Source: Ulva prolifera (taxonomy: Eukaryota; Chlorophyta; Ulvophyceae; Ulvales; Ulvaceae). From it: a stretch of 64,000 nt of DNA. A model generated the notes under the pieces. It was not told the DNA's origin, searched no databases, and worked only from the letters and a program-made list of their open reading frames with translations. The DNA is taken from contig CM041196.1 of NCBI GenBank assembly GCA_023078555.1, positions 1,612,001 to 1,676,000 of the forward strand. Reading direction: 5' to 3'. Positions 1 through 64,000 of this stretch are shown here, in pieces (the stretch's first letter is position 1; each line of letters begins with the position of its first letter). Both the position numbers and the translations under genes were made by a program.

Positions 1-2005
1 ATGTGAGTTGCCGAATGGATTTGCAGCTCAGGTGTGCCAGTGGCAGCCTCAGCTCCTTCACAAAAAATTCAGCATGTACACAGAAGCGGGAAACCAGCAT
101 GCACGTGCGCCGCAAGCAGCCAGCACCAAACCCAACCTTGAGCTGCTGGAGTTCAAACTGCACAGTTCACTGCACATGTGAGTTGCCGAATGGATTTGCA
201 GCTCAGGTGTGCCAGTGGCAGCCTCAGCTCCTTCACAAAAAATTCAGCATGTACACAGAAGCGGGAAACCAGCATGCACGTGCGCCGCAAGCAGCCAGCA
301 CCAAACCCAACCTTGAGCTGCTGGAGTTCAAACTGCACAGTTCACTGCACATGTGAGTTGCCGAATGGATTTGCAGCTCAGGTGTGCCAGTGGCAGCCTC
401 AGCTCCTTCACAAAAAATTCAGCATGTACACAGAAGCGGGAAACCAGCATGCACGTGCGCCGCAAGCAGCCAGCACCAAACCCAACCTTGAGCTGCTGGA
501 GTTCAAACTGCACAGTTCACTGCACATGTGAGTTGCCGAATGGATTTGCAGCTCAGGTGTGCCAGTGGCTGCCTCAGCTCCTTCACAAAAAATTCAGCAT
601 GTACACAGAAGCGGGAAACCAGCATGCACGTGCGCCGCAAGCAGCCAGCACCAAACCCAACCTTGAGCTGCTGGAGTTCAAACTGCACAGTTCACTGCAC
701 ATGTGAGTTGCCGAATGGATTTGCAGCTCAGGTGTGCCAGTGGCAGCCTCAGCTCCTTCACAAAAAATTCAGCATGCTCACAGAAGCGGGAAACCAGCAT
801 GCACGTGCGCCGCAAGCAGCCAGCACCAAACCCAACCTTGAGCTGCTGGAGTTCAAACTGCACAGTTCACTGCACATGTGAGTTGCCGAATGGATTTGCA
901 GCTCAGGTGTGCCAGTGGCAGCCTCAGCTCCTTCACAAAAAATTCAGCATGTACACAGAAGCGGGAAACCAGCATGCACGTGCGCCGCAAGCAGCCAGCA
1001 CCAAACCCAACCTTGAGCTGCTGGAGTTCAAACTGCACAGTTCACTGCACATGTGAGTTGCCGAATGGATTTGCAGCTCAGGTGTGCCAGTGGCAGCCTC
1101 AGCTCCTTCACAAAAAATTCAGCATGCTCACAGAAGCGGGAAACCAGCATGCACGTGCGCCGCAAGCAGCCAGCACCAAACCCAACCTTGAGCTGCTGGA
1201 GTTCAAACTGCACAGTTCACTGCACATGTGAGTTGCCGAATGGATTTGCAGCTCAGGTGTGCCAGTGGCAGCCTCAGCTCCTTCACAAAAAATTCAGCAT
1301 GTACACAGAAGCGGGAAACCAGCATGCACGTGCGCCGCAAGCAGCCAGCACCAAACCCAACCTTGAGCTGCTGGAGTTCAAACTGCACAGTTCACTGCAC
1401 ATGTGAGTTGCCGAATGGATTTGCAGCTCAGGTGTGCCAGTGGCAGCCTCAGCTCCTTCACAAAAAATTCAGCATGTACACAGAAGCGGGAAACCAGCAT
1501 GCACGTGCGCCGCAAGCAGCCAGCACCAAACCCAACCTTGAGCTGCTGGAGTTCAAACTGCACAGTTCACTGCACATGTGAGTTGCCGAATGGATTTGCA
1601 GCTCAGGTGTGCCAGTGGCAGCCTCAGCTCCTTCACAAAAAATTCAGCATGTACACAGAAGCGGGAAACCAGCATGCACGTGCGCCGCAAGCAGCCAGCA
1701 CCAAACCCAACCTTGAGCTGCTGGAGTTCAAACTGCACAGTTCACTGCACATGTGAGTTGCCGAATGGATTTGCAGCTCAGGTGTGCCAGTGGCAGCCTC
1801 AGCTCCTTCACAAAAAATTCAGCATGCTCACAGAAGCGGGAAACCAGCATGCACGTGCGACGTATGCAGCCAGCACCAAACCCAGCCTTGGGCTGCTGGA
1901 GCTTAAACTGCACAGTTCACTGCACATGTGAGTTGATGAATGAATATGCAGCTCAGGTTTGCCAGTGGCTGCCTCAGCTCCTTCACAAAAAATCCAGCAT
2001 GCTTG
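1..2005. repeat. 175-bp tandem satellite array (about 11.4 copies)
   Basis: A 175-bp unit recurs in register from the first base, and the array continues off the left edge of the window. Core copies are nearly identical; a recurring two-base variant (GTACAC versus GCTCAC) marks the copies near 774, 1124 and 1824. The last full copy (about 1753-1930) and the trailing partial copy (to about 2005) are clearly diverged, which is the usual pattern at a satellite edge. Because 175 is not a multiple of 3, each 117-codon or 61-codon open frame is re-created in the next frame and stops within two units, so I do not call coding. The unit is close to nucleosome-repeat length, as in many centromeric or heterochromatic satellites; a centromeric role is only an inference. 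Confidence 0.95.
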
Positions 2006-2940
2006 TAACAGCTGCCATGCGTAACATGTACATTTGCACCCAGGGAATGGTGGGACGTGTGGTTTGTGGACATGAAAGTGAAAACTGCGTATGGCAGTTC
2101 GACAGTGGAGAGGAGTCCATGCCGGTAGAAAAGGCAAATCTGTACAGATCAGTGTCACGAGTCGCGACACGTTTGGATTTGATGCAGTTTACATCCACGA
2201 CTCTTTATTCTTCCCTAGAAAACTTTATCGAAGTATGATTTGGTGTGAAACACCGCGTCAAGCTGATTTAATTCCCGCATACATTTCTGACTTGCTAGCT
2301 TTCGAGGTAAGCATCAGCAAGGCTGATGTCCCCAATGCTTGAAAAACTAATATTCGAGGAGGCAACCTTACTCCCCGCTTCCCTCTTAATTTGAGACCTG
2401 ACGAATGGGAAATGGCATCGATTTTGCCCCTCGGCAAATGTACAGAGAGTTGGGTTTCCACCATTTCAGATTAATATCATGCTCGGATGCACCTGGCGCC
2501 TGCAAACACAGCCACAATATATTATAATTACAGCCTTTTGACTTTTTCAGGTTAGCTGTGGCGAGACACAGGTCGTGTCATTGACGAGTGCTATAGGGCA
2601 GCAATCACAGACACATAAAAGGAGCAGCCACCATACCGCTCGTGCCATCTTTATGATGGCGTCGACGTTCACCTTTGACTTCAGCACGATGATGTGACGG
2701 CAGACATGGACCGTCGCGACTGGATGGCGGAGCTGGGGTCTGGTGCTGCCTACGCCATCGCTGTGGGGTATCCTCCCCCTACGCCACACGCACGCGGTGG
2801 CAACGCGCCTGGAGAACTTTGTCACGCCCAGCGAACGTCACTGAATCTGGCGACGGAATCCGGTCACAAGCGAGCGCATCTCCGCAGCATTGTGGTATGA
2901 CCGTCTACTCGTCGAGTGTGAGTTACTCCCAGATTTGCCA
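2006..2940. other. Satellite flank, no gene recognised
   Basis: Unique sequence after the satellite edge. It contains the near-palindrome GTGTCACGAGTCGCGACAC at about 2152-2170, which recurs with one change near 7739. Open frames are short and overlap on both strands with no recognisable motif. Confidence 0.5.
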
Positions 2941-2942
2941 CC

Positions 2943-4280
2943 ATGCAAGCCGGCCAAGACGCTCCCGGGCTCCGGCCGTATACACTGTCTATTAAGGTGA
3001 TTGACATTTACTCAGATTGCAAACTCCTCGTGACAGCCGATACGTATACGAGCAAGCCACTAGGGGTGCCAGCAGATTGCCGCAGCCACGCTGAGGAAGT
3101 AATCTTGACTATATTGAGCGATGTCGGCAGGGCAGGGTCGAAGGAGTTCAGCGTGGAAGGCAGCTTGGAGAAGAAACAATTTAGTCTTCGGAAGATCATG
3201 GAACGAATCTACGCCATGAGACTCGAGGCAGCCGAGCCGGTGCACGAGGCGCTCACGCGACTGCAGAACACTACCCAGATTTAGGGCCACTACGAATTAC
3301 GTCTGACGACGAAGAAGAAAGGTCGCGGCAAAAGCAGACCAAAGGTCGATGCGCAGCAGGCCAAGTACGAGGCACGCAGCCACTTTAAAGCTGGCATTTG
3401 CACCAAGCGCGTTTCACGTTCAATATTGGGCGCGCACTCGCGAGTGGTCGACAGTCGCATTCCGCGCCGTCTAGCCGTTGGGTCTCTCGTAATGAATGGT
3501 TAACAGTGCCCCATATTCAACGTGCAGAATCCAGCAAGGAGGGAAGCTGGGCTGGCAACTATAGCGTACATGCCATCAAGCCTGTCCAAGGTAGCTCTCA
3601 ATGCAGCATTGAAGGCCGATCCCGAATATCGCGTCAAGGTCAAGTTTCTGCCAAAGGCAGTAACATTCTGGGGACCAGAAGACCGATGGTGGCTACCGGG
3701 AATGCCTGTTGCCAGGCTTGGGCTGCGGGCCAAGCTGAGCTCTGACCTGTTTATCGAGGTCCTCACCCTAGTCTGCCTTCGCTGTAATCCACAGAATTTA
3801 CATGAGCAGTACTCAGGTGATCTCTGAACAATCAACTTTAGGATGCAATGGATTGCAAATGTCAGGTGCCACTCCTTGCAGAACATTGAAGAAGACGCCA
3901 TCGTTGGCTTCCAGAAGTTGCTGGCGCTCGCCTCATATGGCGAGGCAATGCGGCGCGATTTGGCCACGAAGCATCTTGATTATCAGACGAAAAAGCTGCA
4001 TTTGAAACTGCTGTCCAAGTATGACATCTTTGCCCTTTCCATGTCGGTATCCTTCGCCAATATCACGATTCTGTCCTCTGATTACGAATATGCCTATGTA
4101 GGGCCACAGATCTCTAGAGAACATGCGCTCGAGATCCAGAGCAGCTTGTCTGATGGACTTTTTACTGTCTATTGGAGAGAAAGAAGCACTCGGTACACAC
4201 CCATGTGCATCCAACTTGAAGTTGACAGGAGGGGGCCCCCTCCCGGGCACCTTCAGAGTGCAGTTCAAGGCTTTATTTGA
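2943..4280 (+). pseudogene. Possible decayed gene, unrecognised product
   Basis: Three plus-strand open stretches (2943-3284, 3522-3827, 3843-4280) read more like protein than their shadow frames. The first has a charged, probably helical C-terminal half. The second contains ...VKFLPKAVTFWGPEDRWW. The third contains an amphipathic stretch followed by ...KYDIFALSMSVSF. They are separated by stops and frame changes, so they may be exons of one gene or a decayed transposon gene. I could not name a family, find a signal peptide or see catalytic motifs. No clean GT-AG pair joins all three by eye. The order is consistent with a single plus-strand gene, but this rests on amino-acid texture only. Confidence 0.3.
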
Positions 4281-4299
4281 CAGCAGCTGTATCAACAGC

Positions 4300-5745
4300 A
4301 TACAGTGTAGCTGCCATGGGTACGGCCACTACGACGTGTGTGCTGTTCTTGCCCTAGCAGCAGCCTAGTGCACGTGGCGCCATGTTTGTACCCAAGATGA
4401 AATGCTTCGATGTGCAGGTGCTGACATAGAATCCAACACAGAACAGTGCAACGCAGACCCACAGCTAAGCTTGCCATGTGCCAAGGTGTGTCACCAAACG
4501 TTGCATGTCCCCACTCCCTGCCTTGCAGCATAAGGCAGTCGGGGAGCGCAATGAGCATGCTTGCTCGCATTGAATTCGCAGTTTTAACCATATCCAGGTT
4601 TGCTCACTGTCAATAGATGCTGTACGTAGTCGTGAGGCACTCTCTATGTCACATTTCTGGTTTCCATTGCAATTATGGCATTTGTTGGTGTATCCTTCCC
4701 TGGCCACATCTTTCTGCTACGGCGGTCCAGCTCTGTTGCACACAACTATATGCCAGCAGCAATGAGTTCTGATTTGGCATTTCATGCAGAGGAAGAGGAC
4801 GTCAGGGCGGCAGAGGTCGAAGAAGTATTGAGGCTAGATGCAGAGGTGCAGAACAAGACCACAGCTCCAGAGAGAGGCTGCAGCACATTTGAAGATTTTG
4901 TTTTGGACCGTTTTGTGTTGCTTGCTGATTCATGTGTTGTTGTGATAGTGCAGCCCCCTCTCACCCTGCAGTGGCTTGTGCAATCATCATGATGGCGACC
5001 AGGTGTCATAGGAATGAGGGACGGGTATTAGCTGCCTCCAGCCTACAGATTGTAACCTTCACAAGCCATATGAGAACAGTAGGTCGCTTATCAGTACTGT
5101 ACGGCTGCATGCTACATGTTTTCGAGCTCTGGAAGCACCACCATGATCTCCTCCTAGCAGTGCAGAGGAATGTGACCCTAATTGCATCAGTGGCAGATTC
5201 TGCCACCAGCTCATAATAATTGGCCCTGATACCCGAGAAACTGCCATTGGGCCAAGGGCACTTCCAGCCCCTTGGTGGTAAGGGTCACTTCTGTGCTCAC
5301 ATAGGAGCAGAACCATGGTGATGTGCCACAGCCTCCTTCTGCCTACTTCTATGCCCTGAAGCACCATCTTATAGTCACAAGGAACTCAAATTACACCAAT
5401 GTTTGGTTGACACGTTTGCCACGATTTACGGCATAGGTGGAAGACTTCCAGCTCGATCCCGCCACGACAAACACCACCCACCTCGGCGACTTCCAAGCAT
5501 GCATCCAGCCATCCAGTGCCGAAATCCCGTACACCACACAACGCTGCATATACTTACGCGACTACCTACATCGCCCACTGCTTTCGCATCATTTATGCGT
5601 TATAAGCATTGCGCGTAGACCGGCTAACCATATAGTTATTGCCCCACGGAGCTAGGCTCTGTATGATCCGAAGCGATCGCTGCGCGCCAGAGTCGCCGCT
5701 TGCCACCACTAACGGACATGTTACGTTTCATGTACTTGATGTATT
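4300..5745. other. No gene supported
   Basis: Only short overlapping frames. One plus-strand stretch near 4765-4990 is acidic (Glu/Asp-rich) but has no recognisable domain. Confidence 0.5.
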
Positions 5746-5939
5746 GAATGGATCTTGTTTCTGTACAGAATAACGCCACTCACGACCGCAGCCGGCTTCA
5801 GCCCCTTGCCAATGTCAGCCCCAGAGTTCAGGCAAATGTGCCCCCAGAGCTACACTCGGACTCATCCAACTGCACCAAGTGCGCCTCACAATGTGCCCCT
5901 TCTGTGAGTCTGGGCCAGTCAGGTTTCTTGTAGTGTTGT

Positions 5940-6489
5940 CCAGTCCCCTCCGCCGGCGCCGCCACCGCTCTCCCCGTCGCCACTCCCTTCACCCTTTCCT
6001 TCTTCTCTGCCATCACCCATCGATGCAGAGCCGCTGCCCGCTTCTCCAGTCCAGGCGTTACCCGTCCAGCAGCCCGCACCACAGCCTGAGCCCCAGCCCA
6101 TCCTGGCGCCAGCACTTGCAATTGCACCGGCGGAGGGCGCGTCTGTGCCGCTCGAACCTGCCCCAGCTCAGTCTAGTCTACAGCCGAGGGATGGCGACTA
6201 TGGTGATGTTGGTGAGCCGATCATGCAAGAGACGCCGGGGGCCGCACAGCCAGACTCTGGCTGTGCGGCACGCGCGATCTCCTTGGAGGAGATCACGCGC
6301 GGCCCCCCGCAGACACCTTTTCCGCCGCACTGGCAGGTGGAGGACCCGCAAGAGGCACCGGCAGTGCCATTGCCTGAGAATGGCGCCGCGGCGGTGCCTC
6401 GGTGCGTGAGCAGATGCGGAGGCGCCGCTTTTGCGGCAGCTGCCGTGGTGATGTCTAAATTCGCTCAGCTATGGCAATGGCGTGATTGA
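5940..6489 (+). CDS. Proline-rich exon, unrecognised protein
   Basis: A continuous plus-strand frame from about 5940 to a stop at 6489 encodes a run of Pro/Ser/Ala motifs (PPPAPPPLSPSPLPSPFPSS, then QPAPQPEPQP), an acidic Asp/Gly/Glu segment, and an Ala/Cys-rich end. It has the look of a hydroxyproline-rich hinge or a low-complexity nuclear protein. An AG at about 5941-5942 and a GTGAGT at about 5904 could bound a very short intron. An upstream open stretch (about 5748-5933, containing CTKCASQCAP) may be the preceding exon. An 11-base CACTA-type terminus (5927-5937, minus) lies in that gap, so the gene could instead be interrupted. The start codon is not established. Confidence 0.4.
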
Positions 6490-7225
6490 TGAGCCTGGGA
6501 TTGACAGTGTGTGAGTGGCAAGCTTCGTAATCACCTCGCGCGATGACAGGTGTCTGGCTGCCATCAGGTCATGTTTGCAAGTTTGGTTGCCTAGCTGCGG
6601 ATGCATGATAGCTACATATGTAGCCAGCTACATGGCATAACCACAGCATGGTCACAGAACGTTCTTGGCTGTGCTGGTCGCTCCCTCCTAGTGCTGAAGT
6701 TGCAACTAGGAGGCCAACTAGGAGGCCGATTGGGAAAAATAACAGTCAGCGCATTGCAGCGCATTGCAGTGAGAACCCAAAAAAGATAACAAATTGAGCT
6801 CCTGAGCAGCTGAAAAGGATACAACGCACATACGCCACACTCCAGTCTGCCCTGTGCGTGGGCCCACATGTATGTTCATTTGAATCGCTGCCTATGCATG
6901 GATTTCCATCATTGACCCACGCCAGGTGGCACATGCATAGCCCTTGATCAGCGAGTGAGTGTATGTGCAGCAAGTGGTACCAACTTGATGAACGCCACTG
7001 CAAAGGTGCAGATGCGGCCTCTCATGCCCACCTGCCCAGACGCCACGAACACCTGACATCACTGGTGAGCAGCAGCACACATATGCATATGCAGAATGCA
7101 TGCCAATCGGATTCCACAGACATCTGCCTTCTAGGTCAAGTCCTTGTAAGGCCGTCACAGGAATAGACATACTAAAGGCCATGGTATCTATGGTATCCAT
7201 CCAGGGAGCCTTTTGGTGTATTGCC

Positions 7226-7249
7226 TTCTCCCGTTTACTCTTTTTGTAA
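7226..7249 (+). repeat. Short retroposon 3' end (diverged copy)
   Basis: Matches the family 3' end TCTCCCGTTCACTCTTTTGT with one substitution and one extra T. No target duplication recognised. Confidence 0.4.
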
Positions 7250-7522
7250 TCAAGTGAGCTCCTCGCACCGGAGTCCTCCTATCTCATTGAGATATGTCAC
7301 AATGGGCTGGACGAATCTCAGTGGCTACTGGATATCAATCATACGTCACCACATTCCAGGCATTCCAGAACAATTTGTTTGGCAGCAGCAAGCACACGCG
7401 TGCACGCACCATGCCACGGATAGAACTTACCTGCGTCACCGTGGCAGTGCGTCGGGTGGCTGACACGCACCGTTATTGGCATGCACTGCTTAGCGTTTGG
7501 CTGCATGCATGTGTGTGGCTGT

Positions 7523-7578
7523 TGATTCGGATAAAGTTTGTCTGCTGTGTTGATCAATTTCCGTTCACTCTTTTGTAA
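7523..7578 (+). repeat. Short retroposon copy (diverged)
   Basis: Contains both ends of the family consensus (GATTCGGAT... and ...CCGTTCACTCTTTTGTAA) with a diverged middle. No clear target duplication. Confidence 0.45.
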
Positions 7579-8814
7579 AAAGATATGTCGGTGACCAGAC
7601 ACAGCTGCTCTTCCGTAATCGATAGACAACGCTGTCCACCGACGCCACTGGCGGGTGGCACCTCCGCCGCCCCCCTCGCCACCCGCCTTTATGCAGCGGT
7701 AACCCAAGCTTGGATCCGCATGCTTCCACCCGATCGGCAGTGTCGCGAGTCGCGACACTGCTGCTCGCAGCCCTGAATGCAGCGCCAGCAGGCAGCAATA
7801 CGTACATCAGAATCAGCAACCACACCGCACTCAGTTTTCGCAAATTAGCAACAGGTTGCTCATCAACAGCGCCATCGATATCGCCAACTCAGAAGCTGCA
7901 GCGCATATTCCGCTGGCTCCAGTGGTACAGCAGGTGAGCCCGACTGTCAAACAGAGCCCGACTTGTCAAACGTACGGTACCGGGACCTATGCATACCTGG
8001 TGGTGAACTCTACGTCAAGACCACCTGAGACCTCTCTGACATCTCCTGTGTTTCTTCTACCTCGTCGACGCCTTCGTCAGTGCCAGCAGGTGCGTGATCT
8101 CACTCGTGGTCGTGGTCGTGTGAAGCGTGGCAAACACGGCTCGTTGAGCTCTGCCTGACCTCGATGCACTGCGAGACGAGACTATTATGCTGTATCTATA
8201 TGCTTCAATTCATTTTCCTGCAACACATCCCCGTTCGCTGTCTGTGCAAGATGGTAGGTACCTCTATGTGGTGGTAATTGAGCTTCAACGTCGTCGCGAG
8301 CGCGCTCGCAACTGCTGACCGCGTCTGCATCCTGCCGAAGTCCAGCTTCATGAATCGAGTTTCATGTCCCTTCAGGACAAGCTGGGCAGCGCTGCCGTGC
8401 ACAATCCGTGGAATGCACCTTCCCTCTACCGCACACTGTGGCACTCCCACACTTCCACACTTCAGTGAACCCTGAGAGAGCCCTGGATGGTGTAACATCC
8501 TTCGCGTTTGCTCAATCGTTCCGAGATTTGCATGAGCAATTGCATATGCACCATCTCGAGTGCTCTTGAATATAGTCAATCACATGCTCAGAGCAACGAT
8601 GCCACATCAACAGGGCGACCTGTTCAACTGCAAACCCCTCAGCTGTACGTTCCGCAGCCGACCCCCCCTGCAAGCTGTGCAAAAGGGCATGGTTTTGACT
8701 ATGGTGCCATCAGCGGTGCAAAATTCTGGGGCCCTGATATCTGTACATGAGTGTCCCGCACCTGCATGAGTGCCCGAACAGACACGCCGTCTCTCATGAC
8801 GGCACGGGCACGGT

Positions 8815-8895
8815 TAACAAAAGAGTGAACGGGAGAAAACAAACACTGAAACCGAATCTCATCCGAATCATCATCAACGTTAACATACACTCACA
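8815..8895 (-). mobile_element. 81-bp SINE/LINE-tail-like insertion with 12-bp TSD
   Basis: On the minus strand this reads GATTCGGATGAGATTCGG... to ...CCGTTCACTCTTTTGTTAA. It is flanked by the exact 12-base direct repeat CACGGGCACGGT at 8803-8814 and 8896-8907. Duplications of this size are typical of LINE-type target-primed reverse transcription. It has no coding capacity. Confidence 0.75.
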
Positions 8896-9271
8896 CACGG
8901 GCACGGTAGCACCATCGTGATGGCGGGTGCAGTACTCCACATGCCGACAACTCAAGTCGATACACCATATGTAGCTATTGTATGTGTTCTGTTACTCTCA
9001 TGATCAATCTACTCGTCCGCCATCATGATGAGGCTACTAGTAGTACAAGAATCACCCCATTCAGTGGACAGTATCTGAACAATGCATGCTGCCTATAGCT
9101 ATGCGTGGCGTGCGTACGTCTGACGTCGCACCGACACGACCAGTGCGTGCAGGGTCAAAGCTCTCGGAGACCTGCCCCAGCAGCCACTATCTTGCTAGGT
9201 AGAGCGCCCTGCAAGCGCCCAGGCACGTAGACGGGCCTACCTCCCTGCTTCTGTGTGCTCGCATCTGCACC

Positions 9272-10153
9272 ATGCCGTCTCCAGCAAGCAGCACACAGCG
9301 CAGAGCAGGGTGCACGGTGTGCACAGTGGCTGTGCTTCTTGTATACGCGGCCACGGTGTCGCTGACCCTGCCGCCGGCTCGCGGCGACATGGAGGCCTTC
9401 TGCGACCGTGTAGCCTCCGATGCGCTTCTGTTGATCATACAGAACGACCCCACCCTGGCGACCACCAGCTGCGATGCCCCCGGCGCCGAATACTTTTTCT
9501 ATTGTGAGACACGCGGACACGGCCGGCCTTGCTCCGAGATTTCAGGCTGTGACGCGCCCGCCCTGGGACTTCCAACGGAAATCAGCCCAACGTGCTCAGC
9601 GCGCACCGCCTCGACGCCCACGTGCTGTATAGAGGTCATGAGCAAGGCATGTCCGATTTGTTCGCACGTCACGTCGTTATGCAGTCAACACTGCTTTGGC
9701 GAACTTGAAGCTGAGCAGAGTCCGCTTGATACGGAGACCTCCGCGCCGACGAGTTCCCCGCAGTCCACCTCGCCGCCGCGCACCACGGCCTCCCCGCTGC
9801 CCTCACCAGAGCCCACGCCAGACTCCGACCCGGCCCCTGTGTCTGGATCCGGCTCCTCTGTCCTGAGCAGCCGTGACGATGACGAAGAGCCCGCAGGCGA
9901 AGGCGATGCAGACGATCTGGACGAGGGCAGAAGTCCATCACTGGGAACCACAGGGCCTAGCAGTTTCATTGAAGGGTCTGCCTCGGGGTCTGAGCCGGAA
10001 GCGTCGCCGCCGTCCCGGCCACCCGCGAGTCCAGGCAGCGGCTCACTGTCACAAGCTAGTGCCTCCGGCGCATGCAGGCTGAACAGCTTGCTTGGGGCAT
10101 GGGTGTCCGGCACCATGGCCGTTGTCGCCATTGGGCTGTGTGCTGGGTTGTGA
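9272..10153 (+). CDS. Secreted Cys-rich, Ser/Pro-linker protein, probably GPI-anchored
   Basis: An intact 293-codon frame. Residues about 10-38 form a hydrophobic signal peptide ending near ...PPARGD. Residues about 42-150 are a Cys-rich domain (about 14 Cys, including a CC pair) with no family I recognise. Residues about 155-265 are a Ser/Thr/Pro linker with an acidic patch (DDDEEP, DDLDEG), likely O-glycosylated. The C-terminus is a hydrophobic tail after a small-residue stretch (ASASGACRL), the layout expected for GPI attachment. It is therefore probably a cell-surface or wall protein. The start is chosen because it directly precedes the signal peptide and aligns with the start of the paralogue at 11290. 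It could be single-exon. It is followed 1.1 kb downstream by a broken tandem copy. Confidence 0.65.
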   Translation: MPSPASSTQRRAGCTVCTVAVLLVYAATVSLTLPPARGDMEAFCDRVASDALLLIIQNDPTLATTSCDAPGAEYFFYCETRGHGRPCSEISGCDAPALGLPTEISPTCSARTASTPTCCIEVMSKACPICSHVTSLCSQHCFGELEAEQSPLDTETSAPTSSPQSTSPPRTTASPLPSPEPTPDSDPAPVSGSGSSVLSSRDDDEEPAGEGDADDLDEGRSPSLGTTGPSSFIEGSASGSEPEASPPSRPPASPGSGSLSQASASGACRLNSLLGAWVSGTMAVVAIGLCAGL

Positions 10154-10159
10154 CTCTGC

Positions 10160-11190
10160 ATCACGAGGGTGTGTGAGTGTGCATGCATGATCGCAGCATG
10201 TCAGCTTGCTGAGAAGCACGGTGGGAGGGTGGGAGGCTGCGCGACAGAGGCTGTAAGTGCATGTCATGACAGGCTGAAATGTCATCTGAGATTGCATCAT
10301 GCTGGCGACTTTGAATCGGTCGCGCTGTCAGTCTGAGCGATGTCTTGATCTGCGGAGCATCCTTCCTCCCCCAAGTCCTCGGTATAACACATTGCTGCAC
10401 TCTTCGTTGTGTTCGCTTGAAGGATTGCATCGTGGCATACTTGGACCGCATCATAACCTTGAGAACACAGAGCCCATGGTCAACTGATCCCTATGTCACC
10501 ACACTTTTAAGCCAGGCCGCGTGGACATCTTAGCATGATATATACGTACGTCAGTTGTAGTCAATAGCATTTGGCAGTCCCACACCGGTATCGGCCGATA
10601 GCATTTGGCAGTCCCACACCGATATCGGCCGATATCGACGTGGGACCACGCTACTCAGGTCTGCACAACCGGAAAAGGCCTCTGACATTTGGGCGGGCAT
10701 GCACGGCTGGTGCGGCAGCGCAGGCATGCGGCGGGCTATTGAAAACCACCACTGCCATTTGCATGAGGCCCACTGCACAACTGCGGATTCATCCGAGGTC
10801 GTGGAGGGGTGCTGTCACCTCCCTTACTCCCCCCACCGGCAGCCCCACCCCCCCCTGTGATCCACCCCCGGCCATGTCCGTAGACACAGCGAAGAAGGTG
10901 CACATGCGTATGTACGTGTGCACTATTAAACAAACCTATATACACTAAAAAACAAACCTACATACACTTTAAAACAACCCCCTCGTTTCGAACGTAATCC
11001 GATGTTTGAACGTGGCGTTTGTTGTCCCTGTCACTGGTGATGCAGAGGAGATTCGACACCGTTGTGATTCCATACCCGTTCCAAAGCTTTCTAGAGTCAC
11101 TGTTCCATTGAGCATTTGCCTTTGAACCAGTGAGACTTGCGCATGCAGGTTCCAAGTCTCAAAGCCAAAACCCGGTTGCAAGCACGCCTG
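10160..11190. other. Intergenic, no gene supported
   Basis: Spacer between the tandem paralogues. It contains a 34-bp direct duplication (10566-10633) and C-rich low complexity at about 10830-10870. No gene-like frame. Confidence 0.5.
10566..10633. repeat. 34-bp tandem duplication
   Basis: Two adjacent copies of a 34-bp unit beginning AGCATTTGGCAGTCCCACAC, differing at one visible position. Each contains the palindromic core ATCGGCCGAT. Confidence 0.85.
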
Positions 11191-11198
11191 GCACTGCC

Positions 11199-11260
11199 GG
11201 CTGAATACTTTTCGGGCCGGTCGATGTGGCACATCGACCGGCCCGAAAAAGTATTCAGCC
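11199..11260. repeat. 62-nt near-perfect hairpin
   Basis: Arms 11199-11228 and 11230-11260 are reverse complements over 30 bases, with a single-base loop (11229) and one bulged A in the right arm. It lies 30 bp upstream of the ATG of the paralogous pseudogene. A matching hairpin is not present upstream of the intact gene at 9272. Confidence 0.9.
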
Positions 11261-11289
11261 CACACCGTCGTGCGCGCGAAACCTGCACC

Positions 11290-12493
11290 ATGCCCTCCGC
11301 AGCACTCCCCGCACACCGCGGGGCCACATGCACACTGTGTGCGATGGTCGCATTTGCGGCTGCGGTCTCGCTGACCCTGCAGCCAGCTCACGCAGACCTA
11401 GACGCATTCTGTCAGCAAGTCGCAGATGAAGCCCTGTACACCGTTGGCCATCATATGCATGCGGAACGATCCCGGCCGGGCGTCTGGCACCTGTGACGAT
11501 GACGCAGCTGAAAGGTTCTAGCACTGTGACACACGCGGGCACCCGGGCCGTGTGACAGCCGGCCCTTCCTGAGGTGGCAGCCTGTGCCTCCGAGTCACAG
11601 AGTCTCCCAGGTTTGGACAGCCCGTTATCTCTGCAGAATGTGCGTCGGTCACCGCCTCGACGCTGGCGTGCTGTGTGGAGACGCTGACCGAGCCACTGGC
11701 ATGCGCAGAGTGGCATGCGCAGAGTATTTGCCCGGGCCCGTCACGGGGGTCTGCGCACCGATATGCATATGTATTGATGGCGATGGCGCCCCAGCCAGCT
11801 CAGCGCCGTCGACTTCCCCGCCGTCCACGCCGCCGCCCCGCAGCACGCCCTCGCCGCTGCCCTCTCCCGGGCCCTCGCCCGACTACGACACGGCGCCTGC
11901 CGTCGAATCTGGCTCCTTGGCTCCGGATAATTCTGACTACGAAGAGCCGCCATTGCCGTTGCCACCCGGCAGTTCGCCGGAGCCAACGCCCTCGCCAACG
12001 CCGACGGCCACGGATCCGTACAGTCCTGATTATGAAGAGCCGTCATCGCCGTCGCCACCCCGCAGTTCACCGAAGGCAACGCCTTCGCCCACGCCCACAG
12101 CTTCGCCCACCGCCGGCACGGGCCAGACAGACGAATCTTCTGACCCAGACCCCACCAGTTGTGATTACACCGAGCCTGGAGACGAAGGAGACAGTACTGT
12201 CACGTGAAGATCTGAATGAAGGCAGCAGCCTACCAGCGGGATCCTCCGGGCCAAGTGAGCCAATTGAAGGCGCTACCTCCGAGCCAGACGCGGCGTCGAG
12301 GTTCCTGTCGCCGACAAGTCCAGACAGCGGTTCACTGGCAGAGGGCATTGCATCCTGCGCCATGCGGCCGGTCAGCTTGCACAGGGCATGGGTCTGCGGC
12401 TCCATGGCCACAATCTTGATTGTGCCGTGTGCTGGTTTACAGTACCGTGTCGATCTGATGAAGTGCGCACAAGGCATGTATGGCCGTACATGA
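11290..12493 (+). pseudogene. Broken tandem paralogue of the secreted protein at 9272
   Basis: The N-terminus (MPSAALPAHRG... hydrophobic core ...SLTLQPAHAD) mirrors the signal peptide of the gene at 9272. The Ser/Pro linker (SPPSTPPPRSTPSPLPSPGP) and the C-terminal ...GSLAEGIASC...PCAGL also match in order. The frame is broken. A stop falls at about 11496 in the Cys-rich domain, the same frame resumes at about 11584, and near 12195-12210 the homology moves to another frame. The linker is longer than in the intact gene and contains acidic DYEEP repeats. Introns could rescue some breaks, but no convincing splice sites were seen, so a pseudogene from a tandem duplication is the simpler reading. 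Confidence 0.55.
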
Positions 12494-12499
12494 GTCACC

Positions 12500-13530
12500 A
12501 CCACTTTGTTGCCACCAGCAGCAATTGAGCTGTAGAGCATGCGTGCGCAGAGTCCCTAGTAGGACTCCCTACGGTCGCGTCGAAGTAGTGTCAGTGATGT
12601 GGATCGGATCATTGTAAACCCTGTGATCGCAGTCAATACTGGTGTAGATCCCTCATTGCAATGCATGCAGATCTTGTCAGGGTTCAAGATATCTATGATG
12701 AAGGGGAAGCAGAGGTGGCACGTGTGGACCATCGGTATTGAAGTCATGATCACACGTAGGCTGCAGTGCCTGGTGGTTCGGGGGTTTGCCAACCCCTCGA
12801 GAGTCAGTGGTAGCTAGTGCTGCAGCGATCCGATGGTGGCAAATGCTGTAGAGTGCGTGATAAACAATGCATGCGGTTCTTCCTGCCGTTCCGGTTTTGT
12901 CCGTGTGGGGCACATCGAGATGGCAAAGATTGTGATTACGCCGCTAGTGCAGGAGCAACATTGCGACACATGGAGCGTTTTCATTCAACTCAATTTCTTC
13001 CGGAAAAAGCATAAAACAGCTGCAGCATCCACTGCCATTGCCGTGCTGCCACTTGCAACCGGCCGTGCATGCAAGCTCAAGGTTTCCTATCTTTTGAAAG
13101 CAAATCATTCATCAAGGCAATCAGCGATTGGTGCAACATGATCGCCGGCTTGCATGCCCTTGATCCTTCCCCACTGTTGCTACATTCTTACTTGCCCCTC
13201 TGTGGCACTGTGCCACAATATCCCGTGAGTCAATCGATATCAATATTTCATAGATACTGCATACAGGCACACAAAGGTCTGACTTTTCACAGGCTGCGCA
13301 GTTTATTTCAATGCACGGGCTGAAGCGCAAGGATCCTGTCCCCACGCTCCCGACCAGCAGAGGTAACTGCTAGACACATCCACACTAATCATCCACGTGT
13401 GTCCCCTGCACAGCATGCGCGTGGCCACAGGCACACACACTACAGCCGGCGCCGTCACCTGTCTGTCGTCCCCCAACACAACGGCGTCCAGAGTGCCCAT
13501 ACATGGAGTACACTCAGCTCCTGCAGCGCA
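12500..13530. other. Convergent intergenic region, no gene supported
   Basis: Separates the pseudogene (plus) from the 3' end of the minus-strand matrix gene. No protein-like frame or named repeat seen. Confidence 0.45.
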
Positions 13531-13539
13531 GTGCGGCGT

Positions 13540-16500
13540 TCACACGGTGCCGCAGGGCAGGATGGTGCCGTCCCAGTTGGTGGGGATACCCAGCTCCCCG
13601 TTCCGGCGGCACTGCGCGAAGCCTGCATCCCGCCTCACGCACAGGAACCCTGCGTCGCAGCATGCCTTGGACGCTGCAAACCCTGAGCCCGCGCACTGCC
13701 GGTTGGCGCGCACACAGTCAGCAGGGTCTGCACAGCCGCCCGCCGCAGGTGTGGGCGGGGGCGCAACCGGTGCGGGTGGTGGAGGGGTCACCACAGGTGC
13801 AGGTGGCGAAGGGGTCACCACCGGTGCAAGCGGCGTTGGGGTCACGGCCGGTGTGGGTGGCGGAGGGGTCACAGGAGGCGGGAGGACAGGCGGCGTGATG
13901 TCAGGAATCGCCACGGCCTGCGCAGGGGGAGCTGGGGTCGTCACGGCAGGAGAGGCGGGTGGGGCTTGATTGGTCACGTTGATGATCACCGGCTCAGGTG
14001 GGGGCACAGGCGACGTCGAGTTTTCATTCACGAATTCGTAATCCAGCTCAAACACAGTGCCCGCATCGTCAGTGGAGTTTGCAGCTTCCGCGGTGGTGTT
14101 GAGGAAGATTGTGCACTGGTCACCGGCAACCTGCGCTGACGCGACAACGCTTGAGACGGCCGGGACTAGGTTGCTGAACAGGGATTGCTCCCGAAGCGAG
14201 ACTTCTTCAAAGCCGCCAACGGGGACACAGGTGCCACCGACCAACTCCGCGTTGAGCACCGCGAAGACTGGTTCAATCGCCTCCGCAACAGTCTCCACCG
14301 CGACAGAGCAGAGCCTGTCCGGGCAGAGGGAGCTGGCGTTGGCGATTCCCTGGGCAAATGCAGCAGCGGTTGCTTGCGCAATCGGGGACGCGAGCGATTC
14401 GATGAAGAAGCAGTTGACGCCGTTCGTTGGGAGCTCGCAGTTCAGGAACAGATCTCTGAGAACCGTGACGGTTGCGTTGGCAATCTCCTGGAGCACAGAA
14501 CTCAAGTGAGAATTACCTCTCGGCCCAGACAACAGGTGTCTGGGGAGCACATAACAAGGACCATGCAGGGGAGGTTGACAGTAAAGTAAATCTGAATTTA
14601 CTGAGCCGTATCCTATTGGACAATGACAGTGACGCCGGCACCGTGCACGTCCCGGACAGCGCGTCAGCACCTGACAGCCCGGTAGTAGCTCAAGTCTTTA
14701 GCGAGCGCTGCTCACGCTGTGGATCCCACAGCAGCGCGTGCGTTGCTCGACATCCGGCTGCAATCCTAAACTCGGCTCCACAACATTGTACTCAGAGAGT
14801 GCAAGACAAGTTCACCTGGCTGTGCTGCGTAGGAGTTGGTCCTGCCCAAATGCGCGGAAGAGCGGGTATGCATGGGACATCATGTCCGAGCTGCAGCAGC
14901 GCTCATCACGAGAGGCGATGGCGCCGCTCCCAGAACACTTGCTGTGCAGGCGGGAAGCACACCGTTGCGACTTCTGTCTGGTTCTGGAAGGGTGTTGTGC
15001 CGGGCGCCCCGCACGCTGTGGCAACGGCCGCTTGTGACACTAGAGCGATGCCGTCAACGCTTGACGACGAGATGTTGGTCTGACCGTCAGCGTCGCAGAA
15101 CGCGGTCTGAGAGCCTGCCTCGGCTGAAGTGCTCAAGGTAGCCGAGCAGAAGTCATCGTCCACAACGGCAATTGACAGAATCTGCAGTCACTTTTATGTT
15201 ACTGAATGGTGTTTTGGTCTAATCTGTAGTCACTTCTATTGTACTGAATGGTGTTTTGGTCTGATCTGGATGAGTGCAATGCCTCACTTCAGCCAACCAG
15301 GCAGATGGCAGGCAGATAGGGACAATCGGCAACGTGATCACTTCTACAAGTGATTTCCAAAGACACAGGTCAGAGACATGGACTTTCCACATGTGGCATC
15401 GGCCAGGTTGACTTGGAGTGCACCTGTTGCCGCCGTGTTCCGTCAGTGCAGATCTAGAGACCCATGAGACGTGTACCCATGCAGACATCAAGAGACAGTC
15501 ATATGCTGAGTTTATTTGGATCCGTCCATCGCCTGTCACACCACGCACGCTGACTAGGAGCACGCTGACTAGGAGAACGCTGACTAGGAGCACGCTGGCA
15601 GGTCTGTGTGTCGCACCTCTGCAGCAGCGGTGACGGTGGCATTGACAACGGTCTCAATGAAAAAGTCGGCCGACTGGCTCACGGTCGTGCCGAACTGCGA
15701 CTGTCCCGCCAGCTCCACCTCCGCGATAGACACGCCGTTGACGATGATCTCCTCGAAGAGGTTGGTGAACACATCGAATGATTGGGTGCAGTTGGCGCAG
15801 GCCTCAGCGACGACGAGGGCGTCGATGAGGGCCTCGGCGGTGCTCCGCGCGACGGCCGCGCCGAGAGTCTGGCCGTTGACGATGAAGGAACCCAGGTTCG
15901 CTGCATGTACGAGAGAGCTTCTTACAAAGCAGAGTCGAGAATGAGAAGAAGAGAAAAGGTTCTTGTGCTGTGTCTACGTAGAATACGAGGCACGAGCAAG
16001 CCCAAGGGCGCTGCTTGCGTGTGCCGGCATGAATGTCAGGCGCTGCGCAAGCAGTTGCCACGTGCCTGCAAAGTTTCGAGCACATGAACCAGAGGCGGGA
16101 ACGTGCAGACTTGAGGGAGGATCTGGAATATCCAGGTATGCGTTTGATGTGGCGCGCCGGGACCCTGTGATGCATGTCACCGATTTACTCATACGAAACA
16201 CCTATACGTGTGGCCAACATGTCGAGGTAAATGGGAAGCTATACAAGTTCTCCAGGATACTCCCTGTGGCCACCGAAGGCCAGCTTAGATCTGGGGAGCC
16301 ATGAGGTATCTTTCCTTGATTGCATAGCCGTGTCCGGACATCGACAACTGTGATAGCATGGGACAATGCATGAGGTTCTGGAACCCGGGGATCCGTGCAT
16401 GTGCCGCAGTGCTGTTGTTGAGGTTTTGCCTCTGAGGTTGACGTTCTGGAACACCCGCGCCTAGCAAGAGAGTACACACATGCTCTGTTGTAATGCACAG

Positions 16501-17320
16501 ATGCATGCTGACGAAATGGCGTCACCAAATGCCGAGCGCGATCATTCACGGGATCGTCACATTGGTGGGCAGATCACCAAAGCGTGCCACGCGGCGCCGC
16601 ACAGCAGAACTGACGCCTTGATGCAACGAGCCACTTATTCTCATTCAGCACAAAGGGGAAGCACGGGAGTGGGAGGGGGCGCACATGCAGTGCAGTCGGC
16701 GGTCGCATTGGCCACGGCTGAGGCGATGGCAGTCGCGGTTTCTGTCGCGACCTGTGTAGCGGTCCGGTCGCCGCCGCCGCCACAGACCGCAACCTCCAGC
16801 GTGCTCACTGCAACCAAGCGTGCAATTTTAATCGATCTCAGCTTTTTTGTGTTGGGGGGGGGGGGGGGGAGGGGGGGGGGGGGGGGGTGCAAAAACGAAA
16901 CGACTCGGTACTCAGCTGCACATCTGTACAGACACTTTGCCGCGCCACATGACGAGCGCTGACAGGCCTCTCGAGAACACCGTCCGTGAGCAGGAGAAGG
17001 AAACAGTCCCAAAAATGCTTTCTGGGGATGCACTGGCGGTGCCCGTTCCAAAGCCATTGTACCGCCGGCAGCCCTGCAAAATTTCTGCAGACAGATCTCA
17101 GCCTGCGCAACCCCGAGGGGGATGTAGCAGTGTCTGAGCATGGAACTGTGGATCGGGGCTCGAGCAGGGGGATAGAACGCACCGATCTGCACAAACACGT
17201 CGTCAGAAGCAGAGTTGCCGAAAGCCGTGCCGGAAAGGGAGCAGCTTGCTATGCTTGGCCCTTGGGCATTGACTGCATGAAGCACCAGACTGTTACCATC
17301 GGATCTGCGCTGCGCAGGTA
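13540..17320 (-). CDS. Multi-exon secreted matrix-type protein with poly-Pro hinge and CBM1-like C-terminus
   Basis: At least five minus-strand exons can be read. About 17320-17191 (contains ...SASDDVFVQI, donor GTGCGT). About 16811-16640 (contains TATAIASAVANATADC, acceptor TTGCAG behind a poly-C tract). About 15901-15600 (contains two I-V-N-G motifs and VVNATVTAAAEV). About 15180-14944 (DDDFCSATLSTSAEAGS, acceptor CTGCAG). A terminal exon of about 14490-13540. The exons share a repeated theme, A-N-A-T-V/A with paired Cys, suggesting duplicated modules. The last exon ends in a long Pro/Thr/Val hinge (PPAPVVTP type) and a Cys-rich tail with spacing CC..GFLC....GFAQC, resembling a CBM1 cellulose-binding module. 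I infer an extracellular or wall protein. The 5' end and signal peptide were not located. Confidence 0.6.
15182..15265. repeat. 42-bp tandem duplication in an intron
   Basis: Two adjacent 42-bp copies (15182-15223, 15224-15265) sharing TACTGAATGGTGTTTTGGTC, with a few differences. They lie between two exons of the minus-strand matrix gene. Confidence 0.85.
15547..15598. repeat. 15-bp minisatellite at an exon end
   Basis: Three and a half copies of ACGCTGACTAGGAGC. On the minus strand they start at the likely end of the exon ending ...HTDLPA, so the putative splice donor (GC|GTGCTC) lies in the first repeat unit and is repeated in the next ones. Confidence 0.8.
16853..16887. repeat. Poly-G/poly-C tract
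   Basis: A run of 30-odd G interrupted by one A. On the minus strand it is a poly-C tract about 40 bases upstream of the TTGCAG acceptor of a matrix-gene exon, where a polypyrimidine tract would be expected. Confidence 0.9.
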
Positions 17321-18293
17321 AATGTGTACAGGTAAACATGTAGCAGATTCTACAATCACAGACCTAGCGCAGCAGAGCACGGACGATGTCACAGACGTCC
17401 TCTGCCTTCTCCATGGACCCATACTTGTGTGGACACATCTGCATGTGTCACAAGGACAAAGCTGCAGAGGCTGGAGAACCACAGGCACTGACCAGCCACA
17501 CATTTGCATAGACAGAACCTGCACATGCATGATTAATCCACCATGCATGCAGACGTCACATGGTGGGGCTGGCCACGCAAAAGAACTCCATCAGAACTCC
17601 ATTGCGCCGTGTGGTACTGCAATGCAGAAACACCCCCGCTACACGTATACATGCATGTACACAGCACACCGGCTAGCAGTGCCCAGACAGTGATCATCCA
17701 ACCATCCATCCCGTGCCGGAGAGGTAGGCTGCATCGGAGCAGGCTCCGACGAGCGAGGCGAACGATGCGCTTACCAACGGGGCAGGCATACGCGGCAACA
17801 TACCGGCCGCATGACAACAGGGGCGGGCCACACTGCTGCGTTGGTTGTGGGGTTGTGGGAGCACCTCCTGGGAGGTGGTGAAAACACTGGCACCGTGTGA
17901 CGTGGGAAGGCCTCTTCACAAAGTCTCACGTTACTGCCGTGGTGGGTGTCATGCTGCTGCCACAGCGCTATGGCCTGGTGTCTATGAAGAGGCTACCGGG
18001 CTTGCAAGGCGCATAAGGTCAATTAATCTTAAGGACATCTGAGGGAAGGTGCTGCTGAGGTGTCGCATGCAGCTGGGTGTCTCCAACACCACTGCCGTGA
18101 TACAGATCCGTATAGATCTCCATCCAGAGGCCCATACCAGCTGGGGTTCGTGGAGGTGTGCATGCGGGCCTCTGTCATTCGGTGATCCGATGTGTGTGCC
18201 ACATCAACTGATCAATGTCGAGGTGCAACAAAAAAGCTTGCGGCCCCGCTTAGACTGGCAGAAGGACTGACTACCACTCGAGGCTAGACTCAG

Positions 18294-18325
18294 ACAGTTG
18301 CCAGATGCATGCATCTGGCAACTGT
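18294..18325. repeat. 32-bp perfect palindrome
   Basis: Reads identically on both strands around the centre GATGCA|TGCATC, with no loop. Confidence 0.95.
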
Positions 18326-18842
18326 GGATGCATCCACATGTGCCGTTGCAAATATGCATGCCTATGGGCCCAAATTTGAGTGCCATTGCTGTGAGTTTGC
18401 TCGATGCAGCACAGGCCTGTTGACATGTAAAAGGTGGGGTTTGCCGCATGTGCTGCTGGCCGCTGGAGTGGGGGCTGGCCTGTATCAACTGGATCATGGA
18501 AAGGCCCAGGAAGCAGCAGGGCAGGCACAGACGAAATACCAGCACACTAGCCACGATCGGCAAGTCCGCTGTTCCTTACAGGCACCACAACGTACTGAAA
18601 CAAGAGTACATAGTTGCAGGTGGACAGTTTGTCTTGACAGGAACTTGTACGCAGTGATGGGCCTTGTAACACAGGCTATCCGGCGCGCGCGGGCATGGTC
18701 CCTGCAGCACAGGTGTCAGCAAGCAAGCTCTGAAATAAGCTCTGGTAAGCTGCAGGCGACGAGACCAACAACAAGTCACGCAGTCTTCAATGACTGTTAA
18801 ATCCTCTGTAGCACGCGTTACAAGCACCGTCCACTCTTCTGT

Positions 18843-18914
18843 TGGTATGTTGATGTTGATTCGGATGAGATTCGGTTGCAGTGTTTGTTTTCTCCCGTTC
18901 ACTCTTTTGTAACA
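18843..18914 (+). mobile_element. 72-bp SINE/LINE-tail-like insertion with 10-bp TSD
   Basis: Contains GATTCGGATGAGATTCGG and ends CCGTTCACTCTTTTGTAAC(A). It is flanked by the exact direct repeat ACTCTTCTGT at 18833-18842 and 18915-18924. Confidence 0.75.
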
Positions 18915-19329
18915 ACTCTTCTGTGACACGCGTAGGTACTGACGTGTTACAAGGACGACGTCAGAGAGGCAGGTTGCACCGCAGGATCGGCGCGCTTTTG
19001 TTGTACAAAAGAGTACACGGGAGAAGACGAATGCCACGAAAAGGGATGGGCGCGCAGGAACAGGAACACCACTGTTAAACCCACGTGGTACGCACCGCCA
19101 CAGGCATACGTCTGCATTGTGAGAGGTGGTGTTTGGCAGCTCCAATTCACCTTTGTAGCTTTTGCACAGTTCAGCAAAGGCTTCTTTTCCTGCGTTTACA
19201 CCTCTGAGGCAAACCTGCGTCCCCTCTCGGAACGTCGAAGGCGCGCGGGCACGCGGCAGGGCGTGACGCGATCATGTTCGACTGGCGCGCAACCGAGCCC
19301 CCGCAGCATTCGTGCATCAAACTGTCACA

Positions 19330-19337
19330 TATATAAG
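19330..19337 (+). promoter_or_regulatory. TATA-box-like element
   Basis: TATATAAG at 19330-19337. The first downstream ATG (19389) opens a frame of 52 codons ending at 19544. A neighbouring frame up to 19608 looks more protein-like (contains SEPELDSYLRDITEILG) but has no ATG after the TATA, so transcription from here is only a possibility. Confidence 0.3.
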
Positions 19338-19515
19338 AGCAGCAGAACGCGAGCCAAGACATCAAAGGACAAACAGGAAGCAGTTTGCATGCACAACTCA
19401 TCCCACATCTGCACAGGCACCCGCACAGCCGGGCAATGCAAGACAGGTACCTCGTCGATCAACTTCCCTATCGGAACCAGAACTCGACAGCTATCTCCGG
19501 GATATTACCGAGATA

Positions 19516-19890
19516 CTAGGGTGCAGCTCGCGCTTTACGGATAGGCAAGACAGCGCGACCACACGCACGCATTCGACGAGCCGTCCCAACAACGCTAGCA
19601 CCCGTTGATGTCTGCGACAGCTTGACTGAGCTTAATCCCGACGCAAAGGACCCCTTCTTCTGCTGTATGCGTTGGATGGTTGACGAGCGTGGTCTAACGT
19701 GCAGCTTGTCAAGCGAACAAACAGCGGGGTCTGCAGTCATAACTGGAAAGTGAAATGCCGGCTGATACATTCGAACATCCACTCGTTGCATCCGCATGAT
19801 GCCTGCGTTGACTGTGGTTGTGAGAGACTTCCGAATCCGCGAGGGCGGTTGCAGGCCTAGGACCAGGCCGTGGTAATCAGCAGACTTCAT
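19516..19890 (-). CDS. Unrecognised 124-codon frame
   Basis: An ATG-initiated minus-strand frame of even composition without low complexity (MKSADYHGLVLGLQPPSRIR...). It has no motif I recognise and no signal peptide. It overlaps the plus-strand frame that ends at 19608. It may be a fragment of a retrotransposon gag or an exon, and it could also be chance. Confidence 0.25.
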   Translation of the reverse strand: MKSADYHGLVLGLQPPSRIRKSLTTTVNAGIMRMQRVDVRMYQPAFHFPVMTADPAVCSLDKLHVRPRSSTIQRIQQKKGSFASGLSSVKLSQTSTGASVVGTARRMRACGRAVLPIRKARAAP

Positions 19891-19899
19891 GAAAAATTC

Positions 19900-20470
19900 A
19901 CAATAACATCAGATCAAACACCATGAATATGAAGCGGCCAATAGCAGAGAGCAGGTGCCTCAAGCAAAGCCAGCGATCTGTGGCTCTATAGCTAGCCAGT
20001 CTTAACCAGAATTGTCATTCATGAGATTTGGGTTTGGCGATTGTCAGCTCCCGTTCGCTCTTTCGTAATGGCAGATCACGGCGCTGGTCAACCTGCGTGC
20101 GCATATAGTGCAGCAAGAATTGTTTGCACTGCGCGAAGGCGCAGTCCTGTGCCGCGGACAGCAACGGGCGCCAACGCTACTGGGACGGCTCGTCGAATAC
20201 GTGGGTGATGTCATGATGTCAATGCCGGTTCGTAAAGCTCGAGCTGCAACCTATTAGCGAATTTCTCAAGGTTCCGATAGAGAGGTTGCTCTTCGATGTC
20301 CGAGGGCGCAGCTGCGCGCAGTCCCCTTGCGTGCGAGATGACGAGGCTGACGTACGTACACGACGATCACTGTATCACCGTGCACGGCCGTGGTGCACCG
20401 TCACACGTATTGACAGCGCAGCCACTGCAGCTACACATAGGCATGCATGAATTGCCCTGCGCCTGGATCT
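19900..20470. other. No gene supported
   Basis: Contains only a diverged short retroposon tail at 20047-20068. Confidence 0.4.
20047..20068 (+). repeat. Short retroposon 3' end (diverged)
   Basis: GCTCCCGTTCGCTCTTTCGTAA, two substitutions from the family tail. No target duplication recognised. Confidence 0.35.
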
Positions 20471-20473
20471 GTT

Positions 20474-21064
20474 TCACGCGGCAATATGATGTGTTTGCGA
20501 GCCCGTTGACCGTGCCTTGATGCATCGCGATGACGGACGAGAGGGGGTGAAAAAAGACGCCCGATTCGAGCTGGCCATGGTGCATGTCGACGTCGATCGA
20601 ACGTCGATACAAGCTGGCCGAGGCACGTTCCGGTACCGCGCAGCGCCTGGCTCATGTGCCAGCACGACTCCGCACGGAAGGCAAAAGTTGGCCCTTGCGC
20701 TGTTCTGCCGAGAAACGTTCGCGTGCAGCACGTGTGTAGAGCAGTGACCTCTTTTGCAGCACCTGCGTTGTGGCTGCGGTGGCTCCACCGCCCGTGAAGA
20801 CAAGCACCTGAACAGGAGAGGGAGTCGCACCGACTTGACCGGACAGCAGCGCAGCCGCGGCCACAGCGGTAGGCAGCAGTCCTCTGATAAGTCCCATATT
20901 ATCGCCTGCAGCTGCGGATCAGTCGGAGGATGGCCGTGCGGGGCACCCAAGGTGGCTGCAGTGGTGAAACCTGGGCCAGGCAATGTCAAGGGCGAGGCTG
21001 CAACCTGGCGTAATGCGAAGACAACACACCCGGTGACAGTGGCAAACAATAACCATCTCATTTT
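20474..21064 (-). CDS. Possible secreted-protein gene start(s)
   Basis: Two minus-strand frames begin with convincing signal peptides. One starts near 21064 (MRWLLFATVTGCVVFALRQV then AASPL) inside a frame open to 20474. The other starts at 20897 (MGLIRGLLPTAVAAAALLSG then QVGATPSPVQ) and is open to 20652. They are in different frames and overlap, so at most one is a real first exon, or an intron links parts of both. The downstream sequence has no recognised domain. Confidence 0.3.
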   Translation of the reverse strand, partial: KMRWLLFATVTGCVVFALRQVAASPLTLPGPGFTTAATLGAPHGHPPTDPQLQAIIWDLSEDCCLPLWPRLRCCPVKSVRLPLLFRCLSSRAVEPPQPQRRCCKRGHCSTHVLHANVSRQNSARANFCLPCGVVLAHEPGAARYRNVPRPACIDVRSTSTCTMASSNRASFFTPSRPSSRCIKARSTGSQTHHIAA

Positions 21065-21385
21065 TGGATGAGGCTTTAGCTGGGCCGAGGCGTCGCCGCG
21101 GTCTCTGCCGTCTGGGACTTTGAGACTGAGCCAGCGGTTCGATGGAACTCGCCTCTGACGCCGCAAAGCCATTGCAATGCATTGGCGTGCATGAGGCACG
21201 TGATATCTAGACAAGTAGGCGCCATGGTGCACCATGGCCACAGTTTTGATTTGCGCTGTGTGCTAGGTTGTTTGGTACAAGGACAACCTCGGGGCCCTGG
21301 GAGGGTCCCGGGAAGCCGGTGGCAACGCGCAAGCACAGCAGCGCCAGTGGCTCACACGTGTCATGCTGACGCAGTGTACTGAGAT

Positions 21386-21407
21386 TTACAGAAGAGCGAA
21401 CGGGAAT
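21386..21407 (-). repeat. Short retroposon 3' end (diverged)
   Basis: Reverse complement matches the family tail CCCGTTC.CTCTT.TGTAA with two changes. Confidence 0.35.
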
Positions 21408-21926
21408 AGATAGTCACAACAGAAGAACCCCTTCCGGAGAAATGTCGTGCTGATGCAGTGGACTCAGCGGACTTGCTGATGCAGCGCGCATGAAAAAACA
21501 AATGAAAAAGCATGTATGCTCGGCCCTGCGCTCACTGTAGGTAAACCGTGCCATGGATGCGCATGAGCCTAAAGCATGTGGCTGTGCTATTTCTGGATCT
21601 GGGAGTTCCATATGTGCACATTCGATTGTTGCCATCCATGGCATGCCAGCAGTGGCCATCACCTACCGACACTCTGTGGCTAGCAGCTGCCCATTGCGGT
21701 ACCGTGACGTTACTACAGCATCCAGCACGCATGGGGGGAATTACAAAGATTGTCAGCAATCATCTGGATACAGTGAAGGAATCAACGCAAAGGATGATGC
21801 AAGATGAAACAATTCAGACTCAATGCCCAGCAGTGACTGCCAGTCAAAATTTGACCTTGCAAATTTCATGAAGGTCATCTTGCATATGTGCCAATATTGG
21901 TGGCTGGTGGCTGGTGGTTGGATTAT

Positions 21927-21984
21927 GGTATGTCATGACGTACATGCAACAGTGACATATGTTGCATGCACGTCATGACATACC
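21927..21984. repeat. 58-bp hairpin, 24-bp arms
   Basis: Arms 21927-21950 and 21961-21984 are reverse complements with one mismatch, around a 10-base spacer. Confidence 0.9.
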
Positions 21985-22311
21985 TTGCCAGCAACAGGAG
22001 CTCGAACACTGTGTGAATACTAGCAGGTGTGGGAGTGGCTTGCTGTCCTTTGCAGCTCTTGCATCCGAGACCTTGTCAAAACAAAGGAGGTCCAAACTCC
22101 TCGTTTTGATGTTCACTTCAAATTGGCGGTACAGAGTCGAGGCCACAGACGCGATTGACACGAGCAGGTGCTGCGGGCACGACGATTCTGCGCATGCGGA
22201 CGCTCGGATGCTGATCCTGTGGAAATTACAGAAGTATAAGCAACTTGAACCGAAAGCAATTCAAGAACCTCTCTCGGAAAAGATGTACTTGGGTCTAGGC
22301 GCGCATGCGAT

Positions 22312-22392
22312 GCGATGCGATGGGTCTATGTGCGGATGAGATTCGGTTTCGGTGTTTCTTTTCTCCCGTTCACTCTTTGGTAACACATGTGT
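22312..22392 (+). mobile_element. 81-bp SINE/LINE-tail-like insertion with 11-bp TSD
   Basis: Contains CGGATGAGATTCGG and ends CCGTTCACTCTTTGGTAAC plus a few bases. It is flanked by the exact direct repeat GCGCATGCGAT at 22301-22311 and 22393-22403. The left flank has extra GCGAT repeats, so the left edge may shift by a few bases. Confidence 0.65.
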
Positions 22393-22943
22393 GCGCATGC
22401 GATACACTGGGTGCCAAGCTCGCGATCGATGCCAGGCCGCGCCAGCCGACTCTGGGACGCCTACTAGAGTAGTACTGAGTAGTACTCTCTATTTTGTAAA
22501 AGCACCATGCTTAGAAGGTGGCGCAAAGCACGGCAAAAGGATTACATCGTGAGTTCATTGCGTCTCGAGGACGTCAGCGCTCGGTCCACCTGTGGTGCAA
22601 CTCACAAACGTGCACCCCAGTTCGGAATGTCGAAGAGCACGGCGGCGCGTGGCGTTCCGTCCGAGGATTCGACTGCTGCTCACCTGTGCACAGCTGTATG
22701 TGACCTTTTTTATCGGGCAGCACCGCGACAGAAGCAAGCGGACCAAGCACATACCCACACACCCACACACGCAAACACACCGACCCAACGGCCCACACAG
22801 CTGTATGCAGTTACGAAGGACAGAGGCCGGGCATCGTGCCGTGTCTCGAAGGACTGTCGCAAATCCACACACTCAGTCACCAGTTCCGTGCATGCCCACT
22901 ACGGGCAATTGCACTGCACATGAGAAACCACAAAAGCGTCTTC

Positions 22944-22962
22944 TCCCGTTCACTCTTTTGTA
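22944..22962 (+). mobile_element. 19-bp truncated retroposon insertion with 14-bp TSD
   Basis: The insert consists only of the last 19 bases of the family tail, TCCCGTTCACTCTTTTGTA, between exact copies of ACAAAAGCGTCTTC (22930-22943 and 22963-22976). It is the clearest evidence that the 3' end is fixed and the 5' end is truncated. Confidence 0.75.
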
Positions 22963-23244
22963 ACAAAAGCGTCTTCACAATCAGAGAAAACACAGGCATC
23001 CAGCTTCACAACTTGAAGGAAGCAGCCAGACATAAACCACGCATGAACCACGCAGCCATATGCATTGTAGCATGATCGACATAGCCGTAGCAGCAAACAG
23101 CTGTAGTATGTTCGCATGATGACATAGCCGTGCTCCAACAGCATGCTAGCAGCTGTGCATCGAACGTGGCTACCCCGACGCAAGTCGAGATGATTCAATT
23201 GATATTAAGGCGATCTCACAAAGCAGCTTGGGACTTCAGTGACT

Positions 23245-23328
23245 ACTCTTACAAAAAAGTGAACGGGAGAAAACAAACACTGAAACCGAGTCTCATCCGA
23301 ATCAACATCAACATACAGGAGAACCGAG
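23245..23328 (-). mobile_element. 84-bp SINE/LINE-tail-like insertion with 10-bp TSD
   Basis: A minus-strand copy with the full visible consensus, from ATGTTGATGTTGATTCGGAT to CCGTTCACTTTTTTGTAAG. It is flanked by the exact repeat TTCAGTGACT at 23235-23244 and 23329-23338. Confidence 0.75.
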
Positions 23329-23450
23329 TTCAGTGACTCGGTTGACCTCACCCATGAACATGTGCACAACGACGGGCATGGTCATGAGGCCTCGAGGTCC
23401 CGCCCATATTATTCTTACACGTACCGTGTGCCCTCGCCACCCTCGCTAGC

Positions 23451-24717
23451 TTGGACAGTCCACGGAAGTCAGCCGCACGAGCAGTAAAGCAGCAGCAGAA
23501 ACACTATCATTACTTGATCTATCAAAAGGATGGCCAGGAATGCCTTCGCGGCCAAAATGCGTGCATATACTATGGCGCTTCGGAAGCGCCGCTTCCGACG
23601 ACATCCCCGATGACGGACCTGTCCATTGCGGTAGACGTTCGAGACTTGAAACTGGAACCTCAACAATGTGATGAGTCTATATCTTTTGATAGTATACGCT
23701 GGACTCTTGATTCACGCAAGGATACTGTTGCCGCGTGTCTTCGTTGTGAGGATGTCAACAACGTCCTTGAAAATTTCAAGCGCTCTGAGGATCAGCGGGG
23801 CAACTGCAGGCTATGTAAGCATAATCAGAAACCTGGCAGGACTACTACGTTGAATCACACCTATCTTTGCAATTTCGGGGCCAGCCGATGTGCAGCTGCC
23901 AAAGAAAGGCAGGATGCTGGGCTGGTTGGGGCTTATGCTGCTAAAATGGCTGCAAAGGCAGATCAAACAGCTGCTGCCAATGGACCTTCTCGTGTAGGCA
24001 GGAATGCAAGGGGTACTGGAGTGACCTGCTATGGTTGCAAGTACAAGATGCACTGCCGCGTGTTCCTTAACCATCCCAATGACCTAGCTTGATAGCCAGG
24101 GGCAAGGCTTCTGCACGAGCAGGCCACATTGTGCAGAGCTATGTTCCACAGGTGAAGAGGCATAAAACCGCTTTGCAAAGGGGACACGAGAAGTCGAGCA
24201 AGCGTATCAGACCAGTCGATGCATTAACTACAGCAAAGACAGACAAGAGTGTTCAAGAAGCAGGTCCCTGCGCCAGATTTGAGAGGACCAGCCTGAAAGT
24301 GAGAGCAGAAGCAAGAAAGAAGCCCAAGAAATTCAGTGATCGCTCATCACAGTTCGAGAAAAAGCTCTTGGGACAGGAGAATGCAGCTGTTGTGGATCCA
24401 CAACAGCTGCATTCTCCTGTCCCATGAGCGTGGCTCGAGCGTGCCTCGAGGAACACTGTGTATTGAACAAAAGCATTTCCCAGCCAGGTGATGTTCACGT
24501 TAGTGATGACAAAATGGTGGAAGAGGTTGAATGTGCCTCACTCTCGCTTGCTAATACAGGAGAGCCATTGAGTGGTGCAAGGCCAGCACTCCAGCCCATC
24601 GTGCACAATGATTGTGCAACACCCGATGAGCGACATATTGACATGGACGATCTGGTGTTCTTGTTAACAATCGGCAGACAGATGCATTGTTTTGATACTG
24701 TGGCAGAAACATATTGA
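23451..24717 (+). CDS. Cys-containing open frames inside the MULE-like element
   Basis: Three successive plus-strand frames fill the element. 23451-24092 opens without an ATG inside the left TIR and has Cys pairs in CLRCEDV, CRLCKHN and CYGCKYKMHC. 24089-24427 is Lys/Arg-rich and overlaps the first by four bases. 24424-24717 is acidic and overlaps the second in the same way. The first reads as a genuine protein segment with zinc-ribbon-like Cys pairs, but I do not recognise the family. The junction of the last two frames lies on the 56-bp palindrome. They may be captured host gene fragments. Confidence 0.4.
24369..24424. repeat. 56-bp perfect palindrome
   Basis: 28-bp arms with no spacer, centred between 24396 and 24397 on GGA|TCC. 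It lies inside the MULE-like element. Confidence 0.97.
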
Positions 24718-25272
24718 TTGACACCGCTGCAGCGGTCTGCTGGTGTAAGAGTCAAGTTGGTTCCATTCGCATGTTCATGCTGAGCCCACGTTCAACGTAT
24801 ATCTGGCATGACCAGTTCCAGCATCCGCCTGAGCCAGTAAAGCGCCACTGATTGCATTCTTCACGCACGTCGACTGATCAACTTGATACCAGATTGCGTT
24901 GGTGTTGTGGTAGCACGAAAGCCAACCTCGTACCAACCGCAACCGAGTAGGTTCAGATGTACAACGAAGCTTAAAGATAACAATTAAACCAGTAAGGTGC
25001 TTATTTGCGACTTCTGGGCGAAGTACGGCGCATCTAAGAGCAACAAGCCGATCCGAAGCCTGCCACACTCATGGCAGCACCGATCGGTTGTGGTTTCCGA
25101 TCGTCAAGGCCGATACAGTTCGCGATGTGAAGCATAGAGGTTGTTTGTGTGTCTGCTGCTGCTTTACTGCTCGTGCGGCTGACTTCCGTGGACTGTCCAA
25201 GCTGGCGAGGGTGGCGAGGGCACCCCGTACGTGTAAGAATAATATGGGGGCGAGGTCCCTGCCGGGCCGAGG

Positions 25273-25384
25273 AGGATTTGATTCGGATGAGATTCGGTTT
25301 CAGTACTTGTTTTCCCCCGTTCACTCTTTTGTAATGTCGACAGCAACACATAGATACACACAGGATCACACAAACGATGGGCAT
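25273..25384 (+). mobile_element. Short retroposon copy between imperfect 21-bp repeats
   Basis: Contains GATTCGGATGAGATTCGG and CCCGTTCACTCTTTTGTAATG, then 50 bp of other sequence. It lies between a 21-bp direct repeat with one mismatch (25252-25272 and 25385-25405) that overlaps the MULE flank on the left and abuts the CACTA end on the right. The extra 50 bp makes the boundaries less certain than for the other copies. Confidence 0.5.
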
Positions 25385-25405
25385 GAGGTCCGTGCCGGGC
25401 CGAGG

Positions 25406-25922
25406 CACTACAAGAATGGTAGGCATGCGGCAGTGTACATGCCGGACACACGTTTGCCCCGCTGCCGCATTCGGGGACATTACACGCACATTGCAGGTAC
25501 ATTTCAGGGCTGGCTGGAATGTGTTAGTGAAATGTATGCGGGATGTGTCACCGAAGTGTTCTCGCGGTGTACACCTGCAGCGCACCTCAATGCACGGAAT
25601 GTACACGCCGCGACCGCGCTTGGACGCTCCGACGAACAGCACATCATCTGCCGGCAGCATGTCCTCGTCGTGCACACCGTGCCTCCTCAGCCACCACCGG
25701 TCGAGTGGCAATTGAACGCGCATCCACACTCCTTCGGCGTGTACATGCCGGATGCACAGCTCCAACACAGTTTGTGCCCCACGCCACGACTGCCGTGCGC
25801 ATCTTCAGCACGTGCACACGCCGTGAGTAATGTACACGATAGCTCTCGACATGTCCATTGATCTTTGCGATGTATTTTCGGGTGAAGCGCAGATGCGCAG
25901 GGGTTTTGTACTCCTCTAGCTT
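25406..25922 (-). mobile_element. Inverted copy of the CACTA right terminus
   Basis: Begins CACTACAAGAATGG and is a near-identical reverse complement of 50541-51058 over about 517 bp, diverging after ...CTCTAGCTTG. Its outward flank (AGG) does not match the flank at 51059 (ATG), so it is not the partner end of that element but the terminus of a second, inverted copy. Confidence 0.85.
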
Positions 25923-25985
25923 GCAAGCTACTCTCGCGGCTCTCTGGCAAATGCCACCTTTTAATAATGTCAAATGCACTGTAAC

Positions 25986-27923
25986 TTAAGAAGAAGCTTT
26001 GTATGCGCCGATGTGGTACAGGGCCCCAATCCGCGCAGCAGTGGACACAGCTGCAGGTGCGTATTCCGCCTCGTACGGAGTGCAAACGGCGATTAGCGCA
26101 AATTCCGAGACAGTATCATAACCTGTTGTATCCTGTTCCGAGCTGCGCGGTGCCCGAGGTCCTTGCTCGTATCTGTTGCTGGGGGGTATACGTACGTACG
26201 GCGGTATGGGATGCAGTATTTGGTTCACCACCAGCTGTCGTAGGTACAGCGATAATCCCTGCGGTATCTGCAATAGTACCTGCGGTGACCTCAGCTGGAC
26301 GAGTATACAATGATGCAATCTTGTAGGTCGATTATCTGGCATGCTTAAATGCTTCGCACTTGCAGGCACCGTGACTGTAGACACCAAGACAGGGACCATC
26401 CTTGTTGTGCCACAGATGACATGGGTGTATTTGTATGTATTCGATGTTGCTTTGCAACAGTAGGTGCACTAATGAAGGACTGTGGGTACTAGCCACGATC
26501 TAGCAGTGTAACGTAACTTCCAGTCTCAATGTAGCTGCAAACCTGCCTGGGCACCACCTTTACTGGCCGTGCAGTGTTCAGGAGCTTTCATCTTTTTGCC
26601 GAATGTTTAAATGAGTTTGATGTGTAGCTAGGTGAGTGCTACTGTGAACCAGCCTCGAATGTTTGCGAATTTGCCACATGGTTGAAGAGCGTGGTTGAGT
26701 CCATATACAGAACATGCGAATGCAGCATCCATGCATCATGTACCATGAGTCACAGGTGGTGGACATATCCCATTCGGAATACCGTTGGCCGCGATTCCAG
26801 TACACTACCAAAAACACATACTGCCATGCACGGTCCTCCAAAGCAGAAGGCAGACTTATTGCAACGACCTGCAGATCGCATGCTATCAACGGCTGCGACT
26901 ACGAGAGTGGGCCTGGATTGGCAGCTGCACCGGTCTTTGTTTCCTAGACAACAGCTGAACCGTTTGGCGCTGGCCCCCATAGTCGTCAAGGCCACGCGTT
27001 CGAACTAGATTGTTAAAGAACTGGTAATAGCCAGGATCTACGTCCTCTTCTGGAGGAGGTTGCACAGGGCAGTGGCTGAGTTCGCTGTCCGGCCAGAGTA
27101 CCCCCCCTTCTCTAGTCAGCTCCCCGTTTTGTAAGTGCCGGCCCCAAGAGCAGCCCATAAGCAACACCATCCTGCAATCACCTCAGCATTTTAGACCTTT
27201 GTGGAGTTGGCCGTGCCACAGGTATAAGAAGGAGCGGGACGGTGAAGCACAGCCATCATCTAGATAAGCTCCAGTCTAAAGCATCCACCTCAAGGTGGAC
27301 GCCCCATCCCGATCCTCGTCCTCAAAGGCGCGGATTGCCTCTCCCAAAAATGCAGTCATCGTGCCTGTATCTTCAAACATCCATCGTGGATGCTTCACGA
27401 GCACGCGGCACAGGAATTCATCAGGGGGGTCGTGCTCGGGTACTTCACTGGCGTCATGCTGTGAAGCACCGATTCCCCCTTCCTGTCGCCGCAACATGTG
27501 GCGGTTCCGGAGAACGTGGAACTGAATCTGACTGGCGTCTACGCCCACGTAGACGCCAGTCATCCGCCCTGTCAAGAACGGCAGGAACCTGCGGATCACA
27601 TCCGTGATCCGCAAGACCCACTGATTGCAGCCCGCAACGTTCTCCGCCACTTCTGCAGATGCACACGCACGGAGGTCCATGAACAGATTGCATGTCGTAT
27701 CTGCCATGGCCTCGAATATGTGCGGGGTGGGACGCCCATTGCGGGCAAGGTGCTGGATGGCGGAGTGGACGGTGTCCGCAACCGACGGGGTCATGACCAC
27801 ATTCGGGCACTCGTGTTTGCGCCCTTGAGCCTCGCACTTGTCCACATCAATGTCTTCCTGGACGTAGTACATGCCCCACCATGCTCGGCCTTCTTGGGTC
27901 CCTGTCCCTACTGGTCTCTCCAT
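25986..27923 (-). CDS. Unrecognised minus-strand gene in the second CACTA copy
   Basis: Several protein-like minus-strand stretches lie in order: 27923-27276 (215 codons, ATG start, contains ...ITDVIRRFLPFLTGRMTGVY), about 27150-26886 (contains DVDPGYYQFFNNLVRTRGLD), about 26889-26578 (WQYVFLVVYWNRGQRYSEWD), and about 26399-25986. They run in the same direction as the transposase would in this inverted copy, mirroring the position of the accessory gene at 47372-49910 in the intact element, but I see no clear sequence match to it. Splice sites were not resolved and no domain was recognised. The first frame contains two hairpins (27529-27613). Confidence 0.4.
27529..27613. repeat. Two adjacent hairpins inside an open frame
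   Basis: Arms 27529-27543/27548-27562 (15 bp, 4-base loop) and 27590-27599/27604-27613 (10 bp, 4-base loop), both perfect, 27 bases apart. Confidence 0.9.
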
Positions 27924-28374
27924 AGCTGTGTCTCTGCCGGTCCATCATGGGAATACATACTGCATCCCCGTCCCCTCCTCGTCTATCCGAACAGGGGCCT
28001 CTTGAATCAATCGCACAACATCGTACTTGCTTTTGTACCGTTTGGACGGTGCTTTCGAAAAACCCTGCATTGTATGGATCAGCCTATGGAGAATGTCAAT
28101 TCGGCGTCAAAAAGGTTCCTCTGGAATTACTGCGCGCCTGGTACGATGTTAACGTAATTGTCTTACTGCCTCTTTGGTGTGTCCTAATGCTAGCTTGACG
28201 AGAGTAGCGCAACACATGCCTGTACAGATCTGTAGAGCCCGATACCTCCTACGCGGCCTGGCACTGGGTGAACTAATAACTGGTTCGCTCGGCCAACAGT
28301 TATCCTTCAAACAGCCACACACGCAGATTACACACGTGTCGTTCATTTGGTGTCACTGCTGCATGTATTACTCG

Positions 28375-28914
28375 GGGGCAGAAGTGTTGCACGCATGTAG
28401 CAGTCTCTCCCGAGCAGCCCTCTTGCTGCACGACCCCAGACTCAAGCACAGATGCATCACACATCGAACAGGTATAAGGATGGGCTGATTGTGGGCCACC
28501 AAAAAAAATTCATGTCTGCTCTCCCGGGATGGCTGCAGCCTACCACTATGTAGTCCAGACACAAGCTGCCAGAGCTGATGTCTGCAAATGCGTCGAGCCG
28601 TGAACCTTGGCTAGGAATACAGTGGGTGTGTTTGTCAGTAGAGTATTGAAAGAATTAATATGATACCTTGACAGGCCTGTCAGGATTGCACTGTTGCACG
28701 AGTGTGCGTGTTTGGCAAAATGCTGGCACGGTACACGAATGTAGCAGTTTCTTCTGAGCAGCCCACTTGCTGCACGACCCCAAACTCAAGCACAGTTGCC
28801 TAACATTCCCAATGGCCGAAAAACTGGACTGTTGGTGTCAGCCCCTGGACAAGTGTAAATTTCTGCTTCATACACTACCGTTTTACACCGGCATACCTAC
28901 CAGATGTCAGAAAG
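28375..28914 (-). mobile_element. Remnant of second CACTA copy: 344-bp unit plus transposase 3' end
   Basis: The reverse complement of this stretch matches the 344-bp tandem unit (about 1.3 copies, diverged) and then the end of the transposase exon and its 3' flank (compare 42650-42735). It has the same inverted orientation as 25406-25922, so both belong to one decayed element. It is cut off exactly at 28914, where the Copia-type LTR begins. Confidence 0.8.
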
Positions 28915-29234
28915 ACTATCCTTCGTCAGGTCAGACACGCAGTCCTATGTCAAGTCAGGAGGCCAGCATCTCATACCTGCTGCGCACAGAGGTAGAACCG
29001 GAGAGATGCTGAGGGGAGACAAGATACAACTAGTACCGTGAAACAGTAAAAATAATGGTTACAGCTCTCTGTGTGCACAGCCATATATGCACACTGAATA
29101 GTCAAGATTACGGCGGGAGATCCTCGCAGGATCTCCCTCACTACTCCGGGACAATCCCGCTGGCGGCTTACCCCTACACATGATCCGCGGATCATCCGTG
29201 CATGGGTGCACCTGTCACCACGCTGCTGCCCGCA
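28915..29234 (-). mobile_element. Solo-like Copia LTR (320 bp)
   Basis: Homologous over its length to the LTR at 58720-59049, roughly 80% identical by eye and in the same orientation, with minus-strand ends TGCGGGCAGC...CTGACA. It contains the same internal hairpin (GGAGATCCT/AGGATCTCC). The 5-base flanks (CCAGA, CAGGC) do not match, and transposase sequence is missing on the far side, so a deletion accompanied or followed insertion. It could be the displaced 3' LTR of the Copia element to its right, but there is no polypurine tract beside it. Confidence 0.75.
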
Positions 29235-29239
29235 CAGGC

Positions 29240-30890
29240 ACCACCATGGGCACGCTCACCATGGGTGCGCCACCTGGGGTGAGCCAGGGATCTGGTATCT
29301 GAAAGAATGGACAGAGTGCACGATTTCGCCTGTTAGTGGTCTTGTAAGCAAGATAAAGTGATATTGGATGTGATGGAACTTATCCGGAGACTTAGAGATG
29401 CGTTGCCGTCCAACTATCTGCGGTTCCGTGGAACTCGTAGACACGACGTAATTCGTCGCCAGTTGTCGTCAGCAGCCACGATCGCAAAACCGCGTCCGTA
29501 ATTGGATCAATCATCAATGAATAATCGGTTTCGCGTGTTGAGGTCTCGCGATCTCGTCCATGAATCGGCGTGTTGTCTCTTGCAAGCTCTGCGTACATGT
29601 GCGCATGTCGCCATGGCAGCTTGTCTAGAGTCATATTTTCCCATAGTGGTCGGTCGAGAATAACTAGAATTATGCTCCTGAGACTGTATGCGGGCTGTAC
29701 GGCTGTCTCAAGTCGCTGTGATGTTGTCGTCGATGGCTCTGTATCGTGCGTGTTCAGGACGGATACGTGGTGATGTAGTCGCCGCACAGCTTGCTGGGTA
29801 CGATAGACGCACTCATACATTTCGTTTATGATCTATGTGATCTGTCGTGTCTCTGCGTGTCCACGCAGATAAGGGCGGGCCTTGTTTGGGCGTCTTGGGT
29901 GATCTGTGCGTGACGGTTTAGACGTGTGCCCTTGGGTCTCCAGGGCAGCATCGGGCGCTAGCAATGGCGCCAATCGTGTCTCATGCAGTCTTTAGTACGT
30001 TACTTAACGGTTTCAGCGGTGTCAAATCGGGATTGTGCTTGAAATAAGCTTGATGCGGTGGTCCTCCGACTGGGACGCCGGGCAGGCTTGCCAGGTTCAA
30101 TGTGGATGGCGGGCATAGTAGATGCATGCGATCCTATCCCAAACCATGTTTTCGTATCAGGTATTAATTAAAGGATGGTCCTTGTGTCCGCCCCGCCATC
30201 CGCAAGGCGTGTACCTGGTCCGTGTGTTGTCGGGCACAAGTCGGGCACAGACGGAGGTGATCATTGGGCTCTTGCTTCACTCAATGGCTCATCGGTATTA
30301 CCTTTCGCCAAGGATGTTCCGGGATGTCTGCTGTCCTTGTGCGGGGCGCCGTGCTAATTCGCTCACCCAACGTGCACACACCTTGCCTATGTGCCTTCCC
30401 CATTTTTTTGGGGTGTGTTGTGGGTGTGCCGCGTGTGGTGAGTCACTGCCAATCACGTGAGCAAGTACGGTGAGCAGTGTGGCATATGGAATTTGGAAGC
30501 AGGCGCATATAATGATGTGCTATTAGATTGCATGTATGCACTGCTGAAACGATTACTTACAATCAGTATGAGTGGTCCTTGCCACCCACCCGCATCACCT
30601 ATTCTTCGTGGGGCAACCACCCCCACTCAACCCACTATAGGCCTGTATCAAACAATCTAAGATCTCATTATTAATAGATGAATAGAGTAAGTGGTGATCA
30701 ACGTTCCTGGAGCCGGCTTCTTATAACATTCCAGTGCCTCTTCGTCAGTGGACCTGCATGTCGCCCTCCATATCAGTCACAGCCACAGGCCATGCTTGCT
30801 TTGCTGAACTCCATCACCAGCATCATCAATCCATCTTAGTCATGGCAGCGTGCCGTTGCTGGCATGCTCACGGCGTGTACAACCAAACCT
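29240..30890. other. No gene firmly supported
   Basis: One ATG-initiated minus frame, 29392-29820 (142 codons, contains LDKLPWRHAHMYAELARDN), has a gag-like helical, Trp-containing texture but no diagnostic motif. The rest is A/T-richer spacer. Confidence 0.35.
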
Positions 30891-30943
30891 ATTCTACAAC
30901 CACAGATGTTCCACGAATAAGTAAGTTTCGTACCGTGCGAAAC

Positions 30944-33240
30944 TCAACTGCGTGTCTTCTTTGATCTCTTGGTCTGCTTTTTTGCTTGACTTCGGACTCG
31001 TTTGGGTCGTGTCGCTACTTCTGTGTTGGTAGCATCTGTCAAAGGCTGGGCTCCTCCACCAGCCTCGGGTTCCTCTGTGTCCTGCAAAAGTGAGTTCTTT
31101 ACGCAATCTAGTCCAGGTCTGGACGGGCCATTGAACAAGTCCAGCGGTCAATATGTCAAACCTGCTCATCAATGAGGGTCTCGGTTGCTGTCGGTGGTGT
31201 AGTGCTGGGCAATGTGGGAAGTGTAGGTTTAATGGGGTCCTCGGGTGCTTTCTCTCCACTGTCATGAGATGCGGAGGATGCCTGATCGAAACTTAGTCAA
31301 TGTCAATATTGATCTGCAGTCGAGAGAGTTGCTGAGAGTTCTATAACATTGCATCAACTCAACGGCTCAACACAAATGCAACGGGCTCGGGTCTTACCAG
31401 CCAAGGACAGATGGAGTAGCCTTGGCCTCCATGGGCTGAAAATTGAAGGAGCGGCTACAGAAAGCAAGCTTCTCGAATAGCATTCGCAATGCGGACGCTG
31501 CTGACCTGCAAGCGGTTGATATGGTGAAAGCTCACGGATGAACAGCCACGCCAGACATTCAGGACATCAGCCAAGTGCACCAGCATCAGATATCGGATGA
31601 GGTAAATAGATATGGGCGCAGCAGTCGACTTACCAAACGATGGTGGACCATCAGTGAATATTGTCACCGTGGCTGTGAAGCTTTCAAAGTCAACTTGCTC
31701 TCTTTTTCTGATGCCTGCATATGTGGACCTTGCTCAAGTCATCGGTGTATGATCAGATCAGGACATTGCTAAATCATGACTATTGCTCCTCGAGCACAGC
31801 TCTTCTTTGGATGGGGAACTCTTTGAGACGACCATGGTGTGACACGTCCGGCGTAAGAGTCTAAGAAACGATTCACGTGTCTGCAGCATCACTAACTACT
31901 GACTTGCATTACCGCTGGCTTCGCGGCTGGAGCTGAAACAGTGACGCAAAACTCTGCACCAGCAGCCCTCGACAAAGTCCAACGATAACGTTTCCAGGCG
32001 TGCACACTCGCTGAAGCGTAATCTCTGTAATAATATCTATGATTTGTATACAAGCAAGTAGGCTATGGTCTTCGCCAGGCCCGGGGGCCTGATCGTCTGA
32101 CACGCTGATCAACAACGCGAGCTTGTATGTGGCGCGCTTCACTACATCAGGCATGAGGAGCATACCATGCACTAAGAGATTTTAATCGTTGCGTATTCAA
32201 CAGCGAGAGTGCTAGATGAAGGTCCATTGTTTGCGTAGTGCCGAGAGTTGCAGGTACCGTTGCAGCATGCAAGAGCTAGCGAGTATTAAGAACGGTGACT
32301 ATCAGGATGATATCATATGAACAGCGATGTGTATGAAAGCGATCAGAACTTGAGCGAAGGGAGGGCTGCCCGCATGCCAGGACCTCGCAAGTGCCAGAAA
32401 TCGACAATGTCGCCAGAGAAATACGACATATTGCAGTCGGTGCAGTATTCAAGTTGGCGGACATTATCTGAACCCTGCTCATATTCTTCAGGAAAAAACA
32501 TCAATTGCGCTTGCCTGGTGACCTGCGTCACATTGTCGAAGAGTGGCAACAAGGGGCCGCGGGTCAAAACCCCATGGCCAGCACATGTGCACACAGGGCT
32601 CCCCAATCATTGACAGCTCCACAACAAGTTTCCGTGTACTGGACAGTGTGAAGGCAGCAGCAATGTATATATTGTTTTATATGGCTGTGATCTACTGTGG
32701 CGAGATCGGCTAAGCCAGTAACGTAAAGCTTTGAGGGAACACAAGCAAGCTGCATGTCGCTGACAATCACGCAGCGTCCACGCATAGATATGTGACTGCG
32801 TATGAAAATTATTTGGCTACCCCATCCTAGTAATCGAACCGCAGACACGGGTGCTGGCACAACCATCGTTCAAAACGCAGCATGTGTGCATAGCGATGCG
32901 TCCCTCGCCAGTCTACATATTCTACAAATGAAATGCAGTATAGGCTGCAAGTGCCACATGGTTGACGGAAATGGCGCAAGGCACACAACCGGAGAACTGA
33001 GTCTGTGCATACATGGCGATCGAGGCGACAAGCACCTACATCGTTTATATTTTCCACCTTCTATGGCCAAATGTACAGAGAACATCATAGGGGCTCGAAT
33101 GATATCTAAACGCAGGTCTTGCGTCAATTTGGCGCACCGCCTTGTTGCGCACCCAACTCGGTGGAGGACCTGCTCCGGTGCGCAGCTCTCAAGGCAGCAC
33201 ATCAACATCGAGTCTTTTGGCGATGGTATTGACATTCGCC
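30944..33240 (-). CDS. Multi-exon gene, unrecognised product
   Basis: Minus-strand exons with good borders can be read. The terminal exon 31081-30944 begins after TTGCAG, ends in a Lys/Arg-rich nuclear-type tail (RPKRVRSQAKKQTKRSKK) and stops at 30944. The exon 31281-31162 (CAG acceptor, GTTTGA donor) is Pro/Thr-rich, and both exons are phase 0. The exon 31714-31634 contains DFESFTATVTIFTDGPPSFG, with donor GTAAGT. Further exon-like stretches are at about 32172-31909 (contains ACIQIIDIITEITLQRV, donor GTAATG) and about 32570-32350 (YCTDCNMSYFSGDIVDFWHL), with possibly more near 33240. The basic tail suggests a nuclear protein. It may be a host gene or a transposon gene; I cannot assign a family. 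Confidence 0.5.
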
Positions 33241-33457
33241 TGCTTCACATACACAAATGTGCACGTTTTGAACAGCTTTGCGCTTGATTACATATCGAAC
33301 GAGGCACGGACACAGGAAGCTCACCCACAATCCGCGCACCCAATGATGCCGCGCAGCCAATAGGTGCGCGGTCAGGTCTCCACATTTGGTCTGACAAGCG
33401 CTAGAGTGCACTAAACTAATAACAAAATACATTTGGCAACTTAACACTCTTACTGAG

Positions 33458-34407
33458 TCAGTCTACATTGAATACTGAGCAATTCCCAGCATTCCAAATG
33501 TCCGCGCACCCCCATCTAGCGCACCTGGTTTCTTGGCGCACCCGGGTGGGCCAATCCTGCTGTAGCCTCTGTGCTGTGCCAAGTGCCCATGCAAGTTCAC
33601 CCAGGTCTCTGCCTTCGAATTTCGTGAGAATGACGTTGACAAGTTCTTGCAGTCCCGCAGAGCTGCTAAAAATGAACAAGTCATCGACCCACAAGAAAAT
33701 AAAACAGCGACCGGATGTTCTGACATACAGTCCGGGATCACTTTGTGCGCACACAAATCCCATCTCAGCTAAGACCTTTATTAAAGCTTTATGCCACTCG
33801 CGAGCAGCTTGCTTCAGGCCATACAAGGTTTTATGCAATCTCCACACATGTGCTGTCCCGTCAGTGAAGAACGGGGGCTGTTCAACGAACACTTCTTCTT
33901 CTAACTCACCATTCAGAAAAGCGCACTGAATGTCTATATGCCTAATCTCTAAATCTTCCTGAGCAGCAACTGACAGCAACACACGCAGTGTCGCATAACT
34001 ACCAACAGGAGACCAAGTCTCAAAGAAGTCAATCCCTTCTACCTGAGAAAAACCACGCGCTACATAACGTGCCTTATAGCGCTGAATCTCCCCCGCAGGC
34101 CCACGCTTAATCTTAAGCACCCATTTGCCCGAGATAGCCCGTTTGCCCGCAGGCAGATAGCACAACCCGAAGGTTCCGTGCTCACCTAGTGCATCTACCT
34201 CCTCGTGCATGGCACGCAGCCATGCATCCCTGTCAGCACTCGCGAGTGCTTCCTTCAAAGAAGGCATATCAGGGTCGGAAGGCTTCTGCTTCCTGGCGGC
34301 AGCTGCTCTGCGCGACCCACGACGCTGAGCATTCTGCTGCTCGCCAGACTCCACATGCTGAGGTTTCAGGCCTGCACAGGACACTCCACAGTCAGCCGCG
34401 GCTGATG
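33458..34407 (-). pseudogene. Copia pol fragment: reverse transcriptase (3'-truncated)
   Basis: This is the classic Ty1/copia RT order. SLKEALASADRDAWLRAMHE opens the domain. Then come KWVLKIKR, ARGFSQVEGIDFFETWSPV, the D-containing IDIQCAFLNGELEEEVFVEQ, the HVWRLHKTLYGLKQAAREW motif, and the catalytic FLWVDDLFIF (YVDD-type, here WVDD). Homology stops soon after the LGELAWALG motif at about 33540. RNase H and the 3' LTR are absent, so the copy is 3'-truncated. Upstream the fragment ends exactly at 34407, where the CACTA terminus begins, and the same frame continues at 51059. Confidence 0.85.
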
Positions 34408-34900
34408 CACTACAAGAACGCCAGACAGGTGATAATGTGCATTTCGGCAACACATTAGCGGCTAAACACTGTGAAAGCTGTGTCGTGATGTGGATGAAAT
34501 GTTCGGAGAATGCCGCTCCAATGTGTGTGAGCTGCACACTTTACGTCCTCGTGTGACCGGAATGTGCCTTGTGCTAGGAACGGTCGACGCGCTTCCAATG
34601 TTGCAGATGTACACTCTGGCATGACGAGTGGCCGAACTGTCCTCGATGTACGTTGGAGTGTGCACGCGAGTACAAGAGATGTGCATTATGGCGTATGCAC
34701 GTGGACCGGAAAGATGTGCTTGTCGAGTACAGCTCGCGCATGGCGTGTACACCTTCATAAAAACCAGGCATCATTGACACATTCCAAGCACTCTTCATCC
34801 GAACGTGTACTCGCCGGTTGCAGGCATCGTGTACTGTTGCGGGGCGATGATGTACACGCGGTGTACACGACTAGCAGTATCATGAATTAATAATAATTCG
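34408..34900. repeat. CACTA left subterminal region
   Basis: Follows the terminal CACTACAAGAACG. Repeated TGTACAC/GTGTAC-type words (for example ATGTACACTC, GATGTACACGCGGTGTACACG) appear in both orientations, comparable to the TNPA-binding subterminal motifs of En/Spm. The similar right region is 50541-51058. Confidence 0.6.
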
Positions 34901-35167
34901 GTTCCACGGTGCGTCGGCAGGCCTGTTTACATCATCAATATCATATCATAGCTTATTCTTATGTTTAGCAAAGCATCGTGGTTCACAGCATGATCCACTG
35001 TTGCACTAAGCTTAAGCAACAGCCACCAGATGGCTGATCCCTCCTTCAAGGTGCCTACTCTATGGCCTATGAAGCTCGTCGTAGAGAGATATCTTCTTCT
35101 CCATTAGACGGACCATGGTCGCCTGCAGATGTAAGAGCGGTGACTGCACCTGACAGCTGTATTCAGA

Positions 35168-37885
35168 TTATGTGGCAAGATACAGTTCACACATCCAAGG
35201 CGACACGTAGTTCACACTCAGGTCAGGACAGACCTGGAGCTCTGTGATCTTTTCCTGAGCTATACGGATCTTGGGTTGGGTGTAGTTGCGTTTACCAGCG
35301 CCTGGCTGCTTGAGTTCAAGGATGAGAGCTTCTTGCTCTTGGATTAGCCGATTGGTAGCTTCGATGTCATGGTTCAGTCTAGCTATCTCACTTTCAGTGT
35401 ACGACTTCCCATACGTTCGCTCACTATTTGGACCAGTTGAGCTGATCTGCATACGGTCTCGCACAGTATTTAGCCTGCCTATAGGCTGTGTGTGGTTCCG
35501 GTGTAGTGACACTGCAGTTGTATTGGGGCAAAGGTACATGCGGTCTTGCTCACCTGAACCTCGGGTGACTTGAGTGTAGCATCTTGATTTTCTGGCTCCA
35601 TGGTGCTCAAAGGCAGTCCGAGTAGATCGTCCTCAGCCATGCCCATCATTCTCACTGCGTTATCGATTGCTACTTCTGTTACACCCGCATGTGCGAACGT
35701 ATGGGTTGCTGCTGCCCGGTCGTTCTGGTGCAGCTCTGGCTGCTCTGTAGCTGGGTGGGCTAGCTGCTCACAGAACTGGGCTGGGGAGACATAAGACTTC
35801 TCGGGGAGGGGGTGTGGTGAGCCCCAGGCCTGCAGTAACAAGTCAACTGAGCTCAGCTGTGTATTGGGATGGCGATAGATACAAGGCACTTTGCCTGCAG
35901 CTGAGATGCGGGCACCTGCATTGCTGGCAGTCTGCTTTGATTCCATGCCGTGTTATGACTTGCCAAGTAACTTCCTTCAAAGTCGTTGCTGATATCAATG
36001 CCTAGTTCTGGACCTGCACTGTCAGGCTGTGGTCTCTTGCTGCCCACCTCGACAGGTTCCATTGGCCTCACGTTTGCTGTTGCGGGTGTTAATCCCATGA
36101 AACGGATTGTTCTTGATATGTCCTTCTCTTCAACCACTGCTCTTGAGTTGTTGTGCAACGCCTGCAGGTTCTCAAGACATCATGCAAATTCCTAGTGCTC
36201 CATGAGAGCCAGTTACGACGTCAATTGCAGTGGTGAACACTGTGACTGCACGATGGTGGCGGATGGATCATACCGTTGACATGTTGCCTGCAACGCCTGG
36301 GGGTAACTGCAGATTTGTGGCAGTTCGCACTGCCCCGTCTGTAGCTCCTTCTGCATGGTTCCACTTCGGCTTCTCTGGTGTCTGTCCACTTCGTTCTAAG
36401 TCGTGCCTCGGACTTGGAGACAGAGGGGTGACTTCAAACTTGGGCAAGAAAATGTTCTTGGGCTCATCAGGGCGCCATGGCGGGTAGTGTCCATCGTCGA
36501 GTGCCCACTCTAGTCTAGTCTTGCTCACTCGGCCTGGTGCTTCGGCAGTCCCTCCACAGGCTCTGACCTGTATCATGATCGGCCCGATCATGGCGTCTAG
36601 TAGTATCAGAGTCAGCTGTGTAACATGCCCGATACAAGCTCTCTGTGTTGCGACTATGAGCACACGTTCCTACGGATCACCAGCCGGTTGACACGTGCAC
36701 AGCTGAATTCAGCAGTTTAATTGCGGACTCACCATCTTCCGGTCAAACTGCATGTGCAGTTCCGTCAAGTCTTTGCCTTGTCCCTTAGCCTCAGATGCTG
36801 CCTTTGGATCAGCCAGCAAAACTTTGGTGAACTTCCGGATGCTGACGTTGTTGTTGCCCATGCGATCGAATACGACCGTCCTGCAAGGAACGGGTCATCG
36901 GACGATGTAAACACCTAGGCACATACACTCTGCAGCTGTATAGCTGCTGAACGGCAGACACTGGCGAGGCCGTACTCCGCGAGTTTTTTGTCGCCTGTCT
37001 GCGATGTTGTGTAGGACTTCATCATTGCGGCCCACGCGACGGTCAAGTTCAAGATCTTCCGCCCTGCGTCCTTCTCTTCGTCTGTTGCGCCGTCTGCGAT
37101 TGCCTGCAATGTCCGAATGCACCGTCGGGTGATCAATCACACGGGCCGGACTGGCCACTCCGACACTTCACATGGTAGTGTAGTGTTAGCCACACCTTCG
37201 GCGCGAACCCCTTCAGTGCTGTGATTGGTGTAGTTTGAAGCCAGCATCCATCAGGCGTGAGTTTGGGATCAAGCACCTTTTTTACCTTGGGGCACTTTCG
37301 ATGTGCCTCGGGTAGGGCATTCAACGTTTCCCGAAGCTTAGCGCACATGTGAATACCACCACGCAGTTTCTCACCTTTGGTATCCACGGTCCTTGCGGTA
37401 GTGCCGTCGCTGACACATGACCGGCTAACCAGCTCATTGACACGGCTGGTCGTCGGCGGACTGGGCATCGTCAGGCTGGATACCGTCCAGATGTTGCCGG
37501 GCAGCTCCGGCGCGACTGGATCGGCTCCCTCGGGCAGATTTAACGTGTCACGCAGCAATGCGCAAAATGCGTCGCCTGTGTAAATGGCACTAGTCCCGCT
37601 GGGAGCCTTCGGACCCGCGGGAGCCACTCGGAATTTGTGTCGTTTCCATTCCAGTCCATCACTTTCATGGGGTACGTGTACACCACAGTTGACAAGTAAC
37701 GTCAACATGAAAGAGCCCTGTTGAGGTTCTTTGGTGTGACTGATGCTAAAGTCCTGGACGTGTTTACGATCACCATCAAAGGATTTCAGAGTTACGGTCA
37801 CCATGACTGCTACGTCTACAGGTAATGTGGCACAGGACCACTGCAATTGGCTGGACCTTGGCGGCTGGTGTGCAGTATGATTCAA
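35168..37885 (-). CDS. Second CACTA gene (TNPA-like position), multi-exon
   Basis: Minus-strand exons with good borders. About 37885-37197 includes TLKSFDGDRKHVQDFSIS, with donor AAG|GTGTGG. About 37095-36940 has acceptor TTGCAG and contains ILNLTVAWAAMMKSYTTSQ. About 36878-36735 contains VVFDRMGNNNVSIRKFTKV, with donor ATG|GTGAGT. Others are at about 36655-36270 (DAMIGPIMIQVRACGGTAEA), about 36160-35960, about 35945-35530 and about 35510-35168. The last is predicted coiled coil (SEIARLNHDIEATNRLIQEQ). It is transcribed away from the transposase. In En/Spm the second product (TNPA) binds subterminal repeats. I infer a similar DNA-binding accessory role from position and the coiled coil, but see no sequence similarity to TNPA. 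Confidence 0.5.
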
Positions 37886-38174
37886 GCTGGTGTTCGGGCG
37901 CCTCAGATACCCCGAGGTTGATGGCGTTTGTAATCAGACACCGCGGACATGGCGACAAGTGACCGGGTACCCTCGAGACTACACGGCGCTGCATGCGACC
38001 ACATGTCCGCGAAGCGTGTGATCGTTCGCCGCCATAGAACATCGCTTAATGTGGAACTCACTCTAAATCCAGCTGAGTTGTATGTTGTGCGCCATTGTCC
38101 GTTTCGATTGCAATCAGCCGCAGCAACCTGGCTGCAGTACTAGTACACATTCACACACGGTGGGTTGCATCACT

Positions 38175-41100
38175 ATGGACGCCGATCACGTAGATCCAGC
38201 ACCGGGAGCCAAACGAGTTAGGCGGACAAATGATGCTATAGATGCTGTCCTGTCTGAGAAGGGCATTTTCAGTGATCCTTGTGATGATGGCACTCAAAGG
38301 TACAGATGTGAGCACTGTCAGGCTACTTTCGGTCCAGACAGGAAGGCGTATGCGTCGTGGCATGATTGCCCTTCCCTGAAGCCTGTCCCACAGGACAATC
38401 AGGCCGATGGTGGCGGTGTTTTCGGCAGTGAATACATGGAATCTCCTTTGGAGTGGCCTGTACATGTGGATCGGGAGGCTGGGTGCCTGCCACTCCTCAT
38501 ACCAGAATGCACAGAAGACTGGGCCGCAACTCTGCAGCCCAGTACTCCCGAGTACTACACCACAAGCGAGGCCGACTTGATAGCGGCGGGAAGAGAAAGC
38601 GCTGTTGAAGCTGAGTACGAGGTGTGACAGCTGTTGCATGACCATGAGTGGAACGTATGCTTGCCCGTTAACGGTGGTATAGATGAATACGGCATCCTGC
38701 ATTTTGTATACGTATACGAATGCTATAGTACTGCAGGCACGTGTACAATAGCTATTAAAATTTCCACTATTGGACACGTGCCTGTTAATGCAGGAGCTGA
38801 TCGGTCATCACGACTGGAGAGCTAGGGGTGGCCTGGAGGGGCTGGATACAGACGACGAGGATGAGCCTGATCAGGAGGGAGCAGCGATTGGGGCTGCAGT
38901 GGATGCACCTCATGCTGCACTAGCTTGCGCCATCGCAGGCGGGCCTGTGCCTGGTCAAGAACTACATGAGGCAGCTGCCCAACAAGGCGTGTACGAACCA
39001 GTGCCGGTCAGTGTACACCTTGCTCCAAGCCAAAGGAGAGTGCAGCAACCGGCGCTGGAAGCCGAGCCAGGACGTCGTTTAAAGAAGGGTACAGGGGCCT
39101 GGCTGTGTGAGCACCGGGGTGACCCCATTGCCCCGGGGCATACTGTCACAGTCGTACAGGCCTGTTATTGGTTGGCATCGATGAAGAATGATCACAGGGT
39201 CACCGACACTGTGATCGACCAGTTCTGTGCAATGATGCACCACCTCATCTTGCCAGCGGACAACCTGTACCCTGCATCGTACCATATGGTCAAGGCTGTA
39301 TTGGATGTTGAATCCAGCAAGGCGTGTACTAGGCACATATGCGACAAGTGCTGGACCGTGTTCCCAGATATGCACTCTGCTCTTTACCCTGGAAATGCAG
39401 ATGCAGTGTGTGCAGCTGAAGGTTGTGGCAACCGCCGCTTCGATGTGTCCGACACTGGAGTGGTTTTGCCGAAGCGGAATATCTACTGTTTTGATGTGCG
39501 ATCAACCGTCCTGGACCTCTTGGATCCCATCCTGGAGGACCTTGACACCTATCGGGAACAGCGTGAACAGGCTTACAAAGACCCGGCATCTTATTTCAGG
39601 AGCCCCGCTGGTCAGTATGTCGACGCTGCTATTGGCCACAAATTGAGTGCTCCGTCGGAAGACGAAATTGTAATCCCTTTCACTATGGGTATGCTCCCTA
39701 TGGCGACGCCTGCGGGTGGAGACTAGCTATATACAGGCAGCTGCAGCACTATCCGATCAATGCTGCACATGCAGGGGGTGATGGCGTCCAGATCTACACC
39801 AACAAGGTGTACGGTACGCTGGCCTGTGGACTGAAGTTGACAGATGCACCAGAAGGGTTGCAAGCCAAGAATATCACATGGTCTCCTGTGAGCGTCGTGC
39901 AAGGCCCTACCGAGCCGGGGTCCTACCACGATGTCATGGGCCCTATCTTGGAGTTTTTTGAGAAGCATGACCCAGGTGTGACCTTAGCAATACTGCCATC
40001 CACACCACACCAAGTCCCTGCACAGCACCGGGGCCTCCGGACAGGATGGAACTCACGGCTGAGATCGCGACAGCTGCAGGCCGCCCAGGGTCCACTCCGC
40101 TCTGGGTTAATGTGGGTGGTCCAAGGCTGCTGAAGGTCTGGCCTGTATTGGTATCAGCAGAAGGAGACATCCCGTTCATGACGAAATTAACAGGAGGTTT
40201 ACATCATACGGCCGGAAATGCTTGCTTTGCGTGTGCATTTTCAGGGGCGCACAACCACGAAGCCAACACAGTCCGGTGTGTTCTTGTGGCCATGGCCATG
40301 CATGGCCATGCATCCAACAATTGCCAGTTAACTTCCCACATGTGCTGCTCCACGACGTGTATGTCTTGCCAAGTGCACCATCCAAACCGGAGTGCCTGCA
40401 TATGCAGGTGGATGGGGTTTGATGCAGATGTAACACAAAGAGTGCCGTGTTATGCCGCTGCTGGCAGCTGTGCAGCCTTCGCGGGCCAAACTATGCACCC
40501 TCTAGAGCAGATAGGTGTAGACCGCTCAGGGGAAAAACCCCGCATGCCACTTGGCTACCTACAGAAGGATGATGGGCGCTTCCTCGCCAGGACAGCCTTC
40601 ACAGATCCCATCGCTGTGGGATCAGATACGTGGCTGTCAGACAATGTGCTGAAGTACAGCGCTACCGAGATCCTCTTACGAGGCAAGAAGGCCAAACTCC
40701 TCCAGGACCAGGTGTTGCATCCAACACTCAAAGCAGTGGAGGATATGGACCAAAACCAGCGCACTGAATGGGTCAATCAGCAGCAGAAGGATCTGGGTGC
40801 TCGGGGAGAGCCCATGTTCCAGACGCTGTCGTACGTGAAGTGAGTCCCTCCATCTGATGTTCCTGTGTGCTGCCAACCGGAAGCAGGTTCCAGCAGCTGC
40901 GCTATCTCACTGACTGGATCCGGATGTGCTTGCAGCCCATGTCACTTCTTTCGGTACGGCATCGCACACCTCTTCTTGCTTGGCATCCTGAAGGACTTCT
41001 GGAGGATGTGGCTGGGGAAAGTGTCTGGAAAGGGGTGCGTCCTCCCTACCTACATCCGGACGCATCTCACCAAGAAAGGAGAAGACATTCTTACTACCGA

Positions 41101-42678
41101 GCTTTTCGGGAAGCCATACACTGATCTAATTCGGTGTGTGACCACCTTCGTGGCCGTGCTTGCATAAAAAATTGTGCCTGGTGGGATTAGCCCAACACAA
41201 CTAATGTGGCTGCCTCGTGTTGCAGGTACCGAGGCCTCTGGATGATGGAAGAGTGGCTTGCTTTCACCGAGACATTTTCTATGTTCCTACTGAACGATCT
41301 ACCATGGAAACGGGAGCACCTCCACCTGAAAAAGGTATTTGACGAGCAGTGGTCACTACTACGGTCATCTGTGCTTTACTTCATGAAGTGGCATGCTGGT
41401 CAACACACTGAAGAGCGCCTAGTACAGGCTCAAAAAGATCTTCTGGAATATGGGAGACTTGCTGAACAGGTGCTTGTCATCCTTGAACACACGTTAGGGA
41501 TGTTCAAATTCACACATACAAGTCATTGTGACCACGAATGTGCCATCATGCAGCTGGCATTACAAGTCTGCATATGCGTGCAGATTTTCGGTGGGAAGTA
41601 CATAACCACCTTCAAGCTGCACCTGGCTGCCATGCACTTGGCGGATCAGGTGAGGGCTTGCGGACCAGGATACACCTGGACCGAGTTCTGGGTGGAGCGC
41701 ATGGTCCAACTTGTGAAGAGGATGGTGAAGTACCGCAGCACCGCCTACCCCGAGTTGTTGTTTGTGCATGACTGGCTACTGACGCTGGCGTGCCGCCGGG
41801 TCAAGTTGTCCCCAGATGGTTGTCACTGTGTGTCCTTGTACGAGGCATTGCGGGCCGTAAAGAAGCGCCGCCTGCTATCTCGTGATGAACCCCTCCCGGG
41901 GCAGGCGTTGCTGCTAGGTGCACCAAAGAAGGCTGAAGACGCCGAAAAGGCGCAGGTGCTGCACATCCCTCCAATGAGTGCCACAGACGAAGACATTGTA
42001 CTGCAAGGTCTGCCACAACTTCTGTTCGAGGACACAACCCTCCTGGTAGACGGGTGGCCCGTGTTCAAAGACAATGCGGAGGACCAGCGGCCAGGGCTTA
42101 TTTTGCATGAACTTGGGCTTCAGGGTCCCCTTGGGGCCGGCAAGGAAGGGGTGAAGGTGGTGCTTCAAAAATTCACACGGGCAGACCTCACCACCGGGGA
42201 CACTGTGAGCAGTGTACAGTGCAACTCACAACGACGGAAGAACAATCAATGGTTCCTCATTCAGTATTCCGTGGAGCATGCAGATGGCCGCAAGGAGAGG
42301 AAGGTTTACGTGGGTCAATTTTTGTATTTTGTGCATGCTGCGTTTACATGCAACATGCTGCCCGAGGGAGCAACACGGGCGGGAAGTGATCGTCACCATC
42401 CATCTGATTTGAGGCTGGGGGTGGCCAATTTGTACAGTAGTGAGGACCAGCACGGTCCGGGGGTCAGGGCTGCAGACCCGGAAATAGGCAGACTGCATGA
42501 ATTTGTGAAAGTGGCCAGGTTGGACCCCTCCCGAGCCGGCAGCACGTTCGAGGGCGTGTTTGTGTTGGATTTGAGAACAATAGACTCACAGGTGGTCCCG
42601 ACCCGTGAGAGGGACGACACCCGGTATTTCTGTGTGTCTTCAAAATTGTCTGGTAGGTATGCCGGTGTAAAACGGTAG
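38175..42678 (+). CDS. CACTA/EnSpm Tnp2-type transposase, multi-exon
   Basis: Exon 1 (38175 to about 38623) carries a BED/C2H2-like finger (YRCEHCQATFGPDRKAYASW followed by H, D, C), with donor GAG|GTGTGA. Exon 2 (about 38794-39690) has the Tnp2 Cys module (HICDKC...CAAEGCGNRRF). Exon 3 (about 39777-39973) begins with the presumed first catalytic aspartate (GDGVQIYTNKVYGTL) and contains VVQGPTEPGSYHDV. The next exon has GGLHHTAGNACFACAFSGAH, the usual W/H...C..C block. About 40945-41133 contains GIAHLFLLGILKDFWRMWLG. The final exon (about 41226-42678) includes a DUF4218-like stretch (HLAAMHLADQVRACGPGYTW...ERMVQLVKRMVK). These are the successive landmarks of transposase_21 plus DUF4218. I see no obvious lesion; exon borders are by eye. 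It probably encodes the active cut-and-paste enzyme for this element. Confidence 0.75.
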
Positions 42679-42740
42679 TGTATGAAGCAGAAATTTACAC
42701 TTGTTCAGGGGCTGACACCAACAGTCCAGTTTTTCACACC

Positions 42741-45700
42741 CACTGTATTCTCAGCCAAGGTTCACGGCTCGATGCATTTGCAGACATCAGCTCTGGCAGC
42801 TTGTGTCTGGACTAAATAATGGGAGGCTGCAGCCCTCCCGGGAGAGCAGACATCAAAATTTTTTGGTGGCCCACAAACCGCCCATTCTTATACCTATTCG
42901 ATATGTGATGCATCTGTGCTTGAGTCCCGGGTCGTGCAGCAAGAGGGCTGCTCGGGAGAGACTGCTACAGTTGTGGATTGTGCCAGCATTTTGCCAAACA
43001 CGCACACTCGTGCAACAGTGCAATCCTGACAGGACTCTCAAGCTATCATATTAATTCTTTTACCACTCGACTGACAAACATATCCACTGCATTCTCAGCC
43101 AAGGTTCACGGCTCGATGCATTTGCAGACATCAGCTCTGGCAGCTTGTGTCTGGACTAAATAATGGGAGGCTGCAGCCCTCCCGGGAGAGCAGACATCAA
43201 AATTTTTTGGTGGCCCACAAACCGCCCATTCTTATACCTATTCGATGTGTGATGCATCTGTGCTTGAGTCCCGGGTCGTGCAGCAAGAGGGCTGCTCGTG
43301 AGAGACTGCTACAGTTGTGGATTGTGCCAGCATTTTGCCAAACACGCACACTCGTGCAACAGTGCAATCCTGACAGGACTCTCAAGCTATCATATTAATT
43401 CTTTTACCACTCGACTAACAAACATATCCACTGCATTCTCAGCCAAGGTTCACGGCTCGATGCATTTGCAGACATCAGCTCTGGCAGCTTGTGTCTGGAC
43501 TAAATAATGGGAGGCTGCAGCCCTCCCGGGAGAGCAGACATCAAAATTTTTTGGTGGCCCACAAACCGCCCATTCTTATACCTATTCGATATGTGATGCA
43601 TCTGTGCTTGAGTCCCGGGTCGTGCAGCAAGAGGGCTGCTCGTGAGAGACTGCTACAGTTGTGGATTGTGCCAGCATTTTGCCAAACACGCACACTCGTG
43701 CAACAGTGCAATCCTGACAGGACTCTCAAGCTATCATATTGACTCTTTCACCACTCGACTGACAAACATATCCACTGCATTCTCAGCCAAGGTTCACGGC
43801 TCGATGCATTTGCAGACATCAGCTCTGGCAGCTTGTGTCTGGACTAAATAATGGGAGGCTGCAGCCCTCCCGGGAGAGCAGACATCAAAATTTGTTTGTG
43901 GCCCACAAACCGCCCATTCTTATACCTATTCGATATGTGATGCATCTGTGCTTGAGTCCCGGGTCGTGCAGCAAGAGGGCTGCTCGGGAGAGACTGCTAC
44001 AGTTGTGGATTGTGCCAGCATTTTGCCAAACACGCACACTCGTGCAACAGTGCAATCCTGACAGGACTCTCAAGCTATCATATTAATTCTTTTACCACTC
44101 GACTGACAAACATATCCACTGCATTCTCAGCCAAGGTTCACGGCTCGATGCATTTGCAGACATCAGCTCTGGCAGCTTGTGCCTAGACTAAATAATGGGA
44201 GGCTGCAGCCCTCCCGGGAGAGCAGACATCAAAATTTTTTGGTGGCCCACAAACCGCCCATTCTTATACCTATTCGATGTGTGATGCATCTGTGCTTGAG
44301 TCCCGGGTCGTGCAGCAAGAGGGCTGCTCGTGAGAGACTGCTACAGTTGTGGATTGTGCCAGCATTTTGCCAAACACGCACACTCGTGCAACAGTGCAAT
44401 CCTGACAGGACTCTCAAGCTATCATATTGACTCTTTCACCACTCGACTGACAAACATATCCACTGCATTCTCAGCCAAGGTTCACGGCTCGATGCATTTG
44501 CAGACATCAGCTCTGGCAGCTTGTGTCTGGACTAAATAATGGGAGGCTGCAGCCCTCCCGGGAGAGCAGACATCAAAATTTTTTTGTGGCCCACAAACCG
44601 CCCATTCTTATACCTATTCGATATGTGATGCATCTGTGCTTGAGTCCCGGGTCGTGCAGCAAGAGGGCTGCTCGGGAGTGACTGCTACAGTTGTGGATTG
44701 TGCCAGCATTTTGCCAAACACGCACACTCGTGCAACAGTGCAATCCTGACAGGACTCTCAAGCTATCATATTGACTCTTTCACCACTCGACTGACAAACA
44801 TATCCACTGCATTCTCAGCCAAGGTTCACGGCTCGATGCATTTGCAGACATCAGCTCTGGCAGCTTGTGTCTGGACTAAATAATGGGAGGCTGCAGCCCT
44901 CCCGGGAGAGCAGACATCAAAATTTGTTTGTGGCCCACAAACCGCCCATTCTTATACCTATTCGATATGTGATGCATCTGTGCTTGAGTCCCGGGTCGTG
45001 CAGCAAGAGGGCTGCTCGGGAGAGACTGCTACAGTTGTGGATTGTGCCAGCATTTTGCCAAACACGCACACTCGTGCAACAGTGCAATCCTGACAGGACT
45101 CTCAAGCTATCATATTGACTCTTTCACCACTCGACTGACAAACATATCCACTGCATTCTCAGCCAAGGTTCACGGCTCGATGCATTTGCAGACATCAGCT
45201 CTGGCAGCTTGTGTCTGGACTAAATAATGGGAGGCTGCAGCCCTCCCGGGAGAGCAGACATCAAAATTTTTTTGTGGCCCACAAACCGCCCATTCTTATA
45301 CCTATTCGATATGTGATGCATCTGTGCTTGAGTCCCGGGTCGTGCAGCAAGAGGGCTGCTCGGGAGTGACTGCTACAGTTGTGGATTGTGCCAGCATTTT
45401 GCCAAACACGCACACTCGTGCAACAGTGCAATCCTGACAGGACTCTCAAGCTATCATATTGACTCTTTCACCACTCGACTGACAAACATATCCACTGCAT
45501 TCTCAGCCAAGGTTCACGGCTCGATGCATTTGCAGACATCAGCTCTGGCAGCTTGTGTCTGGACTAAATAATGGGAGGCTGCAGCCCTCCCGGGAGAGCA
45601 GACATCAAAATTTGTTTGTGGCCCACAAACCGCCCATTCTTATACCTATTCGATATGTGATGCATCTGTGCTTGAGTCCCGGGTCGTGCAGCAAGAGGGC

Positions 45701-46257
45701 TGCTCGGGAGAGACTGCTACAGTTGTGGATTGTGCCAGCATTTTGCCAAACACGCACACTCGTGCAACAGTGCAATCCTGACAGGACTCTCAAGCTATCA
45801 TATTAATTCTTTTACCACTCGACTGACAAACATATCCACTGCATTCTCAGCCAAGGTTCACGGCTCGATGCATTTGCAGACATCAGCTCTGGCAGCTTGT
45901 GCCTGGACTAAATAATGGGAGGCTGCAGCCCTCCCGGGAGAGCAGACATCAAAATTTTTTGGTGGCCCACAAACCGCCCATTCTTATACCTATTCGATGT
46001 GTGATGCATCTGTGCTTGAGTCCCGGGTCGTGCAGCAAGAGGGCTGCTCGTGAGAGACTGCTACAGTTGTGGATTGTGCCAGCATTTTGCCAAACACGCA
46101 CACTCGTGCAACAGTGCAATCCTGACAGGACTCTCAAGCTATCATATTGACTCTTTCACCACTCGACTGACAAACATATCCACTGCATTCTCAGCCAAGG
46201 TTCACGGCTCGATGCATTTGCAGACATCAGCTCTGGCAGCTTGTGTCTGGACTACAT
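42741..46257 (+). repeat. 344-bp tandem array inside the CACTA element (about 10 units)
   Basis: Units start every 344 bp (for example 42803, 43147, 43491, 43835, 44179, 44523, 44867, 45211, 45555, 45899). Diagnostic variants (TTTGTTTGTGG, TTTTTTTGTGG or TTTTTTGGTGG; GGGAGTG, GGGAGAG or GTGAGAG; ATTAATTC or ATTGACTC) show that two-unit blocks are duplicated: 44523-45210 repeats as 45211-45898, and 43835-44522 resembles 45555-46242. A diverged partial unit continues to about 46400. The small frames in each unit (83, 62 and 69 codons) are by-products of the repeat. Confidence 0.95.
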
Positions 46258-46259
46258 AA

Positions 46260-46890
46260 TGGGAGGCTGCAGCCTTCCCGGGAGAGCAGACATGATTTTT
46301 TTTTTGGCGGCCCACAAACAGCCCATTTATGTACACATTCGATGTGTGATGCATCTGTGCTTGAGTCCCGGGTCGTGCAGCATGAGGGCTGTCTTGGAGC
46401 AGCACGTACAGAAGCACCATGCTATCCACAGAATGTTCTTTATACAACCGGGATTAAGCACACTTACCTGTGGATTTTCGCCCGTGCCCTGGTGGCCCCC
46501 GTTTTGAATGCCGCCCTGCAGTGTACTTCGTCTAACCGGTCAGGCCCGCACCACAACACGAATGGCAGCCGCGTGAGCCCACCGAGTTTTGCAACGACAC
46601 GCACACTGGGTGTATGGCGGTGACACCAGGCGCCTGGGCACGAATACGGTCCGTAGAGGAAGCCCACGAAGCACAGCAGCAAGAAGCTGGAGACAATAAG
46701 ACAGCTGCAACACAGGGACAACAACGAGATGCCACACGCACTCGGCAATATTAATACTGGATTGCGTCAGCTTTATAGATGAAAGACGTCGAATCTCGCG
46801 CGCACTTCTACCTTGAGCGTGGCGACCACCGCGAGTTGCACTGTGCTGCTAGACACTTTCTCGAAGTGCTCGAGGAGCGCGATGGGAAAC
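46260..46890. other. CACTA interior, no gene supported
   Basis: A diverged tail of the 344-bp repeat (to about 46400), then short frames on both strands without recognisable motifs. Confidence 0.4.
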
Positions 46891-46892
46891 TG

Positions 46893-47316
46893 AAAATATA
46901 TCGCTGTCCGGGTATTGGAAGATAGATTGTTGTCAAGGACTGTAATTGATAACGTAAAATCTTTAATTGATTCCGGACAGCTCCACTTTTTTTTCGGACA
47001 CTGGTGTCAGCGCCAGATCGTGCCAGCCCAGCCGGTCGACGGATAAAATATCGCTGTCCGGGTATTGGAAGATAGATTATTGCCGAGGACTATAATTAAG
47101 AACGTAAATTCGTGAATTGATCCCGGACAGATCCACATTTTTTTCGGACACTGGTGTCAGCGCCAGATCGTGCCAGCCCAGCCGGTCGACGGATAACATA
47201 TCGCTGTCCGGGTATTGGTAGATACAGTATTGCCGAGGACTATCATTAAGAACGTAAATTCGTGAATTGATCCCGGACAGATCCACATTTTTTTCGGACA
47301 CTGGTGTCACAGCGCC
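46893..47316. repeat. 150-bp tandem triplet with internal inverted repeat
   Basis: The word TATCGCTGTCCGGGTATTGG begins at 150-bp intervals (about 46899, 47049, 47199). Each unit contains CTGTCCGGG and, about 75 bases on, the inverted CCGGACAG, then TTCGGACACTGGTGTCA. The first unit is the most diverged and the third is incomplete. Confidence 0.9.
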
Positions 47317-47371
47317 AGCTCCGGTAGGCCCAGCACAGTCACAAGCTTGAACACAGCGTGGGGCAGTACAG

Positions 47372-49910
47372 ATGGGCAAGGCGTCGTGTAGATCAAAAAG
47401 GGTATGCCTGGCCCACTTAGGAACCACTTGCCAACGGGATAATGGGTACAAAAGAGTGCTGGGCGACGTTGACTCGCCATACTTCCCGGTCGAGTTGCCG
47501 TGGGCGGGCCCGGGGGGGGTCGGGTGGGCTGTGCCCACAAGGGCGGGGCACATGCGCCTCCAGGCCTTACGCCGGCAGCACGTTAGTAGGCACTTTGTCA
47601 ATTGTAGGCATAGTATGTCAAAAACTTTTGAAGCCAGCGGCTATTTCCAGAAGCATTTTACTTTGCACAGTGGCAAAGAGCCCCCGCTCGTGCCTGTGGT
47701 GAGTGCAGCCGGTGGTGGCTCAAGTCCCGTGCCAGGTGAGGAACAAGCACCGATTGTTGTGGACGATCCACCGGCACCGTTGGTACACGGTGGCAATGGT
47801 GTGTACCGGGCGGGGTGGTCGAGCTGTAGTAGTGAGACTAGTGGCAGCTGCAGTAGTGGGGTGCTAGAAGTGAGCACCCTCCACGAGTTGGCTAGTGCGC
47901 GTGCTCATTGTGATGTTCACAACATCGGGCCATGCGTACGGTATCATGTACGTCACATGAGCCCGCTACACGTGAGCACTGTGGGTAGAATCCAAGCATT
48001 CCACGACCAGCTGGCAGGACACAGTCTGGTGCAGTTGCCTGTACGAGACTTCGTGGTGATTTTCGTGACACCTGTAGTCCAACATGATGGTATGAGTCAC
48101 GGACACCACGACACGGACAGCGACGGGGCATGGGAAGTGCCAGATGATAAGCGGACCACCTACATCCTTAGAGCAGTGGATGACCCCCAACTCCATGACA
48201 TATTAGCAGTGGTGGGTGCAACTCCAGGCTCACCGATGTATCTTCGCCCCGAGGTATGATTATGTCCTTTTTGCACTTTGGTGTTTCGTGCAATCAGTGT
48301 TCTAATGAGTTTGCGCATTGATTAGCAATGTTGTAGTGCATCAATGTAGCCGTAGTCACCGGTTAAGGAGCACACGACAACGCACCGTATGCACAAAGCA
48401 ATTGATCTGTCAACATACTACATTGCGTTGTCTACAGCAATAGACAATTGTGTACACATGTGTAGATGGCAAAAAAGCTCATCAAGATCGAACGGGCATG
48501 TCCAAAAGGAGTCTCAGGAGCAGGACAAAAAACGCGTGGCCCTGGTAAGATGGTGGGAGGGGGGTTGAATAACCCGATGGGTGGAGGCAAAGGCCGTCAA
48601 GCGAGCATACCCAACGTAGCACGTGCTGATGACATCGATCCGGTGACTGTCGCGGCTCTATTGGTACGCTCGTGCTTATTGTTGACGTATATAACAAGCG
48701 CCTAGCCATATCATTGGCAAAATTATTCATTTGTACAAATCATGTTGGCAGTTACCATTTGCAGTGGTTGTGGAACACAACGTTGTGTTCCTACCAATTC
48801 GCGCTGTGCAGGCGGGAGTGTGGAACATCGGTGTCCTTAATTTTAACAAAACACCAGGGGCGTCATGGCTCGCTTTAATACCAATTGTTTGCGGGGCGCT
48901 TGCCATCGCTACCGATGTCAGTACTGAGTGGACAGCGACCGAGCTGAATTCGCCATGTCTCGGCGCGTACCCTTCGCGGGCGATGACCATTTTGACGGAC
49001 GAGAGTCAGGTGAGATCCGTGAAGCAACACCTGGACTTGTATGACCGCCCTGAAGGGGGGCTCATCATGTGGCTACAAACAGGCCCTTGCCTCGGCTACC
49101 CCAAAAGTGTGTTGGGCGGGTTTTTTTGGATGAGTGGGGTGGGGATCCGTCTTGCTATTACGCCACAACGCTATGTGTGGTTGCAAACCGGAGTCGTCCG
49201 GCATGGCACGACAGGTGGGGCAGAGTTTGTTGACTCTGATGCAGTGCGGGTTGGCATGGCATTTTATGCCAACGTGCGATCGGTGTCGGCACTCCACAAA
49301 GCGGTGCAGCAGAATCCCAATGCGCAGGCAGCGAGGAGTGTGAACGGGTTCTTGAAACCCAGTAAGACATGTGGCAAGAAGCAAAGTGGCAGTAAGCCTA
49401 GGGTAGATCGTAAGACCTCTGAGTATAACAAGAGCGGAGTTGATGATAACTGTGCGTCTACAAAAGTACATCAAACCAGGTCAAGGACAACCACTCTCTT
49501 GTAAGATCAGCATATGCAATGACCCCAAGTACAATGCAGCATTGCGCGCATTACTAATGTCACTAACTATGAATGCCATGGAGCCCGTATTGCAAATTGT
49601 TTATGGTCTTGTGGAATCGTCGGTCACCTTAGCCGGTTTGTCACAAAATTGTGGAGGTAAGCGAGTGTGTTCCGCTACAGATCCTACCACGAGAACGCAT
49701 TCTGTGTCTTTGCGCAATGGTGTTCTACACAATCGGCAAGAATTGCTTTCACTCTTCCCCATTCATTGTCATACCGATGTGAACAGTGTTGCTACTGCAA
49801 TTGAGGGCGCTGTACATGTTCTCCAACTCCGGCATAATTTTCTGGCATGTTGTCACACTCATTGCATTATTACAGACGTCCAACACATATTCTTTTTACC
49901 AGTGATCTAG
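47372..49910 (+). CDS. CACTA accessory gene, possible beta-helix oxygenase-like domain
   Basis: Plus-strand exons: about 47372-48254 (starts MGKASCRSKRV; His/Cys-rich near SRHFVNC...FQKHFTLHSGK; ends PMYLRPE, donor GAG|GTATGA), about 48466-48660 (acceptor GTGTAG; basic, Gly-rich; donor TTG|GTACGC), about 48765-49504, and possibly 49440-49910 in another frame. The third part has a regular beta-rich pattern with GGFFWMSGVGIRLAITP, then GVVRHGTTGG, then a downstream Arg in RVGMAFYANVR. This recalls the distal half (H...R) of double-stranded beta-helix 2OG-Fe(II) oxygenases. I could not find the usual upstream HxD pair, so this is a hypothesis. The Lys/Ser-rich C-terminus could be a nuclear tail. 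Confidence 0.45.
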
Positions 49911-50540
49911 ATACAATCACATGAATTTGCAAGCAAACACCGACTGACTATGGGAACATAACTCTATCCTATAAGAGTGGTATTGGCACCCGGCATGCCA
50001 CTGGCAGGGAAACTCTTCACCTGCACAAGCATTGCGATTTGTCGTGTGGCGAGGCCAAGGGGACACACTGATGCAGCACACTGTAGAGATGGAAATCCAT
50101 ATGGCAAATTCACAGCATGATCCACATGGCCCTCAGCTACAGGCTATAGCTAGAGGTGTAATGTGGCCACTACAAAGGCGATGACTGCTGCAGGATGTAG
50201 CGGCTGCAAAATGTAGCTGCTACAGGCAATAGAGGGCGATACCTCTACCGAGCTCCTCGAGGATCGCAGCCAACGTCAGAATAACCCACTTGATCATGAG
50301 AGGTGAATCACCACAAGCACGTGCAATGGATTTACTGCCAGCGTCTCTTTCGCTACTAGCTACGTCGGTCTGCTGTGCGCAAATTCAGAAGGACAAGCGC
50401 AGGCTTTTCACAACGCCATACATTTTCAAGCATATGGATTTTACTGAAGGTACCAAAGCTGAGCTTGCGTTATAACTGTGTTCATACTCCAGCCGTGGGA
50501 CTCGACGAGCTCAACACAGAGCTCCAGCACTGAAACGGTC
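49911..50540. other. CACTA interior before right end, no gene supported
   Basis: Only one small frame (50290-50475) of weak quality; no repeats recognised. Confidence 0.4.
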
Positions 50541-51058
50541 CAAGCTAGAGGAGTACAAAACCCCTGCGCTGCTGCGCTTCACCCGAAAATACATCGCAAA
50601 GAGCAATGGACATGTCGAGAGCTATCGTGTACATTACTCACGGCGTGTGCACGTGCTGAAGATGCGCACAACAGTCGTGGCGTGGGGCACAAAATGTGTT
50701 GGAGCTGTGCATCCGGCATGTACACGCCGAAGGAGTGTGGATGCGCGTTCAATTGCCACTCGACCGGTGGTGGCTGAGGAGGCACGGTGTGCACGACGAG
50801 GACATGCTGCCGGCAGATGATGTGCTGTTCGTCGGAGCGTCCAAGCGCGGTCGCGGCGTGCACATTCCGTGCATTGAGGTGCGCTGCAGGTGTACACCGC
50901 GAGAACACTTCGGTGACACATCCCGCATACATTTCACTAACACATTCCAGCCAGCCCTGGAATGTGCCTGCAATGTGCGTGTAATGTCCCCGAATGCGGC
51001 AGCGGGGCAAACGTGTGTCCGGCATGTACACTGCCGCATGCCTACCATTCTTGTAGTG
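50541..51058 (+). repeat. CACTA right subterminal region and terminus
   Basis: Ends ...CATTCTTGTAGTG at 51058. It is a near-identical inverted copy of 25406-25922 and is rich in GTACAC/GTGTAC words. A plus-strand frame across it (DRWWLRRHGVHDEDMLPADD) looks protein-like and is preserved in both copies, but it lies wholly in terminal DNA, so I do not call a gene. Confidence 0.85.
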
Positions 51059-52605
51059 ATGTGTCCTGATCGCAGGCTGAAACATCAATAGCAGCTACAA
51101 CTGTTTCACTGCTAGCAAAGTCAGAGCCCGCAGGCTCATGCATTTGTACAGCTGCTACATCCGCAGCCAATGGAACAAGGCGTCTGCGTACAAAGAGATT
51201 GATTTTTATACGAGGTAAGGCAGCTGGAATGGCCCTCACCTCGTCAGGCAAATCAACCCCAACTGCGGCTGAGGGGTCCGGATCCTCTCCCCCTAATTCG
51301 GACCCGGTCTCCACCTCATCTGGCTCATCCTCCCAGAAGGGCCTCGGCGCCTCAGCTCCTCGCAAGGGCTGAGCAACTGCCCCCGCGCCAGATGCTGAGG
51401 CCGCTGCCGAATTACTCCCGGAACGGACCCGCTGAGCCTCCAGATTCTGATGAGCCGCAGCCCTTTCATCATCTGAGACGGTGTAATCCATGCGCTGTTC
51501 GTCATCGTCGTCATAGATGCCAGGACTGTCATCTTCATCCATGTCGTCATCAGACGCACTGACAGACACTTGAACAGGGAACGCAACTTCTACACCAGGG
51601 TCGTGCAACACAGCGTTGCGCGTGACAACATACTGCGCAGTGCGGGAGGGCAAGGCGACAGGGTGATGCACTTCGCCGCGCACACGAGGAGGGACAGGGA
51701 CGTTAGGGTGAGCAGCAGCTCTGGATGTCGCACGCGTGCGATGCAAAGCTGATCTGGCTATCTCCGGTGTCGCCCGAGAAGGGTCACGCCGGATTATCTC
51801 CGCAGAGGAGCCAGCTCCAAATCGCGGAGAGTACACAGCAGGACTAGGCTCAGGGTTATCCTGCCGGAATGTCATTTCCATGACAGGGACCCTACCATGG
51901 CCAGGGGGGGTGTGAAGCTGGTCACGCAGAAGGCGCAACACTCCCCCGTCATATGTGTGTTCCGCCGCGAAAGGAGGGACATCAGCGTCAGTCACACGCT
52001 CACCCTCATCGTCCCCCTCGAAGGCAACCGTATAGGAGTTCGCAAACTCCTCAGGTTCCCTCTTGTCCACAACGGCGGACGCATCGTACTTTCGTACGTG
52101 GCGGATCATCTGATCCGCAGTGCACACAACCTGACGCACAACAAAAACCCCACCCCCAGGAACATCCTGGGAGTACACACGCTGCATGCTGGGGCCCAGC
52201 CCAGCCCCGACCCAGAATGCAAGGACACCCCTTTGGGACAACTTCCGCAGCTTGTCATCCCTAGGGTATGCATACACCTCAACCCCCCACGGACGCTGCT
52301 GCCGCAACAGATCTTGGAACACCTCAACGGAGGTGTCTCTGAAAAAGGCCATATAAGGAATGATATCCTTATCACAAGACCGCACTAAAAACTCGTCTAA
52401 TTCTGTTGTCGCAAGCAACTTGTACTTGCGTTTCTCCTCATCCCTCAACTTATCGCGCTCGGCCTTTTTCATGCGCTTTCCCTTCCCCAGGCTTTTCTCA
52501 GCTTCGTCAACGTCCGCAGACGCATTGACAGCATGCTGAGCTTTCAGGCCCTTGAGGATGCTCGCCAATTTGTCATGGTACAATGCCGAGGACGGCGTGA
52601 GATTG
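51059..52605 (-). pseudogene. Copia pol fragment: integrase C-terminal and linker region
   Basis: The minus frame 52605-51059 starts with NLTPSSALYHDK, the usual N-R/L-T-P-S segment after the integrase catalytic core. It carries a Lys/Glu-rich insert (EKSLGKGKRMKKAERDKLRD), then PYMAFF and the copia integrase C-terminal landmarks (GVEVYAYPRDDKLRKLSQRG...FWVGAGLG...). After this comes a long acidic, low-complexity linker (DDDMDEDDSPGIYDDDDEQ) leading toward RT. The Lys/Glu insert before PYMAFF is unusual for copia. Both ends are cut precisely: by the TRIM end at 52606 and by the CACTA end at 51058. Confidence 0.75.
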
Positions 52606-53456
52606 TGTCAAGACGCGTGTTAGTCTCATCGAGTGTGCACAGGGGTTAATGCGCGTGCCTGAGCTGGTAAGCATGCTGACTGTGCATGACGACGTGGAGG
52701 GGAGCGTACCTTGCCAACGCGTAAAGTCGCGCGGCAGAAATGAAAGTAAGAATTGAACCGGTGACCTCTAGAGTACACACGACATGCTCTAACCACTAGG
52801 GCTCACCTGAAGCAACGAGTCCTTTGTTAGATGACTCCTCCCTTGATTATGTCATCTATATTCTTGGATCCCCAGATATGGATATCCCACAACACTTCCC
52901 CCCTTAACGAGGATCGAGCGTAGGGAGATCCAGATCTGATAACTGTGGGATATCTTCGATGCTCCTGATGGAATGTTGGAACCTTCTCTTCGCGTCCCGA
53001 GTCCACGGGGGCCCAACCCGCTATAACCGAACTCATATAATTGGGACTCCCTTAAGCTCGAGAGCTATGCTGACTGGGATGCGATCGCTCGGGAGGAGCT
53101 CACACAGCGGAAGGTGTAATGAAGATGGAAGCTGTAAGGCAGATTACGAAGTCTGCTCACCGATACCTGTCAAGACGCGTGTTAGTCTCATCGAGTGTGC
53201 ACAGGGGTTAATGCGCGTGCCTGAGCTGGTAAGCATGCTGACTGTGCATGACGACGTGGAGGGGAGCGTACCTTGCCAACGCGTAAAGTCGCGCGGCAGA
53301 AATGAAAGTAAGAATTGAACCGGTGACCTCTAGAGTACACACGACATGCTCTAACCACTAGGGCTCACCTGAAGCAACGAGTCCTTTGTTAGATGACTCC
53401 TCCCTTGATTATGTCATCTATATTCTTGGATCCCCAGATATGGATATCCCACAACA
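52606..53456 (-). mobile_element. TRIM element, copy A (289-bp LTRs, 273-bp interior)
   Basis: LTRs 52606-52894 and 53168-53456 are identical to each other by eye and flank a 273-bp interior with no ORF. On the minus strand the LTR runs TGTTGTGG...CTTGACA, with a polypurine tract AAGGGGGGAAG (rc of 52895-52905) before the 3' LTR and GGTATCG beside the 5' LTR. Each LTR carries a tRNA-like box A/box B pair (A-box region rc of about 52790-52810). The left flank is GATTG, whereas the right flank (TCCTA) is Gypsy sequence; the matching GATTG lies at 56090-56094, beyond the Gypsy LTR. Confidence 0.9.
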
Positions 53457-54552
53457 TCCTAGAGCCAACGGGCAAGTTGAGCGTTACAATCGCGTTGTAG
53501 AAGAAGCTGTTCGGCATTTCATCGGTCCTGCACATGATGATTGGGATGCATTCCTGCCACATATCGAGTTCAGTATGAATAGCTCCAAGTCGGCAGCCAC
53601 GGGCTGCACGCCGTTCTCTTTGAACCGTATCACTCCGCCGCTGTCTCCCACAGCCCTTGCGCTCAAATTGCCACAGCATCAGCAACCAGCTCCAGCTGTG
53701 ATGCACCGCATGTATTACTTCCTAGCAAAGCAAGCTCTGGTAGAGGCCAAGCAGTCAATGTGGTCGGATTTCAACAGGAAATCTGCTTGGCCAACCTTTT
53801 CTGTGGGTGATTTGGTCCTGCTATCTATACGTAAGGTTGCTCTGCATCATCCATCTCTCCGAAAGAAGTTTACTCCGCGTTGGTTGGGTCCCTGTAAAAT
53901 TCTGGAAGTAGTGGGCCGGGCCGCGGCCCGTATATCATTGCCGACCACGCTGCAGCGTCTAGGTCTACATGATGTCTTTCACTTCTCTGTGCTGAAACCT
54001 TACAATGAGTCCTTCGATGCTGCATGCGCCACCAGCCCTGAAGCTGCCAAGTCATCGGCCACTGTGGACACGACCACTTATGAAGTTGAATGTGTAGTCA
54101 ATTACATGCAGTCGCGGCATCGCGATGACGACATCTCCATCGCGTGCCCTCACTACCTGGTGCGCTGGGTTGGCTACGATGCATCTCATGACTCTTGGTT
54201 ACCAGTTGATGAGTTGTCCGGATGCCTGGAGAAAGTTGCCGATTATCTGTTCCACAATGCCTCCAGTACTCAGAGAGCGCACATGATTCATGAGTTTCCG
54301 CGTGAAGCGCGGCTACATCTGTCCCATATAGCAGCCAAGGCTGAATCCACCAGGCGTCCCGTCGCTGGGGGGAAGGTGCCCGCGGGTGGCAGCAACATCG
54401 ACGATCCCAAACGCAAACCGCGTAGACGTAGTTCTCGGTTGAGCGAATCCCATAAGGCAGCACTTTCCAGGGTCACCTACTGCAGTTATTGTGGTAGGAT
54501 GCGGACTGAGTCCGCAAAGCGCATGTGCGCTAATGCTGCCCCCCCGCTGTGA
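53457..54552 (+). pseudogene. Chromovirus (Ty3/gypsy) integrase C-terminal half with chromodomain
   Basis: Begins abruptly at the integrase motif ANGQVERYNRVVEEAVRHFI (the N-G-Q-x-E-R block with the catalytic Glu), so the upstream gag, protease, RT and most of the integrase are missing. It continues through CTPFSLNRITPPLSPTALAL, the GPY/F-type region (FTPRWLGPCKILEVVGRAAA), LHDVFHFSVLKPY, and a chromodomain at about residues 200-260 (YEVECVVNYMQ...YLVRWVGYDASHDSWLPVDE). The C-terminus is Arg/Lys-rich and ends with CSYCGRMRTESAKRMC. Codons before 53457 in the same open frame belong to the TRIM LTR and are not part of the gene. The 5' truncation matches an incomplete minus-strand cDNA. Confidence 0.9.
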
Positions 54553-54766
54553 TGCTGAAGGGGACGCCTGGATGTAAGCAGACTGCCTCTGTGAGGCCGG
54601 GGATTTCCAGGCCATAGGTGATGTGAGGAGGGGGCTCCCGGGAGCAAGGCCAACCCCTGCCTAAATCTGATCCGCCAGGTTGCATGTCGCGGGGCACCAA
54701 CCTGTTTTTCCATCATGTGACTTCCATAAAACCCGACAGACCCAATTCCATCATCTGAACCCACCT

Positions 54767-55081
54767 ATGTGTGCAGTTAGAAACTTGCCAGTCCCTGAGA
54801 TCCCACAAGATCCGACATCCCATTCCCTCGTCCAGCGTCGACGCTTTCTCCAGAACGTCCGCCAGTTGATGCTAGATGCCACTACAATGCCAGCGCTTGG
54901 AGACTACCACTCTCAGTACCTCACTGACCTCTGCCATGTCAGAAGAGTTACTCGCAGGCTGCATGATGCAGTCCTAGACCTAGATGAGGCCATGAGTGAA
55001 ATGATAAACCGCTACTCAGGTCGTCAATTGTTGCCAGAGTATTTCCACGATCTCTGCGATGAGTTCCCCAGCCAGCTCTAG
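54767..55081 (+). CDS. Small ORF between Gypsy pol and 3' LTR
   Basis: An ATG-initiated frame of about 104 codons (MCAVRNLPVPEIPQDPTSHS..., later LHDAVLDLDEAMSEMINRYS), ending at 55081, 215 bp before the LTR. It looks helical and soluble, with no signal peptide or transmembrane segment, so it is not env-like. It is in the position where some chromoviruses carry an extra ORF. It may be a genuine accessory gene of this family or chance. Confidence 0.4.
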   Translation: MCAVRNLPVPEIPQDPTSHSLVQRRRFLQNVRQLMLDATTMPALGDYHSQYLTDLCHVRRVTRRLHDAVLDLDEAMSEMINRYSGRQLLPEYFHDLCDEFPSQL

Positions 55082-55281
55082 AACTAGCCTTAATTCCAAC
55101 AAGGTCACTCATCCGTATTCCAGATGAGTAGACCCTTCTCTGTAAATACCACATTGCCCCGGTCTTATGATGTACCCTACCATTCAAGTCAATGTGCTGT
55201 CTCCATTTATCTGCTTACCTGAGCTTCCAGACTTGCCCTGAGCTTGCAGAGCATACTCTTGTTTGCCCTGCTCCGCTCCCG

Positions 55282-55295
55282 TGTGTGGGGGGAGG
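55282..55295 (+). promoter_or_regulatory. Gypsy polypurine tract
   Basis: GTGGGGGGAGG immediately before the LTR start TGTTGTAATGG, the expected plus-strand primer site. Confidence 0.7.
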
Positions 55296-56089
55296 TGTTG
55301 TAATGGCCAAGTCTGTCTGCTCAGAAGCACACCTATTCCAGATATGCAGGCACCAATTGTGGATACATGTGTATGTATCTCAGGCTAGTGCCTTGCAAAA
55401 CTTGAGCCAGGCGAAAGTATACCAAAGAATACCTCAGAATGCCAGCATGTACCACGTCACAGCTGTGCACATGAGCTGCATGCATACAGCTACATGTGCA
55501 TAATTCCACATGCCCAAAAGTGCCACTAGCATTCCTCAACATCTATAATCTCACATACCAATCCCATGTATCATGCCACCTTTTGCCACAGCCTTTTGGC
55601 AGTGCGAAGTGCCAGCTCAGTGCATGACACGTCATGCATGCGGCGCATGCATACTGCTGGTCTGCGCTTGCGCACGCCAAGGGTGCAGCGTCAAAGACCA
55701 TGCCAGCCAACCTACGTCTGCGTATCCATGCAGCACGATGTTGCTGCATTGGATTGACGGAGGATGATACATGCCAAATCCCAATGCCCGCAGCAGATCG
55801 CCAGATCTCGCGGGATGCTGCACCCTGATCCGTACAGAGATCAACGAGCAGCGCGATTCCACAGTTCCACAGAGCTATCAGTAGCGAGGACAGCACAAAG
55901 CAGGGATGGGCCTGGGCACATATATTCCAAGTGTTTTGCTGTGATCGACACAATTACCTTTGGTCGATTGGGGCGCTCCTGTTCCAGTCATTCCACTGTG
56001 TGCTACATTGTTACCCGAGTCCTTCTCTCCTGTCGTTTCTGTACGCTCGCTAGGGTGCCCAGCTCCCTGCGCTACCCGACAATTCAACA
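55296..56089 (+). repeat. Gypsy 3' LTR (794 bp)
   Basis: Starts TGTTG and ends CAACA (5-base inverted termini), preceded by a polypurine tract and followed by the duplicated target GATTG. No second copy lies in the window; the 5' LTR was lost in truncation. Confidence 0.75.
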
Positions 56090-56453
56090 GATTGTGACCA
56101 TGGACAACACTGGCGAGGCATTCGATCCACAGGAACAGAGGCAGGCCGCTCGCGAGCAGCACAGCACGGAGTGACTCAAAGGCCACTCCGATCCTCCTCT
56201 CGATCATGCCATTACAGCGATGATCGGCTGTGGGGGTCAAGCGGTGAGTGATGCCACGACGCTGGAGGTAGAGTTTTAAGGCCGCGACCATGAACTCTCC
56301 CCCTTTGTCGGTGTGTAGGATGCGCACACCCGGTTCACCTGGCTTCACCACATTCACCCGAATGCGTTCAATAATGTAAGAGATCATGGCCGCAGCCTCA
56401 CTCTTTTTGCGCAGACCGACCACGAAAGTATAACGGGTAAAGGCACACATCAC
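56090..56453 (-). pseudogene. Copia integrase core fragment
   Basis: The minus frame from 56453 reads through FTRYTFVVGLRKKSEAAAMI, the second catalytic Asp in RILHTDKGGEFM, and the Glu block HRCNGMIERRIGVAFESLRA, to FLWIECLASVVHGHNLL at the break. It continues the gag-integrase frame but in a different register: a one-base-type shift lies between ...GGVKYVYL and the first codons here. Beyond 56090 the open frame runs on into Gypsy LTR and is meaningless. Confidence 0.85.
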
Positions 56454-58414
56454 AAATAAACATATTTCACACCACCAATTCCTACTGGAGAGACAGGACC
56501 AGCTAAATCGGCGTGCAGTTGCTCACCAGGCCACTTGGCCTGACCCATGAGCTCACGATCATTGGCATAGAAGTTACCCGCAGGCACTTTGCCAATTCTG
56601 CAGCCGTGACACCGATTTCCTAGTGGCTCGGAATCGACATCCAAATTCAAATGACCATAGAATTCACTGTTGGATTGCATGCGCTTGAGAACCCAATTAG
56701 ACTGGTGAAAAGACAAGTGTGCTAGAAAAGCAGGTTCCAGCAAGTATGCATCATGCGGGACCTCAGCTCCCCCAGCATTGGGTCGCTGTAGGTCAATGGC
56801 CGCGACCGCCACATGATGCCACTGCTGTTGATCCTCAATAACTGAGGTCGGACTGCTCTGGTTAGACCAGACTACCCCCCTATTGACAGGCGCACCGACG
56901 AGAATTGGTTTGGTCTCTACTGCCATTTTAAACGCAAAGACAGGGTGACCATCCACATCTAGTTCCTGATATTTGACGTCATCCTCTACGTCGGTAGCCA
57001 TATCACCCAGACCAGGAACATACAACACATTTCTACGCGTATCTAGGAACATCTGCTCATGTCTAAGACCCATTGTGCTGAGCAGATTGTAGGGACATTC
57101 AGGCGCATAGTAAACACCAGGGATTTCCACATCCAGCGGATGCTTGTTCCCATGCTTGTCCACATAAGTACCCAGGTCCACCTGAATGGTTCCCCTGCCC
57201 ATGATAGAAAGCTGCCCTGGTCCCGCGAGATTGGCAACTTTCTGACACGGACCGTACTCAGTGAACATCTCACGATTTCCTACTATATGCATGTCCGACC
57301 CACTATCAACAATAATGTTCCACGGCAGAGACGCGTCCGGCTGTGGATACTTGGCAGGCATTTCTATAGTGCAAACATCCTTGGCCGCAGCCTGTTTGCG
57401 TTGGGGGCAGTTCGCACGCAAATGTCCCTTCTTCTTGCAGAAGAAACAGGTCCTGGTCTCCTCGCGAGGAGCCTGGCCGGCTGCGATAGCAGCGACCACA
57501 GGGCCATCACCACGGTGCTGCTTGCGCCAGCCATGGCCTGGTTTGCCCGCGGGCGCCCCAGACCTAGCCTGCAGCTGCCGTTGTTGTTTGAGCAAGTCAG
57601 CATGCTCAGTCAAACGTGAAATTATCACATGAGGGGAGGAGTGTTGAACTTCGCCGCGCACAGCGTTGAACTCCTCCCCCACCTCTAACAGTTTCAAACG
57701 AAGCCATCGCTGGCCCACATCGGCACCTAGTGCCTCCAGTTGAGTGTAAACACTCATCACATCACCACAATATGTCGCAACATCTCTATTGTTTTGTGAT
57801 AAAGAATTAAACCGACTCCACAGTCTGTGGATTTCGGCTTCGGTGCTAGGTCTGTACTTTGCAGTCAAGTAAGACCATGCGTCACACAGGTGTGACATGC
57901 GATAGACAGTCGTCCTATCCGCATCAGGCAAAGACATTAGGACCTGTGTCCTCGCCCTAGCATGAACACGCTGTTCGTCCGCAGACGGTGCGTGCTGCAA
58001 CAAATGATCTAACTCAAATTGACCTAACCACAAAAAGACTTTCTGTTCGTACGCAACGAAACTTTCAGTCTTAAAATTCCATTCAGGGAGTTTTCCTTTT
58101 GTCAAATCAGGTTTGCTACGTCCCCGAGATGCACGCAGCGCCTCGGTTAACGTTTCGAGTGATATGAAAGACTCAGTGTGACCAGGATCGTTCACAACAT
58201 GAGAGGAAAAGGGCACCTGCTGGCTACTCTGCCCAGTATGGGAAGAGGGTCGTGGCCGGACAATTCGTCCGCCCCGGAGCAACATACCCGCAGGCTGTTC
58301 TCCGTCAGGGAGCTGCTGGTCAGCGTCCCTGTCGACGAGAGGCTGCTGGTCAGCATCGTCACGCCTCTCCTCGCGAGGAGAGTTGGCGTTGGAGTTGGCA
58401 TTCGAGAGAGACAT
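56450..58414 (-). CDS. Copia gag-protease-integrase N-terminal polyprotein
   Basis: An ATG-initiated 654-codon frame. Residues about 100-290 are a copia gag (UBN2-like: LPEWNFKTESFVAYEQKVFL..., LCDAWSYLTAKY). Near residue 340 is a CCHC zinc knuckle (CFFCKKKGHLRANC). Near residue 385 is the protease active site (IVDSGSDMHIVG). Near residues 570-640 is the HHCC-type integrase zinc region (HLSFHQSNWVL...CHGCRIGKVP), then LHADLAGPVSPVG with the first catalytic Asp. It ends at a stop just after GGVKYVYL, where the frame shifts. The encoded functions are packaging, polyprotein cleavage and DNA integration. It is in good condition apart from that shift. Confidence 0.9.
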   Translation of the reverse strand: MSLSNANSNANSPREERRDDADQQPLVDRDADQQLPDGEQPAGMLLRGGRIVRPRPSSHTGQSSQQVPFSSHVVNDPGHTESFISLETLTEALRASRGRSKPDLTKGKLPEWNFKTESFVAYEQKVFLWLGQFELDHLLQHAPSADEQRVHARARTQVLMSLPDADRTTVYRMSHLCDAWSYLTAKYRPSTEAEIHRLWSRFNSLSQNNRDVATYCGDVMSVYTQLEALGADVGQRWLRLKLLEVGEEFNAVRGEVQHSSPHVIISRLTEHADLLKQQRQLQARSGAPAGKPGHGWRKQHRGDGPVVAAIAAGQAPREETRTCFFCKKKGHLRANCPQRKQAAAKDVCTIEMPAKYPQPDASLPWNIIVDSGSDMHIVGNREMFTEYGPCQKVANLAGPGQLSIMGRGTIQVDLGTYVDKHGNKHPLDVEIPGVYYAPECPYNLLSTMGLRHEQMFLDTRRNVLYVPGLGDMATDVEDDVKYQELDVDGHPVFAFKMAVETKPILVGAPVNRGVVWSNQSSPTSVIEDQQQWHHVAVAAIDLQRPNAGGAEVPHDAYLLEPAFLAHLSFHQSNWVLKRMQSNSEFYGHLNLDVDSEPLGNRCHGCRIGKVPAGNFYANDRELMGQAKWPGEQLHADLAGPVSPVGIGGVKYVYL

Positions 58415-58705
58415 CCTGCATCAGGACAGATGGTTGTTTGTCGCGCGCAGCAACTAACCAGTGGGATTGCTCGCAAGCAAACAGATTGAGAGAACAAGCG
58501 AACGCGTTCGCTTTTCTCGGCGCTGATCATTAAAACAAGCTTCTCGAATTGTGTCTAACAACAATATACTACGAGAGAGCTAAATGATGCCTGCGCTTTT
58601 GACCGCAGTCTGAGCGCCGGCAGAACAGTGGAATGCCCGCCGTGTCTGCGCACAGACATTGGCCGACGGCTTCCTGAACAAGACCATAAACAGACATAAC
58701 GCTAA

Positions 58706-58719
58706 CGTCACCGATACCA
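58706..58719 (-). promoter_or_regulatory. Copia primer-binding site
   Basis: TGGTATCGGTGACG (minus strand) directly follows the 5' LTR and resembles the initiator-tRNA-Met complement TGGTATCAGAGC. Confidence 0.7.
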
Positions 58720-59049
58720 TGTTAGAAAGACTATCATACGTGCAGGGCGGACGCGCAGTCCTCGTTCAAGTCAGGTCAGGACAGCCAGCATCTCGTACCT
58801 GCTGCGCACAGAGGTAGAACCGAGAGATGCTGAAAGGAGAGTGCTAATACCGTGAAACAGTAAAGAGAAAGGTTACAGATCTCAGTGTGCACATGCTTAT
58901 ATGCACACTGAACACACAAGGTTACGGCGGGAAACCCTCACGGGATCTCTCTCACTACATCGAGACAATCTCGGCTGGCGGCTTACCCCTGCACTGGATC
59001 CGCGGATCGTCCGTGCATGGGTGCACCTGTCACCACACTGCTGCCCGCA
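58720..59049 (-). repeat. Copia 5' LTR (330 bp)
   Basis: Minus-strand ends TGCGGGCAGC...CTAACA. It is defined by its junction with the PBS and by homology to the LTR at 28915-29234. Confidence 0.85.
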
Positions 59050-59162
59050 GGCTCATGCATTGTGACAGCTTCAAGGTACGCACCACACACCGCACAGCTG
59101 AATCACCGGATGATGCATCTGGTTACACGTGACGTACTGACTTACCCTTCCATTGCTCACAG

Positions 59163-60179
59163 GCGCTGCACAGATCCCGCCCAGATCAGTCTGCTTCAAA
59201 TTCCCCAACGGGCGGACTGAATCAGACAACAGGAAGTGGCCACTTGGCCACCGTGGATAGCAGCAACGTCGGTACCGACATAGCTGTGCACGTACAGGCA
59301 GCTCCACAGCAGCCAGATCCGGTGACAACAGGATCCCTCATTGGGACGAACAGGCAGCTCCCAGCTGATGCACCAGAGACGATGGTTGCAGGTGTGAATG
59401 TAGTCTTGCAGCCCACACGTAACGGGCCAACAGCTGCAACAGGGGACCAACCCCCTACGCAGAACGAGGCAGATGGAGTCTACATTGAGCAGAGACAACC
59501 CGCAGTGGACATTCCATCACCTGCACAAGCACCGCCGCCAGTAAGGATCACAGCGGATCTTGAACAGCAAACAATTCTTCATTGTGAGCCACAGGCACGA
59601 GTCACATCTCTAGACATTTCACTAGGCGTGAGTGTAGCAGCAGCGGCAACAACATATGCCAGACCGGGTCTGATGTGTTGCAGGAGCAAATACAACAACC
59701 ACTCATTACCATCCCGACACGAGCGGAACGCAAGAGTGCGTTGTCTCTCTTGCAGGCTCCGTTGACATGCCACAAGGGCAAGGGCAAGAAAGCCAAGTCC
59801 AAGCCAGCGAACGACAAAACTGCTCCGACCAAACGCAAGGTGAGCATACGACCATATTCAATAGACATTGTATTGACTGGAAGAGGGCGTTGATGTTCCT
59901 GGCTTACCCCATGCTGTGCTTGTATGATGATCATCTACAGCTGCAGACTATTGTAGGCCAACTTGGCACCTCATCGGCCGTATCGTGCAGGCCACTGCGA
60001 AAGGTAGAGCAGCATCAAAGAAAGCAGCGCGAGTCGTGCCTGACTTGAGCGACGAAGAGAACTTCCAAGCAGCTGCCCAAGGTTTGCTGCAGCTAGCCCC
60101 CCCTCAGTCCACACAAGATGACGCGCGGCAACTGTCAAGCCGAGGTCGATACCGAATTCCCACTACACGATACATCTGA
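59163..60179 (+). CDS. Three terminal exons of an unrecognised gene, 5' end cut by Copia
   Basis: Exons 59163-59627, 59684-59839 and 59991-60179 have clean borders (acceptors CACAG, TTGCAG, GTGCAG; donors GC|GTGAGT and AAG|GTGAGC). All are phase 0 (155, 52 and 63 codons including the stop). The protein is Pro/Gln/Thr-rich, then basic (KGKGKKAKSKPANDKTAPTK), then acidic (PDLSDEENFQAAAQGLLQLA), and ends RYRIPTTRYI. No domain was recognised; the basic tract suggests a nuclear location. There is no start in the first exon. A short coding-like stretch with donor AAG|GTACGC at about 59050-59075 abuts the Copia LTR, suggesting Copia inserted in the preceding exon. Confidence 0.6.
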
Positions 60180-60770
60180 TGATTGAGCATCTTGCATGCT
60201 GGCTGGTTTCGTGGGAGAGAGGAAACTGATTGCAGCTCCGACGGTCCAGCAGCGCTTTGCAAATACTCGTATACGATTGCTCCGGATAATAGAATGTATT
60301 GTACAATATTGTAACACGGTATTCCTACTGATGATTGGCGTCGCATCGCTGCGCATGCGCTGGTACTGGCCTGGCGGTAGTGCACCCGTGACACGCGTCG
60401 CCCGTTACACAACGCGATTACAGGTTGACGTGCCCGTAACAGCTTATCACGGGGAGGCGTCAACCAACGTACGCGCGCGGAACGATGCATCCCGATAGAC
60501 GAGTCAACTGTATGTTAAATGTTTGTACCGAGTGAGCTTGTTTCCCGGTCTGGGATGGCCCAGGCATCGACCAGGCGCGGTTCTCGAGTGAGCAGAGTAG
60601 CTACTCACAGATGTAAAATCAGGTCCACCAGAGCCCCAGTACAGATATACCGAGCCTGAAAGTAAGCACGGCATCTGTAGACCTATATCCCCCTGGATCG
60701 AGCCTCGAGGCCAAGCCGCATCGAAAATGGAGCTTGGCCTGCACACCTACTTACGCACCTGATCGTCGCA
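60180..60770. other. No gene supported
   Basis: Short conflicting frames; no repeat recognised. Confidence 0.4.
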
Positions 60771-60771
60771 G

Positions 60772-60999
60772 GTGACACTATTAACATGCAGGCAGATCGC
60801 CGGAATTATAACCTTGATACAGACGTTGGTGAATGTGAACAATCGCGGCCGCATCAACGACCCAGGTGTATTGCAAACGAACCACATAGATATTGGCGAA
60901 CAGGCCTTAACTGGACGCCCGCTACGGACCGCACACGCCATGGCGCAGCAGACATTCCAAAACGATACATACCTGCCCAACTTGACATTAGGCGGCTAA
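60772..60999 (+). CDS. Possible exon, unrecognised
   Basis: A 75-codon frame with protein-like composition (CRQIAGIITLIQTLVNVNNR, then GVLQTNHIDIGEQ), stopping at 60999. The ATG may be fortuitous. A following frame, 61137-61355, could be a further exon. No domain recognised. Confidence 0.25.
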   Translation: MTLLTCRQIAGIITLIQTLVNVNNRGRINDPGVLQTNHIDIGEQALTGRPLRTAHAMAQQTFQNDTYLPNLTLGG

Positions 61000-63093
61000 G
61001 AACGTGTCGTTCTCGCCAGTACGCAGCCCGGCAGTCGCGATCAAGGCAGGCACCATATCTGCAGGTCAACGCCAACGTTTACTGAACCACCACCTGCTCA
61101 CCAGTAATACACCGATCGATTGATTTAACTGCTTTAGTGGCATTCAAGCCGACAAGAGCGTCTTGGATCGCATCTACGGTACCCGCCTGTTGGGCATGCA
61201 CTCACCGAAACACGCTGGACACGGTCGACATGCCAGCCCGTTTATTTCCGAGGACACACGGTATGCAACCTATAACATCATTTGATATTTCTGCACGTGA
61301 TGGGGTGCAATTGCCAGCCCACAAGAGTCGATCACGAAGCACCGAAGTCGAGTAAAAGGGCCCGTGATAAAGGGTCCAAAAAGCGTCACGGGCGCCTGTC
61401 ACGGGTGAAGTCGTGCACAGAAGGCAGCAAATCTGCAGAATTTTTCCCAAGATCTTCCACATGTGTCATTGGAATGATAGTGTAGCTGTCGTTTAGAGCT
61501 TGATGTTTTGGGGGCTGAGTCCAGTTGGCAGCGAGGCCAAGCCTTGTCTGCCGTGTCCTTCCTCACGACCAGTAGGACCGTCGCACCGCTTCGCGAGAGA
61601 CACAAACCCCGGTCACAGGTGCATTTCCTACGTCGCTCACCATAGATGGCTTTTCGCAGCCCTATAGGCCTCCGCCAGCGTCGCTCCGTGTCGTTTCGAT
61701 CTGCTGCTGGCGCGCGAATTAGCCATACAATGACCGAAGACTGACGACAGTAAGCTACGTGGGAAAATATGGGGTATGTGTTCCGATGCGGGTGATAATT
61801 TCGCCTAGACGTCGTGCCAGCTGTGTCGTGGGAGTGTTGCAGCTGCAGGCAGCCATCGCTGACACTACTGCGAAGGCATGTAAACTGCATAACACATGCA
61901 AGCAAAAGTGTAATTGATTCCAAAATGGTCGATATCTGTGCTGCACGGGACGGCGTGATTCATGCTCCAAATTCGCATACACTACAAGAACGACTTGGAC
62001 CGGAACAGGCACCAAGAACACGGTTTTGGATGCTGTTCCGGGCTTTGGAAGCCGACTTCAGCGACTCGCCCCCGGGATGTGGGAAGCCCCGCATGAATGT
62101 GCTGTTGCGTGGAATCCTCCGTTGGGAATGCTGAAGTGGATTGCCGTGCGTTCGTGTGCAAGGTGAGCCGCACAATAACGGTGGTACGCGCATGTTTGTG
62201 CGTGCGTGCAGTCTATTCGCGTCCTGTTGGCGCGATCCTAAACTCCCCTGCCGCAAACAATCACTCTGGAGCATTTATTACTTAATGTTGGAAGCTCTTG
62301 CACCTGTGCGTAGGCGCTCGAAGCCTGCGTGCGTTAAGCATCTGGTGTGTGTGTGCTGTTTGTGCAAGTCCGGGCACCTGATACCAATGTCAATGTCCGG
62401 TTTGGCGGCATTATACCGTAGGTATTGTGTTTTGTAAGTGTTTCCGGGGTCTCTCTTGCGTATAGGAGTCGCGTTCCTTGTCGGTCGCCGGCTTGAAGCT
62501 GAGATGCACTGTGCTCCCATATGGGATGCATCAACCGCCTCGTCAAACCGTCATGGCAAACTCAGACACATTCGCCGTCAGTGCCTCTAGAAAGGTGTAT
62601 AAATGAGTCGGGGCGTGTTTGATCTGGTAACCGTTTAGCGAGTTCACGTACGTGGTGTGAGCGTTCAGACGGCATGGTGCTCCCATTCCAGTCGATCTTG
62701 GAGCTGTGCTGGTCTGATGGCTGCCTGGTGTCGCCGGTGATCGTCGATTTTAATTCAGGAGCGGTTGTGGTAACGTCGCCGCCTTTGTCTGTGTGATCCA
62801 TATGTAGTCCAGCAAGAGTGGCTGCGTCTTGCGAGCTCCGGCTGTCTTTCGTCACTATCGTGTCGACGTGCCCCGTGCCCCGCGACGTACCGGACCGATG
62901 CAAAACAATCAATCATGCTAACACTTCTCTTTCAATCCGTCACATTGCGTGCATTCGCTCGCAACGCCTACTTCGCCGGTCCCGGAGCATGATGTTTGGG
63001 GTCACCATAAGCACCGTTCCTGTACTGTCAAGGGAATTTCGCGTTCCGGGGTACCTTCGTCGCGTACACGATCACTTGCAGGCATCGGCAGCA
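61000..63093. other. No gene firmly supported
   Basis: Minus frames 61399-61923 and 62562-62912 are open but show no motif. A CACTA-type terminus word (CACTACAAGAACG) occurs at 61980-61992 without an identified partner. Confidence 0.4.
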
Positions 63094-63189
63094 CCATGTG
63101 TTGTGGGATATCCATATCTGGGGATCCAAGAATATAGATGACATAATCAAGGGAGGAGTCATCTAACAAAGGACTCGTTGCTTCAGGTG

Positions 63190-63243
63190 AGCCCCAGTGG
63201 TAGAGCATGTCGTGTGTACTCTAGAGGTCACCGGTTCAATTCT
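63190..63243 (+). promoter_or_regulatory. tRNA-like Pol III A and B boxes in the TRIM 5' LTR
   Basis: A-box-like AGCCCCAGTGG (63190-63200, running on into TAGAGCA) and B-box-like GGTTCAATTCT (63233-63243) are spaced as in a tRNA gene (32 bases between). The segment between, ending GAGGTCACC, resembles a tRNA anticodon-to-T-arm region. Arms do not pair well enough to call a functional tRNA. Confidence 0.6.
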
Positions 63244-63750
63244 TACTTTCATTTCTGCCGCGCGACTTTACGCGTTGGCAAGGTACGCTCCCCTCCACGT
63301 CGTCATGCACAGTCAGCATGCTTACCAGCTCAGGCACGCGCATTAACCCCTGTGCACACTCGATGAGACTAACACGCGTCTTGACAGGTATCGATGAGCA
63401 GACTTCGTAATCTGCCTTACAGCTTCCATCTTCATTACACCTTCCGCTGTGTGAGCTCCTCCCGAGCGATCGCATCCCAGTCAACATAGCTCTCGAGCTT
63501 AAGGGAGTCCCAGTTATATGAGTTCGGTTATAGCGGGTTGGGCCCCCGTGGACTCGGGACGCGAAGAGAAGGTTCCAACATTCCATCAGGAGCATCGAAG
63601 ATATCCCACAGTTATCAGATCTGGATCTCCCTACGCTCGATCCTCGGTAAGGGGGGAAGTGTTGTGGGATATCCATATCTGGGGATCCAAGAATATAGAT
63701 GACATAATCAAGGGAGGAGTCATCTAACAAAGGACTCGTTGCTTCAGGTG

Positions 63751-63804
63751 AGCCCCAGTGGTAGAGCATGTCGTGTGTACTCTAGAGGTCACCGGTTCAA
63801 TTCT
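63751..63804 (+). promoter_or_regulatory. tRNA-like Pol III A and B boxes in the TRIM 3' LTR
   Basis: An identical copy of the box pair, A at 63751-63761 and B at 63794-63804. Confidence 0.6.
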
Positions 63805-64000
63805 TACTTTCATTTCTGCCGCGCGACTTTACGCGTTGGCAAGGTACGCTCCCCTCCACGTCGTCATGCACAGTCAGCATGCTTACCAGCTCAGGCACGC
63901 GCATTAACCCCTGTGCACACTCGATGAGACTAACACGCGTCTTGACACCATGCCTGGATCATGTTGCTTTGAAACTTATGATTACAACCCATCGTGATAT

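Follow-up and report, generated by a model that had tools for sequence, protein, structure and literature searches.

A recently active TRIM family of Ulva prolifera with a tRNA-Thr-derived segment, and plausibly a Pol III promoter, in its LTRs

Towards the right-hand end of the 64,000-nt stretch of Ulva prolifera DNA analysed here (the window), a complete LTR-internal domain-LTR element of 849 bp is found at 63099-63947 (288+273+288 bp), and a second copy of it, hereafter copy A, lies on the minus strand of the same stretch. The features on which the following discussion is based are, in window positions:

63094-63098, no strand: left target-site duplication (TSD), CCATG
63099-63386, plus strand: 5' LTR, 288 bp, TG...CA, identical to the 3' LTR
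63133-63136, plus strand: TATA, found nowhere else in the 5' LTR, some 50 nt upstream from the first tRNA position
63184-63241, plus strand: tRNA-Thr(TGT)-derived segment of the 5' LTR, ending in the T-loop
63190-63200, plus strand: A-box-like motif of the 5' LTR, AGCCCCAGTGG
63233-63243, plus strand: B-box-like motif of the 5' LTR, GGTTCAATTCT
63387-63401, plus strand: primer-binding site (PBS), GGTATCGATGAGCAG, adjoining the first LTR
63387-63659, plus strand: internal domain, 273 bp, without coding content
63651-63659, plus strand: polypurine tract (PPT), GGGGGGAAG, adjoining the second LTR and the same in 28/28 copies
63660-63947, plus strand: 3' LTR, 288 bp
63745-63802, plus strand: counterpart of this tRNA-Thr(TGT)-derived segment, within the 3' LTR
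63751-63761, plus strand: A-box-like motif of the 3' LTR, AGCCCCAGTGG, thus present in both LTRs
63794-63804, plus strand: B-box-like motif of the 3' LTR, GGTTCAATTCT, likewise present in both
63948-63952, no strand: right TSD, CCATG
52606-53456, minus strand: copy A of the same TRIM, 851 bp, with identical LTRs and no matching TSD

A first-pass annotation of this DNA had described an 849-bp LTR element with a PBS, a PPT and the TSD CCATG, and this description is borne out, the LTRs being identical and CCATG flanking them on both sides. Its statement that the element has no ORF is right as regards coding, since only short frames exist, the longest of which (177 aa, 63236-63769) is antisense. 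The identification as a TRIM was also right: there are two LTRs within a total length below approximately 1 kb, there is no coding-like ORF on the sense strand, a PBS and a PPT occupy the ends of the internal domain, and the TSD has a fixed size of 5 bp. The antisense frame extends over the internal domain and some way into each LTR, and nothing marks it as a gene. Near the end of the internal domain, LTR bases 4-14 (63663-63673) recur in reverse complement as GATATCCCACA (63600-63610); a hairpin that this 11-nt inverted repeat might form around the PPT was rejected, its stability not being above that of shuffled sequences. Copy A, which is flanked by TAGGA and CAATC, may owe its combination of identical LTRs and missing TSD to recombination or to insertion beside a rearrangement. 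It overlaps the start of a Ty3/gypsy-like frame (53386-54552) with a Tf2-type SH3 domain and a chromodomain. Elsewhere in the window (38770-42678) there are frames with a weak match to DUF4218 (41206-42678, E 0.0007, below the curated cut-off), a domain found in some DNA transposons.

The two copies of the window belong to a family that is dispersed over the genome (88,887,114 bases searched, in 44 contigs). A search with the whole element gave at least 41 matches, and 181 places (92+89) match the opening 23 bases of the LTR with 3 mismatches or fewer, which marks them as LTR starts, the reversed control giving 0. Among the rows fetched, 28 contain the whole internal domain between LTR pieces, and in 24 of these both LTRs are complete. 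Perfect 5-bp TSDs flank 18 of the 24, and two more, which overlap, are supplied by L009, a tandem of the form LTR-int-LTR-int-LTR that, taken as one unit, has CAGGG at both sides. The remaining four rows without a perfect TSD are L012, L025, L026 and copy A, and in L025 and L026 4/5 TSD bases are alike. Solo LTRs behave similarly, with perfect 5-bp TSDs in 46 of the 52 complete ones. Furthermore, no difference separates the two LTRs in 13 of the 20 rows whose LTRs are of equal length, and an 849-bp copy identical to that of the window is present elsewhere on the same contig with a different TSD, CTGCG. Because of these perfect TSDs, undiverged LTR pairs and the identical copy elsewhere, the TRIM family has been active recently by LTR-type integration.

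Some copies have themselves received insertions. Two (G000:C4:1071161-1082042 and C7:4929914-4940430) are split by inserts of approximately 10 kb, and at both splits the TRIM query overlaps by 5 bases, which is what the nesting of elements that make 5-bp TSDs should produce. An internal domain without LTRs (L146) was considered as a possible LTR swap, an idea that was rejected, the locus being an old nested TRIM copy whose internal domain and 3' LTR are kept apart by a 1.27-kb repeat flanked by GGGGAAG at either end; a search over 4.9 kb did not reveal the 5' LTR. The repeat (L159:3352-4618) has at least 48 genome matches, and a GAGGGAGGTA-like inverted sequence near its ends suggests that it may be a DNA transposon.

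As the element has no coding content, which machinery would move it? A candidate comes from the PBS, which after the first LTR reads GGTATCGGTGAGCAG in 20/28 copies and GGTATCGATGAGCAG in the other 8/28, that of the window included. The 15 nt of GGTATCGGTGAGCAG recur at 4 other places in the genome, 3 of them exact, with sequences that diverge after the site. Since a 15-base match by chance is not rare in a genome of this size, it is the setting that decides. At one of these places (L160), the GGTATCGGTGAGCAG site lies two nt after the CA end of a 178-bp LTR, reading CTGGTATCGGTGAGCAG; when this stretch was used as query, its positions 21-198 proved to be the 178-bp LTR, and at loci on C8 and C5 a second LTR follows 6.5 kb downstream on the same strand. 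By subtraction, both elements (C8:451393-458114 and C5:6994688-7001409) are 6,722 bp long. In the C8 element, a 1.8-kb piece forms one uninterrupted frame of 599 aa that encodes, in the order of Ty3/gypsy elements, RVT_1, RNase H and Integrase_H2C2. The TRIM PBS is accordingly taken to be genuine, because its 15 nt are held in common, at an LTR end, with a 6.7-kb Ty3/gypsy element. It is plausible that this Ty3/gypsy element, as the bearer of the same PBS, is the helper of the TRIM. The end of its 178-bp LTR (L160) gave no significant match to the TRIM LTR (best E 0.31).

The primer itself is a different matter. Against 56 host tRNA genes the PBS had no good match (best 11/18), the expected 3' end of the primer tRNA (CTGCTCACCGATA before CCA) gave no exact match in a genome search, and the base before GG in the TRIM PBS is A, unlike the T of the standard TGG. 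Complementarity of the PBS to a host tRNA and self-priming by the LTR were both set aside, neither giving a convincing match. The first ORF of the Ty3/gypsy element (L160:248-748, 167 aa) has no Pfam match and a single relative, 99% alike, in the protein collection; AAGGTAAGT, which resembles a splice donor, extends over its stop and the bases after it.

The A- and B-box-like motifs that the first-pass annotation had noticed at tRNA spacing are indeed present in each LTR, 32 nt apart, compared with 31 nt between the boxes of the host tRNA-Thr(tgt) as counted by hand. That they are of tRNA type also stands, given the local alignment of the LTR with host tRNAs, in which the best match is tRNA-Thr(TGT), on the sense strand and over approximately 46-60 nt. 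In the window copy the alignment covers 46 nt (63195-63240), from the D-arm to the T-loop, and in copies L004 and L026 it reaches upstream to tRNA position 2. The best local score, obtained against 56 host tRNA genes (48 distinct sequences), is 38, which was reached by 0/4000 dinucleotide shuffles (maximum 37), for a Gumbel p of approximately 4e-5; 430 tiles of the window reached at most 32, with a tRNA set short of 5 entries. The same tRNA is the top match in 11 of the 12 LTR copies shown (chosen from 124 so as to include old ones), the exception being L159. These results bear directly on the possibility that an ordinary TRIM has come to resemble the A and B boxes by accident. No tRNA is called in the element by either ARAGORN or Rfam (the latter even at E 10), as such an accident would have it; against this, the alignment beats 4000/4000 shuffles and all 430 window tiles, and it does so on the sense strand, over approximately 46-60 nt and with the same best tRNA in 11/12 copies. 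Chance is therefore regarded as the least probable of the explanations considered, and hardly worth entertaining, and the A/B-box segment of the LTR is, on the strength of its alignment, judged to be real tRNA homology.

The homology is that of a worn piece, which has no tRNA-like fold. Its A box is imperfect, with an extra C relative to the usual tRNA motif and a G in place of the T8 of most tRNAs. The A region of copy A reads CCCTAGTGGTTAGAGCA, exactly as the first-pass annotation said. Several older copies of the family have ACTCATGAGGTC at the place of the ACTCTAGAGGTC of most young ones, and by eye this ACTCATGAGGTC is closer to the tRNA.

The segment is linked with the LTR. The genome has 75 sites of AGTGGTTAGAGCAT (46+29), compared with 1 for the reversed string, and 161 sites of GAGGTCACCGGTTCAATTC when 2 mismatches are allowed (82+79), compared with 23; a pattern running from A to B was found at 53 sites, compared with 0 for the reversed pattern. 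When extra A or B sites outside the whole-element matches were fetched, 60/60 fell in copies of the LTR, some of them partial and with identities down to 77%. A further A-B site (L158:663-817) belongs to an old relative of the LTR that is approximately 83% alike over the first 146 bases; this locus was chosen by its A and B boxes, its B box reads GGTTCAAATC, and the match ends just past it.

This distribution matters for the idea that a free SINE family headed by tRNA-Thr exists and that the LTR carries a copy of it. An origin from a tRNA-headed SINE has been proposed for Helenus, the published TRIMs with tRNA-derived LTR sequence, in general terms (Kojima 2024, PMC10886601), and the first-pass annotation had likewise offered the capture of a tRNA-derived SINE, which may still be how the piece entered, although no such SINE was found. 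A SINE would be expected to show a free tRNA head and a LINE-like tail, with no LTRs, and the 60/60 extra A/B sites are in LTRs, as is L158. The tRNA-Thr gene, used as a genome query, returned 3 places only, all tRNA genes, in a search of limited sensitivity that also missed the LTR. Since all fetched sites are LTRs or tRNA genes, no free SINE is seen within the limits of these searches, and its existence is considered very improbable.

What, then, is the segment for? It is plausible that the A and B boxes of the LTR act as a Pol III promoter. The competing explanation has Pol II transcribing the TRIM, with the TATA at 63133 as its promoter, and regards the tRNA-Thr sequence as an inert fossil, left in the LTR by an insertion long ago. 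Conservation of the boxes was followed in rows not chosen by box (64 LTR rows for the motif counts) and in solo LTRs chosen by one of the two boxes, with changes counted per cell relative to the window copy and CpG sites left out. The B motif is kept in 62/64 LTR rows, the A motif in 59/64 and both in 56/64. For 60 near-complete LTRs picked without regard to the boxes, the changed cells number 1/540 in the B box, 23/840 in the A core and 126/12240 in the rest; near-invariance among the young copies is confined to the B box. Such near-invariance speaks against a mere fossil, as does the occurrence of A and B at tRNA spacing in the 53 sites mentioned above. Decaying solo LTRs give a different picture, in which the boxes have no protection: the B box was changed in 22/261 cells, compared with 285/5916 for the rest and hence more often, in 29 solo LTRs chosen by their A string, and the A core in 9/308, compared with 137/4488 for the rest, in 22 solo LTRs chosen by their B string. 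This lack of extra protection can be read in favour of the fossil; drift of the boxes is, however, expected in dead solo copies, and these counts therefore neither support nor refute a function. The conservation of the boxes in the family, on which the first-pass annotation had made its proposal depend, thus holds for young copies and fails in decaying solo LTRs, and selection on the boxes is not demonstrable from the copies of this genome.

The surroundings of the boxes can also be read in two ways. TATA is found within 60 nt upstream in 23/30 host tRNA genes, compared with 0-6/30 in ten windows further up, and the TATA of the LTR, at a distance matching that of the host Pol III genes, fits a Pol III promoter and could equally serve Pol II; a single TATA approximately 50 nt upstream of the tRNA piece is also what the fossil explanation would have. 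Downstream, TTTT follows within 60 nt in 29/30 host tRNA genes. The first-pass annotation had observed that sense TTTT is missing from both copies of the window, which is correct (and extends to 27/28 family rows), and had derived from it a possible Pol III read-through, as evidence for which the absence is not significant and was discarded: AAAA is likewise absent from the element and 52/303 nearby 849-bp windows are also without TTTT, so that its absence is not remarkable. With host tRNA genes having TTTT and the element having none, the end of a Pol III transcript of it would be undefined. Such a transcript, if it read through, would stop at whichever T4 comes first in the flank; one was seen in 10/24 rows, at distances of 50 to 1277 nt from the 3' LTR, in a scan that covered just 200 nt of flank for most rows. 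The lack of a T4 terminator and of a tRNA fold favours Pol II and a fossil. Against them, AATAAA, ATTAAA and TGTAA are all absent from the 849 bp of the TRIM, and published TRIMs bearing tRNA sequences conserve their boxes across families, by the account of Kojima 2024 (PMC10886601). Taking both sides into account, Pol II transcription past a fossil tRNA piece is deemed unlikely, if well short of negligible.

The interpretation regarded as probable, with some reserve, is that of a TRIM family of the Helenus kind, with a tRNA-Thr-derived Pol III promoter in the LTR and a Ty3/gypsy helper. The LTR carries a worn part of a tRNA-Thr(UGU) gene, which begins close to the 5' end of the gene, stops in the T-loop and keeps the type-2 internal promoter. 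TFIIIC and TFIIIB would bind the A and B boxes, aided by the upstream TATA as in host tRNA genes, and Pol III would start in the 5' LTR, slightly upstream of the A box, and, without a T4, read across the internal domain as far as the 3' LTR or the flank. With such a start and such a read-through, the RNA would have the same sequence in both of its LTR parts. Copying of the TRIM RNA, and insertion with 5-bp duplications, would then fall to the enzymes of the Ty3/gypsy element with the same PBS, its reverse transcriptase and integrase.

The family adds a young, apparently recently active member to the few TRIMs with small-RNA promoters. Some of its copies are identical although they sit at separate sites, its source tRNA can be recognised, and there is a candidate helper whose pol frame is open, all of which makes the proposed reading of such LTRs by Pol III directly testable.

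How does this family compare with known systems? Cassandra, the plant TRIM to which the first-pass annotation aptly likened the element, also has the promoter of a small-RNA gene inside its LTR, which there consists of 5S rRNA sequence together with a terminator (as described in PMC10886601), whereas here it is a tRNA-Thr piece without T4; no 5S rRNA is matched by Rfam in the LTR at E up to 10. Ajax, a nemertean TRIM, resembles the family in having only the promoter part of a small-RNA gene and 5-bp TSDs, and differs in the 5S rRNA origin of that part (again according to PMC10886601). With tRNA-derived SINEs (SINE2) the family has in common a degenerate tRNA head that has A and B boxes and no tRNA fold; the TRIM has LTRs, a PBS, a PPT and 5-bp TSDs and therefore, unlike SINE2, moves by LTR-type integration.

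The closest likeness is to Helenus, the name under which Kojima 2024 (PMC10886601) describes TRIMs of fungi, animals and Selaginella whose LTRs contain tRNA-derived sequence, and which is there joined by the proposed name TRIMp3 for TRIMs with Pol III promoters; on this subject, a search of later literature for either name found only that paper. A tRNA-type promoter in a TRIM LTR, which the first-pass annotation had held to be non-standard, had thus already been described, and the Ulva family, albeit new and very young, is of a known kind. As characterised in that account, Helenus families have boxes A and B that are conserved across families, an intact tRNA is rare among them, tRNA-Thr is a recurrent type, and solo LTRs and tandem arrays occur; Pol III transcription is there presented as unproven. 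The element fits this structural definition: each LTR has a tRNA-derived A/B-box segment, of the tRNA-Thr(TGT) type and not an intact tRNA gene, and there are a PBS, a PPT, solo LTRs and tandem copies. As for the motifs given for the Helenus boxes, GGTTC and TGG are present and TRGCY reads GAGCC, which agrees at 4/5 positions. The 5-bp TSDs are those of the fungal and plant families, animal ones having 4-bp TSDs (PMC10886601). Helenus helpers, stated to be Copia in fungi and Gypsy in animals, have the PBS or internal sequence in common with their TRIMs rather than the LTR (PMC10886601), and the candidate helper here also has the same PBS and a different LTR. The difference lies in the combination, a Ty3/gypsy PBS with 5-bp TSDs, compared with the published Copia/5-bp (fungi) and Gypsy/4-bp (animals). 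It is conceivable, on balance a little doubtful, that a Pol III-driven TRIM arose here independently, when the host's own tRNA-Thr gene was captured, in a lineage outside fungi, animals and Selaginella, with a Ty3/gypsy helper and 5-bp duplications; if so, the family would represent a pairing of helper and TSD unreported for the groups that Kojima 2024 (PMC10886601) describes.
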